From: Hansschlegelia beijingensis
GTDB taxonomy: Bacteria > Pseudomonadota > Alphaproteobacteria > Rhizobiales > Methylopilaceae
Direction: 5' to 3'
Length of the DNA stretch: 64,000 nt
Assembly (NCBI RefSeq): GCF_014196425.1
Contig: NZ_JACIDR010000002.1
Coordinates: 372,001 to 436,000, forward strand
Numbering within the stretch: position 1 is the stretch's first letter; each line of letters starts with the position of its first letter. Both the position numbers and the translations under genes were made by a program. The notes beneath the pieces are model-generated. The model saw nothing but the letters and a program-made list of their open reading frames with translations, was not told the origin of the DNA and searched no databases. Below are positions 1-64,000 of this stretch, one piece after another.

Positions 1-237
1 ACGGGCCGTTCTGCTGCGTCGCGCGCCATCTCGCATCCTCATTGTGTCGTCGAACGGCGGCTCCCCGCCGGTCGGCAGACATTGGCGCACCCGGCTTGAA
101 AGCCGCGTGAAGCGAACGGGTCGCAATCGCCCGATCCTCTTCACCGTCCGGAAAGGCAGTTGCGACGACGAATGTCGATGTCGCCTCGACGGACGGGCCG
201 TGCCACATACCGCGCCGCAACCAGGACGGAGCGGGGC

Positions 238-1281
238 ATGGCCGGAGCAGGTCGTTTCTTCGAGGACTTCGTGGTCGGCGACGTGATCAGGCACGCCACC
301 CCGCGGACCGTCACGGTCGGCGACGTCGCGCTCAACCAGGCGCTCTACGGCAACCGCTTCGTGGTGCAGTCCTCCGACGCGTTCGCGCAGGCGGTCGGTT
401 ATCCGCGCAGCCCGGTCGACGACCTGATCGCCTTCCATGTGGTGTTCGGCAAGACCGTCCCGGACGTGTCGCTGAACGCCTTCGCCAATCTGGGCTACGC
501 CGCCGGCCGCTTCCTGGCGCCGGTGTTTCCGGGCGACACGCTCGTCTCGACCTCGGAGGTGATCGGCGTGCGGCCGACGTCCAAGGGGGACGCGGGCGTC
601 GTCTGGGTCCGCACGAGGGGCGCCCGCGCCGACGGCGCGCCGGTGCTGGAATATGTCCGCTGGGTTCTGGTCCGCGTGCAGGGCGGCCGGCCGCTGCCGG
701 AGCCCGTCGTCCCGACCCTCCCGAGCGCGGTCGATCCGTCAGAGCTCGGCGGGGCGTGCCCGCGCATCGACCGCGCCGCGTGGGACGACGTCCAGGCGGG
801 CGGCGCGCGGCGCTTCGACGACTACGCGGTCGGCGAGAAGATCGACCATGTCGACGGCATGACGATCGAAGAGGCCGAGCACCAGCTCGCGACCCGGCTG
901 TGGCAGAACACGGCCCGGGTGCATTTCGACGGCTACGCGCAGAAGAACAGCAAGCTGGGCCGCCGGCTGGTCTATGGCGGCCACGTCATCAGCCTGGCCC
1001 GGAGCCTGAGCTTCAACGGCCTGGAGAACGCGTTTCACATCGCCGGCGTCAATGGCGGCCGGCACGTCGCGCCGATCTTCGCCGGAGACACGCTCTACGC
1101 CTGGTCCGAGATCGTCGACAAGCAGCCCCTTCCGGGCCGCGACGACGTCGGGGCCTTGCGGGTGCGCGTCACCGGCCTGAAGGACTGCCCGCCGACGGAT
1201 TTCCCGCGCGCCACGCCGGACGGGAAGGATCATCCGGCGGTGGTGCTCGATCTGGATCTCTGGCTCCTGATCCCGCGCTAG
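238..1281 (+). CDS. mcd: Mesaconyl-CoA hydratase (beta-methylmalyl-CoA dehydratase), MaoC family
   Basis: Interconverts beta-methylmalyl-CoA and mesaconyl-CoA in the ethylmalonyl-CoA pathway of acetyl-CoA assimilation and glyoxylate regeneration. The 347-residue protein holds two hot-dog MaoC-like halves, roughly residues 5-150 and 185-335. Recognisable stretches are FFEDFVVGD, HATPRTVTVGDVAL, VGEKIDHVDGMTIEEAEH, YGGHVISLARSLSFNG and FAGDTLYAWSE, which match my memory of the methylobacterial enzyme; length is also as expected (about 345). An ATG 78 bases upstream of the chosen one is in frame, but the residues between are Arg-rich and unlike the family, and GGAGCGGGG sits just before ATG 238. 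It converges on the TetR gene, with stops five bases apart. No other pathway gene is in the window. Confidence 0.82.
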   Translation: MAGAGRFFEDFVVGDVIRHATPRTVTVGDVALNQALYGNRFVVQSSDAFAQAVGYPRSPVDDLIAFHVVFGKTVPDVSLNAFANLGYAAGRFLAPVFPGDTLVSTSEVIGVRPTSKGDAGVVWVRTRGARADGAPVLEYVRWVLVRVQGGRPLPEPVVPTLPSAVDPSELGGACPRIDRAAWDDVQAGGARRFDDYAVGEKIDHVDGMTIEEAEHQLATRLWQNTARVHFDGYAQKNSKLGRRLVYGGHVISLARSLSFNGLENAFHIAGVNGGRHVAPIFAGDTLYAWSEIVDKQPLPGRDDVGALRVRVTGLKDCPPTDFPRATPDGKDHPAVVLDLDLWLLIPR

Positions 1282-1285
1282 CGGC

Positions 1286-2017
1286 TCAGGCTGCCTCCAG
1301 CGCGGGATCGCTGGCCGGGGCGCGGCGTCGTTCGCTGCCGTCCCCCGAATGCAGCCGGCGGAGCACGGCGCGGACCCCCGCATCCTGCGTCTCCGCGATC
1401 TGCCGGATCTCGTCGGCGTCGCTGAGCCAGCGCGGCGTGCGGAAGACATGCTCGCGCACCCGGATCATGGTCATCGCGTTCTGCAGGGCGATCATCAGCA
1501 TGCGCTCGCCCTCCAGCATCGGCTTGCCGGCCAGCGTCGGGAGGCCCTCCTCCCGGCGCCACTCGGCCAGCATGGCGGTCCAGAGCGGCAGGCTCTTCCT
1601 CGCGCTGAGGTGGATCGGCTCCGGATAGGCGTCGAGCCCGGCGCGGAAGAACAGACGGGTGGCGGTCGGCGTCATGCGCGGCAGCATGTGGCCGTAGACC
1701 TCCGCGACGCGGTCCACCATGGGCGCGCCGGCCGACTCCTCGAAACGCTCGAGCGCGCCGACGCTCCAGTGCTCCTGGAACACCTCGACGAACACGGCGT
1801 CGATCAGCTCGTTCTTGCTGCCGAAATAGCGGTAAAGCAGCGCCTGCGTCACCCCGATCGAGGCGGCCAGGTCGCGGGTCGGTCCGCTGAAGCCGTTTTC
1901 TGCGAAGAACTGACAGGCGGCCGCGATGATCTGCGCCCGTCGCACGTCGCCGGCGAGCCGTGCGGCCCGGGGCCGGGCAGCCGGTTCGTCGCGGCCCATG
2001 ATCGCCGTGACCGTCAT
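1286..2017 (-). CDS. TetR/AcrR-family transcriptional regulator
   Basis: Predicted DNA-binding repressor of 243 residues. The N-terminal TetR helix-turn-helix is clear at about residues 25-75 (RRAQIIAAACQFFAENGFSG, then ASIGVTQALLYRYFGSKNEL). The C-terminal ligand or dimer domain is not assignable to a subfamily. Start at 2017 is favoured by a GGGAG five to six bases upstream; a second in-frame ATG lies at 1999. It is divergent from sdhC across a 239-bp gap and convergent with mcd, so its target could be itself, sdhCDAB or something distant. The ligand is unknown. Confidence 0.85.
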   Translation of the reverse strand: MTVTAIMGRDEPAARPRAARLAGDVRRAQIIAAACQFFAENGFSGPTRDLAASIGVTQALLYRYFGSKNELIDAVFVEVFQEHWSVGALERFEESAGAPMVDRVAEVYGHMLPRMTPTATRLFFRAGLDAYPEPIHLSARKSLPLWTAMLAEWRREEGLPTLAGKPMLEGERMLMIALQNAMTMIRVREHVFRTPRWLSDADEIRQIAETQDAGVRAVLRRLHSGDGSERRRAPASDPALEAA

Positions 2018-2256
2018 GTCTACTCCCGCGTCCGAGTGCGCCCGCAGCTTGAAGAGAAAGGAAGTCGAACCGGCGTAACAGTTAGGGCCGCCCCTTAGCG
2101 ACACTATGACGCAGGTCCGATGAAATTTTCCTTTCGTGGGGCGCGCCGGCGATTCGCCTTCTACCAAAGAGGCCCTCTGCGCCGAGGCGGGAGCGTTGCG
2201 CTGCGCCGCACCATCGGTTAGTTGCTGTCCGCGCACTTCGAGAAGGTCCAAAACAG

Positions 2257-2673
2257 ATGGACTCGCCGAAAGCGGCTCCTACGGGGGCCCGGCCGCTGTC
2301 TCCGCATCTGCAGATCTATCGGCCGATGCTGTCGATGATGATGTCGATCGTGCATCGCATCACCGGAGGCGCGCTTTACTTCGGAACCGCTCTGATCGCG
2401 ATCTGGCTGGTCGCGGCGGCCTCGGGACCTTCCGCGTTCGCCACCGTCCAGGGGATCTACGGGTCGATACCCGGTCTGCTGGTCCTGTTTTTCTACACCT
2501 GGGCGCTTATCCATCATGCGCTCGGCGGCGTGCGGCACCTGATCTGGGACACCGGCCACGGCTTCGAGCCCCGGGAGCGCGAACTGCTCTATCGGCTGAC
2601 GCTCGGCGGCTCGGTCGCGCTGACGCTGTTGATCTGGACGGTCGGCTACCTGGTCCGCGGCGGCGCAGGCTGA
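2257..2673 (+). CDS. sdhC: Succinate dehydrogenase cytochrome b556 subunit
   Basis: Membrane anchor of complex II that binds heme b and ubiquinone together with SdhD. The 138-residue protein carries the SdhC signature RPLSPHLQIYRP near residues 12-23, the quinone-site Ser30/Arg34 pair in SIVHR, and HALGGVRHLIWD, where His87 aligns with the known heme ligand. Three membrane spans are visible at about residues 30-55, 70-95 and 112-135. It is first in sdhCDAB, 11 bases before sdhD. The divergent gap upstream to the TetR gene presumably holds the operon promoter, but no convincing boxes are visible. Confidence 0.95.
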   Translation: MDSPKAAPTGARPLSPHLQIYRPMLSMMMSIVHRITGGALYFGTALIAIWLVAAASGPSAFATVQGIYGSIPGLLVLFFYTWALIHHALGGVRHLIWDTGHGFEPRERELLYRLTLGGSVALTLLIWTVGYLVRGGAG

Positions 2674-2684
2674 AGGAGACGCTC

Positions 2685-3059
2685 ATGAGGACGCCCCTCG
2701 GCCACGTCCGCGGACTCGGCGCCGCGAAGGCCGGCACCGAGCATTTCTGGATGCAGCGCATGACCGCGGTGGCGAACCTCCCGCTGACGCTCCTCTTCGT
2801 GGCCGTCGTGGTCGCCCTGTCCGGGTCGAGCCACGCGGGCGCGACCGCGATGCTCGGCTCGCCCTGGATCGCGATCCCGATGCTGCTCCTCACCCTCTCG
2901 GTGACCTTCCACATGCGCATCGGCATGCAGGTCATCATCGAGGATTACGTGCATGACGAGCTGCTGAAGCCGATCGCCATCATGGCGAACAGCTTCTTCG
3001 CCGTGGCTGTCGGGCTCGCCAGCGTGTTCGCGCTGCTCAAGATCAGTTTCGGGGTCTGA
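2685..3059 (+). CDS. sdhD: Succinate dehydrogenase hydrophobic membrane anchor subunit
   Basis: Second membrane anchor of complex II, 124 residues with three spans (about 28-47, 58-80 and 96-119). His76 and Asp87-Tyr88 in FHMRIGMQVIIEDYVHDE match the heme and quinone ligands of the family. The ATG at 2685 follows GAAGGAG and gives the usual family N-terminus; the frame stays open further upstream inside sdhC, but that extension is only sdhC read out of frame. It lies between sdhC and sdhA, three bases before the sdhA start. Confidence 0.93.
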   Translation: MRTPLGHVRGLGAAKAGTEHFWMQRMTAVANLPLTLLFVAVVVALSGSSHAGATAMLGSPWIAIPMLLLTLSVTFHMRIGMQVIIEDYVHDELLKPIAIMANSFFAVAVGLASVFALLKISFGV

Positions 3060-3062
3060 GCC

Positions 3063-4904
3063 GTGGCCGGACCCGCAAGCTCCTTCAGGAATGTCGCCGC
3101 GCCGGCCGTGAACGGCCGCGCCTATCCGTTCACCGACCACATGTTCGACGTTCTGGTGGTGGGCGCCGGCGGCGCCGGCCTGCGGGCCGTCGTCGGCTGC
3201 TCGGAGGCGGGGCTCAAGACCGGCTGCATCACCAAGGTGTTTCCGACGCGCAGCCACACGGTGGCCGCGCAGGGCGGCATCTCGGCCGCGCTCGGCAACA
3301 TGGGCGAGGACGACTGGCGCTTCCACATGTACGACACCGTCAAGGGCTCCGACTGGCTCGGGGACCAGGACGCGATCGAGTACCTCGTCCGCAACGCGCC
3401 GGCCGCCGTCTACGAGCTCGAGCACTGGGGCGTGCCGTTCTCGCGCACCGAGGACGGCAAGATCTACCAGCGGCCGTTCGGCGGCATGACGACCCATTAC
3501 GGCAAGGGCACCGCGCAGCGCACCTGCGCGGCCGCCGACCGCACCGGCCACGCCATCCTGCACACGCTTTACGGCGCGGCTCTGAAGGCGAACGCGCAGT
3601 TCTTCATCGAGTACTTCGCGATCGACCTGATGATGGACGAGGAAGGCGCCTGCGTCGGCGTCGTGGCCCTCAGGATGGATGACGGGACGCTGCACCGCTT
3701 CCAGGCGAAGCGCACGATTCTGGCGACCGGCGGCTACGGCCGCGCCTACTTCTCCGCGACCTCCGCCCACACCTGCACGGGCGACGGCAACGCCATGGTG
3801 CTGCGCGCCGGCCTGCCGCTGCAGGACATGGAGTTCGTGCAGTTCCACCCGACCGGCATCTATGGCGCGGGCTGCCTGATCACCGAAGGCGCGCGCGGCG
3901 AAGGCGGCTACCTGACCAATTCCGAGGGCGAGCGCTTCATGGAGCGCTACGCGCCGTCGGCCAAGGACCTCGCCTCACGCGACGTGGTCTCGCGCTCGAT
4001 GACCATCGAGATCCGCGAAGGCCGTGGGGTCGGCAAGAACAAGGACCACATCTACCTGCACCTCGACCACCTCGATCCCGCGATCCTGCACGAGCGGCTG
4101 CCGGGCATCTCCGAGAGCGCCCAGATCTTCGCCGGCGTGGACCTGACGCGGGAGCCGATCCCGGTGCTGCCGACGGTGCACTACAACATGGGCGGCATCC
4201 CGACGAACTTCCACGGCGAGGTGCTGACCAAGGTCGACGGCGATCCGGATTCGGTGGTGCAGGGCCTGATGGCGATCGGCGAGGCGGCCTGCGTGTCGGT
4301 GCACGGCGCGAACCGGCTTGGCTCCAACTCGCTGATCGACCTCGTGGTGTTCGGCCGCGCGACGGCCGACCGCTGCGCCGAGCTGGTCGAGCCGAACAGC
4401 CGGCATCCGGAGCTGCCGCGCGGGGCGTCGGACCCCGCGCTCGCCCGGCTGGACCGGCTGCGGCACGCCTCCGGCGGCACGCCGACGGCCCAGCTCCGCC
4501 TGAAGATGCAGAAGGTGATGCAGTCGAACTGCGCCGTCTTCCGCACCGGCGAGGTGCTGGAGGAAGGCCGCGGCCTGATCCACGACGTCTGGTCCGGCTC
4601 CGACGACGTCGGCATCACGGACCGCTCGCTGATCTGGAACTCGGACCTGATCGAGACGCTGGAATTCGACAATCTGATCGCGCAGGCCGTCGTGACGATG
4701 GAGAGCGCCGCGAACCGTCAGGAAAGCCGCGGCGCCCACGCCCGCGAGGACTTCCCGGACCGCGACGACAAGCAGTGGATGAAGCATACGCTGGCCTGGG
4801 CCGACATGGAGACCCGTGAGGTCTCGATCGACTACCGGCCCGTGCATACCTACACGATGACGAACGACATCCAGTACATCGAGCCGAAGGCGCGGGTTTA
4901 TTGA
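3063..4904 (+). CDS. sdhA: Succinate dehydrogenase flavoprotein subunit
   Basis: Catalytic subunit of complex II, oxidising succinate to fumarate with covalently bound FAD. The 613-residue product has the dinucleotide fold [11 protein letters not shown] near residue 32, the flavinylation segment [17 protein letters not shown], the active-site region [22 protein letters not shown], and the C-terminal R-P-V-H-T-Y-T-M ending typical of the family. A GTG start at 3063 is used here, three bases after the sdhD stop; the next ATG would cut into the FAD fold, so the early GTG is preferred. Third gene of sdhCDAB. Confidence 0.96.
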
Positions 4905-4966
4905 GCGCGTCCGCGTCGGCCGGCGCATCGAGAGGCGCTCCGATCCCGGTCGGGGCCTGAAGGAAC

Positions 4967-5749
4967 ATGGTCCAGCTCACCCTCCCGAAGAATTCGCGGA
5001 TCACCGAAGGCAAGACCTGGCCGAAGCCTCAGGCCAAGAACGTCACGCCGTTCAAGGTCTATCGCTGGAACCCGGACGACGGCATGAACCCGCGCGTCGA
5101 CACCTTCTGGGTCGACCGGGACGACTGCGGCCCGATGGTTCTGGACGGCCTCATCTGGATCAAGTCGAACGTCGACTCGACGCTGACCTTCCGGCGCTCC
5201 TGCCGTGAGGGCATCTGCGGCTCCTGCGCGATGAACATCGACGGGACCAACACGCTCGCATGCACCAAGGGCATGGACGACTGCGCAGGCGGCAAGATCG
5301 TCAAGATCTACCCGCTGCCGCACATGCCGGTGGTCAAGGACCTCGTCCCCGACCTCACCCAGTTCTACGCCCAGCACGCCTCGATCGAGCCCTGGCTCAA
5401 GACCGACACCCGCGAGCCGGGCGCCGAGTGGCGGCAGTCGCGCGAGGACCGGGCGAAGCTCGACGGCCTTTACGAGTGCATCCTGTGCGCCTGCTGCACC
5501 ACGTCGTGCCCGAGCTACTGGTGGAACGGCGACCGCTATCTGGGCCCCGCGGCGCTGCTGCAGGCCTATCGCTGGCTGGTCGACAGCCGCGACGAGCGCA
5601 CCGGCCAACGCCTGGACGAGCTCGAGGACCCGTTCCGCCTCTACCGCTGCCACACCATCATGAACTGCGCCAAGACCTGTCCGAAGGGCCTGAACCCCGC
5701 GAAGGCGATCGCGCAGATCAAGCAGCTGATGGTCGCGCGGCAGTTCTGA
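4967..5749 (+). CDS. sdhB: Succinate dehydrogenase iron-sulfur subunit
   Basis: Passes electrons from SdhA flavin to the membrane quinone site. The 260-residue protein has the [2Fe-2S] ligands in [15 protein letters not shown] plus a later Cys (about residues 75-98), the [4Fe-4S] ligands in [16 protein letters not shown], and the last cluster's ligands in [17 protein letters not shown]. Length is normal. A 62-bp spacer separates it from sdhA and it closes the operon. No clear intrinsic terminator follows. Confidence 0.96.
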
Positions 5750-5889
5750 GCAGCCTGGAGCCGGACGAGACCCGCCCCGCTGGTCGGCCTCGCCCGCGCG
5801 TGCGCCGATAATTTAGGCGTGCCTACCGGTCGACGCGCTGCGGGCGCGCCCTTAGCTCCCTGTGGTCCACATGGGCAAGGGAGGGTGCA

Positions 5890-6063
5890 ATGAACGACTC
5901 CGTCGAGCAGGATCATCCCTGGACGCTCGAAAACGTGCAGCAGCTGCAGGAGCTCGCGCGGGAAAAGGCGCCGGCCGCCCTGATCGCCATGCGCCTGCGC
6001 AGGTCGCAATCCGACGTCCACGCCAAAGCGTCGGAACTCGGGCTGATGCTGGCCGCCGAGTGA
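5890..6063 (+). CDS. Small GcrA/SANT-like helix-turn-helix protein (57 aa)
   Basis: A 57-residue gene with an excellent ribosome-binding site (GGAGG five bases before ATG). Translation gives a tryptophan-anchored motif followed by a helix-turn-helix: PWTLENVQQLQELA (residues 10-23) and LIAMRLRRSQSDVHAKASEL (31-50), ending LGLMLAAE. The pattern W-T-x-E-x-V-x2-L, then I-A-x2-L, then V-x2-K-x3-LGL matches the N-terminal DNA-binding domain of GcrA and of small Myb/SANT-like proteins common in Hyphomicrobiales. The C-terminal tail of true GcrA, which contacts sigma factor, is absent. It stands alone between sdhB and the 3' end of pheT and directly precedes a dense GANTC cluster. The DNA-binding role is inferred. 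Confidence 0.7.
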   Translation: MNDSVEQDHPWTLENVQQLQELAREKAPAALIAMRLRRSQSDVHAKASELGLMLAAE

Positions 6064-6170
6064 GCTTTGACCTCGTCCGGCCCGGGCGTTCATCTCGCCC
6101 GGACCGGAGTCTTTCAAAGACCGTGGTTAACAATGCCTTGCAGTATGAGGCCCGCGCCGAGTCGAGATGC

Positions 6171-6236
6171 GAACGAATCGGGAATCAGCGATTCGTCCGC
6201 GATTCGTTCTTCATGGAACGAATCGTGATTCGACTC
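6171..6236. repeat. GANTC-rich cluster of GAACGAATCG palindromes
   Basis: The 10-mer GAACGAATCG and its complement recur: 6171-6180 forward, 6189-6196 (8 of 10, complement), 6200-6209 complement, 6216-6225 forward. The last two form a perfect 10-bp inverted repeat with a 6-base loop. Seven GANTC sites fall within 6175-6236 (at 6175, 6182, 6190, 6201, 6220, 6227, 6232). Four more flank them at 6107, 6159, 6264 and 6317. The array lies between the convergent 3' ends of the GcrA-like gene and pheT, so it is not an obvious promoter for either. Confidence 0.8.
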
Positions 6237-6335
6237 TGAGCCGCCGGGCACGACGGCGCCGGAGACTCAGCGACGCGCCTCGTCGATCGCCCGAATACTC
6301 TCGGGCCGCGCCTCAGGACTCTGGCCCTGCTCGTC

Positions 6336-8756
6336 TCAGCCGCGAAGCGTCGCGCCGGTGGCCTTGGCGACCTGCGCCACGATGCGCTCCGCGACCGCTT
6401 CGATCTCGGCGTCGGTCAGCGTCTTCTCGCGCGGCTGCAGGGTGACCGCGAGCGCGAGCGAGACCTTGCCCTCCGGCACCCCCGGTCCCTCGTAGCGATC
6501 GAACAGATCGACCCGCGTGACGAGCTTGCGGTCCGCGGCCTGGGCGGCGCGGATCAGCTCGGCGGCTGGCGTGTCGCGGTCGGCGAGGAAGGCGAAGTCG
6601 CGCGAAAGCGGCTGCAGCGCCGAGCCCTCGAAGGGCGGCTTGGCGCGCGTCGGCTTCGCCTTCGGCTGCGGAAGCGCGTCAAGGATGAGCTCGAAGCCGA
6701 CCAGCGGTCCTGAAGCGCCAAGGGCCTGAAGAGCGCGCGGGTGGAGCTCACCGAAAGCGCCGAGAACGACCTTTGGCCCCAGCTGCAAGGCTGCCGAGCG
6801 GCCCGGGTGGAACCAGGCCGGCGCCGCGCCCTGCGCGATCTGGACCGCCGTGGGAGACACGCCGAGCGCCGCGAGCGCCGCAAGCGCGTCGCCCTTGGCG
6901 TCGAACGCGTCGACGGGCAGCGTCGCCTCGCCCCAATGCCTGCCGGCGCCGCGCGCCTTCGCGGTCCCGCGGCGGACGCCGGCCGCCGACATGCGCTGGT
7001 CCTCGGGACGGTCGCCCAGGAAGGTCTGGCCGACCTCGAACAGCGCCACGTCTCCGACGCCGCGGTCGGCGTTGCGCTGCGCCGCCGCGATCAGGGCCGG
7101 CAGCAGGCTCGGCCGCATGTCCGAGAGGTCCGCCGAGATGGGATTGGCGAGCGCGAGCTCCGCCCTGCCGCCCCCGAAGGCTTCCGCCTCCTTGCGCGAC
7201 ACGAAGGACCACGTCACGGCCTCGACCAGGCCGCGGGCCGCAAGCGTGCGCCGGGCGTTGCGCGCGCGGCGCTGGATCAGGCTGAGCCTTGCGCCCGAAA
7301 CGCTGGCGCCCGCCGGCAGCGGCGTCGCGGCCACGCGGTCGAGCCCGATGATCCGCACGACCTCCTCGACCAGGTCAGCCTTGCCCTCGACGTCGGGCCG
7401 CCAGCTCGGAACGGCGACCTTGAGGCGGTCCCCCTGGCCGGTGACCCAGAAGCCCAGCATGCTGAGCGTCGCCTTGATCTCCGCCGGAGCGAGATCGAGA
7501 CCGGCGAGCCGTCGCACCTCGGAGACGGGGAAGTCGATGATCAGGTTCCGCTCGGGAACGGCGCCGGCCGAGACGATCTCGGAGGCCTCTCCGCCGCAGA
7601 ACTCCAGCACAAGCTGGGTCGCGAGCTCGAGGCCGGGCAGCGCGAAGGCCGGATCGACGCCGCGCTCGAAGCGGTAGCGGGCGTCGGAATTGACGTTCAG
7701 CGCGCGGCCGGTGCGGGCGATGTTGAGCGGGTCCCAGAGGGCGCTCTCGATCAGGACGTCGGTCGTGTCCTGGTCACAGCCGGTGGCGGCGCCGCCGATG
7801 ACGCCCGCGAGCGACTGCACGCCGTTGTCGTCGGCGATGACGCACATCGTCTCGTCGACCGCATAGGTCTTGCCGTCGAGCGCGAGGAAGCTTTCGCCGC
7901 GGCGGCCACGGCGCACCACGAGGTCGCCCTTCACCTTGGCGGCGTCGAACACGTGCAGCGGCCGGTTGCGGTCGAACGTCATGTAGTTGGTGACGTCCAC
8001 CAGCGCGTTGATAGGCTTCTGGCCGATCGCCTTGAGGCGTCGGCGCAACCACTCGGGCGACTGGCCGTTCCGGACCCCGCGCACCAGGCGTAGGGCGAAG
8101 AACGGCGACAGCGGCTCCGCGTCGCCGAAATCGAAGCGCACAGCGGTCGGGCACGGGAAGGCGCCCGCGACCGGCTTGATGACGGGGTCGCGCAGTTCGC
8201 CGATCTCGGCGGCCGCGAGGTCACGCGCGACGCCGTGGACGCCGAGGCAGTCCGGCCGGTTCGGCGTGACGGCGATCTCGATCACCGGATCGTCCAGCCC
8301 CACCATGGGCGCGAAGGGTCGGCCGACCGGCGCGTTCTCGGGCAGCTCCATGATGCCGTCATGGTCGTCGCCGAGGCCGAGCTCGCGCGAGGAGCACAGC
8401 ATGCCGCCCGAGGCGACGCCGCGGATCTCGGACGCGCCGAGCTTGACGCCGCTCGCCGGGATCACCGTGCCGGGCGCGGCGAACACCACCTTGAGGCCCT
8501 GCCGCGCGTTCGGAGCGCCGCACACCACCTGCAACGGCGCGCCCTTGCCGACGTCGACCATGCAGACCTGGAGCTTGTCGGCGTTCGGGTGCCGCCTGGC
8601 CTCCAGGATGTGGCCGACGATGAAGGCCGACAGATCGCCCGCCTTGTCCTCGACGTCCTCGACCTCGAGCCCGACGCGCGTCAGCGTGTCGGTGACCGTC
8701 TTGAGGTCAGCGTCGCCGCCAAGGTGCTCTTTCAGCCAGGAGAGGGAGAACTTCAC
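6336..8756 (-). CDS. pheT: Phenylalanyl-tRNA synthetase beta subunit
   Basis: Non-catalytic but editing and tRNA-binding subunit of the alpha2-beta2 enzyme that charges tRNA-Phe. At 806 residues it has full length: N-terminal EMAP/tRNA-binding domain (about 40-150, with [14 protein letters not shown]), B3/B4 editing domain (about 210-375), B5 domain, catalytic-like core, and C-terminal ferredoxin-fold anticodon-binding domain (about 710-805). Its ATG overlaps the pheS stop by four bases (ATGA), so the two are translationally coupled. It is last in rpmI-rplT-pheS-pheT. Confidence 0.96.
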
Positions 8757-9844
8757 GACGACAGCCCTCCCGCGAGCGTCGGGAAGTCGAGCGCACGGAA
8801 CCCGTAATGCGAGAGCCAGCGGGCGTCGGCGCCGAACAGGTCGCGCAGATCGGGCATGCCGTATTTCAGCATCGCGATGCGGTCGATGCCGATGCCCCAG
8901 GCGAAGCCCTGCCAGACGTCAGGGTCGAGACCACAGTTCCTGAGCACGTTGGGGTGCACCATGCCGCAACCGAGAATCTCGAGCCAGTCGTCGCCCTCGC
9001 CGATGCGGATCTCGTTCGGCAGCTTGCGGCAGCGGACGTCGACTTCCATCGAGGGTTCGGTGAAGGGGAAGAAGGACGGGCGGAAGCGCAGCTCGACCGA
9101 CGGCACCTCGAAGAAGGTCTTGAGGAACTCCTCCAGAACCCACTTCAGGTGGCCGAGATGGGCGCCGCGGTCGATCACCAGCCCCTCGACCTGATGGAAC
9201 ATCGGCGTGTGCGTCTGGTCCATGTCGAAGCGGTAGGTGCGGCCGGGGCAGATCACCCGGATCGGCGGCTCCTGGGACTGCATCGTGCGGATCTGCACCG
9301 GGCTGGTGTGCGTCCGCAGCAGCAGACGTTCGCCGTTCTCCTTCTCCGGCAGGAAGAAGGTGTCGTGCATCTCGCGCGCCGGATGCCCGACGGGGAAGTT
9401 CAGCTTGGTGAAGTTGAGATCGTCGGTCTCGATGTCCGGACCTTCGGCGACCGAGAACCCCATCGCGGAGAAGATCGCCACGAGCTCGTCGGTGACCTGG
9501 CTGACCGGATGGATGCGGCCGGTCTCGAGCGGGCTCTCGCGCACCGGGAGCGAGACGTCGAGCGTTTCGGCGGCGAGCCGCGCCTCGAGCGCGGCGTCCG
9601 CGAGCGCCGTCTTCTTCTCCGCGATGGCGGCGGCGACGCGGTCGCGCAGCGCGTTCAGCGCCGGGCCCACGGTCTTGCGCTGCTCGGGGTCCATGCCGCC
9701 GAGCGTCTTCATCTTCTCGGAGACGGAGCCCTTCTTGCCGAGCGCCGCGACGCGCACGGCTTCGAGCGCGGCCTCGTCGGACGCCGCGCCGACAGACGCA
9801 AGGATTTCGGCTTCGAGGGAGTTCAGGCTGTCGATGTCGGACAT
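8753..9844 (-). CDS. pheS: Phenylalanyl-tRNA synthetase alpha subunit
   Basis: Catalytic class II synthetase subunit that activates phenylalanine. The 363-residue product has an N-terminal coiled coil (about 1-90) and the class II core, with motif 2 around [20 protein letters not shown] and motif 3 around [20 protein letters not shown] 9844 gives the usual MSDIDSL-type beginning. An in-frame ATG 90 bases upstream would add Pro/Ala/Gly-rich residues and is rejected, although no strong ribosome-binding site precedes 9844. Three palindromes lie between it and rplT. Confidence 0.95.
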
Positions 9845-9907
9845 GGAGGGCGCCGGATCCCGATACGGCGCCGTGTTCGCGACAACGGCGCCTCCACCCG
9901 CGGCGTC

Positions 9908-9987
9908 GTCCTCCGGTCCGACCGGAGGACCCATGTCGGGTCCGGAGCTCTACGCCTGAGATGGATCCTCCGGACGAGCCGGAGGAT
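9908..9987. repeat. Two TCCTCCGG/CCGGAGGA palindromes
   Basis: Two perfect hairpins lie in the rplT-pheS spacer. One has a 10-bp stem at 9908-9917/9921-9930 with a 3-base loop; the other has a 9-bp stem at 9965-9973/9979-9987 with a 5-base loop. They share the core TCCTCCGG...CCGGAGGA. A third copy with one wobble pair occurs after rho at 34049-34071, so this looks like a dispersed palindromic repeat. Confidence 0.7.
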
Positions 9988-10005
9988 GACGAGCTCTATG
10001 GGGGA

Positions 10006-10026
10006 AGGCCGGCGCGGAGCCGGCCT
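10006..10026 (-). terminator. Hairpin after rplT (attenuator or weak terminator)
   Basis: Perfect 8-bp stem (AGGCCGGC / GCCGGCCT) with a 5-base loop, seven bases after the rplT stop on the minus strand. Only TT then a C run follows in the transcript, so it is a weak intrinsic terminator at best. It could reduce read-through from rpmI-rplT into pheST or protect the 3' end. Confidence 0.4.
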
Positions 10027-10033
10027 CAGGGCC

Positions 10034-10393
10034 TCACGCCGGAAGCGCGGCCTTCGCCTTCTCGGCGAGCGCGGCGAACGCGGCCGGCTCGGCGATCGCG
10101 AGCTCCGACATCGTCCGGCGGTCCATCTCGATGCCGGCCCTGGAGAGGCCGTCGATGAAGCGCGAATAGGTCAGGCCGTGCTCGCGCACGGCGGCGTTGA
10201 TGCGCTGGATCCAGAGCGCCCGGAAGGTCCGCTTCTTGTTCTTGCGGTCCCGGTAGGCGTACTGCATCGACCGATCGACGGCCGCCTTGGCGGCGCGGAT
10301 CGTGTTCTTGCGGCGGCCGTAGAAGCCCTTCGCGGCGGCGAGGGTCTTCTTGTGTTTTGCGTGGGACGTAACGCCCCGTTTCACGCGAGCCAT
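10034..10393 (-). CDS. rplT: 50S ribosomal protein L20
   Basis: Large-subunit protein that binds 23S rRNA early in assembly. 119 residues, Arg/Lys-rich, with the family hallmarks [18 protein letters not shown] and [20 protein letters not shown]. It follows rpmI by 37 bases. In many bacteria infC precedes rpmI-rplT and L20 controls translation of the operon; here infC is 34 kb away, so any L20 autoregulation must act on rpmI or rplT itself. Confidence 0.97.
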
Positions 10394-10430
10394 GGTCTAA
10401 TCTCTCAAGCGTCTGTGGCGGGAAGCAGCG

Positions 10431-10628
10431 TCAGCCGTAGGGCAGGAACGTCCTGACGATCCGCGCGTCCTGCGGCGTCAGGATGGTGGTGCCCCGCTGA
10501 TTGCGGATCTGCTTGTTGGTGCGCTTGATCATGCCGTGGCGCTTGCCAGCCTGGGCAGAGATGACCTTGCCGGTCCCGGTGAAGCGGAAGCGTTTCTTCG
10601 CCGCCGACTTCGACTTGATCTTGGGCAT
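10431..10628 (-). CDS. rpmI: 50S ribosomal protein L35
   Basis: Small basic ribosomal protein of 65 residues. The N-terminus [20 protein letters not shown] and the Lys/Arg-rich C-terminus are diagnostic. ATG 10628 has GGAG six bases upstream on the coding strand; the longer in-frame reading upstream is rejected because L35 begins MPK. First gene of rpmI-rplT-pheST, 143 bases downstream of a good promoter. Confidence 0.96.
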
Positions 10629-10770
10629 TTCGCTCTCCGAAGTGAGGAGAGGCCTCGCTGAACGATCGCGCCGCCGCCAGCGAACCGGAGACGGAGAAAT
10701 CAGGCGCAAAGCCTCGAGCATGGGGCGCGCCACGGCAGCCCATACTGGCCGGGCCCGCGCGGAAGCGGGG

Positions 10771-10799
10771 CTTATAGGCCGCAGCCCGCCGATTTGCAA
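10771..10799 (-). promoter_or_regulatory. Sigma-70-type promoter of rpmI-rplT-pheST
   Basis: On the minus strand TTGCAA (10794-10799) and TATAAG (10771-10776) are separated by exactly 17 bases. Transcription would start near 10764 and leave a leader of about 135 bases before rpmI. The inference rests on the boxes and spacing alone. Confidence 0.55.
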
Positions 10800-10833
10800 C
10801 GGTCGAGAGCGCGCAGCCGCCTCTCTCCGGCGG

Positions 10834-11343
10834 CTATCTGGGCGGCGTCAGCGCGAGGCCGATGCTGCGCCCGGGCGCATTGCTGATCTGCAGCGTCGCC
10901 GGACCGGCCGAAAGCTCGTAACGCAGCGTCTTGCGCGCGCCCTCGCAATCCGTGACGCCGGAGAACTCGGTCGGCTGAAGCGCCTGCCCGCCCTGCACCA
11001 GATCGGTCCAGGCGGTTTCGGTCAGGGTGATCTGATAGACGCCGGGCCGCGCCTCGAAGCGCAGCGTCCCGCCCTGCGATCGGGGCGCAGACCGCCGCTG
11101 CGGCGGAAGGACGAAATCCGCCGAGGCGTCCTCCTTCAGCTCGAGGCGAAATCCGACCGGGCCTGCGACGTCGGCGGTCGCGCCGCTCTTCACCCAGCGC
11201 GGCTGCGCGAGCAGTTCGAGGTCGGCCGCGATCGGCCAAGCGAAAGCGCCGCAGCCCCCGGTCTGGGCCGCGCCGGCCGGCGCGGCGAGCAGGATGCCTG
11301 CGAGGCCGACGATGATCTGGAAGCCTGGTCGAAGGGTCTTCAC
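10834..11343 (-). CDS. Small secreted protein of unknown function
   Basis: Hypothetical 169-residue exported protein. After a short basic start, a hydrophobic core ([17 protein letters not shown], about residues 10-26) with an Ala-x-Ala-like cleavage region forms a signal peptide. The mature part (about 143 residues) is probably beta-rich, with two cysteines (CGAFAWPI near the new N-terminus and TDCEGARK near residue 132) that could form a disulfide. The start is uncertain: a GTG at 11343 is chosen because it begins the signal peptide, with GGAAGG eleven bases upstream. It lies 41 bases downstream of the TSUP gene on the same strand, so the two may be cotranscribed. I do not recognise the family. 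Confidence 0.6.
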
Positions 11344-11384
11344 GGGATGTGACGCCTTCCTTTCGGCCACCTGCGGCCGTCGGT

Positions 11385-12191
11385 TCAGGAGGACGCGCCG
11401 AGCATGGCGCCGAGGGCCGCCCCGACCGGGTGGCTCGAATCCAACATCAGCCTGAGCGCGAGGGCAAGCGCGACGACGACCAGCAGGGGCTTCACGAGGG
11501 TGACGCCATGCTTCAGCGCCAGCGCCGAGCCGAGGCGCGCGCCCACGAAGGCGCCGGCCGCCATCGCCAGTCCCGCCGACCAGACGATGGCGCCAGCGGC
11601 CAGGAAGACGAGCAGGCTCGCGACGTTGGAGGCGAGGTTGAGGAGCTTGGTCCGCGCCACGGCGCGAAGGGCGCCGAGGCCCGCAAGAGCCACGATCGCG
11701 ATCATGAAGAAGGATCCGGCGCCGGGGCCGAACAGACCGTCGTAGAACCCGATGGGGAAGGCCGCGCATAGCGCGAAAGCGCGCGGCGACAGACGGGCGG
11801 ACACGTCGATGTCCGACATCCGGGGGCCGAAGGCGAAATACAGCGCGACCGCGATCAGCAGGAAAGGCAGCCCCACCCGCATCACGTCGATCGGCGCGAA
11901 GGCGATGCAGAGCGCGCCAAGGATGGAGCCGGCGAAGGACGACGCCGCGAGCCCCCAGGTCTCGGCGGCGCGGAAGTCGAGCAGGCCGGCGCGCGCGAAC
12001 CGGGTGGTGGCGGTCGCGGTTCCGAGCGTGCCCTGCAGCTTGTTGGTGGCGACCGCGGCCGCAGGGTCGAGGCCGCCGAGGATCAGCACGGGGAGCGCGA
12101 TCAGCCCCCCGCCGCCTGCGATGGCGTCGACAGTGCCGGAGACGACGCCCGAAAGCGCGAACAGGAGCAGGGTTTCGGGCGGGATCGACAT
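11385..12191 (-). CDS. TSUP family (TauE/SafE) membrane transporter
   Basis: Predicted anion or sulfur-compound permease of the inner membrane. The 268-residue protein is almost wholly hydrophobic, with about eight spans. It has the duplicated TSUP pattern, GTVDAIAGGGGLIALPVL near residue 20 and FYDGLFGPGAGSFFMIA near residue 150. Substrate is not predictable from sequence; members move sulfite, sulfonates or organic acids. It is divergent from cdd and precedes the small secreted protein gene. Confidence 0.85.
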   Translation of the reverse strand: MSIPPETLLLFALSGVVSGTVDAIAGGGGLIALPVLILGGLDPAAAVATNKLQGTLGTATATTRFARAGLLDFRAAETWGLAASSFAGSILGALCIAFAPIDVMRVGLPFLLIAVALYFAFGPRMSDIDVSARLSPRAFALCAAFPIGFYDGLFGPGAGSFFMIAIVALAGLGALRAVARTKLLNLASNVASLLVFLAAGAIVWSAGLAMAAGAFVGARLGSALALKHGVTLVKPLLVVVALALALRLMLDSSHPVGAALGAMLGASS

Positions 12192-12322
12192 CCGGGACCG
12201 GGGCCGAGGCGGGAGGCATTGCTGATAGCACCGGCGAACCCCGGCGTCAGGTAGGGGAGATTGTCGCTGTCGCTCTGCGCGGCGCGCGCTACCGTTGGCC
12301 CGTTGCTGCGGCCGGAGGCGGA

Positions 12323-12748
12323 ATGATCGACGAAGAGGTTATCGGGGCGTTGTTCGACGCGGCCTCGCTCGCTCGCGACCGCGCCTATGCGCCCTATTCG
12401 GGGTTTGCGGTCGGCGCCGCCCTGCTGGCCGCGGACGGCTCGATCCACGCCGGCTGCAACGTCGAGAACGCCGCCTATCCGGTGGGGGTCTGCGCCGAGG
12501 CCGGGGCGATCTCGGCGCTGGCCGCCTCAGGGGGCCGCAAGATCCTGGCGATCGTCGTCATGGCCGGCGGCGAGGCGCTCTGCACGCCCTGCGGCGCCTG
12601 CCGGCAGCGCATCCGGGAATTCGCCGAACCGGCCGCGCCCGTCCTCGTCGCGGGGCCGGAGGGCGTACGGGCCCGCTTCACGCTTGGCGAGCTGCTGCCG
12701 GAGAGCTTCGGTCCGGCCAATCTGCCCGAAGCCGCCGCCCGTGATTGA
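12323..12748 (+). CDS. cdd: Cytidine deaminase
   Basis: Deaminates cytidine and deoxycytidine to uridine forms for pyrimidine salvage. The 141-residue homotetrameric-class enzyme carries the zinc motif: NAAYPVGVCAEAGAI (Cys ligand with the catalytic Glu next to Ala) and PCGACRQRI with the other two Cys ligands. The family's N-terminal AYAPYSGFAVGAAL is present. It is divergent from the TSUP gene and lies 57 bases upstream of dapD, separated by a hairpin. Confidence 0.93.
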   Translation: MIDEEVIGALFDAASLARDRAYAPYSGFAVGAALLAADGSIHAGCNVENAAYPVGVCAEAGAISALAASGGRKILAIVVMAGGEALCTPCGACRQRIREFAEPAAPVLVAGPEGVRARFTLGELLPESFGPANLPEAAARD

Positions 12749-12758
12749 CAAGCTCCTC

Positions 12759-12781
12759 CGCGGGACCGCAAACGTCCCGCG
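12759..12781 (+). promoter_or_regulatory. Hairpin in the cdd-dapD spacer
   Basis: Perfect 8-bp inverted repeat CGCGGGAC / GTCCCGCG with a 7-base loop, 10 bases after the cdd stop and 24 bases before the dapD start. There is no U-tract, so it is not a normal intrinsic terminator. It could be a processing or attenuation element in the dapD leader. Confidence 0.4.
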
Positions 12782-12805
12782 CCCGCACGTCAGGAGTATG
12801 CGCCC

Positions 12806-13648
12806 ATGAGCCACGCCGATCTCGCCTCCGTCATCGAGGCCGCCTGGGAGCGCCGCGCCGAAATCGGTCCGTCGACCACCGGCCCGGAACGCGACGCCGT
12901 CGAGGCCGCGCTCGCCGCGATGGACGCCGGCGAACTGCGCGTGGCGACGTCCGAGAACGGCGAATGGACGGTGCGCCAGTGGCTCAAGAAGGCCGTGCTG
13001 CTGTCGTTCCGCCTGAACGACATGGAGCGCATCCCCGGCGGACCCGGCCAGGCCGCCTGGTGGGACAAGGTCGCCTCGAAGTTCGACGGCTGGGACGAGG
13101 CCCGCTTCAGGCAGGCGGGCTTCAGGGCCGTGCCGGGCTCGATCGTGCGGCGCTCGGCCTATGTGGCGCCGGGCGTGGTGCTGATGCCGTCCTTCGTGAA
13201 CGTGGGCGCCTATGTGGACAGCGGCACCATGGTCGACACCTGGGTGACGATTGGCTCCTGCGCGCAGATCGGCAAGGACTGCCACATCTCCGGCGGCGTC
13301 GGCATCGGCGGGGTGCTGGAGCCGCTGCAGGCCGGTCCGGTGATCATCGAGGACAACTGCTTCATCGGGGCGCGCTCGGAGGTCGCCGAAGGCGTGATCG
13401 TCCGGAAGGGCTCCGTGCTTTCGATGGGCGTCTTCCTCGGCGCCTCGACCAAGATCGTCGATCGCGCCACCGGCGAGGTTTTCGTCGGAGAGGTGCCTGA
13501 ATACTCTGTCGTGGTTCCGGGCGCGCTGCCCGGCAAGCCGCTGAAGGACGGCTCGCCGGGGCCGGCGCTGTCCTGCGCCGTGATCGTCAAGCGGGTCGAC
13601 GAAAAGACCCGCTCCAAGACCGGCATCAACGAGCTGCTCAGAGACTGA
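12806..13648 (+). CDS. dapD: 2,3,4,5-tetrahydropyridine-2,6-dicarboxylate N-succinyltransferase
   Basis: Succinylates tetrahydrodipicolinate in the lysine/meso-diaminopimelate pathway. At 280 residues it has normal length; the left-handed beta-helix hexapeptide repeats occupy about residues 105-240 (for example [19 protein letters not shown] and [20 protein letters not shown]). It is 37 bases before dapE, which removes the succinyl group later in the same pathway. Confidence 0.96.
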
Positions 13649-13685
13649 AGAGGGCGCGCCGCCCGCCACCACGAGGATGACCGCG

Positions 13686-14834
13686 ATGAGCCTCGATCCT
13701 CGCGATCCCGTCGCCGTCGCGCAGGCGCTGATCGCCTGCCCGAGCGTCACGCCCGAGGAAGGCGGCGCGCTCGCGCTGCTTGAAGGCCTGCTCCGGCCGC
13801 TCGGGTTCGAGGTTCACCGCCCGGTGTTCTCCGCCGACGGGACGCCCGACGTGGAGAACCTCTTCGCGCGCAGGGGCGAGGGCGACGCCTTCGTGTTCGC
13901 CGGCCACACCGACGTGGTGCCGCCCGGCGACGCCGGACGCTGGAGCCGCGGGCCGTTTTCGGGCGAGGTCGTCGACGGCGAGCTCTTCGGCCGCGGAGCG
14001 GTCGACATGAAGGGCGCGATCGCCTGCATGGTCGCGGCCGTGGCGCGCCGGCCCGATCTCCGGACGCCGGTGGTTTTCCTGATCACCGGCGACGAGGAAG
14101 GACCTGCGGTCAACGGCACCAGGGCGCTGCTCGAATGGGCGGCGGGGCGCGGCGAGCGCTTCTCGGCCTGCCTGCTGGGCGAGCCGACCAATCCGGAGGC
14201 CCTCGGAGACGCCGTGAAAGTCGGCCGCCGCGGCAGCCTGTCGGGAACTTTCACGATCCGCGGCGTCCAGGGCCACGTCGCCTACCCGCAGCTCGCCGAC
14301 AACCCCATCCGAAAGCTGCCCGAGGCGCTTGCGGCGCTGCTGGACGAGCCGCTGGACCATGGCGCCGAGCGCTTCCAGCCGTCGAACCTCGAGATCGTGG
14401 GGCTGGAAAGCGGCGCGGGCGCCTTCAACGTCATCCCCGGAGAGGTCCGGGTCAGGTTCAACATCCGCTACAACGACCGCCACACGGCGCAGGAGCTGAT
14501 GGCGCTCATCGCCGCCCGGCTCGACGCCGCGATCGGCCCGGCCGCCTACCAGCTCGCTTTCGAGCCGCCCAGCGGGGACGCCTTCCTGACCCCTCCGGGT
14601 GCGTTCGTCGAGCTGGTGTCGGCGGCGATCGAGGCCGAGACCGGTCGCCGCCCGGAGCTTTCGACCAGCGGCGGCACGTCGGACGCGCGCTTCATCAAGT
14701 CCTACTGCCCGGTGGTGGAGTTCGGCCTCGTCGGCCGCACCATGCACCAGGTGGACGAGCGCGTGGCGGTCGCGGATCTCGAGCGGCTGACCCGCATCTA
14801 CGAGAACGTTCTGGCCCGGGCGGAGACGCTCTGA
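13686..14834 (+). CDS. dapE: Succinyl-diaminopimelate desuccinylase
   Basis: Zinc-dependent M20-family hydrolase producing LL-diaminopimelate and succinate. Metal ligands are visible in [25 protein letters not shown] and [13 protein letters not shown], and near the C-terminus in [11 protein letters not shown]; a dimerisation lid lies between. ATG 13686 is preferred over ATG 13677 because the upstream GAGG would touch the earlier codon but is nine bases from this one, leaving 382 residues. It ends nine bases from the convergent coaA stop. Confidence 0.95.
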
Positions 14835-14843
14835 CGGCGGCCC

Positions 14844-15800
14844 TCAGATCTTGCGGAGCCGCACCTCTTCGATGCGGTGGCTCTCGCCCTTCATCAGGAT
14901 GAGATCCGCGCGGGGCCGCGTGGGGCGGATGTTCTCGCGCAGGTTCGGAAGGTTGATGTCGCTCCACAGCGTCTCGGCCGTCTCGAGCGCCTCTTCCTGC
15001 GAAACCTGCGCATATTTGCGGAAGTAGGACTGCGGATCGCGGAACGCCGTTTCGCGCAGGCGCATGAAGCGCTCGACGTACCAGCGCCGCAGCAGCGCCT
15101 CGTCGGCGTCGAGATAGATGCCGAAGTCGATAAAGTCGGAGACGAATGGCTGGACCCGGCCGTTCCTCGGCTTGTCGCCGACCTGGAGAACGTTGAGCCC
15201 CTCCAGAATGACGATGTCCGGCTTCTCGATCACGGTCTCCTCGCCCGGCACCACGTCATAGACGAGGTGGCTGTACACCGGGGCGGTCACGCGCGGCTTG
15301 CCGGCCTTGATGTCGGAGACGAAGCGCAGCAGGCCCTGGACGTCGTAGCTCTCCGGAAATCCCTTGCGGCCCATCAGGTTCTCCCGGGCCAGGATCGCGT
15401 TGGGCAGCAGGAAGCCGTCTGTGGTGACGAGATCGACCTTCGGCATGTCGGGCCAGCGCGCCAGCAGCGCGCGCAGCACGCGCGCGGTGGTCGACTTGCC
15501 GACCGCAACGGAGCCCGCGACCGCCACCAGGAAGGGCACGCGGGTCTCGCTGTGGCCGAGGAAGCGCTGGGTGGCGCGGTACAGCTCCTGGCGGGCCGCG
15601 ACATAGAACGCCAGCAGACGCGAGATCGGGAGATAGATCTCCTCGACCTCGTCCATGTCGATCGGATCGCCGACGGAGGCGAGCCGATCGATGTCGGCGT
15701 CGTCGAGCGTCATCGGCGTGTCGGCGCGCAGGGCGGCCCAGTCACGGCGCCGGAAGGTCGCGTAGGGCGAAGGGCTCCCGAGGCGCGGCGCGTCGTCCAT
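14844..15800 (-). CDS. coaA: Pantothenate kinase (type I)
   Basis: First step of coenzyme A synthesis, phosphorylating pantothenate with ATP. The 318-residue protein has the P-loop [17 protein letters not shown] near residue 97 and the family segments [13 protein letters not shown] and [16 protein letters not shown]. Its ATG shares one base with the hisE stop (TGATG), so it is the last gene of the his operon, an arrangement usual in Hyphomicrobiales. Coenzyme A feedback is a property of the family, not visible here. Confidence 0.95.
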
Positions 15801-16123
15801 CAGGGCTCCTTCCGGGACGCCTTCTCCGCCAGACCTGACTGCCCGGTACGCTGTTCAAGCACGCGCATCACCTCGGCAAGGGTGACGCCGCGGACCTTGA
15901 GCGCCACCAGCAGGTGGTAGAGCACGTCGGCGGCCTCGGAGGCGAGTTCGACCTTCGTGCCGGCGACCGTCGCGAGCGCCGCCTCGACGCCCTCCTCCCC
16001 CAGCTTCTTGGCGCAGCGCGCCGGTCCTGCGTCGACAAGGGCGCGCGTGTAGGAATCGGTGGCCGCGGCCGAGGCGCGCGTCCCCACGATGCGTTCGAGA
16101 TCCTCGAGGGTGAAGCCTGTCAT
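15800..16123 (-). CDS. hisE: Phosphoribosyl-ATP pyrophosphatase
   Basis: Hydrolyses PR-ATP to PR-AMP in histidine synthesis. At 107 residues it is a stand-alone HisE (not fused to HisI), all-helical MazG-like, with the metal-binding [10 protein letters not shown] and [15 protein letters not shown] segments. It lies 33 bases after hisF and overlaps coaA by one base. Confidence 0.94.
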
Positions 16124-16156
16124 GCGGCAGCCTCTTCTGCTTGCGGCCCGGCGCTG

Positions 16157-16939
16157 TCAGACGCCCGGATCGAGCCGGACCGGCAGACCTGCGGCGGCCA
16201 TGCGGGCTTTCGCCTCGCCGATGGTGTGCTCGCCGAAATGGAAGATCGAGGCCGCCAGCACCGCGCTGGCGCCTCCGTCCCTTACGCCTTCCACCAGATG
16301 GTCGAGCGAGCCGACGCCTCCGGAGGCGACCACCGGCACCGGCACCGCGTCCGCGACGGCGCGGGTGAGCGCCAGATCGTAACCGTCACGGGTGCCGTCG
16401 CGGTCCATCGAGGTCAGAAGAATCTCGCCGGCCCCGAGGCTTGCGACCTCCGCCGCATAGGCCACGGCGTCGAGCCCGGTCGGCCGCCGGCCGCCATGGG
16501 TGAAGACCTCCCAGCGGTCGGCCTCGTCGGGCCCGGAGACCTTCTTGGCGTCGACCGCGACCGTGATCGCCTGCGATCCGAACTTTTCCGCCGCGCGCGC
16601 CACGACCGCGCGGTCGTTCACCGCCGCCGACATGATCGACACCTTGTCGGCCCCGGCGAGCATCAGCGCCCGCACGTCCGCGACCGAGCGCACGCCGCCG
16701 CCGACCGTCACCGGCATGAAGCAGTTCTCGGCTGTGCGGGCCACGACGTCGAGCAGGATCGCCCGCTCCTCATGGCTCGCGGTGATGTCGAGGAAGCAGA
16801 GCTCGTCTGCGCCCGCCGCGTCATAGGCGATCGCGGCCTCGACCGGATCGCCGGCGTCGCGCAGGTCGACGAACCGCACGCCCTTCACGACCCGGCCGTC
16901 CTTGACGTCGAGGCAGGGGATGACGCGGACCTTCAGCAT
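16157..16939 (-). CDS. hisF: Imidazole glycerol phosphate synthase, cyclase subunit
   Basis: Joins PRFAR with ammonia from HisH to give imidazole glycerol phosphate and AICAR. The 260-residue TIM barrel starts [20 protein letters not shown] with catalytic Asp11, has the second catalytic Asp in ITVAVDAKK, and phosphate-binding glycines in TVGGGVRS and VVASGGVGS. It starts one base after hisA ends. Confidence 0.96.
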
Positions 16940-16940
16940 G

Positions 16941-17687
16941 TCACGCCGCTCCCGCCGCCTTGACGAAGGCGAGGGCCTCGCGGCCGTCGAGGCGGCCGTC
17001 GTAGAGCGCGCGGCCGGTGATCGCGCCCGCGATGGCCGCGTTCTCGGGGGCGAGCAGCCTGCGCACGTCCTCGATGTCGGCGAGGCCGCCGGAGGCGATC
17101 ACCGGGATCGTGACGGCGGCCGCGAGCTCGCGGGTTGACTCGAGGTTCAGACCCTTGAGCAGACCGTCGCGCGCGATGTCGGTGTAGATGATCGCGGCGA
17201 CGCCCGCGTCCTCGAAGCGACGCGCCAGGTCGAGCGCGGTCATGTCCGAGACTTCGGCCCAGCCCTGAACCGCGACCCGGCCGTCACGGGCGTCGATCCC
17301 GACCGCGACCCGGCCCGGATGCGCCTTCGCGGCCTGTTTCACGAAGTCCGGATTGCGGACCGCGGCGGTGCCCAGAATCACCCGCCGCACGCCGCGGTTC
17401 AGCCAGGCCTCCACGGCCTTCATGTCGCGGATGCCGCCGCCGAGCTGCACGGGGAGTTCCACCGCGTCCAGGATCGCGTCCACCGCCGCGGCGTTGACGC
17501 TCGCGCCGGCGAAAGCGCCGTCGAGGTCGACGACATGCACCCAGGAGAAGCCAATCTCGGCGAAGGCGCGCGCCTGCTGGCCGGGATCGCGGCCGTAGAC
17601 GGTGGCCCGCTCCATGTCGCCTTCCTTGAGGCGCACCACGGAGCCGCCCTTCAGATCGATCGCAGGATAAAGGATCACGGACGCCAC
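16941..17687 (-). CDS. hisA: ProFAR isomerase
   Basis: Amadori isomerase converting ProFAR to PRFAR in histidine synthesis. The 248-residue barrel has catalytic Asp in [19 protein letters not shown], the second in TDIARDG, and phosphate-site loops QLGGGIRD and [11 protein letters not shown]. Its start overlaps the end of hisH by 13 bases, so translation is coupled. Confidence 0.95.
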
Positions 17688-18310
17688 CGCAGAAATGCTT
17701 CGAGCAGGGCCAGGCCGAGGCGCTGGCTCTTCTCGGGATGGAACTGGACGCCAGCGACATTGTCGCGCGCGACCAGAGCGGTCACCGGACCGCCATAGGA
17801 CGCCGTAGCCACCACGTCCGCAGGATCGTCGGGAACAAGGTGGTAGGCGTGCAGGAAATAGGCGTGCAGGCCCTGCGGCCCAAGCGCGAGGCCGTCGAGC
17901 AGCGGATGCGGCCGGCGCGCCTCTAGCGTGTTCCAGCCCATATGCGGGACCTTCAGATCGGCTTCGCCCGGCTCGATCCGCATCACCCGGCCGGGAATCC
18001 AGCCGAGGCCCGGCGTCGGCCGGTACTCCTCGCCTTCGGTGGCGAGCATCTGCATGCCGATACAGATGCCGAGGAAAGGACGCCCCCGGACCTTCACCGC
18101 CTCATGCAGGGCGTCTCCCAGCCCCGACACGTCGCCGAGCGCAGCGCGGCAGTCCGGGAAGGCCCCGTCGCCGGGCAGGACGATGCGGTCGGCGCCGGCG
18201 ATCGCCTCAGGATCGCTGGTGATCCGGATGTCGCGCGCGCCTGCGCGCTCCAGGGCCTTCTCCACCGAGCGGAGATTGCCGGCTCCGTAGTCGACGATGG
18301 CGGTCGTCAC
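17675..18310 (-). CDS. hisH: Imidazole glycerol phosphate synthase, glutamine amidotransferase subunit
   Basis: Releases ammonia from glutamine for HisF. The 211-residue class I amidotransferase has the nucleophile Cys in [11 protein letters not shown] and the His-x-Glu pair in [10 protein letters not shown]. It overlaps the DUF2628 gene by four bases upstream and hisA by 13 bases downstream. Confidence 0.95.
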
Positions 18311-18792
18311 CGCGCGCCGCCCGGCTGCGGGAAGAGCCCAAGGACCATGGAGGGATGCGGCCGGTAGCCGCCGGCGTCACGCGGCGGGGTCGCGCGCTCA
18401 TGCGCCGTCTCGCCGAGCCACTCCTGGAAGAAGTGCGCTTCCGCCTCCTCCTGGGTGCGGGCGAGGGCGGACCCTGCGAGCCGGTAGCCGCGCCGCTCGA
18501 GGGAACGCGCGCGCAGCCATGCGGCTTCCAGGCCCACCGCCAGATTCGGCAGGAAGGCGAGCACGATCGTCCCGCCGGGTCCGACGCCCGCCCATCGGAC
18601 GATGAAGGCGAGGGCGATCTCGACCAGCACGTAGATCACGAGGGCCGCCCAGCACCTGCGCCAGACGAGCCAGACCAGCGGGACCAGGAACGCGAATTTG
18701 GAGAAGCCCTCCCGGACGGTGACGAACGCCTCGACGCCCTCAAGCGTCGGCCGCACGCCGCCCGGCGGTTCATAGATCAGCCAGTTCCGCAT
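18307..18792 (-). CDS. DUF2628 membrane protein within the his operon
   Basis: Unknown function; 161 residues. The N-terminus MRNWLIYEPP and a paired hydrophobic stretch (about residues 30-75, with FAFLVPLVWLVWRRCWAALV) are typical of DUF2628, a family regularly found inside Hyphomicrobiales his operons. The C-terminal half is polar. ATG 18792 is preferred to an in-frame ATG 75 bases upstream that lies within hisB. It sits 13 bases after hisB and overlaps hisH by four. Operon placement suggests coexpression, not necessarily a role in histidine synthesis. Confidence 0.8.
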   Translation of the reverse strand: MRNWLIYEPPGGVRPTLEGVEAFVTVREGFSKFAFLVPLVWLVWRRCWAALVIYVLVEIALAFIVRWAGVGPGGTIVLAFLPNLAVGLEAAWLRARSLERRGYRLAGSALARTQEEAEAHFFQEWLGETAHERATPPRDAGGYRPHPSMVLGLFPQPGGAR

Positions 18793-18805
18793 TCCGAAAA
18801 CCTTG

Positions 18806-19399
18806 TCAGTCGCCGATCCGGCCCTTGGTCGAGGGCAGCCGGTCGCCGGCGCGAGGATCGATCGCAAGCGCCGCCTTCAGGCAGCGCGCAAGCCCCTTGA
18901 AGCAGGACTCCGCGATGTGATGGGCGTTGACGCCATAGAGCGTCTCGACATGCAACGTCACAGCCGCATGGCTGGCGAAAGCCTGGAAGAACTCCCGCAC
19001 CAGTTCGGTGTCGAACTCGCCGATCTTGGGGGCGGTGAACTCCGTCCGCCAGACCAGGAACGGCCGGCCCGAGACGTCGATCGCGACGCGCGTCAGCGTC
19101 TCGTCCATCGGCATGTGGACGTCCGCGTAGCGCGTCAGGCCCTTCATGTCGCCGAGCGCCTGCCGCACCGCCTGTCCGAGCGCGATGCCGACATCCTCGG
19201 TGGTGTGGTGAAAGTCGACATGCGTGTCGCCCTGCGCCCGAACCTCGAGATCGATCATCGCGTGGCGCGAGAGAAGCTCGAGCATGTGGTCGAGGAAGCC
19301 GACGCCCGTCGAGATCTTCGACGCGCCGACGCCATCGAGGTCGAGCGACAGCTCGATCTCGGTCTCGGCGGTTTTCCTCGTCACTTCGCCCCGTCGCAT
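18806..19399 (-). CDS. hisB: Imidazoleglycerol-phosphate dehydratase
   Basis: Manganese enzyme forming imidazole acetol phosphate. 197 residues with the duplicated His-rich metal motifs [14 protein letters not shown] and [12 protein letters not shown], plus [14 protein letters not shown]. Monofunctional, without the HisB phosphatase domain of enterobacteria. First gene of the his-coaA operon, divergent from the Dps-like gene across about 260 bases. Confidence 0.96.
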
Positions 19400-19657
19400 G
19401 GGCGCGTCTCCGGGCGCGTCTGGCGCGCATGTCTGGGATCGGAACGGCGCGTGACTATCACGGCCTGCGCGTCAGAGCCATGGTCCGACGCCCAGACGGA
19501 CCCAATGCCCGCCGGCCCCTCGAAAATCAAGGCGTCCGGGACCCTCGACATCGCCGACGCAAAACATACCTCGCCTGAAGCCGGCGCCGCGGCCCTCCTC
19601 ATGCTCGACCCCAAGGCCCCCTCGGCGCGACGGGCTTTCAATCCGGAGCCGCCTCCA

Positions 19658-20248
19658 ATGGCGAAGAACACGCAGAGCAAAAGCGCGAGCGGCAAGGCCG
19701 CCGGCGCCAAGACGCCCGAAACCGAGGTCCAGGACGCCAAGACCCGTCGGAAGGCGCCGCTCGCCACCCCGACGCGGCTCGGCTCGAACGCCACGCGCGA
19801 CATCGAAGGCGCGATGAACGCGCTGCTCGCCGACACCTTCGCGCTGTACCTCAAGACCAAGAACTTCCACTGGCACGTCAGCGGACCGCACTTCCGCGAC
19901 TACCATCTGATGCTGGACGAGCAGGCGGCGCAGATCCTCGCGACCACCGACGACATGGCGGAGCGCGTGCGCAAGATCGGCGGCACGACGCTCCGCTCGA
20001 TCGGCCACATCGCCCGGCTGCAGCGGCTCGCCGACAACGACGCGGACTTCGTGGAGCCGCTCGACATGCTGGCCGAGCTCCGCCAGGACAATCTCGACAT
20101 GGTGGTGCGCATGAAGGAGGTCCATGACCTCTGCGACGATCATGACGACGTCGCGAGCGAGAGCCTGCTCGAGAACTGGATCGACGACGCCGAGCGTCGC
20201 GCCTGGTTCCTGTTCGAGGCCTCGCGGGGCCTGTCGAGCGGCCACTGA
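19658..20248 (+). CDS. dps: Dps-family DNA-protecting ferritin-like protein
   Basis: Predicted dodecameric iron-storage and DNA-protection protein. The 196 residues comprise a Lys/Ala-rich N-terminal tail of about 40 residues (possible DNA contact) and a four-helix ferritin core. Ferroxidase residues are recognisable in TKNFHWHVSGPHFRDYHLMLDE and in the second-helix pattern DDMAERVRKIGGT. The chosen ATG 19658 follows GGAG by 11 bases; an upstream extension is open but looks like non-coding spacer. It is divergent from hisB and 145 bases before hslV. Confidence 0.88.
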   Translation: MAKNTQSKSASGKAAGAKTPETEVQDAKTRRKAPLATPTRLGSNATRDIEGAMNALLADTFALYLKTKNFHWHVSGPHFRDYHLMLDEQAAQILATTDDMAERVRKIGGTTLRSIGHIARLQRLADNDADFVEPLDMLAELRQDNLDMVVRMKEVHDLCDDHDDVASESLLENWIDDAERRAWFLFEASRGLSSGH

Positions 20249-20362
20249 CCGCACCAATCGATCGCTGCCGCCCGGCGTCCGGGTTCCACCGTCCCGGGGC
20301 GCCGGGCCCGGCTCCCGCCCGGGCCCGTACGGCCAAGTTGCGAACCGCTCGCGAATGATTAC

Positions 20363-20394
20363 TTGAGGCTCCGAATTCTCCTCCGGAGCCTCAA
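20363..20394 (+). promoter_or_regulatory. hslV: Hairpin masking the hslV ribosome-binding site
   Basis: Perfect 11-bp inverted repeat TTGAGGCTCCG (20363-20373) and CGGAGCCTCAA (20384-20394) with a 10-base loop. The right arm contains the only Shine-Dalgarno sequence (GGAG, 20385-20388) and reaches the A of the hslV start codon. Folding would hide the ribosome-binding site. For a heat-shock protease gene this is a plausible RNA thermometer, but that is inference. Confidence 0.6.
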
Positions 20395-20942
20395 TGTCCG
20401 ACAATCAGATGCATGGCACGACGATCCTGCTCGTGCGCAAGGGCGGCCGTGTCGTGATCGGCGGCGACGGCCAGGTCAGCCTCGGCCAGACCGTGATGAA
20501 GGCCACTGCGCGAAAGGTCCGCAGGATCGCCAAGGGCGAGGTCATCGCAGGCTTCGCGGGCGCCACCGCCGACGCCTTCACGCTGTTCGAACGGCTCGAG
20601 GCGAAGCTCGAACAGTATCCCGGACAGTTGCTGCGCGCCGCGGTCGAACTCGCCAAGGACTGGCGGACCGACCGCTATCTCCGCCATCTCGAGGCGATGA
20701 TGCTGGTCGCCGACAAGAACACGGCGCTAGTCATCACCGGCAATGGCGACGTGCTGGAGCCCGAGAACGGCGTCGCGGCGATCGGCTCCGGCGGCAACTA
20801 CGCGCTGTCCGCCGCGCGCGCGCTGATCGACACCGAGGCCGACGCCGAAACCATCGTGCGCAAGGCGATGAAGATCGCCGCCGAGATCTGCGTCTACACC
20901 AACGACAACCTGACTGTTGAGAGCCTTGAGACCGTCGGCTGA
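20394..20942 (+). CDS. hslV: ATP-dependent protease HslVU peptidase subunit
   Basis: Threonine protease forming the proteolytic core of the HslVU (ClpQY) heat-shock complex. The 182-residue protein begins [18 protein letters not shown]; as in other alphaproteobacteria a short propeptide precedes the catalytic Thr after HG. The [10 protein letters not shown] segment and the rest of the N-terminal nucleophile hydrolase fold are intact. A strong inverted repeat covers its ribosome-binding site. Its end overlaps the following membrane-protein gene, with hslU next. Confidence 0.96.
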
Positions 20943-21972
20943 CGATCTGGACTCCGCCGTGGCGGCGGGCGTGATCGACGCCGGCCAGGCGGAGCGGCTG
21001 CGGGCCTTCCTCGCCGGTCGGGCCGAGGCGGCGCCGGACGCGCTGGACGCGCCCGACCGCGAGGACGTGCGCTTCGTGCGCGGCTTCCACGACGTCTTCA
21101 TGAGCGTCGGACTCGTCGCCCTGCTGGCGGGGCTTCAGCTCGCCATGTCCGCGCTCCTGCCGCCGCAGGCGATGGCGGCCGGGATGGCCGCGGGCGCAGC
21201 GCTCATCTGGGCGCTCGCGGAGGTTTTCACGCGCCGGCAGCGTCTGGTGCTGCCGAGCATCGTCCTCGCCACGGCGTTCTCGATCTACGCCGCCATGAGC
21301 GCGTCGCTGGCGCTGGAAGGGCGCGAGCTCGACGATCCGCTGAGCGCGCAGGCGCCCTGGGTCGCGACGGCGGCCCTCGCGGCCGCGGCGGCGTTCCGCC
21401 TGCGCTTCCGGCTGCCGTTCTCGACGCTTCTGGTCGCGGCCAGCGCGATCGGGCTCGGGCTCGCCCTGCTGGGGCTGCACGCCGAGGCGCTTCTGGAGCA
21501 ACGCTGGCGCGAGCTGCTGCTGGTCCTTGGCCTGCTCGTGTTCGGCGCCGCCATGACCTTCGACCTGCGCGACCCGGAGCGGCGGACGCTCGCGAGCGAC
21601 AACGGCTTCTGGCTGCATCTGCTGGCGGCGCCGATGATCGTGCACGCGCTGCTGAGCTTCGTGGTCGCCGACCCGGCCAGCCCCACGCCGTCGGAGGCGG
21701 CTGTCGCGGTCGCGATCCTGGCGGCGCTGGCGCTGGTCGCGCTGGTCGTCGACCGCCGCGCCCTGCTGATGTCGGGCCTGATCTATTTCGGCGCGGCGAT
21801 CGGAGCGCTGATCACCCGCGCGCAGTTCGATTCGGCCACGATCTTCGCTCTGACGCTCGTCATCCTGGGCGTCGTCGTCGTGGCGCTCGGCGCCGGATGG
21901 CGTCCCGCCCGTCGCCTCGCGCTGGCGCCGCTGCCGCCTTCGCTGCGCGCCGCCGTTCCCTCATCGTCCTGA
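20917..21972 (+). CDS. Multi-pass membrane protein between hslV and hslU, unknown function
   Basis: About 351 residues: a 50-residue soluble N-terminus ([20 protein letters not shown], reminiscent of the DUF2157-type head) followed by about ten hydrophobic spans from residue 60 to 325. The start is uncertain: the frame opens with TTG 20917, TTG 20926 or later GTG codons, and the first two overlap the end of hslV. Codon use and length show it is a real gene. Its stop lies 16 bases before hslU, so it splits the usual hslV-hslU pair and is probably cotranscribed. I do not recognise a function; a link to envelope stress is only a guess from context. Confidence 0.72.
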
Positions 21973-21988
21973 GATCCCGAACACCCGC

Positions 21989-23284
21989 ATGACCGATCTT
22001 TCCCCCCGTGAAATCGTTTCCGAGCTCGACCGCCACATCGTCGGCCAGCGCGACGCCAAGCGCGCCGTCGCGATCGCGCTCAGGAATCGCTGGCGTCGCC
22101 TGCAGCTGACGGGCGCGCTGCGGGAAGAGGTGCTGCCGAAGAACATCCTGATGATCGGCCCGACCGGCGTCGGGAAGACCGAGATCTCGCGCAGGCTCGC
22201 CCGGCTCGCCAACGCCCCCTTCCTGAAGGTCGAGGCCACCAAGTTCACCGAGGTCGGCTATGTCGGCCGCGACGTCGAGCAGATCGTCCGCGACCTGGTC
22301 GAAGTGGCGATCGGCCTGGTGCGCGAGACCCGGCGCAAGGACGTCCGCGCGAAGGCGGAGCTCGCCGCCGAGGAGCGCATCCTGGTGGCGCTGGTCGGGC
22401 CCGCCGCGAGCCCCGCGACCCGCGAGTCTTTCCGCCGGAAGCTGATGGCGGGCGAGATGGAGGACAAGGAGATCGAGATCGAGGTCGCGTCCTCCGGGCC
22501 GGCCATGATGGAGATCCCCGGCATGCCCGGACAGGTCGGCATGATCTCGCTCGGCGACCTCATGGGCAAAGCCTTCCAGGGCCAGAAAAAGGCGCGGCGC
22601 GTGCTCGTCAGGGACGCGCGCGACCAGCTCATCGCCGACGAGTCCGACAAGCTGCTCGACCAGGAGCAGCTCACGGCGGAGGCCATCAAGGCCGTCGAGA
22701 ACGCCGGCATCGTGTTCCTCGACGAAATCGACAAGATCTGCGCCCGCGAGGGCCGCGCCGGCGACGTCAGCCGCGAAGGCGTGCAGCGCGACCTGCTGCC
22801 GCTGATCGAGGGCACCACGGTCGCGACCAAGCACGGGCCGGTGAAGACCGACCACATCCTGTTCATCGCGTCGGGCGCCTTCCACGTCGCCAAGCCCTCC
22901 GACCTGCTGCCGGAACTGCAGGGGCGGCTGCCGATCCGCGTCGAGCTCAACGCGCTCACCCGCGAGGACTTCGTCCGGATCCTGACCGACACCGAGGCGA
23001 GCCTCGTCAAGCAGTACGTGGCCCTGATGGCGACGGAAGGCGTGACGCTCGACATCACCGAGGACGGCGTCGCGGCGCTCGCCGACATCGCGGTCGAGGT
23101 CAACGCCAGCGTCGAGAACATCGGCGCGCGCCGGCTGCAGACCGTGATGGAGCGGGTGCTGGACGAGATCAGCTTCACCGCCGCCGACCGCGGCGGCGAG
23201 ACGGTCGTGGTCGACGGCGACTACGTCCGCAAATATGTCGGCGACCTCGCCAAGAACGCCGACCTGAGCCGCTTCATCCTGTGA
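21989..23284 (+). CDS. hslU: ATP-dependent protease HslVU ATPase subunit
   Basis: AAA+ unfoldase that feeds substrates into HslV. The 431 residues include [20 protein letters not shown], Walker [10 protein letters not shown] near residue 57, the inserted I-domain (about 110-240), Walker [11 protein letters not shown], and the C-terminal [20 protein letters not shown] end that docks on HslV. It ends seven bases from the convergent Smr gene. Confidence 0.97.
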
Positions 23285-23291
23285 GGCGGCT

Positions 23292-23858
23292 TCAGCGCCG
23301 GCCGCTCTTCCTGATCCGGACATAGAGCGCGCCGGCGCCGCCATGGACGGGGTCGGCGGGCTCGAAGCCGATCACGACGTCACGGGCGGCCGGAGAGCTC
23401 AGCCAGTGCGGCACGGACCGGCGAAGCACGCCGCGTTCGGAGCCGAAGGCGTCTTCGGCGCCCGGGCGGCCTTTGCCGGTGATCACCAGCACCACCCTGT
23501 GACCCTGCGCCTGGGCGCGGATCAGGAACGAGGCGAGCCGCCGGTGCGCCTCGTCCTGCCTCAGGCCGTGGAGGTCGACGCGAGCGTCGATGTCGACCAC
23601 GCCGCGCGCCAGCCTCCGCCGCAGCCTCGCCTCAAGGGGCGCCAGCGGCGGCGGCGCAGGCTGGCGGACGGATCTTGGCGCGACGACAGGAGCCGATGGC
23701 GGCGGGGCGGGACGCTCTTCGATCGGCTTGGGCGCGGCTGGCTGCGCCGCAGGTTCGGGGAGAGCGCGGCCGGGGAGCGGCTCGACCGTCTCGGCGACCT
23801 TCATCCACAGCGCGAGCTCGGCCTCGGAGACGACCCGGCGGCGCCTTCCGCCGCTCAT
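23292..23858 (-). CDS. Smr/MutS2-domain endonuclease-like protein
   Basis: The 188-residue protein has a basic N-terminus (MSGGRRRRVVSE), a Pro/Ala-rich linker (about 30-80), and a C-terminal Smr domain with VDLHGLRQDEAHRRL and VVLVITGKGRPGAED. Smr domains nick or bind branched nucleic acids; the cellular role of this stand-alone form is not settled. ATG 23858 overlaps the mltA stop by four bases (ATGA). It is last in the Tim44-mltA-smr group. Confidence 0.88.
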   Translation of the reverse strand: MSGGRRRRVVSEAELALWMKVAETVEPLPGRALPEPAAQPAAPKPIEERPAPPPSAPVVAPRSVRQPAPPPLAPLEARLRRRLARGVVDIDARVDLHGLRQDEAHRRLASFLIRAQAQGHRVVLVITGKGRPGAEDAFGSERGVLRRSVPHWLSSPAARDVVIGFEPADPVHGGAGALYVRIRKSGRR

Positions 23859-24994
23859 TGTCCCGCAGCCGCGTCGCCACGCGGCAGCAGCACGACAAAG
23901 CGGGTCTGTTGCTTCATGCCGCCCGCGACCGCGCCGGCCGTGTCTCCGGTCCCGGCGAAATAATCCGCGCGCGCGGCGCCCAGGATCGCCGACCCCGTGT
24001 CCTGGGCGACCGTCAGCCTGCGGATCGGCTTGCCGTCGGGGAAGCGGCTGTCGAGCCAGAAAGGCAGCCCGTACGACCACAGGCCGCGATCGACCGCGAT
24101 GCTGCGCTCCGGAGTCAGCGGCACGTTCTGGGCGCCGCGCGGGCCGTCGCTGTCCTGGAGCGCGTCGTCGATGCGGAAGAAGATGTAGGAGGCGTTCTGG
24201 CGCATCAGTTCACGGCCTTGCTGCGGGTTGGCCGCAAGCCATGCCCGGATCCCGGCCATCGACGCGCCGGCTTTCGTCATCGCGCCCCGTTCGACCAGGA
24301 GTCGACCGATCCCGCTGAACTTGCGCCCGTTGCGGCCATCGAACGCCAGCCTGACGGAGGAGCCGTCCGGAAGCCGCACGCGGGTCGAACCCTGGATGTG
24401 GACGAAGAATGCGTCGATCCGGTCCAGATACACCAGTTCGAGGCCCTGGCCCGCCAGAGCGCCGTCCTCGATCGCCGCGCGATCCGGATAAGGCTCGAAG
24501 CCGCCGCCGCTGGTCTTGCGCGCGCCCCCCAGCCCTGCCGGGACGCCGGGCAGGGTTTCTCCGTCCGGGATCGTGACGAGATCTGCTGGCCGCGCCAGGA
24601 GGGGCGTGTCCAGTCTCCCGACCGGCGTCCTCGAGCCGGCGACCTCCGGCTCGTAATATCCGGTGAGCATCCCCTCGCCCACGAGGAAAGGCCGGAACGC
24701 CCGCTCGAAGAAGGCGCGCGCGCCAGCCGCGTCCGGCTCGCCGAGCGAGATCGCCTCCTCGCAGGTCTGCTGAAGCGCGGCGCTCGGCGGAAGCGCGGCC
24801 CGCGACGGCGAGACCTTGTCACGGATCGCCCGGCACGACGCGGCGAAAGTCGCGAAGGCGGCCGCGTGGTCGTCCTGCGCCCAGCCGTTGAGTTCGGAGA
24901 ATGAGAGGGGGGTGAGCGGAGGCGACGCCGCCTCCGCCCCGGACGCCGCGGCCAGCGCAACGCAGGCCGCGATCGCGGCGCGCCAGCCGCGCAC
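23855..24994 (-). CDS. mltA: Membrane-bound lytic murein transglycosylase A
   Basis: Cleaves the glycan strands of peptidoglycan. The product (about 379 residues) has an N-terminal signal segment (WRAAIAACVALAAASGAEA), the MltA barrel with LTGYYEPEVAGSRT and FFVHIQGSTRVRLPDG, and a C-terminal 3D-type domain with the catalytic Asp in AQDTGSAILGAARADYFAGTG. No lipobox Cys is visible, so membrane attachment is uncertain. The start is ambiguous: GTG 24994 begins the signal sequence just after the Tim44 gene stops, whereas ATG 25075 would overlap that gene by 67 bases. Confidence 0.88.
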   Translation of the reverse strand: MRGWRAAIAACVALAAASGAEAASPPLTPLSFSELNGWAQDDHAAAFATFAASCRAIRDKVSPSRAALPPSAALQQTCEEAISLGEPDAAGARAFFERAFRPFLVGEGMLTGYYEPEVAGSRTPVGRLDTPLLARPADLVTIPDGETLPGVPAGLGGARKTSGGGFEPYPDRAAIEDGALAGQGLELVYLDRIDAFFVHIQGSTRVRLPDGSSVRLAFDGRNGRKFSGIGRLLVERGAMTKAGASMAGIRAWLAANPQQGRELMRQNASYIFFRIDDALQDSDGPRGAQNVPLTPERSIAVDRGLWSYGLPFWLDSRFPDGKPIRRLTVAQDTGSAILGAARADYFAGTGDTAGAVAGGMKQQTRFVVLLPRGDAAAGQ

Positions 24995-25008
24995 CGGATG
25001 CGCCGCCG

Positions 25009-25725
25009 TCAGGAGCCGGTGGCCACCAGGCGCCAGTTCGGGTCGCGGGAGTTGAGCTCCCGCGCGAAGGTCCACACATCCACGAGATCGACGATCTCGG
25101 TCGGGCTTCCGTCGATCACCGCGCCGCTGCGGTCGCGGGTCACGGTGATGAGCTTCGAGACGAAGCGCAGGGTGATCTGCGCCGTCCGCCCGACCACCTC
25201 GGCCCCCGTGATCTCGGACTTGTCGATCGAGACGAAGTTCGACTCCATCGTCTCGCCGCGATTCTCGCGCTCGGCGATCGCGTTCGAGAAGCTCTCGAAG
25301 ACGTCGCGGGCCAGCAGCGGCTTCAGGGTCTTGCGGTCACCGGCCGCGAAGGCCGTCACGATCATCTCATAGGCGCTGCGCGCTCCGGCCACGAAACCAC
25401 GGGCGTCGAAGCCGTTCTCCTCCTGGGCGATCTGGTCGAGGCCGCCGGCCGCGGGGCTGTCGGCCTCGACGAGGCCCTCCCAGCGCGGTCCAGGCTCTGG
25501 CTCCACCGCTTCCGCGGCTGGCCGCTGCGGCTCGGAGTTCCGCTGCGGCAGCGGAATCACCTTGTCGTTCGCCGGCTCGGGCTTGGCTTGCGGGCGGCCC
25601 ACGAAGGGGTCGCTCGGCCTCCGCTCGTTGCCGGTCCGGGTGCCCAGCACCGACCGCAGCCGGAGGAAGATGAACACCGCCAGCACGAGAATGATCACAG
25701 TGTAGATGTCGAAGCCGTCGCTCAT
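25009..25725 (-). CDS. Tim44/TimA-like domain protein
   Basis: The 238-residue protein has a single N-terminal membrane span (DIYTVIILVLAVFIFLRL, about residues 5-22), a charged linker of about 65 residues, and a C-terminal Tim44-like domain (about 100-235, with FDARGFVAGARSAYEMIVTA). Bacterial homologues are inner-membrane proteins of uncertain role, related by fold to the mitochondrial import motor anchor. A hairpin (25749-25776) lies in its leader. It precedes mltA and faces fxsA. Confidence 0.85.
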   Translation of the reverse strand: MSDGFDIYTVIILVLAVFIFLRLRSVLGTRTGNERRPSDPFVGRPQAKPEPANDKVIPLPQRNSEPQRPAAEAVEPEPGPRWEGLVEADSPAAGGLDQIAQEENGFDARGFVAGARSAYEMIVTAFAAGDRKTLKPLLARDVFESFSNAIAERENRGETMESNFVSIDKSEITGAEVVGRTAQITLRFVSKLITVTRDRSGAVIDGSPTEIVDLVDVWTFARELNSRDPNWRLVATGS

Positions 25726-25902
25726 CTCGTCTCGCAGTCTGTCGGGCCGTGCTTACGGCGATTTTCGCCGTAGCACCCTATATGTGATGAACGCGGCGCC
25801 CGATTCCAGTCACGCTATCGCGGCAGCGCTTGAATCACACGCACATCAGCTCCCACATGATGACCTAAGTCGTTCGGCATCAAGGATCTTCACGGACACG
25901 TC

Positions 25903-26355
25903 ATGCCTCGCATCCTCGCTATGATACTCATCCTGCCGGTCGCGGAGCTGATCGCGTTCGTGCTGGTCGCGAGCGCCATCGGCTTCGGCAAGGCGGTCCT
26001 GCTTCAGCTCGGCATCTCGCTGATCGGGGTCGCAATGCTCGGCTCCCTGTTCAGCGAGGCGAAGGTCCGCGCCCGAAGCGGCGGCGGACTGATGTCGATC
26101 GCGCTCGACAAATCCCACAGTCTCCGCGGCCTCGCAGGTCTGCTGTTCACCATCCCGGGCTTCATCACGGACGCGCTCGGGGTTCTGGCTCTGGTGCCGG
26201 AAGTCCGGGAGCGGCTGCGTCGGCTGATCGGCGGCGCGGAGCCCGTGCCGCCGCGGGCGCCGCGCCGCGAGGCGGGCCGCGCCCAGGCCGAGATGCTCGA
26301 CCTCGACCGGCAGGAGTGGCGCGAAGTGCAGCCCACCGGCAGGCGGGAAGTCTGA
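25903..26355 (+). CDS. fxsA: FxsA family membrane protein
   Basis: Small inner-membrane protein, 150 residues. Several hydrophobic stretches (about 5-25, 27-47, 72-98) and the FxsA pattern ILPVAELIAFVLVASAIGFG with FTIPGFITDALG are present, followed by a polar, basic C-terminus. In E. coli FxsA overproduction relieves phage T7 exclusion; the native role is unknown. It lies upstream of secB on the same strand, opposite the Tim44-like gene. Confidence 0.88.
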   Translation: MPRILAMILILPVAELIAFVLVASAIGFGKAVLLQLGISLIGVAMLGSLFSEAKVRARSGGGLMSIALDKSHSLRGLAGLLFTIPGFITDALGVLALVPEVRERLRRLIGGAEPVPPRAPRREAGRAQAEMLDLDRQEWREVQPTGRREV

Positions 26356-26480
26356 CAGGCTCTTCGTCGGGACACGGTTGACCGCCTTGCGACGCGCGCG
26401 AACGTCATGCTACGCCGCGCCACCGTCGCGGCCTCATGTGATGCGCCCGACGTTCCCTCGAGCCGATAGAGACGAGACGC

Positions 26481-26948
26481 ATGGCCAGCAACAACGGCGC
26501 GCCCGCGGGCGAGAACAACGCCCCCGCCATCAACGTCCTGGCGCAGTACGTCAAGGATCTGTCGTTCGAGAACCCGAACGCCCCCCGCTCGCTCGCGCCG
26601 CGCACGACCGCGCCGCAGATCGAGATCAAGGTCAACGTCAACGCGCGCCAGGTCGGCGAGGCGGATTTCGACGTCGAGCTCGCGATCGAAGGCCAGGCCA
26701 AGGATGACGACAGCCTCGTCTTCCGCGTCGACCTCTCCTACGGCGGCGTGTTCCGGGTCATCAACATCCCGGAGGAGCAGCTGCATCCGGTGGTGATGAT
26801 CGAGTGCCCGCGCCTGCTGTTCCCGTTCGCGCGCCAGATCGTCGCCGACGCCGTCCGCAACGGCGGTTTCCCGCCGCTGATGATCGATCCGGTCGACTTC
26901 GCGGCTCTCTACCGCGCACGCGCCGAAGAAGCTCAGGGCAACGCCTGA
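26481..26948 (+). CDS. secB: Protein-export chaperone SecB
   Basis: Tetrameric cytoplasmic chaperone that keeps preproteins unfolded and delivers them to SecA. 155 residues with the conserved beta-sheet core ([20 protein letters not shown]) and [20 protein letters not shown]-like C-terminal helix. ATG 26481 follows GAGACGAGACGC. It ends ten bases from the convergent dnaQ stop. Confidence 0.95.
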
Positions 26949-26958
26949 GCTTCGGGCC

Positions 26959-27660
26959 TCAGGCCGCCGCCTCGGCGGCGGCCATGTATTCCCGCCAGAT
27001 CGGTTCGCCGCCGAGCGTCGCCACGAAGGCGAGATGCTCCGCGACCTCGGCCTCCGTCAGACGTGGAGCGAGCGGCGTCGGCCGGGCCGCCACGCCAGCG
27101 CCGCGCGCAAGCGCCCGGCCGGCGAGATGCGACAGCCCAAGGGACGCCTGCCGGCCTCCCAGCAGCTCGAGATAGACCTCGGCGAGGATCTCGCTGTCGA
27201 GCAGCGCGCCGTGCTTGGTCCGGCGCGAATTGTCGATCCCGTAACGCTGGCACAAGGCGTCGAGCGAGTTCGCGCCGCCCGGATTCTTCCTGCGCGCCAG
27301 CATCAGCGTGTCGACGACGCGCTCCCGACCGATCGGCGCGCGGCCCAGGCGCTTCAGTTCGGCGTCCAGGAAGGCCATGTCGAACGAGGCGTTGTGGATG
27401 ACCAGCGCGCCTTCGGCCACGAACGCCAGGAACTCATCCGCCACGTCCGCAAAACGCGGCTTGTCCGACAGGAACTCGGCTGACAGCCCGTGAACGCGAA
27501 AGGCCTCCTCGGGCATGTCGCGCTCGGGGTTGAGGTAGACGTGGAACGTCGCGCCCGTCGGGATGCGGTTGAGGAGCTCCACGCAGCCGATCTCGACCAC
27601 CCGATCGCCGGTCAGCGGATCGAGCCCGGTCGTCTCGGTGTCGAGCACGATCTCCCGCAT
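26959..27660 (-). CDS. dnaQ: DNA polymerase III epsilon subunit (proofreading exonuclease)
   Basis: 3'-5' exonuclease of the replicase. The 233-residue protein shows the DEDDh motifs: Exo[12 protein letters not shown] near residue 5, Exo[17 protein letters not shown] near 92, and ExoIII with [14 protein letters not shown] near 158. The C-terminal tail that binds the alpha subunit is short. It ends three bases before the coaE end and closes the ppsR-maf-aroE-coaE-dnaQ group pointing away from the putative origin. Confidence 0.95.
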
Positions 27661-27663
27661 GCG

Positions 27664-28278
27664 TCAGCGCCCCAGAAGGCGCGCGAGAGCCGCGCGAACC
27701 TGAGCGCGCGCGTCCTCGACGCCGCCCGAAGTGTCGATGACGATGTCCGCGCGGGCGCGCTTCTCGGCGTCCGGCATCTGCCGCGAGAGCACGCGCCGGA
27801 AGGTCTCTTCCGTCATTCCCGGTCTTTCCATCACCCGGCGTCGCTGCTCCGCCTCGCCGGCGCTCACCACCACGACCGCGTCCATCTGCCGGGCGCGACC
27901 GCTCTCGAACAGCAGCGGGATGTCCAGCACCGCCACCCGCACGCCTCTTGCGCGGGCGTCGCGCAGGAACTCGGCCTCCGCCTCGCGCACCAGAGGATGG
28001 ACGATCGCCTCCAGTTTCGCGAGGGCCGCCGCGTCGCCCAGCACTCTCTTCCCCAGTTCCTTTCGGTCCACCTCGCCGGCGCGCGTCGTGCCCGGGAACG
28101 CGGCCTCGATCAGCGGCGCAGCCTTTCCCCTGTAGAGCGCGTGGACCGCCGCGTCGGCGTCATGCACGGCGGCGCCCTCCTCCGCGAACAGCCGGGCGGT
28201 GGTGGTCTTGCCCATGCCGATCGAGCCTGTCAGGCCGATGACGAGCATGTCCGGGGAGGCGTCATTCGCCCCGATCAT
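27664..28278 (-). CDS. coaE: Dephospho-CoA kinase
   Basis: Last step of coenzyme A synthesis. It has the P-loop IGLTGSIGMGKTTTARLF and the family segments HDADAAVHALY and LLFESGR. Two starts are possible: ATG 28278, which overlaps the aroE stop by four bases (204 residues), or ATG 28248, which begins MLVIGLTG as most CoaE proteins do (194 residues). The coupled start is listed. Confidence 0.94.
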   Translation of the reverse strand: MIGANDASPDMLVIGLTGSIGMGKTTTARLFAEEGAAVHDADAAVHALYRGKAAPLIEAAFPGTTRAGEVDRKELGKRVLGDAAALAKLEAIVHPLVREAEAEFLRDARARGVRVAVLDIPLLFESGRARQMDAVVVVSAGEAEQRRRVMERPGMTEETFRRVLSRQMPDAEKRARADIVIDTSGGVEDARAQVRAALARLLGR

Positions 28279-29111
28279 CGGCCGAGCAGGTCGTCGACGA
28301 CGATCCGGCGCAGTTCGTCGGTCACCTCCGGCCGGACGCCGAACCAGCGCTCGAAGCCCGGCGCGGCCTGATGGAGCAACATGCCGAGGCCGTCGACCAC
28401 CACGTTTCCTCGGGCGCGGGCGGCAGCGAGCAGATCGGTCTCGAGCGGCGCATAGACCAGATCGGTCACCACGGCCGTGCGGGAAAGCGGCGCGAGCTCG
28501 ATCTCCAGCGGCGGCTTGCCCGTCATGCCGAGCGACGTCGCGTTGACCAGAAGGTCCGCCTCCGCCAGCAGCTCGGGCAGATCGTCCGGCCCATAGGCCT
28601 CGCCGGCCCGGCCCGCGAGGCGCGCGACCTCGAAGGCGCGGGACGCGGTCCTGTTCACCACCGTGACGCGCGCGAAATCCCGCTCGGCGAGCGCGGCCGC
28701 GACCGCGCGGGCCGCGCCCCCTGCGCCGAGAACCACGGCGAGGCGGCGGCGGCCTTCCCAGCCGGCGGCCGCGGCGTCCAGATTGGCGAGGAACCCGAAG
28801 CCGTCGGTGTTCGCGCCACAGAGAACCCCGTTCTGCAGCCAGAGGGTGTTCGCCGCCTCGAGCGCCGAGGCGCTGGGCTCGGACGCCCCGAGAGCGCGGA
28901 ACGCCGCCTCCTTGTGCGGGACCGTCACGTTGCCGCCGACGAAGCCCCGGTCGGCCAGGTTCCCCACGAAGCTCTCGAACTCTTCCGGCGGGACTTCGGC
29001 GAGCTCATAGGCCCCTGCGACGCCATAGAGCCGCAGCCAGTACCGGTGAATCATCGGAGAGCGCGACTGCCGCACCGGCCAGCCGATCACGCAGGCTTTC
29101 GGACCGCTCAC
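28275..29111 (-). CDS. aroE: Shikimate dehydrogenase
   Basis: NADPH-dependent reduction of 3-dehydroshikimate in aromatic amino acid synthesis. The 278-residue protein has the substrate site VIGWPVRQSRSPMIHRYW, the catalytic Lys in NVTVPHKEAAF, and the nucleotide loop VLGAGGAARAV. It overlaps maf upstream and coaE downstream by four bases each. Confidence 0.95.
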   Translation of the reverse strand: MSGPKACVIGWPVRQSRSPMIHRYWLRLYGVAGAYELAEVPPEEFESFVGNLADRGFVGGNVTVPHKEAAFRALGASEPSASALEAANTLWLQNGVLCGANTDGFGFLANLDAAAAGWEGRRRLAVVLGAGGAARAVAAALAERDFARVTVVNRTASRAFEVARLAGRAGEAYGPDDLPELLAEADLLVNATSLGMTGKPPLEIELAPLSRTAVVTDLVYAPLETDLLAAARARGNVVVDGLGMLLHQAAPGFERWFGVRPEVTDELRRIVVDDLLGR

Positions 29112-29725
29112 GCCCGTATCGCTCCCAGGTCACGCAAGGCGGACAACAGCGGCAGGAGAGGCAGTCCGAGAATGGTCCGGAAGTCCCCCGAGACATGATC
29201 GAAAAGATGGGCCCCGAGCCCTTCGAACTGATACCCGCCGACGCTCTTCAGGATGTCCGGGCCGGCCGCCGCGAGGTAGGCCTCGATGAAATCGCCGGAC
29301 AGCGGCCTCATGGTCAGCCGCGCCTCGTCCACGAAGCTCCACAGCACCTGACCCTTCCGGGCCAGCGCGACCCCGGAGAACAGGCTGTGGGTGCGCCCGG
29401 AGAGCCGCCGAAGCTGCTCGCGTCCGGCCGCCGCATCGACCGGCTTGGTGAAGCGTTCGGCGCCAAGCGCGAGCGTCTGGTCGGCGCCGATCACCAGCCG
29501 GTCGGGATAGCGCCCGGACACCTCCGCGGCCTTGGCGCCCGCGAGGGCGCGCGCGACGCCGGGCGGCGTCGTCTCCGCGGCGCCCAGGCGCGCCTCCACG
29601 TCACGCTCGTCGACCTGGGAGGGACGGACCTCGGGCGCGAGCCCTGCTTCCCGCAGGATGTGCGCTCTTATCTCGCTCTTCGAGGCAAGCGCCGGCGGCG
29701 CCTGCTCGAGCCAAAGCCCGCTCAT
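29108..29725 (-). CDS. maf: Maf-family nucleoside triphosphate pyrophosphatase
   Basis: House-cleaning hydrolase of non-canonical or excess nucleoside triphosphates. The 205-residue protein carries LVIGADQTLALGAERFTKPV and GRTHSLFSGVALARKG. Maf usually starts with an S-x-S-x-R-R motif; here the equivalent (LASKSEIRAHIL) is modified, so substrate specificity may differ. ATGA overlaps link it to aroE and to the PPDK regulator gene. Confidence 0.9.
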   Translation of the reverse strand: MSGLWLEQAPPALASKSEIRAHILREAGLAPEVRPSQVDERDVEARLGAAETTPPGVARALAGAKAAEVSGRYPDRLVIGADQTLALGAERFTKPVDAAAGREQLRRLSGRTHSLFSGVALARKGQVLWSFVDEARLTMRPLSGDFIEAYLAAAGPDILKSVGGYQFEGLGAHLFDHVSGDFRTILGLPLLPLLSALRDLGAIRA

Positions 29726-30576
29726 CGCGCTTCCGCCGCGCGCTTCGCCCGGTGTTCGGTCAGCATCGCGATCACGGACGCGGCGGTCTCCTCGATCGAA
29801 CGGCGGGTGACGTCGATGGTCGGCCAGCCATGGCGGGCGCAGAACCGGCGCGACTCCATCACCTCGGACGCCACGGCCTCCGGATCCACATAGGCGCCGT
29901 CCCCCAGAACGCCGGCGGCCTGGCCCTCGAGGCCGAGAATGCGATTGTGGCGCATCGCGACGATCCGCTCGGGCGTCGCCACAAGCCCCACGATCAGCGG
30001 ACCCTTGAGCTTGTCGAGGCCGAAGGGCGGCGGCAGGTTGGGCACCAGCGGGATGTTGGCGGTCTTCACGCCGCGATTGGCGAGGTAGATCGAGGTCGGC
30101 GTCTTGGAGGTGCGGCTCACCCCGAGAAGCACGACGTCGGCTTCGGCGAGACCGCCGGCCTCCTGACCGTCGTCATGCGCCATGGTGTAGTTGAGCGCCT
30201 CGATTCGCTGGAAGTAGCCCGCGTTCAGCGCGTGCTGGGCGCCCGGCGTGTTGGCCTGCTCGGCTCCCAGATAGGACCGCAACATCTGGAACACCGGCGC
30301 GAGCACGGACAGGCACGGACAGCCGAGATCGCGGCAGCGGCTCTCCAGCATCTCGATCAGCTCGGCCTCGACCAGCGTGTAGAGCACGATGCCGGGCTCC
30401 GACTGGATCTCGTCCAGCACCCGCTCGAGCTGACGGACCGAGCGCACCAGCGGGTAGACATGCTCGACGCTCGAGATCCCCGCATATTGCGAGGCGGCGG
30501 CGCGCGCGACCGCGACGAGCGTCTCGCCCGTCGCGTCGGATACGAGATGGAAGTGGAAGGAGTTCGGCGACGACAT
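29722..30576 (-). CDS. ppsR: Pyruvate, phosphate dikinase regulatory protein (DUF299)
   Basis: Bifunctional kinase/phosphorylase that switches pyruvate phosphate dikinase or PEP synthase off and on. The 284-residue protein has HFHLVSDATGETLVAVARA at the start and the P-loop-like LLGVSRTSKTPTSIYLANRG near residue 155. ATG 30576 is chosen over an ATG 129 bases upstream because the family begins close to FHLHLVSD. Its neighbour across the gap is hemE; this DUF299-hemE pairing flanks the origin in Caulobacter and Rickettsia. Confidence 0.92.
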   Translation of the reverse strand: MSSPNSFHFHLVSDATGETLVAVARAAASQYAGISSVEHVYPLVRSVRQLERVLDEIQSEPGIVLYTLVEAELIEMLESRCRDLGCPCLSVLAPVFQMLRSYLGAEQANTPGAQHALNAGYFQRIEALNYTMAHDDGQEAGGLAEADVVLLGVSRTSKTPTSIYLANRGVKTANIPLVPNLPPPFGLDKLKGPLIVGLVATPERIVAMRHNRILGLEGQAAGVLGDGAYVDPEAVASEVMESRRFCARHGWPTIDVTRRSIEETAASVIAMLTEHRAKRAAEAR

Positions 30577-30796
30577 GGAGGCTGCAGCGCGGAGGGACGG
30601 CCTAGCGAAAGGCTGTCGAGGAGGCGGTGGACGGCTGTGGATGAACTGAGCCGCTTCCGCGAGGCGAGACCGTACTGTCGCCGAGGCGGCCATTTTCATC
30701 AACACCCCTGCGCGGCGGGAGAGCCGTGAAAGGCGGCGCCGTGGAAATGGTGAACAACTCCTTAACCGCCCGGCGAAGCACGGCTCGCCACAGGCG

Positions 30797-30812
30797 TTAA
30801 CGGATGGTTAAC
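30797..30812. promoter_or_regulatory. CtrA-binding box
   Basis: TTAA-N7-TTAAC, exactly the CtrA consensus, inside an inverted repeat (GCGTTAAC ... GTTAACGC, 30795-30814). In Caulobacter, phosphorylated CtrA at such boxes silences the origin and regulates the neighbouring hemE promoter. Confidence 0.7.
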
Positions 30813-30823
30813 GCGCGCTTGGC

Positions 30824-30843
30824 TGTGGACGGGTTGTGGAGGG
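30824..30843 (-). promoter_or_regulatory. Pair of DnaA-box-like elements
   Basis: TGTGGACGG (30824-30832) and TGTGGAGGG (30835-30843) lie 11 bases apart in the same orientation. Each matches the TGTGGA core of the DnaA-box complement but deviates in the last three bases, as weak origin boxes often do. A better match, TGTGGATGA, lies at 30636. Confidence 0.45.
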
Positions 30844-30921
30844 CTCGTAACGGCTGTAATCCGCCTGCCTAGAAAAAGAAGCAGAAAGACTCGAATCTTA
30901 GAGTCTGGAAGAGAGGCTCGA

Positions 30922-31992
30922 GTGAGCGCGCCTGTGGTCGAGAGAAGAGAAACGCCTCCGAGAGACGGGTCCCTCTTCCTCAGGACGCTCTCCGGCGAAG
31001 CGCTCCCGACGCCTCCGGTCTGGCTGATGCGGCAGGCGGGGCGCTACCTGCCGGAGTACCGGGAGCTCAGGGCCAGGGCCGGCGGCTTCCTCGATCTCTG
31101 CTACACGCCCGCTCTCGCGACCGAAGTGACGCTGCAGCCGATCCGCCGGTTCGGCTTCGACGCCGCCATCCTGTTCTCCGACATCCTCGTCGTCCCGCAC
31201 GCGCTCGGGCAGCACGTCGGTTTCGTCGAAGGCGAAGGTCCGCGGCTCGAGCCGGTGACGTCGCGCGCCGAGTTCGGACGCCTGCGGGACGAGATCGATC
31301 TGGCGATGCTGGCCCCGGTCTACGAGACGGTGAGCCGCGTCCGCTCCGAGCTCGCGCCGGAGAAGGCGCTGATCGGCTTCTGCGGCGCGCCCTACACGGT
31401 CGCGACCTACATGGTCGCCGGCCGCGGCGGCGACGAGCAGGCGCCCGCCCGGCTGCTCGCCTATCGTGATCCGGAGGCCTTCAGCGAACTCATCGATCGT
31501 CTCGTCGAAGCCTCCGCGGCTCACTTGGTCGCGCAGCTCGAGGCCGGCGCCGACGCCGTCCAGATCTTCGACAGCTGGAGCGGCGACCTGCCGCCCGACG
31601 AGTTCACCCGCTGGTCGACCGAGCCGATCAGGGCGCTCTGCGAACGGGTCAGGGCCAGGGTTCCGGACGCGAAGATCCTCGCGTTTCCGCGCGGCGCAGG
31701 GGCGAAGCTCGCCGGCTTCGCCCGCGCCGTTCCGGCCAACGCCTTCGGGCTCGCGACCTCCGAGGACCTGCGGGCCGCCCGCGCGGCCGTTCCCGCCGGG
31801 GTCGCGCTGCAGGGGGCGATCGATCCCTTGGCCCTGATGGCAGGCGGCGCCGCGCTCGATCGGGCGGTGGACCGGGTGCTCGAGGAGCTCGGCGGCGCGC
31901 CGCTCGTGGTCAATCTCGGGCACGGGGTGCGGCAGCACACGCCGCCGGAGCATGTCGGCCAGCTCGTGGCGCGCGTCCGGCGAAACCGGTAG
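30922..31992 (+). CDS. hemE: Uroporphyrinogen decarboxylase
   Basis: Decarboxylates uroporphyrinogen III to coproporphyrinogen III in heme synthesis. The 356-residue protein has the signature WLMRQAGRYLPEYRELRA near residue 34 and the later GFCGAPYTVATYMVAG block. A GTG start at 30922 is used with GAGAGG six bases upstream. It borders the putative origin and is followed after 48 bases by hemJ, another heme enzyme. Confidence 0.95.
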   Translation: MSAPVVERRETPPRDGSLFLRTLSGEALPTPPVWLMRQAGRYLPEYRELRARAGGFLDLCYTPALATEVTLQPIRRFGFDAAILFSDILVVPHALGQHVGFVEGEGPRLEPVTSRAEFGRLRDEIDLAMLAPVYETVSRVRSELAPEKALIGFCGAPYTVATYMVAGRGGDEQAPARLLAYRDPEAFSELIDRLVEASAAHLVAQLEAGADAVQIFDSWSGDLPPDEFTRWSTEPIRALCERVRARVPDAKILAFPRGAGAKLAGFARAVPANAFGLATSEDLRAARAAVPAGVALQGAIDPLALMAGGAALDRAVDRVLEELGGAPLVVNLGHGVRQHTPPEHVGQLVARVRRNR

Positions 31993-32040
31993 GCTGCCGC
32001 TGCGCACGCCGTTTCCGCGCGCGGTCCGATTCGAGGGCAG

Positions 32041-32469
32041 ATGGACGTCTATCTCTGGATCAAGGCGCTGCACGTCGCCGCGGTGATCGCTTGGATGGCG
32101 GCGATGCTCTATCTGCCGCGCCTGTTCGTCTATCACGTCGGCGCCGCGGCCGGCTCCGAGACCTCCGAGACCTTCAAGGTCATGGAGCGGCGGCTGCTGA
32201 GAGGCATCGCCACGCCCTCGATGATCGTCACCTGGCTCGCCGGCCTCACGCTGGTCTGGCAGGGCGGCTGGATGACGTCGGGCTGGCTGCACGCCAAGTT
32301 GCTGCTGGTTCTGATCCTCTCGGGGATCCATGGGATGCTGGCCCGCTACACGCGCGATTTCGCGAATGACCGGAACGTCCGCTCCGCACGCTTCTACCGG
32401 ATCATCAACGAGGTTCCGGCGGTGCTGATGCTGGCGATCGTCATCCTCGTGATCGTGAAGCCTTTCTGA
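32041..32469 (+). CDS. hemJ: Protoporphyrinogen IX oxidase HemJ
   Basis: Membrane enzyme oxidising protoporphyrinogen IX to protoporphyrin IX. The 142-residue protein has four spans and the HemJ hallmarks WIKALHVAAVIAWMAAMLYLP (conserved His10) and SGWLHAKLLLVLIL (His/Lys). It follows hemE directly; the pair hemE-hemJ-rho beside the origin is common in Hyphomicrobiales. Confidence 0.92.
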   Translation: MDVYLWIKALHVAAVIAWMAAMLYLPRLFVYHVGAAAGSETSETFKVMERRLLRGIATPSMIVTWLAGLTLVWQGGWMTSGWLHAKLLLVLILSGIHGMLARYTRDFANDRNVRSARFYRIINEVPAVLMLAIVILVIVKPF

Positions 32470-32619
32470 CGGTCCAATTCCTCGTGACCGCGCGCATGCC
32501 CCTTGTGGAGCGGCCCGTCTCCCGGTAAGAGGAATTCCTCTCAAGAGTCGGTTGTCGGCGCGCGGGTTCAGCTCAGAGCTCGTCACGTCCCGTAAGCGGG
32601 GCCAAGGCCCTCCGACGCC

Positions 32620-32735
32620 ACGACCACGGAAGACCGGCCGGTCCTCCGCCGACGCGCCGCCCGGCGATCGTCCGTCTCCTCTCTCCTTCCTTCCGCCCGG
32701 CGACCTGCGCCGGACCCCACTGCCAAAGGCCACCG
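32620..32735 (+). promoter_or_regulatory. Pyrimidine-rich rho leader (rut-like)
   Basis: The last part of the 266-bp hemJ-rho gap is C/T-rich and G-poor for long runs, for example about 32667-32700 (CGTCTCCTCTCTCCTTCC type). Such C-rich, weakly structured leaders are Rho-loading sites, and rho is known to attenuate its own transcript in other bacteria. The boundary is approximate and the role inferred. Confidence 0.4.
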
Positions 32736-34001
32736 ATGCCAGAAGTCAGGCTCTTCGATCTCAAGGCCAAGTCGCCGACCGAAATTCTCGCCCAGGCCGA
32801 GGAGCTCGAGGTCGAGAACGCGAGCACCCTGCGCAAGCAGGAACTGCTGTTCGCCATCCTGAAGCAGCTCGCTGCGCGCGACGTCGACATCATCGGCGGC
32901 GGCGTCGTGGAGGTTCTCCAGGACGGCTTCGGCTTCCTGAGGTCGCCGGACGCGAACTACCTGCCGGGCCCCGACGACATCTACATCTCGCCTTCGCAGA
33001 TCAGGCGCTTCTCGCTGCGCACCGGCGACACCGTCGAGGGCCAGATCCGCAGCCCGAAGGAGAGCGAGCGTTACTTCGCTCTGCTCAAGGTCAACACGAT
33101 CAACTTCGAGGACCCGGACAAGGCGCGCCACAAGGTCCATTTCGACAACCTGACCCCGCTCTATCCCGACGAGCGGCTCAGGATGGAGATCGAGAACCCG
33201 ACCAAGAAGGACATGTCGACCCGCGTGATCGACATCGTCGCCCCGCTCGGAAAGGGCCAGCGCGCGCTGATCGTCGCGCCGCCCCGGACGGGCAAGACGG
33301 TCATGATGCAGAACATCGCGACCGCGATCGCCGCCAACCATCCCGAGTGCTACCTCATCGTCCTGCTGATCGACGAGCGGCCCGAGGAAGTCACGGACAT
33401 GCAGCGCTCCGTGAAGGGCGAGGTCATCTCCTCGACCTTCGACGAGCCGGCGCAGCGCCACGTCCAGGTCGCCGAGATGGTGATCGAGAAGGCCAAGCGC
33501 CTCGTGGAGCACGGGCGCGACGTCGTCATCCTGCTCGACTCGATCACCCGCCTCGGCCGCGCCTACAACACCGTGGTGCCGTCGTCCGGCAAGGTGCTGA
33601 CAGGCGGCGTCGACGCCAACGCCCTGCAGCGGCCGAAGCGCTTCTTCGGCGCGGCCCGCAACATCGAGGAAGGCGGCTCGCTCACGATCATCGCCTCGGC
33701 GCTGATCGACACCGGCTCGCGCATGGACGAGGTCATCTTCGAGGAGTTCAAGGGCACCGGCAATTCCGAGATCATCCTGGACCGCAAGGTCTCGGACAAG
33801 CGCGTGTTCCCGTCGATGGACATCACGCGGTCCGGCACCCGCAAGGAAGAGCTCATCGTCCCGGCCGACCAGCTCAAGAAGATGTACGTTCTGCGCCGCA
33901 TCCTGAACCCGATGGGCACGGTCGACGCGATCGAGTTCCTGCTGGACAAGCTGCGCTCCACCAAGACCAACGCCGACTTCTTCGAGTCGATGAACACCTG
34001 A
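32736..34001 (+). CDS. rho: Transcription termination factor Rho
   Basis: Hexameric RNA-dependent helicase that ends transcription. The 421-residue protein has the N-terminal helical bundle (about 1-45), the cold-shock RNA-binding domain with [16 protein letters not shown] and [13 protein letters not shown], Walker [14 protein letters not shown], and Q/R-loop regions. No inserted disordered domain is present. It is preceded by a long pyrimidine-rich leader and followed by a hairpin with a T-rich tail. Confidence 0.97.
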
Positions 34002-34010
34002 ACCGGGCCG

Positions 34011-34042
34011 CTCGACGCCTCAGGCGCCGAGCGTTTCCCTTT
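34011..34042 (+). terminator. Probable intrinsic terminator of rho
   Basis: Nine-base stem with one mismatch (CTCGACGCC / GGCGCCGAG, loop TCA) followed by CGTTTCCCTTT, ten bases after the rho stop. Confidence 0.45.
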
Positions 34043-34048
34043 GGTCGC

Positions 34049-34071
34049 GTCCTTCGGATGACCCGGAGGAC
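34049..34071. repeat. Third copy of the TCCTCCGG/CCGGAGGA palindrome
   Basis: GTCCTTCGG and CCGGAGGAC with a 5-base loop (one G-U pair if transcribed on plus). Same core and spacing as the two hairpins at 9908-9987. Confidence 0.55.
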
Positions 34072-34098
34072 GGCGGCCCCTTGGGCTAAGCTTGCGCC

Positions 34099-34866
34099 AT
34101 GATGCCAACGCGCGTTCTCGGCAGGCTGCTTGCGCTCACGCTTCTCGTGCTGGCGGCGATCGGGCCCGTCCGCGCGGATCTCTCCTTCCCGGCCTTCACC
34201 AATTATGTGGTGGATGCGGCGGACGTGCTGCCGCCGGCCGAAGAACAGGCGCTGATCGCCAGGCTCAAATCCTTTCAGGAACGCACGGGCCACCAGTTCG
34301 CGATCGCGACGGTGCCGTCCCTGCAGGGAACCAGCGTCGAGGATTTCGCCAACCGCCTGTTCCGCGCCTGGAAGCTCGGCGACGCCAAGCGCAATGACGG
34401 GGCGCTCCTGCTCGTCGCGCCCGCTGACCGCAAGGTGAGGGTCGAGGTCGGCTATGGCCTCGAGGGCGACCTGACGGATGCCGTTTCACGACTGATCATC
34501 GAGAACGCGATCCTGCCGCGGTTCCGCGCCGGCGACATACCGCGCGGCATCGAGCGCGGCGCCGACGACGTGATGGCGGTGTTCTCCGGGCAGGCCGAAG
34601 ACTACAAGGCCCGCGCGGCGCAGTTGAGCGAGGAGGAAGAGCCTCCGGTCGTCGTCGACATCTTCATGATCCTGTTCCTGTTGTTCTTCCTCTATGTGCT
34701 CTGGCGCTCGATGCGTGGCGGCGGCGGGAGTTCGAGGCGCCATGGCCCCTGGGTCATCGGCGGCCCCGGCGGTTACGGCGGGGGCTGGTCCGGAGGCGGC
34801 GGAGGCGGTTTCGGGGGCGGCGGGGGCGGCTCTTCGGGCGGCGGCGGAGCTTCCGGCGGATGGTGA
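34099..34866 (+). CDS. TPM-domain (YgcG-like) secreted membrane protein
   Basis: The 255-residue protein has a signal peptide (LLALTLLVLAAIGPVRA), a TPM domain (about 30-160, with FTNYVVDAADVLPPAEEQAL and VRVEVGYGLEGDLTDAVS), a membrane span near 195-212, and a glycine/serine-rich tail of about 45 residues. TPM domains are soluble periplasmic folds, some with phosphatase activity, others linked to membrane repair or photosystem turnover. The role here is unknown. It overlaps the next TPM gene by seven bases, so the two are coupled. Confidence 0.85.
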   Translation: MMPTRVLGRLLALTLLVLAAIGPVRADLSFPAFTNYVVDAADVLPPAEEQALIARLKSFQERTGHQFAIATVPSLQGTSVEDFANRLFRAWKLGDAKRNDGALLLVAPADRKVRVEVGYGLEGDLTDAVSRLIIENAILPRFRAGDIPRGIERGADDVMAVFSGQAEDYKARAAQLSEEEEPPVVVDIFMILFLLFFLYVLWRSMRGGGGSSRRHGPWVIGGPGGYGGGWSGGGGGGFGGGGGGSSGGGGASGGW

Positions 34867-35507
34867 GAGAAACGCCTTGCGCTCAGGATGAGTCGGCCCT
34901 GACGGACGCCGACCGGAAGCGCATCACGGAGGCCGTGATGGCGGCCGAAGCCCGCACCGCGGGCGAGATCGTGGTGGTGATCGAGACCGAGCCTTGCGAG
35001 GAGCGCGACGTCGCCGTCGCGCTGATCATCGCGGGCTTTCTCGCGATCCTCGCGGCCGGGCCGCTGTCGCTGCTCAACCTGCGGCTGGAGTCGATCGTCA
35101 TCGGACAGGCCGCGATCTTCGCCGCGCTCGCCGCCCTTGCGGCGGCGCCGAGGGTGCGGGCCGCTCTGCGCCTGGACAGGCTGCCGGCGTCGGCCGCGCG
35201 CCGCGCTGCGGAGCGCGCCTTTCTGGAGCTTAAGCTCGGCCGCACCAAGGAGCGCACGGGAGTGCTGATCCACGTGGCGCTGGCCGAAAGACATGTCGAG
35301 GTCATCGCGGACCAGGGAGTGCACACCGCCGTCGCGCCCGAGACCTGGCGCGAGACCGTCATGGCGATCGTGGCGGCTGCGAAACAGGGGCGGCTGGCGG
35401 ACGGGATCGTGGCGGCGGTGGAGCGCTGCGGCGACGCGCTCGCCGACGTCCTGCCGCCGCAGCCCGGCCTCGGGGACGAACTGCCCAATGAACCCGTGAC
35501 GCGCTGA
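34860..35507 (+). CDS. Second TPM-domain membrane protein
   Basis: A 215-residue relative of the preceding protein with a different layout: no signal peptide, TPM half-domain ALTDADRKRITEAVMAAEA and TAGEIVVVIE first, then two membrane spans (about 50-95), then the remaining domain (TGVLIHVALAERHVEVIADQ). Paired TPM genes of these two types, often next to a LemA gene, are frequent in proteobacteria; no lemA is visible here. It converges on the enoyl-CoA hydratase gene with three bases between stops. Confidence 0.8.
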   Translation: MVRETPCAQDESALTDADRKRITEAVMAAEARTAGEIVVVIETEPCEERDVAVALIIAGFLAILAAGPLSLLNLRLESIVIGQAAIFAALAALAAAPRVRAALRLDRLPASAARRAAERAFLELKLGRTKERTGVLIHVALAERHVEVIADQGVHTAVAPETWRETVMAIVAAAKQGRLADGIVAAVERCGDALADVLPPQPGLGDELPNEPVTR

Positions 35508-35510
35508 GCG

Positions 35511-36290
35511 TCACCGGTTCCTGAACTGCGGCTTCCGCTTCTCCAGGAACGCCGCCATTCCCTCTTTCTGGTCCTCGGTCGCGAACAGCGCCTGGAACGA
35601 GCGGCGCTCGGCGCGGGCGCCCTCGGACAGAGGGCTCTCGAAGGCGGCGTTGACGGCCTCCTTGGCGGAGAGCGTCGCGACCCGCGGCAGCGAGGCGATG
35701 CGGTCCGCGATCGCGATCGCCTCCTCGGTCAGGCGCTCGGCCGGAACGAGGCGAGCGACCAGCCCCGAACGCTCCGCTTCCTGCGCGTCCATCATCCGGC
35801 CCGTCAGGACGAGGTCCATGGCCTTCGCCTTGCCGACCGCGCGCGCCAGGCGCTGCGTTCCGCCAAACCCCGGAATGATCCCGAGCGTGATCTCGGGCTG
35901 GCCGAACCTGGCGTCCTCCGCCGCGATGATGATGTCGCACATCATCGCCAGTTCGCAGCCGCCGCCGAGCGCGTAACCCGAAACCGCGGCGACCAGCGGC
36001 TTGCGGCAGTCGAGCAGCCTGCGCCAGGCGGCCCCGAGATCGGCGAGGTAGACGTCCGAAAAGCTCTGCTCCGCCATCTCGCGGATGTCCGCGCCCGCCG
36101 CGAAGGCCTTTTCGCCGCCCCGGATCACCACGGCGCCGATGGCGTCGTCGGCGTCGAACGCCGCCACCGCATCGCCGAGTTCGCGGACGAGCTGGGCGTT
36201 GAGCGCGTTCATCGCCTTCGGTCGGTTGAGAGTGACGAGGCCGACCGCGCCGCGGGTCTCGACCAGGACGGTTTCGAAAGATGGCGTCAT
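35511..36290 (-). CDS. Enoyl-CoA hydratase
   Basis: Crotonase-fold enzyme hydrating 2-enoyl-CoA. The 259-residue protein has the oxyanion-hole segments [14 protein letters not shown] and [16 protein letters not shown], the catalytic Glu region [19 protein letters not shown] (both Glu positions kept), and the C-terminal [17 protein letters not shown]. In Hyphomicrobiales this gene normally sits between mutM and rpsT-dnaA; mutM is next to it here, but dnaA is not. Confidence 0.92.
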
Positions 36291-36422
36291 GAGACCTCTT
36301 GGGCGACAGGCGTCATCCGGCCGGAGCTCGCCCGGATCATCGGGGCAGCATAGGGCGCTCCGTCCCGATGACGATCAGGTTCCGCGTCGCGGCTTGTCGG
36401 GGCGGGCGCCGGCGACGTCGCG

Positions 36423-37304
36423 TCATTTCTGGCAGACGGGGCAGAAGAAGGTCGAACGTCCCGTCTGCGTGATCCGCCTCACGACGCCGCGGCAGCCCGG
36501 CGTCGGGCAGGGCTCATCCTCCCGGTCATAGACCCGGAACGAATGCTGGAAATAGCCGAGCTCGCCATCAGCGTGGGAGAAGTCGCGCAAGGTCGAGCCG
36601 CCGGCCGCGATCGCGGCCTGCAGCACCTCGCGGATCGCAAGCGCCAGCCGCTCCGAACGCGCCGTGGGGCCGCCGTTCTTGCTGGCGATCGAGCCCGCGA
36701 GGCGCTTTGGGGACAGCCGGGCGCGGTGCAGCGCCTCGCAGACATAGATGTTGCCGAGCCCTGCGATCAGGCGCTGGTCGAGCAGCGCAGCCTTCAGGCT
36801 GGTCTGTCTGCGGTGAAACAGCCGCGCCAGCAGGGCGCCGTCGAGTTCGTTGCCCAGGGGTTCGATCCCGACATGCCGGAACAGCGGGTGCGCCTCGAGG
36901 CCGGCTCGCGGGATCAGCGCCATGAAGCCGAAGCGCCGCGGATCGTTGTAGGTCACGGTCGCGCCGCCCGACAGGGCGAACGCCACATGATCGTGCGCCG
37001 CCGCCTTCGAGCGCGGATGATGGAACGCGCCAGGCGCCTGCTCGGCCTCCGGCAGGGTGACGCGGAACGATCCGGACATGCCGAGATGCATCACCAGCGT
37101 CTCGCCGTCGTCGAGATCGGCCAGCAGATATTTGGCGCGTCGGCCGAGCGAGGTGACGGTGCGGCCGGCGAGCCGCTCGGCGAAGCGCTCGGGGAACGGG
37201 AAGCGCAGATCCGGCCGACGGGCCTCCACCCGCTCGATCCGGCGGCCTTCCATGACGGGCGCGAGCCCGCGGCGCACAGTCTCGACTTCGGGAAGTTCAG
37301 GCAT
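36423..37304 (-). CDS. mutM: Formamidopyrimidine-DNA glycosylase (Fpg)
   Basis: Removes 8-oxoguanine and ring-opened purines from DNA. The 293-residue protein starts [14 protein letters not shown] with catalytic Pro2/Glu3, has the Lys in [14 protein letters not shown], helix-two-turn-helix [14 protein letters not shown], and a C-terminal zinc finger CPTPGCRG ... FFCPVCQK. The reading frame extends upstream, but Fpg always begins at this Pro. It is divergent from ubiE. Confidence 0.96.
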
Positions 37305-37449
37305 GACGGGATGCTTTCGGGAGGCGCGGCGGGCGGGGCGCTGAATGTCGGGCCGCAGGGCTCGCGGCTCAAGTCCGGCCGTTCGCGACTGGCGCCGCCT
37401 CCGCCCCCGCGCTAGGGTCCGCGCGCCCCGCCCGAGGATTGCGACGCCC

Positions 37450-38226
37450 ATGGACCGACAGCACGGCCCCGACGCCGGGACCGACACCCATTTCGGATTC
37501 ACCGACGTTCCGCTCAGCGAGAAGCAGGGCCTGGTCGACGACGTCTTCCACAAGGTGGCGTCCCGCTACGACCTGATGAACGACCTGATGTCGGGCGGGC
37601 TGCATCGGGCCTGGAAGTCCGTGATGACCACGTCGATCGGACTGCCGCGCGGCCCGCGCAGGTTCGACCTGCTGGACGTCGCCGGCGGCACGGGCGACAT
37701 CGCCTTCCGGGCGATCGACGCCGGCGGGGCGGGGGTGGCCGTCACGGTGCTGGACATCAACGGCGCCATGCTCGAGGTCGGCGCCGCGCGCGCGGCCAAG
37801 AAGCGGCTCTCCGATCGCGTCACCTTCATCCAGGGGAACGCCGAGGACCTGCCTTTTCCCGACCGCTCCTTCGACGCCGTGACGATCGCCTTCGGCATCC
37901 GGAACGTCCCCCGCGTCCCGCTTGCGCTGAAGGAGATGCGCCGCGTGCTCAAGCCCGGCGGGCGCCTGCTGGTGCTCGAGTTCTCGAAGGTGGACGTGCC
38001 CGGCTTCGACCGGATCTACGACGCGTTCTCGTTCAGGGTCATCCCGCAGCTTGGCCGGATGGTGGCGGGCGACGCCGAGCCTTATCGCTATCTCGTCGAG
38101 TCGATCCGCAAGTTTCCGGACGCCGAGACCTTCGCGGACATGATGCGCGAGGCCGGATTCGAGCAGGTCGCCGCGACGCCCATGACGGGCGGCGTCGCGG
38201 CGCTCCATGTCGGCTTCAGGATCTAG
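37450..38226 (+). CDS. ubiE: Demethylmenaquinone/2-methoxy-6-polyprenyl-1,4-benzoquinol methyltransferase
   Basis: C-methyltransferase of ubiquinone (and menaquinone) synthesis. The 258-residue protein shows [23 protein letters not shown] motif [15 protein letters not shown] near residue 76, and the UbiE signature [16 protein letters not shown] 37450 matches the family start. It leads ubiE-ubiB-coaBC-dut. Confidence 0.95.
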
Positions 38227-38279
38227 ACGTGGCCTGCTTCAGGACACTCCGCGCCGGTTCGGGCGCCTAGGCCGCGACG

Positions 38280-39854
38280 ATGCCCGTTCTGAGCGCCGTC
38301 CCGAATCTGTTCCGGCTCGCCCGCGGGGGCTTCGTCATGGCGCGCGAAGGCGCGCTGCGGCTCGCTGATCCGCTCGAGCTTCCGCCCCTCGCCCGCACCC
38401 TGCTGCGCCTCGGCAGGCTGATCGAGAAACGCTCCGCCAAGGATGGCGGCGAAGGTCTCGCCAACGCGCTGGAGCGGCTCGGGCCGTCCTATGTGAAGCT
38501 CGGCCAGTTCCTCGCCACGCGGCCCGACGTGGTCGGGTTCAAGACCGCGCGCGACCTCGAACGGCTGCATGACAGCGTGCCGCCCTTCCCGCACGAGGTC
38601 GCTGAGGCGGCCATCGTGGAGGCGCTCGGGGCGCCGCTCTCCGCAAGCTTCGTCTCGCTCGGGCCGGCGGTCGCGGCGGCGTCGATCGCCCAGGTGCACC
38701 GCGCGGTGGTGCGGACCGAGGATGGCGGCGAGCGCGCGGTCGCTGTCAAGATCGTGCGGCCCGATGTGGCGCGCCGCTTCTCCCGCGACCTGTCGGCCGT
38801 CTTCGCCGTCGCGCGCCTGCTGGAGCGCTGGGTCCCCAAGACCCGCCGGCTGAGGCCGCTCGAGGTGGTCCGGACGCTGGCGCGCTCCGTCGCGATCGAG
38901 ATGGATCTGCGTCTGGAGGCGGCCGCGCTCTCGGAGATCGCCGAAAACACCGCCGGCGATCCCGGCTTCCGCGTGCCGGCGGTCGACTGGGAGAGGACCA
39001 CCCGCGGCGTGCTGACGCTGGAGTGGATCGACGGCGTGAAGCTCTCCGACCGCGCCGGCCTGGCGGCTGCGGGGCACGACCTGCCCGCGCTCGGACGCCA
39101 CCTGATGCAGACTTTCCTGCGCCACGCGATGCGGGACGGCTTCTTCCACGCCGACATGCATCCGGGAAATCTGTTCGTGGATTCCGCCGGCACCCTGATC
39201 GCGGTGGACTTCGGCATCACGGGCCGGCTCGGCATGAAGGAACGCAGGTTCCTCGCGGAGATCCTCTACGGCTTCATCGTGCGGGACTACCGGCGGATCG
39301 CCGAGGTCCATTTCGAGGCGGGCTATGTCCCGGCGGACGAGTCCGTCGACGAGTTCGCGCGGGCGCTCCGGGCCATCGGGGAGCCGATCTATTCGCGCAC
39401 CGCCGACCAGATCTCCATGGCGCGCCTGCTGACGCTGCTGTTCGAGGTCACCGAACTGTTCCGGATGCAGACGCGGCCGGAGCTCCTGATGCTTCAGAAA
39501 ACCATGGTGGTGGTCGAGGGCGTCGCGCGCACGCTGGACCCGAAGCTCGACATGTGGCGCACCGCGGACCCCGTGGTGCGGGAATGGATCGAGCGCAATC
39601 TCGGCCCCGTCGGGATCGCGGAGCGCGCCACGGACGAGCTGCGGAAGCTGGCGAGGGGCGTCTCGGGCCTCCCGGATCTGCTGCTGCGGGTCAACCGCAC
39701 CTCGGTGGAGCTCGAGGACGTCGTGCGCGGGGGCTTCACCTTCTCGGACGAAAGCATCCAGGCGATCGCTCACGCCGTCCAGCGCCGCGCGTTCTGGGGC
39801 GATCTCGCGCTGTGGGTGATCGCCATCACGTTCGTGTTCTATGTGTTCGGGTGA
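38280..39854 (+). CDS. ubiB: Ubiquinone biosynthesis atypical kinase UbiB
   Basis: ABC1/ADCK-type ATPase needed for aerobic ubiquinone synthesis. The 524 residues have the KxGQ-type motif PSYVKLGQFLATRPDVV, the Lys in AVAVKIVRPDV, catalytic HADMHPGNLFV, metal-binding VDFGITGRLG, and a C-terminal membrane anchor (LALWVIAITFVFYVFG). It is 53 bases after ubiE, and its stop overlaps possible coaBC starts. Confidence 0.95.
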   Translation: MPVLSAVPNLFRLARGGFVMAREGALRLADPLELPPLARTLLRLGRLIEKRSAKDGGEGLANALERLGPSYVKLGQFLATRPDVVGFKTARDLERLHDSVPPFPHEVAEAAIVEALGAPLSASFVSLGPAVAAASIAQVHRAVVRTEDGGERAVAVKIVRPDVARRFSRDLSAVFAVARLLERWVPKTRRLRPLEVVRTLARSVAIEMDLRLEAAALSEIAENTAGDPGFRVPAVDWERTTRGVLTLEWIDGVKLSDRAGLAAAGHDLPALGRHLMQTFLRHAMRDGFFHADMHPGNLFVDSAGTLIAVDFGITGRLGMKERRFLAEILYGFIVRDYRRIAEVHFEAGYVPADESVDEFARALRAIGEPIYSRTADQISMARLLTLLFEVTELFRMQTRPELLMLQKTMVVVEGVARTLDPKLDMWRTADPVVREWIERNLGPVGIAERATDELRKLARGVSGLPDLLLRVNRTSVELEDVVRGGFTFSDESIQAIAHAVQRRAFWGDLALWVIAITFVFYVFG

Positions 39855-39868
39855 CCCCGGAGTTCACC

Positions 39869-41098
39869 GTGACAGGCTTGGGCGGCGCCGCGCGCGAGAC
39901 GCGCATTCTTCTCATCATCGGCGGCGGCATCGCGGCCTATAAGTCGCTCGACCTGATCCGCCGGCTGAAAGAGCGCGGCTGCTCGGTCCGGGCGATCCCG
40001 ACTTCGGCCGCCGCCGAGTTCGTGACGCCGCTGTCGGTCGCGACGCTCACGGGCGAGCGCGCCTTCCAGAACCTGTTCGACCTGACCGACGAACACGACG
40101 TCGGCCACATCCGGCTGGCGCGCGACGCCGATCTGGTGGTGGTCGCGCCCGCCACCGCCGATCTTCTGGCCAGGATGGCGAACGGGCTCGCCAACGATCT
40201 CGCCTCCACCGCGCTGATCGCCACCACGGCTCCGGTGCTGGCCGCGCCGGCCATGAACCCCACGATGTGGGCGCATCCGGCCACCCGCCGGAACGTGGCG
40301 CGCCTCGAAGCCGACGGCGTCCGTTTCGTCGGGCCGGGGACCGGCCTGATGGCCGAGCGTGGAGAAAGCGGGCTCGGCCGCATGAGCGAGCCGCTGGAGA
40401 TCGTGGCCGCCGTCGAAGCGCTGCTGCGCCCCGCGAACACGGCCGGCCCGCTCGCCGGCCGCCGGGTGCTTGTCACCTCCGGACCGACCCATGAGCCGAT
40501 CGACCCCGTGCGCGTGCTGGCGAACCGGTCCTCGGGCCGCCAGGGCCACGCCATCGCGGCCGCGGCCGCCCGCGCCGGCGCGGAGGTCACGCTGGTGTCC
40601 GGCCCGGTGGCGATCCCGGATCCCGCCGGCGTGACGGTCGTCAGGGTCGAGACGGCGCGAGAGATGCTGAACGCGGTCGAGGCCGCGCTGCCGGTCGATC
40701 TCGCCGTCTTCGCCGCGGCGGTCGCCGACTGGCGGGTCGCGGACGGCGCGGCTCAGAAGATCAAGAAAGGCGCTGGCGGCCCGCCGGCCCTGACGCTCGT
40801 CGAGAACCCTGACGTGCTGGCGACGGTCGCCCACGGCCTGCGACGGCCGGCGCTGGTCGTCGGCTTCGCGGCCGAGACCGAGAACGTGGTCGAGCACGCC
40901 CGCGCCAAGCTCATCCGGAAACGCGCCGACATGATCGTCGCGAACGATGTCTCCACGGGCAGCGGCGTGATGGGCGGCGACGACAACCGGGTGCACATCG
41001 TCACCGCCGACGGCGTCGAGGACTGGCCGGCGCTTTCCAAGGCCGCGGTGGCGGAACGGCTCGTCGACCGTCTGGCCGCGCTGCTTGGGCCGGCGTGA
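39869..41098 (+). CDS. coaBC: Phosphopantothenoylcysteine decarboxylase / phosphopantothenate-cysteine ligase
   Basis: Bifunctional enzyme for steps two and three of coenzyme A synthesis. The N-terminal flavoprotein CoaC (about 1-180) has [19 protein letters not shown] and the active-site [13 protein letters not shown]; the C-terminal CoaB (about 190-409) has [20 protein letters not shown] and KIKK. The frame is open far upstream through ubiB. GTG 39869 with GGAG six bases before it is chosen; GTG 39851, which overlaps the ubiB stop, is the alternative. The stop shares a base with the dut start. Confidence 0.94.
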
Positions 41099-41544
41099 TG
41101 GAGCTGCGCGTCCTGATGCTGCCGCACGCCGAGGGGCTGCCTGCGCCGGCCTACGAGACCGCGGCGGCCGCCGGCATGGATCTGCGCGCGGCCGTTCCGG
41201 AGTCGGAGCCGATCGTGATTTCTCCCGGGGGCCGCGCTCTTGTCCCGACAGGGCTAGCGCTCCAATTCCCGCTTGGGTTTGAGGCCCAGATCCGGCCGCG
41301 TTCGGGGCTGGCGCTCCGACACGGGATTACGGTTCTGAATGCTCCCGGGACGGTGGATGCGGACTATCGCGGCGAGGTCGGAGTTCTTCTGGTCAATCTT
41401 GGAAGCGAGCCGTTCGCCGTCGCGCGGGGGGCCCGGATCGCGCAACTTGTCGTCGCTCCGGTCGTTCAGGCGAAGGTGGTGACGGCCGAGACGCTCGATC
41501 CCACCGCGAGGGGAGAAGGCGGATTCGGCTCAACGGGGCGGTGA
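41098..41544 (+). CDS. dut: dUTP diphosphatase
   Basis: Hydrolyses dUTP to dUMP, keeping uracil out of DNA. The 148-residue trimeric-class enzyme shows motifs 1-5: [39 protein letters not shown] and [13 protein letters not shown] 41098 overlaps the coaBC stop by one base; GTG 41095 is also in frame. It ends 17 bases before the Rrf2 gene. Confidence 0.95.
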
Positions 41545-41561
41545 TCCCGCGAGGAGACGTC

Positions 41562-42035
41562 ATGAACTTGCTGCCGCGTCGGAGTCTGTTGGCTGTCGCC
41601 GCCGTCGTGGACATCGCGTATCACGCGCGCCCGACTCCGATCGCCGCCAAGACGCTCGCTGCGCGCCACGGCCTGCCGCCCCGCCACCTCGAGACACTGC
41701 TTCAGGTTCTGGTTCGCGCCGGCATTCTCAAGGGCGTGCGCGGCCCTCGCGGCGGCTACGAGCTTGCCCGCGAACGCCGCCGCATCTCGATCGCCGACAT
41801 CGTCCGGGGCGCGCTCGGGGAGCCGGAGGATGAGCCGGACGGGCGCGGACGCGAACCGGACGGCAAGATCATCCCCTCGCCGCTCGTTTCCGACGTCGTC
41901 ACGCCGATGATCCGGTCGGCCTCCGAAAGCTTCCTGGAGCGGCTGGACGAGATCACCGTGGAGGATCTCTGCCTGGAGGCCGAACGCCGATCGGTCTTCG
42001 AGGACAGCCGCCCGACCTATGATTTTACAATCTGA
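41562..42035 (+). CDS. Rrf2-family transcriptional regulator
   Basis: DNA-binding protein of 157 residues with the Rrf2 winged helix at the N-terminus (ARPTPIAAKTLAARHGLPPR, then GVRGPRGGYELARERRRISI). Iron-sulfur ligand cysteines of IscR-type proteins are missing: the only Cys is in EDLCLEAE near residue 138. ATG 41562 has GAGGAG seven bases upstream. It is 107 bases before cysK; this pairing is frequent in Hyphomicrobiales and resembles CymR control of cysteine synthesis, so cysK is the likely target. Confidence 0.88.
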   Translation: MNLLPRRSLLAVAAVVDIAYHARPTPIAAKTLAARHGLPPRHLETLLQVLVRAGILKGVRGPRGGYELARERRRISIADIVRGALGEPEDEPDGRGREPDGKIIPSPLVSDVVTPMIRSASESFLERLDEITVEDLCLEAERRSVFEDSRPTYDFTI

Positions 42036-42047
42036 TTATGGCAATCT
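42028..42047 (+). promoter_or_regulatory. CAATCT direct repeat upstream of cysK
   Basis: Two CAATCT hexamers (42028-42033 and 42042-42047) in an AT-rich patch at the end of the Rrf2 gene and start of the cysK leader. The AT-richness contrasts with the surroundings and could be the Rrf2 operator or promoter. Speculative. Confidence 0.3.
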
Positions 42048-42142
42048 AGCTTTTATCGACATTCCTCTGTGTCATGCCTATCTTGCGGTGACCCGAACCG
42101 CCGCGCCCTAGAGCGGCGCGACGTTCCTGGAGGATGATCCGC

Positions 42143-43129
<987 letters not shown>

Positions 43130-43132
43130 GCC

Positions 43133-44191
43133 TCAGGCCTCCCATGCCTCTCCTGGCCTGAGCGCGCGGAAGCGCTCAGGCGGGACGCCGCGCGCACGAA
43201 GCGCGGTCGCGAGTTCCGCCGCCGGGGCGTCGATCGCCTCCGCGGTCAGGCGGAAGACGCCCCAGTGACAGCCGATCGCGTGCTCCGCGCCGAGCAGCCT
43301 GAAGGCCTCCACGGCCTCGGCGGGGTTCAGGTGCTGGTCCTTCATGAACCAGCGCGGCTCATAGGCGCCGATCGGAAGGATCGCGAGGCGGAACGGGCCA
43401 TGCTCGGCGGCCGCCTTGCGGAAATGCGCTCCGCTGAAGAACCCCGTGTCGCCCGCGAAATAGACGCGGCCAGCCTCCCCCGCATCGATCGCGAACGCCG
43501 TCCACAGCGCCTTCCGCCGATCGGTCACGCCGCGCGCCGACCAGTGGCAGGCGGTGACGAGCGAAGCGGTCACGCCGTGGCCGAGCTCGACCCGATCGCC
43601 CCAGTCATGGGCCTCGACCCGGGCGCGCGGGGCGTCCGCCCGCACGATCACGTCGTTGCCGAGCGCGGTCACGATCCGCGGATCGTCGCGAGCGACCAGC
43701 CGCGCGAGCGTCGCCGTGTCGAGGTGGTCGTAGTGATTGTGCGACAGCAGCACGACGTCGATCCTGGGCAGGTCTTCGAACGCGACGCCCGGCGGACAGA
43801 CCCTCTTGGGGCCTGCGAAGCTGACCGGCGAGCACCGCTCGGACCAGACCGGGTCGGTCAGTATGTTGAGGCCCGCGGCCTGGATCAGGTGGGTGGCGTG
43901 GCCGATCGAGACCACCCGCAGCCCGGGGCCCGTGACTTCCGGCGGCGGCCGGTCGGCGAAGGGGCTCGGCCAGTTTTCCGGCCAGGGCGCCTTCTCGGCG
44001 AGACGGAGCGCCCGGAACGCCTGGATCGGCGACTTGTCCGGCGGCTGTTCCGGGTGGAAGAAGCGCAGGCCGTCGAAGTGGTCCGAAGGCGGCCCGTCAT
44101 AATACGGGTTGCGCCCGCGGGCCCAGCCGAACCAGCCGGCCGCGGCGAGCGGCGCCGCCCCCAGAAGAGCCAGCAGACGACGACGGGTCAT
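43133..44191 (-). CDS. Metallo-beta-lactamase-fold hydrolase (RomA / NAPE-PLD-like)
   Basis: The 352-residue protein has an N-terminal Tat-like signal or anchor ([19 protein letters not shown]) and a metallo-hydrolase domain with metal motif LSHNHYDHLD near residue 150, later His/Asp ligands in TACHWSARG and YFAGDTGFF, and GCHWGVFRL near the end. The order matches the RomA/NAPE-phospholipase D-like group; the substrate (phosphodiester or phospholipid) is unknown. It overlaps the YaiI-like gene by four bases. Confidence 0.85.
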   Translation of the reverse strand: MTRRRLLALLGAAPLAAAGWFGWARGRNPYYDGPPSDHFDGLRFFHPEQPPDKSPIQAFRALRLAEKAPWPENWPSPFADRPPPEVTGPGLRVVSIGHATHLIQAAGLNILTDPVWSERCSPVSFAGPKRVCPPGVAFEDLPRIDVVLLSHNHYDHLDTATLARLVARDDPRIVTALGNDVIVRADAPRARVEAHDWGDRVELGHGVTASLVTACHWSARGVTDRRKALWTAFAIDAGEAGRVYFAGDTGFFSGAHFRKAAAEHGPFRLAILPIGAYEPRWFMKDQHLNPAEAVEAFRLLGAEHAIGCHWGVFRLTAEAIDAPAAELATALRARGVPPERFRALRPGEAWEA

Positions 44192-44676
44192 GCGCCGTCC
44201 TGCGCTTCGAGCGCGCGCCGCGCGCGGACCACCGCGTGCTCCAGCTGCTGCAGGAAGCGCGAACGGTCCTGCGGCCGGAAGGCGCCCGGGCCGCCGGTGA
44301 TCTCCCCGACCTCCCGCAGATGGCTCATCAGTTCGCGGCTCGCGAGCGCGGCTCCGATGTTCGCCTCGGTGAAGGCGCGGCCGGACGGACCGAGCGCCGC
44401 CGCGCCCTTGGCCAGGCAGCGCGCGGCGAGCGGCACGTCCGCGGTGACCACGATGTCGTGAGCCTTCGCGTTCTCGGCGATCCAGTCATCGGCGACGTCC
44501 GGGCCGGCCGGCACCACCTCAAGGCGCACCTTCGCGTCGCGCGGGGTGAAGATGAAGCGGTTCGCGACCACCACCGTCTGCAGCCCGTGGCGTTCGGCGA
44601 CCCGGTAGACTTCGGACTTCACCGGGCAGGCGTCCCCGTCGATGAACACCGTCGGAAGCGGGGGTGACTGGCTCAA
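44188..44676 (-). CDS. YaiI/YqxD family protein (UPF0178)
   Basis: The 162-residue protein has the family start [20 protein letters not shown] and the conserved [19 protein letters not shown]. The fold is PIN/NYN-like, suggesting a nuclease-type metal site (Asp residues in DGDACP), but activity has not been established to my knowledge. It is divergent from infC and overlaps the MBL-fold gene. Confidence 0.88.
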
Positions 44677-44872
44677 GGGGCGCGGGTCTCCTCTGGACGA
44701 CGATCAGCGGCGGGATGCCCGGCTGACGTTGACTTCGCAAGAGTTTGTCACGATCTTGGCGATTGACGGGCGGCGTGTGCTGCGCCGGCGACGCGTCAGC
44801 CTCGTGCCTGGACCACGGGGCCATTTGCGTTGGAAATCCGTCGCTGTTTTGTCTTCAGAGGAGAATTCCGCC

Positions 44873-45412
44873 ATTCGTCGACCCATGAGGCCTCTCGCGC
44901 CGGTCCAGAAGGACGGTCCGCGCGTCAACAAGGAGATCCGCGTCCTCGAAGTTCAGCTCATCGATGCTGAGGGGCGCAATCTCGGCCCCACGAAGATCAA
45001 CGATGCGCTCCAGGCGGCCGAGGACGCAGGGCTCGATCTCGTCGAAATCGCGCCGAACTCCGTCCCGCCGGTCTGCAAGCTGCTCGACTACGGCAAGTAC
45101 AAGTATCAGAATCAGAAGAAGGCCGCCGAGGCGCGCAAGAACCAGAAGATCGTCGAAGTCAAAGAGATCAAGATGCGGCCGAACATCGATGATCATGACT
45201 ACGACGTGAAGCTCCGGGCGATGCGGCGTTTCTTCGAGGAAGGCGACAAGGTCAAGGTGACCTTGCGGTTCCGCGGCCGCGAGATGGCGCACCAGGATCT
45301 CGGCCTGAAGCTTCTGGTGAAGGTCCGCGAGGAAGTCGGCGAGCTCGCGAAGGTCGAGAGCGATCCGTCCCTCGAAGGGCGGCAGATGACCATGGTGCTC
45401 GCCCCGCGTTGA
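44873..45412 (+). CDS. infC: Translation initiation factor IF-3 (probable AUU start)
   Basis: Binds the 30S subunit and polices start-codon choice. From position 44873 the 179 residues read (M)[20 protein letters not shown], aligning with the rhizobial IF-3 N-terminus MRRPFRA. That first codon is ATT, with AGAGGAG nine bases upstream. The in-frame ATG at 44885 would lie 21 bases from the same ribosome-binding site. An AUU start is the classical device for IF-3 autoregulation. N-domain, Lys-rich linker (about 75-95) and C-domain with [18 protein letters not shown] are intact. It stands apart from rpmI-rplT. Confidence 0.9.
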
Positions 45413-45569
45413 GGCGGGGCGCGCGCGCTATGCCCGCGGTCCGCAGCAGCCGGGCGGCTGGGCTGCGCCCGGCGCGGTTGATCCGGCATATCGCGGGGTA
45501 TAGTGCTTCGATTGGTCGCGGCCCGCCTACGCGACTGGCAAACTGGACGGCGGATCGCGGAGTGACGCG

Positions 45570-46139
45570 ATGCAGATGATGGTTGATCAGGTGGCGGCCT
45601 CGGCGCCGCAGCCCGTCGAGGAGATGAGCCTCCTCATCGTCGACGACGACCGCGCATTCGTTCAACGGCTTGGACGGGCGATGGAGGCGCGCGGCTACGC
45701 CGTGACCGTGGCCGAGACGATCCGGGACGGGCTGGAGGCTGTCGAGAAGAAGCCGCCGGCCTTCGCCGTGGTCGACATGCGGCTCGGCGACGGCTCCGGC
45801 CTCGACGTGATCCAGGCCCTGAAGACCCGGCGGCCCGAGGCCCGGGGCATCGTGCTCACGGGCTACGGGAACATCGCGACGGCCGTCACGGCGGTGAAGC
45901 TGGGCGCGGTCGACTATCTGGCGAAGCCCGCCGACGCGGACGAGATCCACAGCGCGCTCAGCGCGGGCGATCACAAGCCCGAGCCGCCCGAGAACCCGAT
46001 GTCGGCCGATCGCGTGCGGTGGGAGCACATCCAGCGCGTCTACGAGCTGTGCGGACGGAACGTCTCGGAGACGGCGCGCCGGCTGAACATGCACCGCCGG
46101 ACGCTTCAGCGCATTCTGGCGAAGCGCGCGCCGCGCTGA
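45570..46139 (+). CDS. actR: ActR/PrrA/RegA redox response regulator
   Basis: Response regulator controlling aerobic/anaerobic and carbon/nitrogen metabolism with a RegB-type kinase. The 189-residue protein has a receiver domain (about 20-130; acidic pocket LIVDDDRAF, phosphoacceptor Asp69 in VVDMRLGDGSG, Lys in YLAKPADADE) and a Fis-type helix-turn-helix at about 155-185 (GRNVSETARRLNMHRRTLQR). The Pro-rich linker is typical. The usual sensor kinase partner is not in the window. GGAG eight bases upstream supports the ATG. Confidence 0.92.
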   Translation: MQMMVDQVAASAPQPVEEMSLLIVDDDRAFVQRLGRAMEARGYAVTVAETIRDGLEAVEKKPPAFAVVDMRLGDGSGLDVIQALKTRRPEARGIVLTGYGNIATAVTAVKLGAVDYLAKPADADEIHSALSAGDHKPEPPENPMSADRVRWEHIQRVYELCGRNVSETARRLNMHRRTLQRILAKRAPR

Positions 46140-46256
46140 ACGACGGCGACGTCGGCCGCATGGTCGACGTCGCGCATCGGCGTCAAAACATCACTGGAGC
46201 CTTGGGCCGCCGGGATTCCGTCCCCGCGGATGATCATGCCTCGGGTCGCGCCGAAG

Positions 46257-46523
46257 TCAGGCGACGCGCGCGGGCCGGAACGGGATCACGGACGCGCCGA
46301 GCGTGGCCTTGGCCTCGCCGGGCTCTCTGATCTCGCCGAATTCGATGACGGCGTCGATCGCGCGGCGAAGATCCTCCGGCCGGTCGAGGTCGACGCCGAA
46401 GTCCGCCGAGATCGTGGCCGCGGCGCCGATCAGGGCGGAGAAAATCACCCTCGGGTCCTCGCCGCAGCGCTGAAGCGTGCGCGCGAGACGCAGGATCACC
46501 GCGTTCACGTCATCGTTCGACAT
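46257..46523 (-). CDS. Small protein of unknown function (88 aa)
   Basis: ATG 46523 has GGAG six bases upstream on the coding strand, giving 88 residues. It is predicted helical (VNAVILRLARTLQRCGEDPR, then VIFSALIGAAATISADFGVD), ending in a basic segment (IPFRPARVA). I do not recognise the family. It is downstream of mmcB on the same strand (164 bases) and may be cotranscribed; it converges on actR. Confidence 0.65.
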   Translation of the reverse strand: MSNDDVNAVILRLARTLQRCGEDPRVIFSALIGAAATISADFGVDLDRPEDLRRAIDAVIEFGEIREPGEAKATLGASVIPFRPARVA

Positions 46524-46687
46524 CGAAATCTCCAACGCGCAGGACGTCCGGCGCGGGGCTGTTGGTTCGCGCCTCGAGAGAGCAGATTTCAGATCACCTT
46601 TGCGAATCACCCGAATACGAAGGTCGGGCGCAGATTGTTCCGAATTGAGACCGCAAGGTGCGCGAATTGTGGCGGCTCATCAGAGCC

Positions 46688-47179
46688 TCAAAGCAGGCCA
46701 TGCGGCGCCTGAGGATCCAGCGTCGCCTGCAGTCGAAGCGCGGCGAGCCGCGCGAAACCGAGCGACACGGCCTTGCGTCTGGCGCCCGGGAGAGGGTGTC
46801 GGGCGCTCGCTCGCAGCTCGGCGGCGCCGTAGCGGTCGGCGATCAGCAGCCCGACCTCCTCCGGTATCAGCGCCACCGGAAAGGCCTGGTCGACCGCGAA
46901 GTAGAAACGGTCGCAGAACTCGCGGTAGTCCGGCCATTTGCGATCGGTGCGGAAGTCCTGCGGGCCCGACTTTATCTCGACGATGACGATCTCGCCCTGC
47001 GGACCGATAGCCATCACGTCCGCTCGGCGGCCGGACCTCAGCGGCGTCTCCAGCAGGCAGCCATAGCCGGCGGCCGCAAGGTAGCGGCACACGCCGCGCG
47101 CGATTCCGGCGGACACGCCCGCAAGCGACCCCGTTCTGGGCCCCGGTCCGTCCTGCAAGGTGGTGATGGCGTTCTGCAT
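46688..47179 (-). CDS. mmcB: MmcB family DNA repair protein
   Basis: The 163-residue protein matches the MmcB family, named from a mitomycin C-induced Caulobacter gene. It has a PD-(D/E)XK nuclease-like core: GRRADVMAIGPQGEIVIVEIKSGPQDF with Asp then Glu-x-Lys, and FYFAVDQAFPVALIPEEVGL. The role in DNA damage repair is known of the family; the nuclease activity is inferred. A LexA-type GTTC-N7-GTTC box overlaps its start codon, so SOS control is likely. Confidence 0.88.
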   Translation of the reverse strand: MQNAITTLQDGPGPRTGSLAGVSAGIARGVCRYLAAAGYGCLLETPLRSGRRADVMAIGPQGEIVIVEIKSGPQDFRTDRKWPDYREFCDRFYFAVDQAFPVALIPEEVGLLIADRYGAAELRASARHPLPGARRKAVSLGFARLAALRLQATLDPQAPHGLL

Positions 47180-47185
47180 ACGTTC
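47171..47185 (-). promoter_or_regulatory. LexA (SOS) box over the mmcB start
   Basis: GTTC-N7-GTTC with exactly seven bases between, the alphaproteobacterial LexA operator. The mmcB ATG (47177-47179) lies within the spacer. Confidence 0.72.
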
Positions 47186-47225
47186 TAGTATGGCACGAAA
47201 CCGGAACGGCGCAAGCGCGTCCCGT

Positions 47226-47858
47226 TCAGGCCGCGAGCAGCCGCCGGAGCTGGCCTCGGTTGAGCGCGAGCCATTGCAGGGCGAGCAGCAGATAGCCGTT
47301 CCGAGGCGCCGGATTCGAAAGGCTTTCGATCGCCTCGTCTATGGTGACGGCGAACGGGCGCGTGAGCTCGTTTTCGGCCGCGGCGCCGGAATGGTCCGGC
47401 AGGTCGGCGGCGTCCACCGAGACGAGGAACAGGGTCGCGCTCTCGTCGACGATGCCGGGCGTCGGCAGGAAGTCGAACAGGCGGACGATCTTTCGGGCCG
47501 TGATCCCGGCCTCCTCCTCGATCTCCCGGACCACGGCGGCCTCGGCCGCCTCGCCGGGCTCGACCCGGCCGGCCACGACCTCGACGAGATCGCCCTTTCC
47601 GGTGGCGAGCGCCGCCGGGAGCCGGAACTGCCGGATCAGCACCAGCAGGTCGCGCTCGACGTCGACCGCCAGCGCGGCCACGCAGGGTCCCGCGCGCAGC
47701 ACTTCGCGCTCCTGCACGATGCGGCCGCGCCCGGCGGCTTCCGGCAGCGTCACGCGCCAGCGCTCGAGGCGGCGGTAGCCCGCATGGATGAGCTCGGGCC
47801 CTTCGAGCTCCGCCGCGGCCTCGGCGTCGGCCAGCCGGTCATCGCGGCCGCCGCTCAT
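47226..47858 (-). CDS. NUDIX hydrolase (ADP-ribose pyrophosphatase-like)
   Basis: The 210-residue protein has a complete Nudix box at about residue 97-119 (GRVEPGEAAEAAVVREIEEE, then AG), embedded in an ADP-ribose-pyrophosphatase-like context: LLVLIRQFRLPAAL before it and the FLPTPGIVDESATLFL proline region after. The substrate is probably a nucleotide sugar or ADP-ribose. Its ATG overlaps the yejF stop by four bases, so it is the last gene of the yej operon. Confidence 0.86.
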   Translation of the reverse strand: MSGGRDDRLADAEAAAELEGPELIHAGYRRLERWRVTLPEAAGRGRIVQEREVLRAGPCVAALAVDVERDLLVLIRQFRLPAALATGKGDLVEVVAGRVEPGEAAEAAVVREIEEEAGITARKIVRLFDFLPTPGIVDESATLFLVSVDAADLPDHSGAAAENELTRPFAVTIDEAIESLSNPAPRNGYLLLALQWLALNRGQLRRLLAA

Positions 47859-49480
47859 TGACGGACCGCGGCCGGCTGCCGCGCGTCGAGGTCGAAAGCC
47901 GCGGCCAGCAGCGCCTTGGTGTAGTCGGTCCGGGGCGCGCTCAGCACCTCGCTCGCCGGGCCCTGCTCCACCACCTTGCCTTCGCGCATCACCACCACCT
48001 CGTTCGCGAGCGCCCGGACGACCTTGAGGTCGTGGCTGATGAACAGGAAGGACAGCTTCCGGCGCGCCTGCACGGCGCGCAGGAGGTCGACGATCTGCGC
48101 CTGGACGGACATGTCGAGCGCGCTCGTCGGCTCGTCGAGCACGATGAAGCGCGGCTCCAGAGCGAGCGCCCGGGCGATCGCGATGCGCTGCCGCTGGCCC
48201 CCGGAGAACTCGTGCGGATAGCGATCCATGACGGAGGGGTCGAGGCCGACGTCGCTCAGCGCGCGCGCCACCGCGTCGCGCCGCTCGGCGGTCGTCAGCC
48301 GCGCGCCCTGAATGCGGAGGCCCTCCGAAACGATGTCCAGCACCGGCATCCGGGGGCTGAGCGAACCATAGGGATCCTGGAAGACGATCTGCATCTCCTT
48401 GCGGATCGGCCGCATGGCGGAGAAGCCGAGACCCTGGAGAGGCTTGCCCAGGAAGGCGATCCGGCCCTCGCTCGCGATCAGCCGCAGGATGGCCAGCCCC
48501 AGGGTCGTCTTTCCGGACCCGGATTCACCCACGACGCCGACGGTCTGACCCTCGCGCACCGTCACGCTGACGCCGTCGACGGCTTTCACATGGCCCACCG
48601 TCTTGCGAAAGAAGCCCCTCTTGATCGGAAACCAGACCTTCAGGTCCTCGACCTCGACGAGCGGCCGCGCCGCGCCGTCGAACGCCGGGGGCGCGCCCTT
48701 GGGCTCGGCCGCCAGAAGCTTCTTCGTGTAGGCGTGCTGCGGCCGGAGGAAGACGTCCTGCGTCGCGCCCTGCTCGACGATCTTGCCGCCCGTCATGACG
48801 CAGACGCGGTCGGCGATCTTCCGGACGATGCCGAGGTCATGGGTGATGAACAGCATCGCCATGCCGAGCCTGCTCTGCAGCTCCTTCAGAAGCGCCAGAA
48901 TCTGCGCCTGCACGGTCACGTCGAGCGCAGTCGTGGGCTCGTCCGCGATCAGCAGGTCGGGCTCGTTGGCGAGCGCCATCGCGATCATCACGCGCTGGCG
49001 CTGGCCGCCGGAAAGCTGATGAGGAAAGGCGTCGAGCCGCTCCTCGGGCCGCGGAATTCCGACCTGCTCCAGAAGCTCGAGGACCCGCGCCCGGCGCCTG
49101 GGGGCCGACCAGCCGCGGTGGACCGCCAGAATCTCGCCGACCTGCCGCTCGATGGTGTGCAGCGGGTTGAGCGAGGTCATCGGCTCCTGGAACACCATGG
49201 AGATGTCGGCGCCGCGGACCTTCCGAAGCTCGCGCTCCGGCGCCTTCAGGAGGTCCTTGCCGCCGAACAGGATCTCGCCCGACGGGTGGCTAGCGGCCGG
49301 ATAGGGCAGCAGCCGAACGATCGAGAGCGCGGTCACGGACTTGCCCGACCCGCTTTCCCCGACGAGCGCCAGGGTCTCGCCCTTGGCCAGATCGAAGGAG
49401 GCGCCCTCGACCGCGCGCATGGCTCCGCCCTCGCCCATGAAGGCGACGGAGAGATCGCGCACCGAGAGCAGCGGGCTCAC
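47855..49480 (-). CDS. yejF: Oligopeptide/microcin C-type ABC transporter, duplicated ATPase YejF
   Basis: The 541-residue protein fuses two ABC ATPase domains. First: Walker [16 protein letters not shown] near residue 42, signature [15 protein letters not shown], Walker [13 protein letters not shown]. Second: [16 protein letters not shown] near 325, [27 protein letters not shown]. It starts with GTG 49480 overlapping the yejE stop by four bases; the open frame further upstream is yejE read out of frame. It powers the YejB-YejE channel. Confidence 0.95.
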
Positions 49481-50679
49481 CGGAACGTCTTCCGCGGGTC
49501 GAAGGCGTCGCGCACGGCCTCGCCGATGAAGATCAGCAGCGACAGCATCACGGCGATCACCAGGAAGCCCGAGATGCCGAGCCAGGGCGCCTGAAGGTTC
49601 GACTTGCCCTGAGCGAGCAGCTCGCCCAGCGACGGCGAGCCGGGCGGCAGGCCGAAGCCCAGGAAGTCGAGCGCGGTCAGGGTGGTGATCGATCCCGACA
49701 GGATGAAGGGCATGAAGGTCAGCGTCGCCACCATGGCGTTGGGCAGCAGGTGGCGGAACATGATCGCCCCGTTCGAGGCGCCGAGCGCCCGCGCCGCCCG
49801 GACATATTCGAAGTTGCGGCCTCTCAGGAACTCCGCCCGCACCACCCCGACCAGCGCGGTCCACGAGAACAGCAGCAGAATGCCGAGCAGCACCCAGACG
49901 CTCGGCGCCAGAACCGCGGACAGGATGATCAGCAGGTAGAGCGTCGGTACGGAGGTCCAGATTTCGATGAAGCGCTGGAACAGCAGGTCGGTCCAGCCGC
50001 CGAAATAGCCCTGCACTGCGCCCGCCATCACGCCGATGATCGAGGACAGCACCGCGAGCGCGAGCCCGAACAGCACCGAGAGACGGAAGCCGTAGAGCAG
50101 GCGGGCGAAGACGTCGCGGCCCTGGTCGTCCGTGCCGAGCCAGTTCCATTCGACGTCGCTGCAGGTCTTGGCCCGCGGCGCGGCGGCGTCGACGCGCGTG
50201 GCGTCCCCTGCGGGGGTGCGCGCCGCGGCGGCCTTCTCGCAGGTCGCGTCGTCGAGCAGCCAGGTCGGCGGAGACGGCGCCGGCGTCGGCAGATTGTAGT
50301 TGATGGTGTCGTAGCTGTAGCGCACCGGCGGCCAGATCATGTAGCCGCTCGACTTCTTGATGAGGTCCTGCAGATAGGGGTCCCGGTAATCGGCCTCGGT
50401 CTCGAAGTCTCCGCCGAAGGTCGTCTCCGGATAGTAATTCAGGGCAGGGACATAGAACGCGCCGTCGTACTTCACCAGGAAGGGCTTGTCGTTGGCGATG
50501 AACTCCGCGAACAGGCTCAGCACGAACAGGACGGAGAACACCAGGAACGACCAGTAGCCGCGGCTGTTCGCGCGGAAGTTGGCCCACCGCCGGCGGTTGA
50601 TCGGGCTCAGCCGTCGCCGCGGCGGGGGCATGGGCGCTGCTCCCGGAGACGGCGGAGGAACGACGAGGGCCTCCGTCAT
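49477..50679 (-). CDS. yejE: ABC transporter permease YejE
   Basis: Inner-membrane channel subunit. The 400-residue protein has an N-terminal span (about 43-63), a periplasmic loop of about 125 residues typical of YejE (with YMIWPPVRYSYDTINYNLPT), and the transport domain from about 195 onward with the EAA loop EFLRGRNFEYVRAARALGAS. It is 52 bases after yejB and overlaps yejF. Confidence 0.94.
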   Translation of the reverse strand: MTEALVVPPPSPGAAPMPPPRRRLSPINRRRWANFRANSRGYWSFLVFSVLFVLSLFAEFIANDKPFLVKYDGAFYVPALNYYPETTFGGDFETEADYRDPYLQDLIKKSSGYMIWPPVRYSYDTINYNLPTPAPSPPTWLLDDATCEKAAAARTPAGDATRVDAAAPRAKTCSDVEWNWLGTDDQGRDVFARLLYGFRLSVLFGLALAVLSSIIGVMAGAVQGYFGGWTDLLFQRFIEIWTSVPTLYLLIILSAVLAPSVWVLLGILLLFSWTALVGVVRAEFLRGRNFEYVRAARALGASNGAIMFRHLLPNAMVATLTFMPFILSGSITTLTALDFLGFGLPPGSPSLGELLAQGKSNLQAPWLGISGFLVIAVMLSLLIFIGEAVRDAFDPRKTFR

Positions 50680-50731
50680 TCGGGGACGCCTGCGGGCAGG
50701 TCGGCGGCGCTGGAGGCGACAGCCACGGCCA

Positions 50732-51847
50732 TCAGACCTCCCGGGTCTCGAAGTCGATGCGGGGGTCGACCCACATGTAGCTGAGGTCGGAGATCAGCGT
50801 GACGACGAGGCCGAGCAGGGAGAAGATGTAGAGGTTCGCGAACACCACCGCGTAGTCGCGGTTGACGATCGACTCGAAGCCCAGCAGCCCGAGGCCGTCG
50901 AGCGAGAAGATCGTCTCGATCAGCAAGGCGCCGCTGAAGAAGGCGCCGATGAACGCGCCCGGGAAGCCGGCGATCAGGATCAGCATCGCGTTGCGGAAGA
51001 CATGGCCGTAGAGCACCTGCCGCTCGGTCAGGCCCTTCATGCGCGCCGTCTGGACGTACTGCTTCCGGATCTCGTCGAGGAACGAGTTCTTGGTCAGCAG
51101 GGTCGTGGTCGCGAACGCGCTGATCGCCAGGGCGGCGAGCGGCAGGGCCATGTGCCAGGCGTAGTCGACGATCTTGCCCCACAGCGAAAGCTCGGCCCAG
51201 TTGTCGGATGTGAGCCCGCGCAGCGGAAACCAGTCCACGAAGGTGCCGCCCGCGAACAGCACGATGAGCAGGATGGCGAACAGGAAGCTCGGGATCGCAT
51301 AGCCGACGACGATCACGGTCGAGGTCCAGACGTCGAAACGGGAGCCGTCCCGCACCGCCTTGGCGATGCCCAGCGGGATCGAGATCGCGTAGGAGATCAG
51401 CGTCATCCACAGACCGAGCGAGATCGAGACCGGCATCTTCTCCAGGATGAGGTCGACGACGTCGATGTCGCGGAAATAGCTCCGGCCGAAATCGAACCGG
51501 GCGTAGTCCCACATCATCTTCGCGAACCGCTCGGGCGCCGGCTTGTCGAAGCCGAACTGCTTCTCGAGCTGCTTGATGAATTCGGGGTCGAGGCCCTGGG
51601 CGCCGCGGTATTTCGAGGAGACCGGGTCGTTCGAGGCCGCCCGCTGGCTCTGCAGCGAGTTCGCGAGATCGTTGCCCGAGCCGCCCGAGAACCGGTCGGT
51701 GGCGTTGGTGCCCTGGCCGGTGACCTGCGCGATGATGCGCTCGATCGGCCCGCCGGGCGCGAACTGGATGATCACGAAGGAGACGAGCATGATCCCGACC
51801 AGCGTCGGGATCATCAGCAGCACGCGGCGCGCGATATAGACCAGCAC
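50732..51847 (-). CDS. yejB: ABC transporter permease YejB
   Basis: Partner permease of 371 residues with six spans. It starts MLVYIARRVLLMIPTLVGIM, has a periplasmic segment between the first two spans, and an EAA loop KNSFLDEIRKQYVQTARMKG near residue 262. It lies between the second yejA and yejE. Confidence 0.94.
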   Translation of the reverse strand: MLVYIARRVLLMIPTLVGIMLVSFVIIQFAPGGPIERIIAQVTGQGTNATDRFSGGSGNDLANSLQSQRAASNDPVSSKYRGAQGLDPEFIKQLEKQFGFDKPAPERFAKMMWDYARFDFGRSYFRDIDVVDLILEKMPVSISLGLWMTLISYAISIPLGIAKAVRDGSRFDVWTSTVIVVGYAIPSFLFAILLIVLFAGGTFVDWFPLRGLTSDNWAELSLWGKIVDYAWHMALPLAALAISAFATTTLLTKNSFLDEIRKQYVQTARMKGLTERQVLYGHVFRNAMLILIAGFPGAFIGAFFSGALLIETIFSLDGLGLLGFESIVNRDYAVVFANLYIFSLLGLVVTLISDLSYMWVDPRIDFETREV

Positions 51848-51888
51848 GGCCTAGGGCGCTCCCGAGCGGCTCAGGGCGACGCGGCCTG

Positions 51889-53823
51889 TCATGCCTTGAC
51901 CCCCGACGCCTCGGCCTTCGCCGCGTCCCACCACCAGGTCTCCGGAGCGCCGCGGACGTAGCGCGGCTTCTCGGCGGGGCGACCGAACGCGTCCCAGTAC
52001 GCGAGCGTGTGCGTGTCCTTGTACCAGGCGGGAATCCAGTTGCGCAGCGAGCGCAGCACCCGGTCGAGCGCGCGGCAGGCGACGTTGAGCTCGTCGCGCG
52101 ACTTCGCCGCCACGATCGCCTCGACCAGCGCGTCGACCGCCGGATTGGCGACGCCGGACAGGTTGTTGGACCCGGGCAGCTCCGCGGAGCTCGACGAATA
52201 GGCCTGTCGCAGCCCTTCGCCGGGGGTCGCCGACATGCTCATCCGCTGGCTGACGACGTCGAAGTCGAAGGCGTTGACGCGCTGCTGGAACTGGGCGGCG
52301 TCGACCAGCCGGATCGTGGCTTCGACGCCGATCACCTTCAGGTTTTTGATGTAGGCCGAGACGTGCGGATCGAGTCCCGGATCGAACTCCAGGAACTCGA
52401 TCGTCAGCGTCTCGCCGTCGGCGTTGGTCGCGCGGCCGTTCCTGCTCACGAAGCCCGCCTCGCGCAGCAGCTTCATCGCCTGGCGAAGCAGAGCGCGGTC
52501 CTGCCCCGACCCGTCGCTGACCGGCGGAACATAGGGCTCGCCGAACGCCTCGTCGGGGATCCGGCCGCGGAACGGCTCCAGCAGCGCGAGCTCCGCCCCT
52601 TCGGGCCTGCCCGCGGCCATCATCTCCGGCGCGCCCTGGAACACCGACGACGTGCGCTTGTAGGCGCCGAACATCAGGTTCCTGTTCATCCACTCGAAAT
52701 CGAAGGCGAGGTTCAGCGCCTCGCGCACTCGCGGATCCTGGAACTTCCGGCGGCGCAGATTGAAGAACCAGCCCTGGCCGCCCGAGGGCGTCAGGTCCGC
52801 CAGCGTCTCCCGCTTGACCCTGCCGTCGCGCACGCCCGGGAAATCATAGCCGGTCGCCCAGGTCCGGGAGGTGAACTCCTCGCGGAACAGGTAGGCCCGG
52901 GCCTTGAAGGCCTCGAACCCGACGTCCCGGTCCCGGAAGAACTCGAAGCGGACCTTGTCGAAATTGTTCTGCCCGACATTCACCGGCAGGTCCTTCGCCC
53001 AGTAGTCCGCGACCCGCTCGAACTCGATGAAGCGGCCCTGCTCGAAGCGGCCGACCCGGTAGGGACCGGAGCCGAGCGGCGGCTCGAGCGTCGCGGCGTC
53101 GAAAGGTTTGCCGGCGTAATACTTGCTCGAGAAGATCGGCAGCGCCGCGAGCGTCAGCGGCAGGTCGCGCGTGCGGCTCGGCGCGAGGCGCAGCACGACG
53201 GAGTCTTCCGACTCCGCCTCCACGGCCTGAAGATCGCGGATCGCCTGCGCGACCAGCGGATGGCCCTTCTGCTTCAGCGTATCGAGCGACCATTTGACGT
53301 CCCCGGCGGTGAGCCTGGAGCCGTCGTGGAAGCGCGCCTCGGGCCGCAGCCGGAAGCGATAGGCGAGGCCGTCGTCGGACACGGCCACGGAGCGCGCGAC
53401 CAGGCCATAGAGCGCGTCGGGCTCGTCGGTGGCGCGCGCCATCAGCGTGTCGAAGGTGAGCCCCATGCCCTGGGCCCCGTCGCCCTTCAGGATGTAGGCG
53501 TTGAGCGTGTTGAAGGTGGTGAAGCTCTGATTGAGCTCCCGCGTCGGCGGAATCTGGCTGAACGTTCCGCCCTTGGGGGCGGCGGGGTTCACGTAGCCGA
53601 AATGGGGGAAGTCCGGGCCGTATTTCAGGTCGCCGAAGGCCGAGAGGCCATGCCGCTCGGGTCCGAACGCCGCGCCCGCGCCGGGCGAGGGCGCCGCCGC
53701 CTGTTGCTCGCCACGGGCCTTGACGGACCAGAGCGCCCCGGCGGCGGCCGCCGCGCCGACACAGACCAGCGCGCGGCGGCGCGTCAGTCGCGGCGAACCC
53801 GCGTCGTCCCGAAAATCGCTCAA
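51889..53823 (-). CDS. Extracellular solute-binding protein, YejA type (second copy)
   Basis: Periplasmic SBP family 5 peptide-binding protein, 644 residues. It begins at TTG 53823, whose last bases overlap the stop of the first yejA; GGAGG six bases upstream supports this rare start. The N-terminus has a Tat-type signal (LTRRRALVCVGAAAAAGALW), unlike the Sec signal of its neighbour. The mature part begins FGPERHGLSAFGDLKYGPDF and shares the GDLKYxxDFxHFxYVNPxAPKGG pattern with the first copy. Together they suggest two ligand ranges feeding one YejBEF channel. Confidence 0.9.
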   Translation of the reverse strand: MSDFRDDAGSPRLTRRRALVCVGAAAAAGALWSVKARGEQQAAAPSPGAGAAFGPERHGLSAFGDLKYGPDFPHFGYVNPAAPKGGTFSQIPPTRELNQSFTTFNTLNAYILKGDGAQGMGLTFDTLMARATDEPDALYGLVARSVAVSDDGLAYRFRLRPEARFHDGSRLTAGDVKWSLDTLKQKGHPLVAQAIRDLQAVEAESEDSVVLRLAPSRTRDLPLTLAALPIFSSKYYAGKPFDAATLEPPLGSGPYRVGRFEQGRFIEFERVADYWAKDLPVNVGQNNFDKVRFEFFRDRDVGFEAFKARAYLFREEFTSRTWATGYDFPGVRDGRVKRETLADLTPSGGQGWFFNLRRRKFQDPRVREALNLAFDFEWMNRNLMFGAYKRTSSVFQGAPEMMAAGRPEGAELALLEPFRGRIPDEAFGEPYVPPVSDGSGQDRALLRQAMKLLREAGFVSRNGRATNADGETLTIEFLEFDPGLDPHVSAYIKNLKVIGVEATIRLVDAAQFQQRVNAFDFDVVSQRMSMSATPGEGLRQAYSSSSAELPGSNNLSGVANPAVDALVEAIVAAKSRDELNVACRALDRVLRSLRNWIPAWYKDTHTLAYWDAFGRPAEKPRYVRGAPETWWWDAAKAEASGVKA

Positions 53824-55682
53824 GACCGGCCTCCGGCGGCCTTGGCCTTCTCCGCGTCCCACCACCACACCGTGGGGAACATCGAGCCGCGCGGCGGCAG
53901 CTTGTCGGGCCGCGAGAACCGGTTCCAGCGCGCGGTGCGGTCCTCGAGGCTGGTGAACTGCGGAACGACATAGTCGTGCGCGAGCAGCACGCGGTCGAGG
54001 GCGTGGGTCGCCGCGGTGAGCTCCTCCCGGCTCTTCGCGTAGATCACCCGGTCGATCAGGGCGTCGACCCCGGGGTCCTTGATGCCGACCACGTTCTGCG
54101 AGCCCGGCGTGTCCGCGGCCTGCGAACCCCATTGGTCGCGCTGCTCGTTGCCGGGCGACAGGGACTGGCCCCAGCCCATGGTGATGACGTCGAAGTCGAA
54201 GGAGCGCACGCGATTGACGTACTGGCTGTCGTCGAGCAGCCGCTGGGTCACCTGCACCCCGAGCCGTTCGAGAGCGGGCGCATAGAAGCTCAGGATGCGC
54301 TCCGCGCTCGGATCGCCGTAGATGAACTCGACCGTGAACGTCTCGCCCTTGGCGTTGCGCAGCGCGGGCTTGCCCCCGGGGCCCCGTGACACGGTCCAGC
54401 CGGCCTGCTTCAGCAGGTCGAACGCCTCGCGCAGATTGGCGCGCGCCGCCTCCGGAGACCCGCCGACGGGGTTGCGGTAGGGCGTCGTGAAGACCTCCGG
54501 CGGAACCTTGTCCCTCACGCTTTCGAGGATCTCCTTCTCCAGCCCCTCCGGGGGCGCCTTGGGCGCCGCCAGATCCGTTCCGAAGAAGAAGCTGTCGATC
54601 CGGACATACTGTCCGAACATGATCGTCTTGTTGATCTCCTCGAAGTCGAAGGCGAGGTTGAACGCTCGGCGAACCCTCGGGTCCTTGAACTTGTCGCGGC
54701 GGATGTTGAACGCATAGGCCTGCATCCGGCCGGACTGGCTGTCCGCGAACTTCTCCAGGATCACGCGCTTCTGCCGGACCGCCGGGAAGTCATATGCGGT
54801 CGCCCAGTTCTTGGCGCTGTTCTCCATGCGGTAGTCGATCTGGTCGCCCTTGAACGCTTCGAGCAGGACGGTCGTGTCGCGGAAATAGTCCCAGCGCATC
54901 TCGTCGAAATTGTTCGTCCCCACCCGGACCGGCAGCTTCGCCGCCCAGTAGTCCGGGGCCCGCTCGTAGGAGATCCAGCGGCCGGGCGCGAAGTCCTTGA
55001 TCCGGTAGGGGCCGGAGCCGAGCGGCTTCTCGAGCGTCCCCTCCTCGATGTTGCGCTTCCTGCCCTGCGCGTCGACGCCTTCCCACCAGCGCTTCGGCAG
55101 GATCGGGAACTGGCCGGTGATCTGGGGGAGCTCGCGGTTGCCCGGGCCCGAGAAGGTGAAGGTGACCTCCCGGTCGCCGGTCTGCTCCGCCCTGACGACG
55201 TCGTGGTAGTAGCGCGCGCGCAGCGGGCTGATGCGCTTCAGCGTCTCGAACGACCAGATGACGTCTTCGACCGTGATGGGAGAGCCGTCGTTGAAACGGG
55301 CCTCCGGCCGGAGGCGATAAGTGACGGAGGAGAAGTCCGCCGGATAGCGGACGCTCTCGGCCACCAGGCCGTATTCGGTCGCGGGCTCGTCCGCCGACTC
55401 CGTCAGAAGCGTGTCGTAGAGCAGGCTCAGGCCCGCGGCCTCGCTGCCCTTCGGTATGAACCCGTTGAAGCTGTCGAAGGTGCCGAACGCCCCGAGCCGC
55501 ACGGAGCCGCCCTTCGGCGCGTCCGGATTGACGTAGTCGAAATGCTTGAAGTCGGCCGGGTACTTCACGTCGCCGAGAAGCGACAGGCCGTGCCGCCAGC
55601 CGTCCGCCTGAGGCGTCTGCTGGGCCGCCGCTGGCGTGGCGAAGGCAAGAACGGCGGCGAGAGCTGCGGCGCGGAAGGTCAT
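53820..55682 (-). CDS. yejA: Extracellular solute-binding protein YejA (first copy)
   Basis: The 620-residue periplasmic binding protein has a Sec signal peptide (FRAAALAAVLAFATPAAAQQ) and the SBP_bac_5 fold. Diagnostic segments are LLGDVKYPADFKHFDYVNPD, LRPEARFNDGSPITVEDVIW, and the C-terminal MFPTVWWWDAEKAKAAGG. YejA homologues bind oligopeptides and microcin C. First gene of yejA-yejA-yejB-yejE-yejF-nudix, all overlapping or closely spaced. Confidence 0.93.
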   Translation of the reverse strand: MTFRAAALAAVLAFATPAAAQQTPQADGWRHGLSLLGDVKYPADFKHFDYVNPDAPKGGSVRLGAFGTFDSFNGFIPKGSEAAGLSLLYDTLLTESADEPATEYGLVAESVRYPADFSSVTYRLRPEARFNDGSPITVEDVIWSFETLKRISPLRARYYHDVVRAEQTGDREVTFTFSGPGNRELPQITGQFPILPKRWWEGVDAQGRKRNIEEGTLEKPLGSGPYRIKDFAPGRWISYERAPDYWAAKLPVRVGTNNFDEMRWDYFRDTTVLLEAFKGDQIDYRMENSAKNWATAYDFPAVRQKRVILEKFADSQSGRMQAYAFNIRRDKFKDPRVRRAFNLAFDFEEINKTIMFGQYVRIDSFFFGTDLAAPKAPPEGLEKEILESVRDKVPPEVFTTPYRNPVGGSPEAARANLREAFDLLKQAGWTVSRGPGGKPALRNAKGETFTVEFIYGDPSAERILSFYAPALERLGVQVTQRLLDDSQYVNRVRSFDFDVITMGWGQSLSPGNEQRDQWGSQAADTPGSQNVVGIKDPGVDALIDRVIYAKSREELTAATHALDRVLLAHDYVVPQFTSLEDRTARWNRFSRPDKLPPRGSMFPTVWWWDAEKAKAAGGRS

Positions 55683-55790
55683 CGTCAGCGGGCTGATCCT
55701 CGGAGGCGTGTCGCGGCGCCATTATGTCGTTAAAGGCGGCGGCTTCCAGGCAGATCGGCCGCTCGCCGGGATCACGTCCTCATCATGTGA

Positions 55791-55817
55791 AAAGGCCGGG
55801 CGCTCGGCCCGGCCTTT
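55791..55817 (-). terminator. Intrinsic terminator of the cytochrome c gene
   Basis: Perfect 11-bp stem AAAGGCCGGGC / GCCCGGCCTTT with loop GCTCG. On the minus strand it lies 22 bases after the cytochrome c stop and is followed by TTTT; it also separates that gene from the yej operon start. Confidence 0.85.
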
Positions 55818-55839
55818 CCGTGACGTCAGTCGCCGGGGC

Positions 55840-57117
55840 TCACGGCTGCTTCGGGGCGTCCGCAGGCGGCGCATCCGGCGCGGCCGGCGCCTGAGGAGCC
55901 GGTTCGGCGGAGGGCGCCGGGGCCGGCTGAGCCTCCGGAGCCGGCTGGGCTTCCGGAGCGGGCTGACCCTCGGGCGCAGGCGCCGGAGCGGGCTTGGCCT
56001 GCTCCTGGTCGCCGCCGGCCTGCTCATTGGCCGGCTTTGGGGCCTCGGGGGTCGCCGGCTCGGTCGACGCTGCCGGAGCGGCCGGAGCGGCCGGTTCCGG
56101 GCTCACGCCGCCGGAGAGCTGCAGGGGGCTGTCCGAGTTCTTGTTCATATAGGCGATCAGGGCCGCGCGTTCGTCGGCGCTCTTGATGCCCGCGAACGCC
56201 ATCGTGGTCCCGGGGATGTAGCCCTTCGGGTTCTCGAGCCACTTGTCGAGCGAGGCGATGTCCCAGTTGCCGCCCGACTTCTTCATCGGCTCCGAATAGG
56301 CGAAGCCGTCCTGGTGGGCGTGCTTGGCGCCGACGACGCCGTAGAGGTTCGGACCCGCCTTGGCCGGCTCGCCCTTGCCGAAGGAGTGGCAGGCGGAGCA
56401 GCGCTTGGCGATCTGCTGGCCCTTGGCCGGATCGGCCGCCGCGACCTTGGCGTCGAGGTCGCCGGCGCCGCTCGCCTTGGCGACCGCCTTGTCGGATCCT
56501 GCCGCGCCGGCCTGGTCGCCGGGCGCCTTCTGGCCGCCGGGCGTGTTGTCATCCGGCTTGCTGCCGGAATCCTTCGGCAGCGGCTGGGGGCTGTCCGAGT
56601 TCTTGTTCATATAGGCCACGAGGTCGGCCCGCTCCTGCGGGCTCTTGATGCCCGCGAAGGCCATCGTGGTGCCGGGGATGTAGCCCTTGGGGTTCTCGAG
56701 CCACTTGTTCAGCGAATCGAAGTCCCAGTTCCCGCCCGACTTCTTCATCGGGTCCGAATAAGCGAAGCCTTCCTCGTGGGCGTGCTTGGCCCCGACGACG
56801 CCGTAGAGATTCGGCCCCATCTTGGGCGCTTCGCCCTTGCCGAAGGAATGGCAGGCGCCGCAGCGCTTCGCGACCTGCTCGCCCTTGACCGGGTCTGCGG
56901 ACGCCAGCAGGGCGTGGAAGTCGCCGCCCCCGGCGCCGGCGCCGCCCGCCGCAGCGGCGTCGCCGCCGCTCTTTTCGTCCTTCACAGCCACTTCGTAGCC
57001 GGGCTTCTCGGGCTTTTCCTCATGGAAGAGCCCATGGGCTATCGCATTCACGCCCAGAATGACGGTCAGCGTCCCCAGAATCGCGCCTGCGATTTTGTTC
57101 AGTTCATACGCGTTCAT
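55840..57117 (-). CDS. Membrane-anchored diheme cytochrome c (tandemly duplicated CycM-like)
   Basis: Probable inner-membrane electron carrier between complex III and an oxidase. The 425 residues are an uncleaved N-terminal anchor (about 8-28, IAGAILGTLTVILGVNAIAH), class I cytochrome domain 1 (heme C86-x2-C89-H90, axial Met152), a 49-residue Gly/Asp linker, domain 2 (C240-x2-C243-H244, Met306), and a Pro/Ala/Glu-rich tail from about 338. Ordinary CycM/cytochrome c-y proteins carry one such domain in about 180-200 residues. The two domains are repeated at a 154-residue period and look about 83% identical by my count. An intrinsic terminator follows. Divergent from kdsB. Confidence 0.9.
   Translation of the reverse strand: MNAYELNKIAGAILGTLTVILGVNAIAHGLFHEEKPEKPGYEVAVKDEKSGGDAAAAGGAGAGGGDFHALLASADPVKGEQVAKRCGACHSFGKGEAPKMGPNLYGVVGAKHAHEEGFAYSDPMKKSGGNWDFDSLNKWLENPKGYIPGTTMAFAGIKSPQERADLVAYMNKNSDSPQPLPKDSGSKPDDNTPGGQKAPGDQAGAAGSDKAVAKASGAGDLDAKVAAADPAKGQQIAKRCSACHSFGKGEPAKAGPNLYGVVGAKHAHQDGFAYSEPMKKSGGNWDIASLDKWLENPKGYIPGTTMAFAGIKSADERAALIAYMNKNSDSPLQLSGGVSPEPAAPAAPAASTEPATPEAPKPANEQAGGDQEQAKPAPAPAPEGQPAPEAQPAPEAQPAPAPSAEPAPQAPAAPDAPPADAPKQP
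56125..56901 (-). repeat. Two in-frame copies of the cytochrome c domain
   Basis: Unit 1 is at 56587-56901, unit 2 at 56125-56439, offset 462 bases (154 codons). Long identical stretches such as GPNLYGVVGAKHAH and NPKGYIPGTTMAFAGIKS are shared. High similarity suggests a recent duplication or continuing gene conversion. Confidence 0.88.
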
Positions 57118-57246
57118 ATCGGCTCCGGCTTATCGGTCTCCGGACAAAGCCCCCGCTGCTCCGCGCGGTTAGGCTTCCTCCAAAAAGGCTGATCGACATA
57201 GTCAAACCGCAGGGCTTTCCCCAAAGGCGCGCGACGCTAGCCGCTT

Positions 57247-57275
57247 TTGCCGAACGCCCGCAACTCGGCTATGAC
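57247..57275 (+). promoter_or_regulatory. Sigma-70-type promoter of kdsB-pheA
   Basis: TTGCCG (57247-57252) and TATGAC (57270-57275) with a 17-base spacer, 70 bases before the kdsB start. Supported by motif and spacing only. Confidence 0.5.
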
Positions 57276-57345
57276 CGCGGCGCTTTAAACCTTGGCGCCA
57301 TGACGGTCCGGACGGGCGCGGCCGGGCCCTCCGGAGTGCATCCCG

Positions 57346-58104
57346 ATGCCCAGCCTGCGCGGGCCGTTGCGGCCTCTCGTGCTGATTCCTGCGCGGCTTG
57401 GGGCGACCCGGCTGCCGAACAAGCCGCTGGCGGAGATCGCCGGGGAGCCGATGATCGCCCATGTCTGGCGCCGGGCGAGCGAGGCCGGCGTCGGGCCGGT
57501 GGTGGTGGCGACCGATTCGCCGGAAGTCGCCGAGGCCGTCTCCCGCGTCGGCGGCCAGGCCGTGCTGACCCGCGCCGACCACGCCTCGGGCTCCGACCGC
57601 ATCCACGAGGCCCTGACGGCGATCGACCCGGACCGCGACTTCAACCTCGTGGTCAACGTCCAGGGCGACCTGCCGACGCTCGACCCCGAGGCGATCCGCA
57701 GGAGCCTCGTCCCGCTCGAGGATCCGGAGGTCGAGGTCGCCACGCTGGTCGCCGAGATCCGCCGCGAGGAGGAGAAGACCGCCCCGAGCGTGGTCAAGAT
57801 GGTGGGCGCGGAGATCGCGCCCGGCCGCTTCCGCTGCCTGTATTTCACGCGCGCGACCGCGCCCGCCGGGCCCGGGGCGCTCTATCACCACATCGGCCTC
57901 TACTGTTACCGGCGCGAGGCGCTGGAGCGCTTCGTGCGGCTCAAGCCGTCGCCGCTCGAGCTGCGCGAGAAGCTCGAGCAGCTGCGGGCGCTCGAGGCCG
58001 GCATGCGCATCGACGCCGTCGCGGTGGACGTCGTCCCGCTCGGCGTCGACACGCCAGAGGACCTCGAACGGGCGCGCGAGATCATGGCGGGAGCCGGACG
58101 ATGA
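57346..58104 (+). CDS. kdsB: 3-deoxy-manno-octulosonate cytidylyltransferase (CMP-KDO synthetase)
   Basis: Activates KDO for lipid A/lipopolysaccharide core synthesis. The 252-residue protein has [20 protein letters not shown], the HxSGSDR-type motif [13 protein letters not shown], and [17 protein letters not shown]. It overlaps pheA by four bases (ATGA). It is divergent from the cytochrome c gene. Confidence 0.94.
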
Positions 58105-58988
58105 ACGGGCAGGGCAGGATCGCCTATCAGGGCGAGCCGGGCGCGAACTCCCACATGGCCTGCGCCGCCGTCTTTCCCGAGATGGAGGCGGTTCCGTGCG
58201 CGAGCTTCGAGGATGCGCTCGACGCTGTCGCCTCCGGCGAGGCGGCGCTCGGCATGATCCCGATCGAAAATTCGGCGAACGGCCGGGTGGCTGACGTCCA
58301 TCACCTGATGCCGACCGCGCGGCTGCACATCGTCGGCGAATATTTCATGCCGATCCACCACCAGCTGCTGGCCGCGCCGGGCGCGACGCTGGCCTCGGTC
58401 AGGACCGCGCAGAGCCATGTGCAGGCCCTCGGACAGTGCCGCCGCAAGCTCCGCGAGCTCGGGCTGACGCCGGTCATCGGGGCCGACACGGCGGGCTCGG
58501 CGCGCGAGATCGCTCAGGCGCGCGATCCGAGCCGGGCGGCGATCGCCTCGCCGCTCGCCGCGCAGGAGTACGGGCTGGAGATCCTCGCCGCCGACATCGA
58601 GGATTTCGCCAACAACACGACGCGCTTCCTCATCCTCTCGCCCGAGCAGGCGTGGGCGGCGCCCGAGGGCGGGCTGACGGTCACCACCTTCGTGTTCAAG
58701 GTGCGCAACATCCCGGCCGCGCTCTACAAGGCGCTGGGCGGTTTCGCGACGAACGGCGTCAACATGACGAAGCTCGAGAGCTACCAGCTCGACGGCGCCT
58801 TCGTGGCCACCCAGTTCTACGCCGACGTCGAGGGCCATCCGGACGATCCGGCGCTGAAGCGGGCGCTCGACGAGCTCGCCTTCTTCTCGACCGAACTCAC
58901 GATCCTGGGCGTCTATCGCGCCCACGACTTCCGGATCGCGGCGCGCCGCGCCGAGGCCGAGAAGGCGCAGGCGAAGCGCGGGCGCTAG
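58101..58988 (+). CDS. pheA: Prephenate dehydratase
   Basis: Converts prephenate to phenylpyruvate in phenylalanine synthesis. The 295-residue protein is monofunctional (no chorismate mutase): PDT domain about 5-190 with [28 protein letters not shown] and NNTTRFLIL (catalytic Thr), followed by an ACT domain with [20 protein letters not shown] and KLESYQLDG for Phe feedback. Its TAG stop interlocks with the nudC stop in the palindrome CTAG. Confidence 0.95.
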
Positions 58989-59908
58989 CCGCTCACGAAC
59001 CGGCGCAGCAGGTGATGCGCGATCGCCGCCGCGGGCGGCGCGAACCAGCCTTGCGGGTGGCGGCGCTCCAGCATCGCCGCCGCTTCCGCCCGGTCGAACC
59101 AGCGGGCGTCGTCGAGCTCCGCGTCGTCCGGGCGTAGCTCCTCGCCGAGCGCCTCGGCTCGCATTCCGACCATCAGCTGCGACGGGAACGGCCATGGCTG
59201 CGACAGTTCGTAGCGCACGCGGCCGATCGCGACCCCGGCCTCCTCGAGCGTCTCGCGCCGCACCGCCTCCTCCAGCGTCTCTCCGGGCTCCACGAAGCCC
59301 GCGAGGCACGACCACATGCCCGCCGGGAAACGCGGCTGCCGCCCGAGCAGGCAGCGCTCGCCGCGCGTCACCAGCATGATCACCACCGGGTCGACGCGCG
59401 GAAAATGATGCGCCCCGCAGACCGGGCAATCGCGCCGCCAGCCGCCCGCGGCCTGCCCTGTGGCCGATCCGCAATTGGCGCAGAAGCCATTACGCGCGTG
59501 CCACGAGAGCAGCCCCTTGCCGCACCCTGCGAGCGCGAGGTCCGCGCCCGCGAGGCGGCCGTCATTTGCGAGCGCCCGCAGGTCCTCCAGCGCGGCGCCG
59601 TCGGCGACGGCGTCCTTCGCAACCGTCGTGGCGAAGACGGGCCCCTCGGGCGAGCGGCCCAGAAAGACCTGCGGCTCGCCTGCGCCGAACCGGGCGGCCT
59701 CCGCGGTCCCGAACAGCAGGCGGGGAACGCCGGCCGCATCCGGGCGCAGCGCCACCCTGTCGCCGGAGAACAGCGCTGTCCGGCGCGCCGGGTTCAGGGC
59801 TTCGGCGGCGATGACCGCGGGATCGTTGCGGCGGTCGCCCAGGCGGTCGAGCGCGAAGCCCGCATAGCCGAGATCAGGGTGATCGCCCGGGGAGTCTTCG
59901 TGGACCAT
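58985..59908 (-). CDS. nudC: NAD+ diphosphatase / RNA NAD-decapping hydrolase
   Basis: Cleaves NAD(H) and removes NAD caps from RNA. The 307-residue protein has the zinc ribbon CANCG ... CPVCG (about 150-175), the Nudix box GFVEPGETLEEAVRRETLEE, then AG, and the NudC-specific SQPWPFPSQLMVGM. ATG 59908 is chosen over an ATG 60 bases upstream, which would run nearly into the 4.5S RNA promoter. Confidence 0.93.
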   Translation of the reverse strand: MVHEDSPGDHPDLGYAGFALDRLGDRRNDPAVIAAEALNPARRTALFSGDRVALRPDAAGVPRLLFGTAEAARFGAGEPQVFLGRSPEGPVFATTVAKDAVADGAALEDLRALANDGRLAGADLALAGCGKGLLSWHARNGFCANCGSATGQAAGGWRRDCPVCGAHHFPRVDPVVIMLVTRGERCLLGRQPRFPAGMWSCLAGFVEPGETLEEAVRRETLEEAGVAIGRVRYELSQPWPFPSQLMVGMRAEALGEELRPDDAELDDARWFDRAEAAAMLERRHPQGWFAPPAAAIAHHLLRRFVSG

Positions 59909-59976
59909 GAGCGGCAAAGTTCCGGATGAGGGTCGCGCGGCTTGCATCTGACCCGCGCGGTGGCCCATATAGGGCC

Positions 59977-60071
59977 GGGAGGTTGGCGGTGGACGTGTCC
60001 CTCGCCAACCGGGTCAGGTCCGAAAGGAAGCAGCCCCAACGAGACCGATACGGGTCGTCGTCCGACCTCCC
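59977..60071 (+). ncRNA. ffs: 4.5S RNA of the signal recognition particle
   Basis: About 95 nt. The ends pair (GGGAGGT at 59977 with ACCTCCC at 60065-60071). The universally conserved domain IV is present: GGTCAGGTCC, GAAA tetraloop at 60022-60025, GGAAGCAGCC. A TATAGG box at 59968-59973 could be its -10 element. The position next to dnaX is typical of alphaproteobacteria. Ends are estimated from pairing. Confidence 0.93.
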
Positions 60072-60156
60072 ACCCCTCTCTGCGACGAGGCCCCTGCGTG
60101 ATGACGGCGACGGCCGGCGCCTCTCTCTCCGCCGCCGACCCGGAGCGCCGGGCCGC

Positions 60157-61914
60157 ATGAGCGCTGTTCCCTACCGCGTCCTTGCCCGCAAATATCGCCC
60201 GCAGCGTTTCGAGGACCTGATCGGGCAGGAGCCGATGGTCCGCACGCTGCGCAACGGCTTCGCGTCCGGCCGCATCGCCCAAGCCTGGATCCTCACCGGC
60301 GTCCGCGGCGTCGGCAAGACGACCACGGCGCGCATCCTGGCGCGGGCCCTGAATTACGAACGCGCGGACGGGACCGGCGGCCCGACCACCGATCTCTCCG
60401 AACTCGGCGTGCATTGCGAAGCGATCATGGAGTCGCGCCACGTCGACGTCGTCGAGATGGACGCGGCGTCCCACACCGGGGTCGCGGATGTGCGCGCGAT
60501 CCTCGAGACGGTGCACTACGCGCCCGTCACGGCGCGGTACAAGGTGTTCATCATCGACGAAGTGCACATGCTCTCGACGAGCGCGTTCAACGCGTTTCTG
60601 AAGACGCTCGAAGAGCCGCCGCCGCACGTCAAGTTCATCTTCGCCACGACCGAGATCCGCAAGGTGCCGGTGACGGTCATGTCGCGCTGCCAGAGCTTCG
60701 CTCTGCGGCGCGTCGCGGCCGACGAGATGTCCGCACATCTGACACGCATCTGCGCGGCCGAAGAGGTCGCGATCGAGGACGAGGCGCTCGCCGTGATCGC
60801 GCGCGCCTCGGAGGGCTCGGTGCGCGACGCCCTGTCGCTGCTCGACCAGGCGATGGCGCATGGAGAGGGCCGGGTCGAGGCAGCCGCGGTGCGCGGCATG
60901 CTCGGACTCGCCGACCGCGCCGGCGTGCTCGACCTGTTCGAGGCGGTGATGAGCGGCGACGCCGGCGCGGCGCTCGATGCGTTCCACGCCCAGCATGCGG
61001 CCGGCGCCGACCCGGCTTCCGTGCTGGCGGACCTCGCCGAGACGACGCATCTCGTCACGCGGATCAAGATCGCGCCCAAGACCGCGGACGACCCGGCGCT
61101 GAGCGAAAGCGAGCGCAAGCGGGGACGCGAGTTCGCCGAGCGGCTGTCGATGCGGTCGCTGTCGCGGGCCTGGCAGATGCTGCTCAAGGGCGTGCCCGAG
61201 GTGCAGGCGGCGCCGAAGCCCGCGCAGGCGGCCGACATGGTGCTCGTGCGGCTCGCCTATGCGGCGGATCTGCCGACGCCGGACGAACTGCTCCGCACGC
61301 TCGCCGAAAGCGAGCCGGCCACGCCGCGCGATCCGGGGCCGAGCGGGCCTTCGGGCGGCCACCGCGCGCCCGAGCCGATGGCGCCGAGCCGCGGCGGTCC
61401 TGCGCTCGCCGCCGCGCGCGACTTCGCCCGCGCTCCGGAGGCCGCCCAGGCGCCGCCGCGCGCCGAGGCGCAGCCCACGGTGCGGCTGCAACGCTTCGAG
61501 GATCTCGTGGCGCTCGCGGCCAAGAACCGCGACATCCTCATGCAGGACGCCCTGATGCGGCAGGTGCGCGTCATCCGGTTCGAGGACGAGATACTCGAGT
61601 TCCAGCCGACCGCTGATGCGCAGCCGGATCTCGCCGGAGCCATCTCGAAGAAGCTGCAGGAATGGACCGGCGCCCGCTGGATGGTCGCCGTCGCGGCCGG
61701 CGAAGGCGCGCCCACGCTGCGCGAACGCGCCGACGCCGAGGCCGCGGCGCGGCTGGCCGGGGTCCAGGCGCATCCGGACGTCCGGGCGATCCTCGACCGC
61801 ATGCCCGGCGCCGTGATCGTCGACGTGCGGCCACGCGCTCGGGCTGCGGACGCGGAGCTTGACGCGGCGGAAAGCGACGCCCTACCTGCGATCGAAGACG
61901 ACGACGAATTCTGA
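60157..61914 (+). CDS. dnaX: DNA polymerase III subunits gamma and tau
   Basis: Clamp-loader ATPase. The 585-residue protein has the AAA+ domain ([20 protein letters not shown], Walker [33 protein letters not shown] with Walker B and SRC motif VMSRCQSF), the domain III collar, and a C-terminal tau region (about 400-585) that holds the polymerase. The enterobacterial zinc Cys cluster is missing, as usual in alphaproteobacteria. The long open frame upstream is the 4.5S RNA strand. No obvious slippery A6 heptamer was seen in the gamma/tau boundary. Confidence 0.95.
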
Positions 61915-61930
61915 CGCGGAAGGAGCGCCG

Positions 61931-62251
61931 ATGCGCGACCTCATGGGGATGATGGCGAAGGCCAAGGAGCTCCAGCAGAAGATGCAGGACGCCCAGGCCG
62001 AACTCGAGCGCATCGAGGTCGAGGGCGCGTCCGGCGGCGGCGCGGTCCGCGTCACCCTGTCCGCGAAGGGCGACCTGCGCAGCGTCAAGATCGAACCCAG
62101 CCTGCTGAAGCCCGAAGAGGCCGAAATCCTCGAGGACCTTCTGGTCGCAGCCCATTCGGATGCGCGCGGCAAGGCCGAGGCCGCCGCTCAGGAGAAGATG
62201 CAGGGCCTCACCGCCGGTCTTCCGATTCCGCCCGGCATGAAGCTGTTCTGA
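61931..62251 (+). CDS. ybaB: Nucleoid-associated protein YbaB/EbfC
   Basis: Small dimeric DNA-binding protein, 106 residues. Family hallmarks: [40 protein letters not shown] and [11 protein letters not shown]. The dnaX-ybaB-recR order is the widely conserved recombination/replication cluster. GGAG six bases upstream supports the start. Confidence 0.95.
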
Positions 62252-62301
62252 GCCCCTCTGTCCCTCCCGAACCTCGCGGGACGGATAAGCCCCTCGCCCT
62301 G

Positions 62302-62907
62302 ATGTCCCGCTCCGCCGCCGGCCCCGAGATCGAGCGCCTGATCCAGCTTCTGGGCAAGTTGCCGGGGCTGGGCCCTCGCTCCGCCCGGAGGGCGGCGCTG
62401 CACCTGCTCACGCGCAAGGACAAGCTGCTCGCGCCGCTGTCGGACGCGATGCGGCTCGCCTGCGAGCGCGTCACGACCTGCTCGGCGTGCGGCAATGTCG
62501 ACACCCAGGATCCGTGCGCGATCTGCCGCGACCCGCGCCGCGACGGGGCGACGATCGTGGTGGTCGAGGACGTCTCGGACCTCTGGGCGCTCGAGCGGTC
62601 CGGCGCGGTTTCGGCGCGCTATCATGTGCTCGGCGGCACGCTGTCGCCGCTCGACGGACGGGGACCGGAGGACCTGAATCTCGCGACCCTGCCCGGTCGC
62701 GCGGCGGCTCCGGAGGTGCGCGAGGTGATTCTCGCGGTGAACGCCACCGTCGAGGGACAGACCACGGCGCATTACGTCACCGATCTGCTCGCCGGGGCCG
62801 ACGTCAAGGTCACCCGGCTCGCCCATGGCGTGCCGGTCGGCGGCGAGCTCGATTACCTGGACGACGGCACGCTGGCGGCCGCGATCCGGAGCCGGACGGC
62901 GTTCTGA
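62302..62907 (+). CDS. recR: Recombination mediator RecR
   Basis: Acts with RecF/RecO to load RecA at gaps. The 201-residue protein has helix-hairpin-helix [17 protein letters not shown], the C4 zinc motif [18 protein letters not shown], and a Toprim domain ([13 protein letters not shown]). It lies 50 bases after ybaB and converges on rmuC with a short hairpin between. Confidence 0.95.
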
Positions 62908-62937
62908 AGCTGCGAGGCCGCAGAGGCGATCCTCGCG

Positions 62938-64000
62938 CTATTCCGCCGCCTCTCTCCGGAGCGGGTTCGGCAGGGTTTCGGCGGGCGCAGCGGCGCCCAG
63001 CTCCAGTTGCTCGAGCCGCGCCCCTCGCCGCGAGATTTTCTCGGCCGAGATCGCGATCTGGTCGAGGTCGGCGACCGTCTGCCCAAAATGCCCTTTGAGC
63101 TTCTCGACGCGTTCGCCAATGCGCCTGACGTCGTCGAGCAGGCGGCCGACCTCCGCCTGCAGGAGATGCGCCTGATCGCGCATCGCGGCGTCGCGGGTCA
63201 GCCCCTGCACGACCTGAACGGCCAGCATCAGCAGCGAAGGCGAGACGATCAGCACGCGGGCCCGGTGCGCGCGCCCGACCATGTCCTCGAACCGTTCGGC
63301 GAGCTCCGCGTGGATCTGCTCCGAGGGCACGAAAAGCAGCGCGACGTCCTGGGTTTCCCCCGGCAGGAGATATTTGGCGGCCACGTCCGAGACGTGCTTG
63401 CCGACGTCGCCGCGCACTCGCGCTTCCGCCGCCTTCTGGGCGTCGGGCCCGTCCGCTGAGCGAAGCCGCTCGAAACCTTCGAGCGGGAACTTTGCGTCGA
63501 TCACGAGCGGCCGGTCGTCGCCCGGCAGCCGGATGAGCGCGTCCGGCCTGACGCCGGTCGAGAGCTGAGGCTGGAACGCGTAGGCGGAGGGCGGAAGCGC
63601 GTCCTTCAGGATGGCCTCCATGCGGCCCTGGCCGAAGGCGCCGCGCGCCGGCTTGTTGGCCAGGATCGCCTTGAGGTCCGTCACCTGGCCTGCGAGCGCC
63701 CCGATGCTGGCGCCTGCGGCGTCGATCACCGCGAGCCGGGCCTCCAGCCTCGAAAGCTGTTCGGCCGTGGCCTGGCCGTTCGCCGCAAGTCCGTCTCCGA
63801 CGCGCGCGCCTACGGCGTCCAGCCGTTCGGCGACGCCGCGCGCGAGATCGGCCTGACGCGCGCCGAGGGCCGAGGCGAACGCCTGCAGGCGCCCCATCGC
63901 CTCGGACTGCAGCCGTTCGACTGCGGCGAGCCGTCGGTCGGCCTCCTCGGCCCGGAACGCGGCCTCCCGCGCCTCCGCCCGCCGGGCGGCTCCGGCCCGC
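62938..64000 (-). CDS. rmuC: DNA recombination protein RmuC (5' part beyond window)
   Basis: The visible C-terminal part includes the RmuC domain: AFGQGRMEAILKDALPPSAY, VIDAKFPLEGFERL, DVALLFVPSEQIHAELAERF and VLIVSPSLLMLAVQVVQGL. The frame has no stop up to base 64000, and the residues upstream of the first internal Met (63897) are charged and coiled-coil-like, so the gene continues out of the window. Function: limits recombination of inverted repeats; nuclease-like fold inferred. Confidence 0.9.
   Translation of the reverse strand, partial: RAGAARRAEAREAAFRAEEADRRLAAVERLQSEAMGRLQAFASALGARQADLARGVAERLDAVGARVGDGLAANGQATAEQLSRLEARLAVIDAAGASIGALAGQVTDLKAILANKPARGAFGQGRMEAILKDALPPSAYAFQPQLSTGVRPDALIRLPGDDRPLVIDAKFPLEGFERLRSADGPDAQKAAEARVRGDVGKHVSDVAAKYLLPGETQDVALLFVPSEQIHAELAERFEDMVGRAHRARVLIVSPSLLMLAVQVVQGLTRDAAMRDQAHLLQAEVGRLLDDVRRIGERVEKLKGHFGQTVADLDQIAISAEKISRRGARLEQLELGAAAPAETLPNPLRREAAE

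Follow-up and report, generated by a model that had tools for sequence, protein, structure and literature searches.

A conserved GANTC cluster of the Methylopila group is homologous to a module upstream of a Suv3-like helicase gene in Hyphomicrobiales

SeqA-type sequestration sites carry several methylation sites on one face of the helix. Alphaproteobacteria have no SeqA homologue according to the available text of a review (PMC6090056), which notes that another protein could fill the role. Conserved non-coding motif clusters have been described for four orphan methyltransferases and are located at putative origins; GANTC is not among the motifs in the accessible portion of that study (PMC4752239). 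Over-representation of GANTC in intergenic DNA is already known, as the available part of PMC3973325 indicates. CcrM-associated intergenic repeats (CIR) are credited to Chen and Shapiro (2003) in the accessible pages of another review (PMC2229807). In Caulobacter, YGAKTCG is the form of the site reported for activation by GcrA, as given in the available text of two papers (PMC3667746, PMC7987155). The GANTC cluster described here bears on how CcrM methylation is read in alphaproteobacteria beyond GcrA at single promoters.

We analyzed a window of 64,000 nucleotides from Hansschlegelia beijingensis, which belongs to contig C2 of a 3.66-Mb genome. An earlier note on this DNA had counted 11 GANTC sites within 215 bp and seven within 62 bp, and the recount gave exactly these numbers. 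The sites start at positions 6107, 6159, 6175, 6182, 6190, 6201, 6220, 6227, 6232, 6264 and 6317, and the seven-site subset spans 6175-6236. The note had also described GANTC as scarce. This holds for the window, since it contains 93 sites in total compared to 362.9 expected from dinucleotide shuffles. When 93 sites were placed uniformly in 64 kb, the maximum in 20,000 draws was 5 per 62 bp and 7 per 215 bp. The note had proposed counting GANTC density genome-wide. In 20 sampled stretches (400 kb, ~11% of the 3.66 Mb), 506 GANTC were found, equal to 1.27/kb; no 62-bp interval had more than 4 and no 215-bp interval more than 5, and this sample thus contains no comparable cluster. A chance origin of the cluster is ruled out by the site counts, the own-genome sample and the uniform-placement draws. 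The sequence GAACGAATCG has five copies in the genome, three of them inside the cluster. The features of the locus are listed below, in window positions.

6107 to 6321, no strand assigned: the whole GANTC cluster, 11 sites, a density reached neither elsewhere in the window nor in the 400 kb sampled from the own genome.
6171 to 6236, plus strand: the conserved core GAACGAATCGGGAATC...GATTCGACTC with 7 GANTC, from blastn in 7 other genus genomes and alignment A1.
6200 to 6225, no strand assigned: the central dyad CGATTCGTTC-N6-GAACGAATCG; GATTCGTTC and GAACGAA are kept in 13/13 genus genomes, with a spacer of 5 or 6.
6123 to 6131, no strand assigned: GTGGTTAAC in place of the conserved ATGGTTAA; NNNGTTAA is present here in 13/13 genomes and the exact ATGGTTAA in 8/13.
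6292 to 6298, plus strand: CGAATAC, found 3' of the core in 6/8 dense orthologues (AATAC in 8/8).
5890 to 6062, plus strand: an ORF of 57 aa without a Pfam match, which terminates 5' of the cluster; similar DNA occurs elsewhere in relatives.
6336 to 8756, minus strand: pheT, its 3' end toward the cluster.

The element is conserved in the Methylopila group. It was found in 13 of the 13 genomes searched, eight of which carry a dense form, and the search for the palindrome in relatives suggested in the earlier note therefore did not find it absent. With the core as query, blastn gave matches in seven other genomes (13 searched, own included), and the resulting alignment of eight sequences, A1, has a mean column identity of 86%. 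A sequence-only model built from the eight dense elements, R1, scores E <= 2.8e-20 in 8 of the 13 genomes, and its E values range from 3.7e-8 to 1.4e-4 in the remaining five. The dense elements contain 5-7 GANTC in a 76-nt core and 3-5 more in 300 flanking bases. The sparser version, present in 5/13 genomes, has 4 GANTC in its best 100 nt. Two blocks are kept in the alignment of all 13, NNNGTTAA on the left and the central dyad. The pattern GATTCGTTC-N3-8-GAACGAA is found at the element in all 13 genomes, and its sole extra match is located in a coding frame (L130) of G001. The window-type model gave no match in five genomes of sister genera of the same family.

The named relatives that share a neighboring protein belong to Methylopila and Hansschlegelia, apart from one record with the label Chelatococcus sambhunathii. 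A record with this label, strain S14 (JADBEO010000025.1, L207), carries the element and groups with Methylopila (genus g1); the label may be wrong. The palindrome GATTCGTTC-N5-GAACGAA is also seen in several genomes of genus g37 (L144-L150), sometimes in two copies ~240-370 bp apart. Its neighbor there is either a gene identified by eye as glnA-like or some other gene.

Searches across the order revealed related elements in other genera. R1 produced weak matches in other genera, and 53 of 397 genomes were matched in all, the own genus's 13 included. A helicase gene is located downstream in all 27 such loci examined, 9 from the own genus and 18 from others, and the own-genus copy of the helicase has the Pfam domains DEXQc_Suv3 and Helicase_C. 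Alignment A3 covers 26 of 28 helicase modules (L065 and L067 were lost for want of an anchor) and has the consensus GAACGAATC..GANTC.....GAGTCAGCGATTCGGCC.CGATTCGTTC.AGACTCGTTCC. A second model, R2, was built from A3 and thus without any window-type sequence. It matches 295 of the 397 genomes and 98 of the 141 genera of the order, including modules in the five sister-genus genomes mentioned above. R2 also finds the element in the window.

6166 to 6211, plus strand: segment homologous to the helicase-upstream module (R2, 34.4 bits, E 2.3e-9 in a search space of 223 kb).

Because R2 holds no window-type sequence, this match identifies the window element as a homologue of the helicase module. Compared by eye to the module, the window element is missing a ~10-11 bp segment bearing one GAGTC, and its last half-site is inverted instead of direct. 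R2 finds two places in the own genome (G000), and the helicase copy there (C2:27310-27391) has only 2 GANTC. We fetched 40 loci from 20 families, chosen from among the matches listed to spread families and good matches by construction; the helicase is downstream in 38 of them, and the mean is 3.95 GANTC per element vs 0.16 expected from their own flanks.

Base counts in the module were made on the best 52 of 126 matches, in an alignment fitted to the model. GATTCG is invariant among these 52 modules (GATTC 52/52). At another site GANTC is kept in 39/52 with A23, C10 and T6 at the N position, and its G and A never vary. At other module sites the N base is fixed, and GANTC alone therefore does not explain the core. 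Several loci (e.g. L077, L246, L281) have further module copies ~160-290 bp from the next. In G006, two helicase-module copies are arranged in tandem, 184 bp apart (G006:C1:2267770-2268033). An upstream block like CACATCTNGTNG is partly kept in helicase loci (L246-L285, L074-L091).

The sites upstream of the helicase modules are phased on the DNA helix, with distances close to multiples of 10.4 bp. For 48 modules from families other than that of genus g22 (172 sites, 243 pairs), the mean cosine at 10.45 bp is 0.267, and 0/2000 random placements were as high. This null ignores shared ancestry, for which runs with one locus per family are the guard at module loci; they gave 0.298 when each of 20 families was represented by its richest locus, and 0.266 on average for random choices. 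Masking further module copies left 0.249. In genus g22, the mean cosine is 0.91 (7 loci, 143 pairs) and successive spacings are, for example, 21, 21, 21 and 30. Ten other motifs were tried upstream of the modules, and three of these had too few pairs for a score. GCNGC and CGNCG, whose counts are similar to that of GANTC, gave 0.047 and -0.028; AGNCT, ACNGT and TCNGA gave 0.023 (13 pairs), -0.288 (10) and 0.143 (33, p 0.12), respectively. TTAA gave 0.108 and reached 0.37 at its own peak, 11.2 bp. The background for GANTC itself, in two 400-kb genome samples, is 0.053 (own genome) and 0.091.

The window-type element has the same property in its flanks. Across the eight dense genomes, the score is 0.620 for sites that lie beyond the 76-nt core (36 pairs) and 0.627 for those beyond the palindromic arms (64 pairs), and in both cases 0/2000 random placements were as high. 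These genomes share ancestry, for which the values from distinct distances alone, 0.599 outside the core and 0.507 outside the arms, are a partial guard. With the core sites counted in, the phasing is almost lost: the score is 0.092, and 68/2000 random placements were as high. Flank phasing varies by genome from 0.03 (G009) to 0.98 (G005, 3 pairs), and is 0.91 in the own genome (6 pairs). A set of window sites close to this phase follows.

6107, 6159, 6201, 6232, 6264 and 6317: six GANTC sites, a subset picked by eye, with spacings of 52, 42, 31, 32 and 53 bp, near whole 10.5-bp turns.

Three sites of the palindromic part (6175, 6220 and 6227) do not share this phase. Rayleigh R for all 11 window sites is 0.51, and for all sites together another period scores clearly higher in 6/8 dense orthologues. 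The helical phasing fits a multivalent protein-docking, titration or organizing site.

The conserved half-sites invite another interpretation, in which the element is an operator for a repressor that binds GAAC/GTTC half-sites, LexA-like or other, and GANTC arises by overlap (GAACGANTC). We judge this unlikely. GAAC and GTTC are invariant in the best 52 of the 126 modules, and the direct repeat GTTC-N7-GTTC, a LexA-type box, is found in 51 of the 52. The available text of PMC12700426 gives this repeat as the LexA box of Caulobacter. The palindrome with a spacer of 5 or 6 is kept in 13/13 genus genomes. In contrast, the direct repeat is absent from 12/12 window-type elements examined (G007 was outside this set). 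Phasing of GAAC/GTTC upstream of the modules has its own peak at 11.0 bp, with a value of 0.31, but at 10.45 bp it is -0.010, compared to 0.267 for GANTC. Outside the core, all eight dense elements are also enriched in GANTC, with 3-5 per 300 nt vs 1.27 per kb across the genome sample, which speaks against an operator built of GAAC/GTTC half-sites. Since the LexA-type box is present in 51/52 helicase modules, the ancestral module may serve another regulator. Together with the strong GAAC/GTTC half-sites, the box leaves room for such a regulator.

The genes next to the element are not constant. In the own genome, the cluster is located between the small ORF (5890-6062, plus strand) and pheT (6336-8756, minus strand), both with their 3' ends toward it. 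The convergent setting described in the earlier note thus stands for the own genome, and also for G005, but in other dense relatives with listed ORFs a gene next to the element reads away from it. Depending on the genome the neighbors are pheT, a gene for a 271-aa protein, meaA-like, metW-like or other genes (names given by eye). Because they differ, the convergent setting is incidental. The window also includes hemE (30922-31992), a Kinase-PPPase gene and, named by eye from translations, dnaQ-, coaE-, aroE-, maf- and rho-like genes.

The 271-aa protein has no Pfam match, and its gene adjoins the element in 9/13 genomes. The element could therefore be a control region of a neighboring transcript, with GcrA/CcrM and CtrA regulating the 271-aa gene and a CtrA-like half-site in between. 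The motif at this place, exact ATGGTTAA in 8/13 genomes and GTGGTTAAC in the own genome, is the reverse of TTAACCAT in its exact form, and TTAACCAT is a CtrA half-site in the accessible text of PMC11527210 and PMC3692519. This explanation appears rather unlikely. The 271-aa gene is absent from the ORFs flanking the element in G000, G003, G004 and G005, where the element is equally dense. Conversely, two Hyphomicrobiales MAGs (L214, L215) contain a relative of the 271-aa protein at 57-58% identity and have no GANTC cluster upstream of it. No sigma-70 consensus is found at the own-genome element. A promoter of the 271-aa gene is weakened as a candidate by the four genomes without the gene beside the element and by the two MAGs without the element. 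An EcfG-type promoter, which we take to be of the form GGAAC/CGTT, was considered for the element, and the spacing did not fit.

The window also contains a probable replication origin.

30706 to 30921, no strand assigned: probable oriC in the gap that separates hemE from the Kinase-PPPase gene, ~24 kb from the cluster; it contains TTAACGGATGGTTAAC and 3 GANTC (30888-30905).

The sequence TTAACGGATGGTTAAC upstream of hemE is a full CtrA box, and a gap between Kinase-PPPase and hemE genes with a CtrA box and GANTC is what we take to be the layout of alphaproteobacterial origins. Eight of the 13 genomes have the element and hemE on one contig, at distances of ~22, 25, 34, 35, 35, 73, 164 and 1500 kb. 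In the own genome the cluster is ~24-25 kb from the probable origin; in G006, hemE and the element are 1.5 Mb apart. A position close to the origin is thus not required, and within the genus the element is often, not always, near it. For the helicase module, 10 of 14 other genomes of the order have module and hemE on one contig. Nine of the distances are ~37, 46, 51, 52, 93, 469, 692, 1139 and 1168 kb; in the tenth, G221, it is 5.5 Mb along the contig, or ~1.8 Mb if circular. Some genera thus often have the helicase module close to the origin, and other genera do not have it there.

The short distances, ~25 kb from hemE in the own genome and 22-73 kb in 6/8 one-contig genomes, raise the idea that the element could be all or part of the chromosomal origin. 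We consider this barely credible. The origin is expected in the Kinase-PPPase/hemE gap with its full CtrA box. In G006, a single contig, the summed GC skew is lowest at a stretch at 2.0 Mb and rises from 2.23 Mb, with hemE at 2.15 Mb; from 20 sampled stretches covering 9% of the genome, this coarse minimum is near hemE and 1.5 Mb from the element. A position beside hemE, CtrA boxes and a GC-skew minimum, by which an oriC is recognized, were not found for the cluster, ~25 kb away in the own genome and 1.5 Mb away in G006. Two observations rule the cluster out as an oriC candidate: the order of genes at 26-34 kb in the window, and the distance in G006.

The earlier note had also offered a small RNA under cell-cycle control, and this idea is disfavored. 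The cluster strand folds better than shuffles (z -3.28), as expected if the locus produced a structured RNA, but palindromic protein sites also fold. Among 26 helicase modules, 0 pairs have both sides changed. The eight window-type elements gave one cell of covariation, within the range of shuffles. An Rfam search of the element returned no match, and sigma-70 and terminator consensus sequences are absent from it. A structured small RNA is therefore very unlikely. Since covariation, an Rfam match, and a sigma-70 or terminator consensus are all missing, the simpler interpretation is that the DNA is recognized by its sequence.

A mobile, CIR-type intergenic repeat would account for GANTC within an inverted repeat and for neighbors that change, and such repeats have been described (PMC2229807, in its available text). 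However, each genome has one dense copy, and R2 finds two places in the own genome, which makes this origin highly improbable. Plasmid and phage searches gave no match for the element. A multi-copy repeat or mobile element is ruled out by the copy number and by the missing plasmid and phage matches.

The proteins that could act on the sites are encoded throughout the genus. GcrA (PF07750) is present in 13/13 genomes, as is a gene with a RAMA domain, whose own-genome copy has N6_N4_Mtase and RAMA domains. The CcrM-like protein of the own genome (L289:1480-2613) has its best match to the Caulobacter CcrM model NF050803, with 610 bits, below the curated cut-off of 830. The YGAKTCG form accounts for 6/11 cluster sites, compared to 92/506 in the genome sample and 14/82 in the rest of the window. 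The earlier note had suggested a CcrM/GcrA titration site or a chromosome-organizing element. This is plausible, and the presence of CcrM-type and GcrA genes, the excess of YGAKTCG and a phasing that fits docking all point in its direction.

Our preferred reading, to which we assign a probability of about one half from the sequence evidence, is that the cluster is a cis-acting, CcrM-methylated GANTC array on which GcrA or another methylation reader docks, and that it is a relocated derivative of the helicase module. In many Hyphomicrobiales an ~80-bp module precedes the Suv3-like helicase gene, and the cluster would be a genus-specific, single-copy derivative of it. The GANTC sites of the cluster are predicted targets of methylation by CcrM. 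A reader, either GcrA with RNA polymerase or another protein, could then dock on several sites at once; simultaneous docking is suggested because many sites are on one face of the helix. The state of this putative nucleoprotein complex would follow full or hemi-methylation, and hence the passage of the replication fork. Where the array is near oriC, it would become hemi-methylated soon after initiation. Methylation, the reader and an output in titration or timing are parts that we infer for the array. The main doubts concern the reader, GcrA or another protein, and the output, which may be titration, timing or control of a neighbor.

A conserved helix-phased GANTC array, found in 20 families sampled at one gene and moved as a unit in one genus, offers bait for a reader and a precise target for deletion. 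A sharp prediction follows from the phasing: function should be lost if the flank sites are shifted by half a turn, and kept if they are shifted by a full turn. A broader proposal is that Hyphomicrobiales have a dedicated reader of CcrM methylation on helix-phased GANTC arrays, a counterpart of SeqA. The helicase module and the Methylopila copy would be its main docking sites, and it would sense or delay events after the fork. We regard this as possible but doubtful.

Compared to described systems, the cluster is closest to several in part. CIR, as far as the available text of PMC2229807 describes it, is likewise intergenic, ~110 bp long and made of inverted repeats with a conserved GANTC in alphaproteobacteria. 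A conserved GANTC in an inverted repeat is found in the cluster as well; many copies per genome are not. By that description, with which our comparison was made, CIR is abundant in the genome and has GANTC at or near the terminal loop. Unlike it, the cluster packs 11 sites into 215 bp, occurs as one dense copy per genome, shows helical phasing and has a homologous module in front of a single gene.

The GcrA/CcrM promoters of Caulobacter and Brevundimonas resemble the cluster in their intergenic GANTC, the enrichment of YGAKTCG and the presence of both GcrA and CcrM (PMC3667746, PMC7987155, in their accessible parts). The targets named there have one to three sites each, whereas the cluster has 11, is located between two 3' ends and is without a sigma-70 consensus. 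The region upstream of Agrobacterium gcrA has a strong local excess of GANTC 5' of the gene, similar to what we observe. According to the available text of PMC11514494, it is the promoter of one gene and has 6 GANTC in 250 bp, compared to 11 in 215 bp in the cluster. In the literature consulted, mostly open-access and available in part, we found neither a helix-phased GANTC array nor any report of conserved GANTC clusters in front of this helicase gene, and the accessible text of PMC4840208, PMC8116508 and PMC5082802 has nothing on such an array.

The Dam/SeqA GATC cluster at oriC of Gammaproteobacteria is also dense, non-coding and conserved, and is composed of sites for a solitary methyltransferase (PMC4752239 and PMC6090056, as far as their available text goes). 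The cluster differs from it in its location away from the origin and in its use of GANTC and CcrM. The feature of sites on one helical face has scores of 0.267 for the sites upstream of the modules, 0.62 for the non-core sites here, and 0.092 when the core is included.
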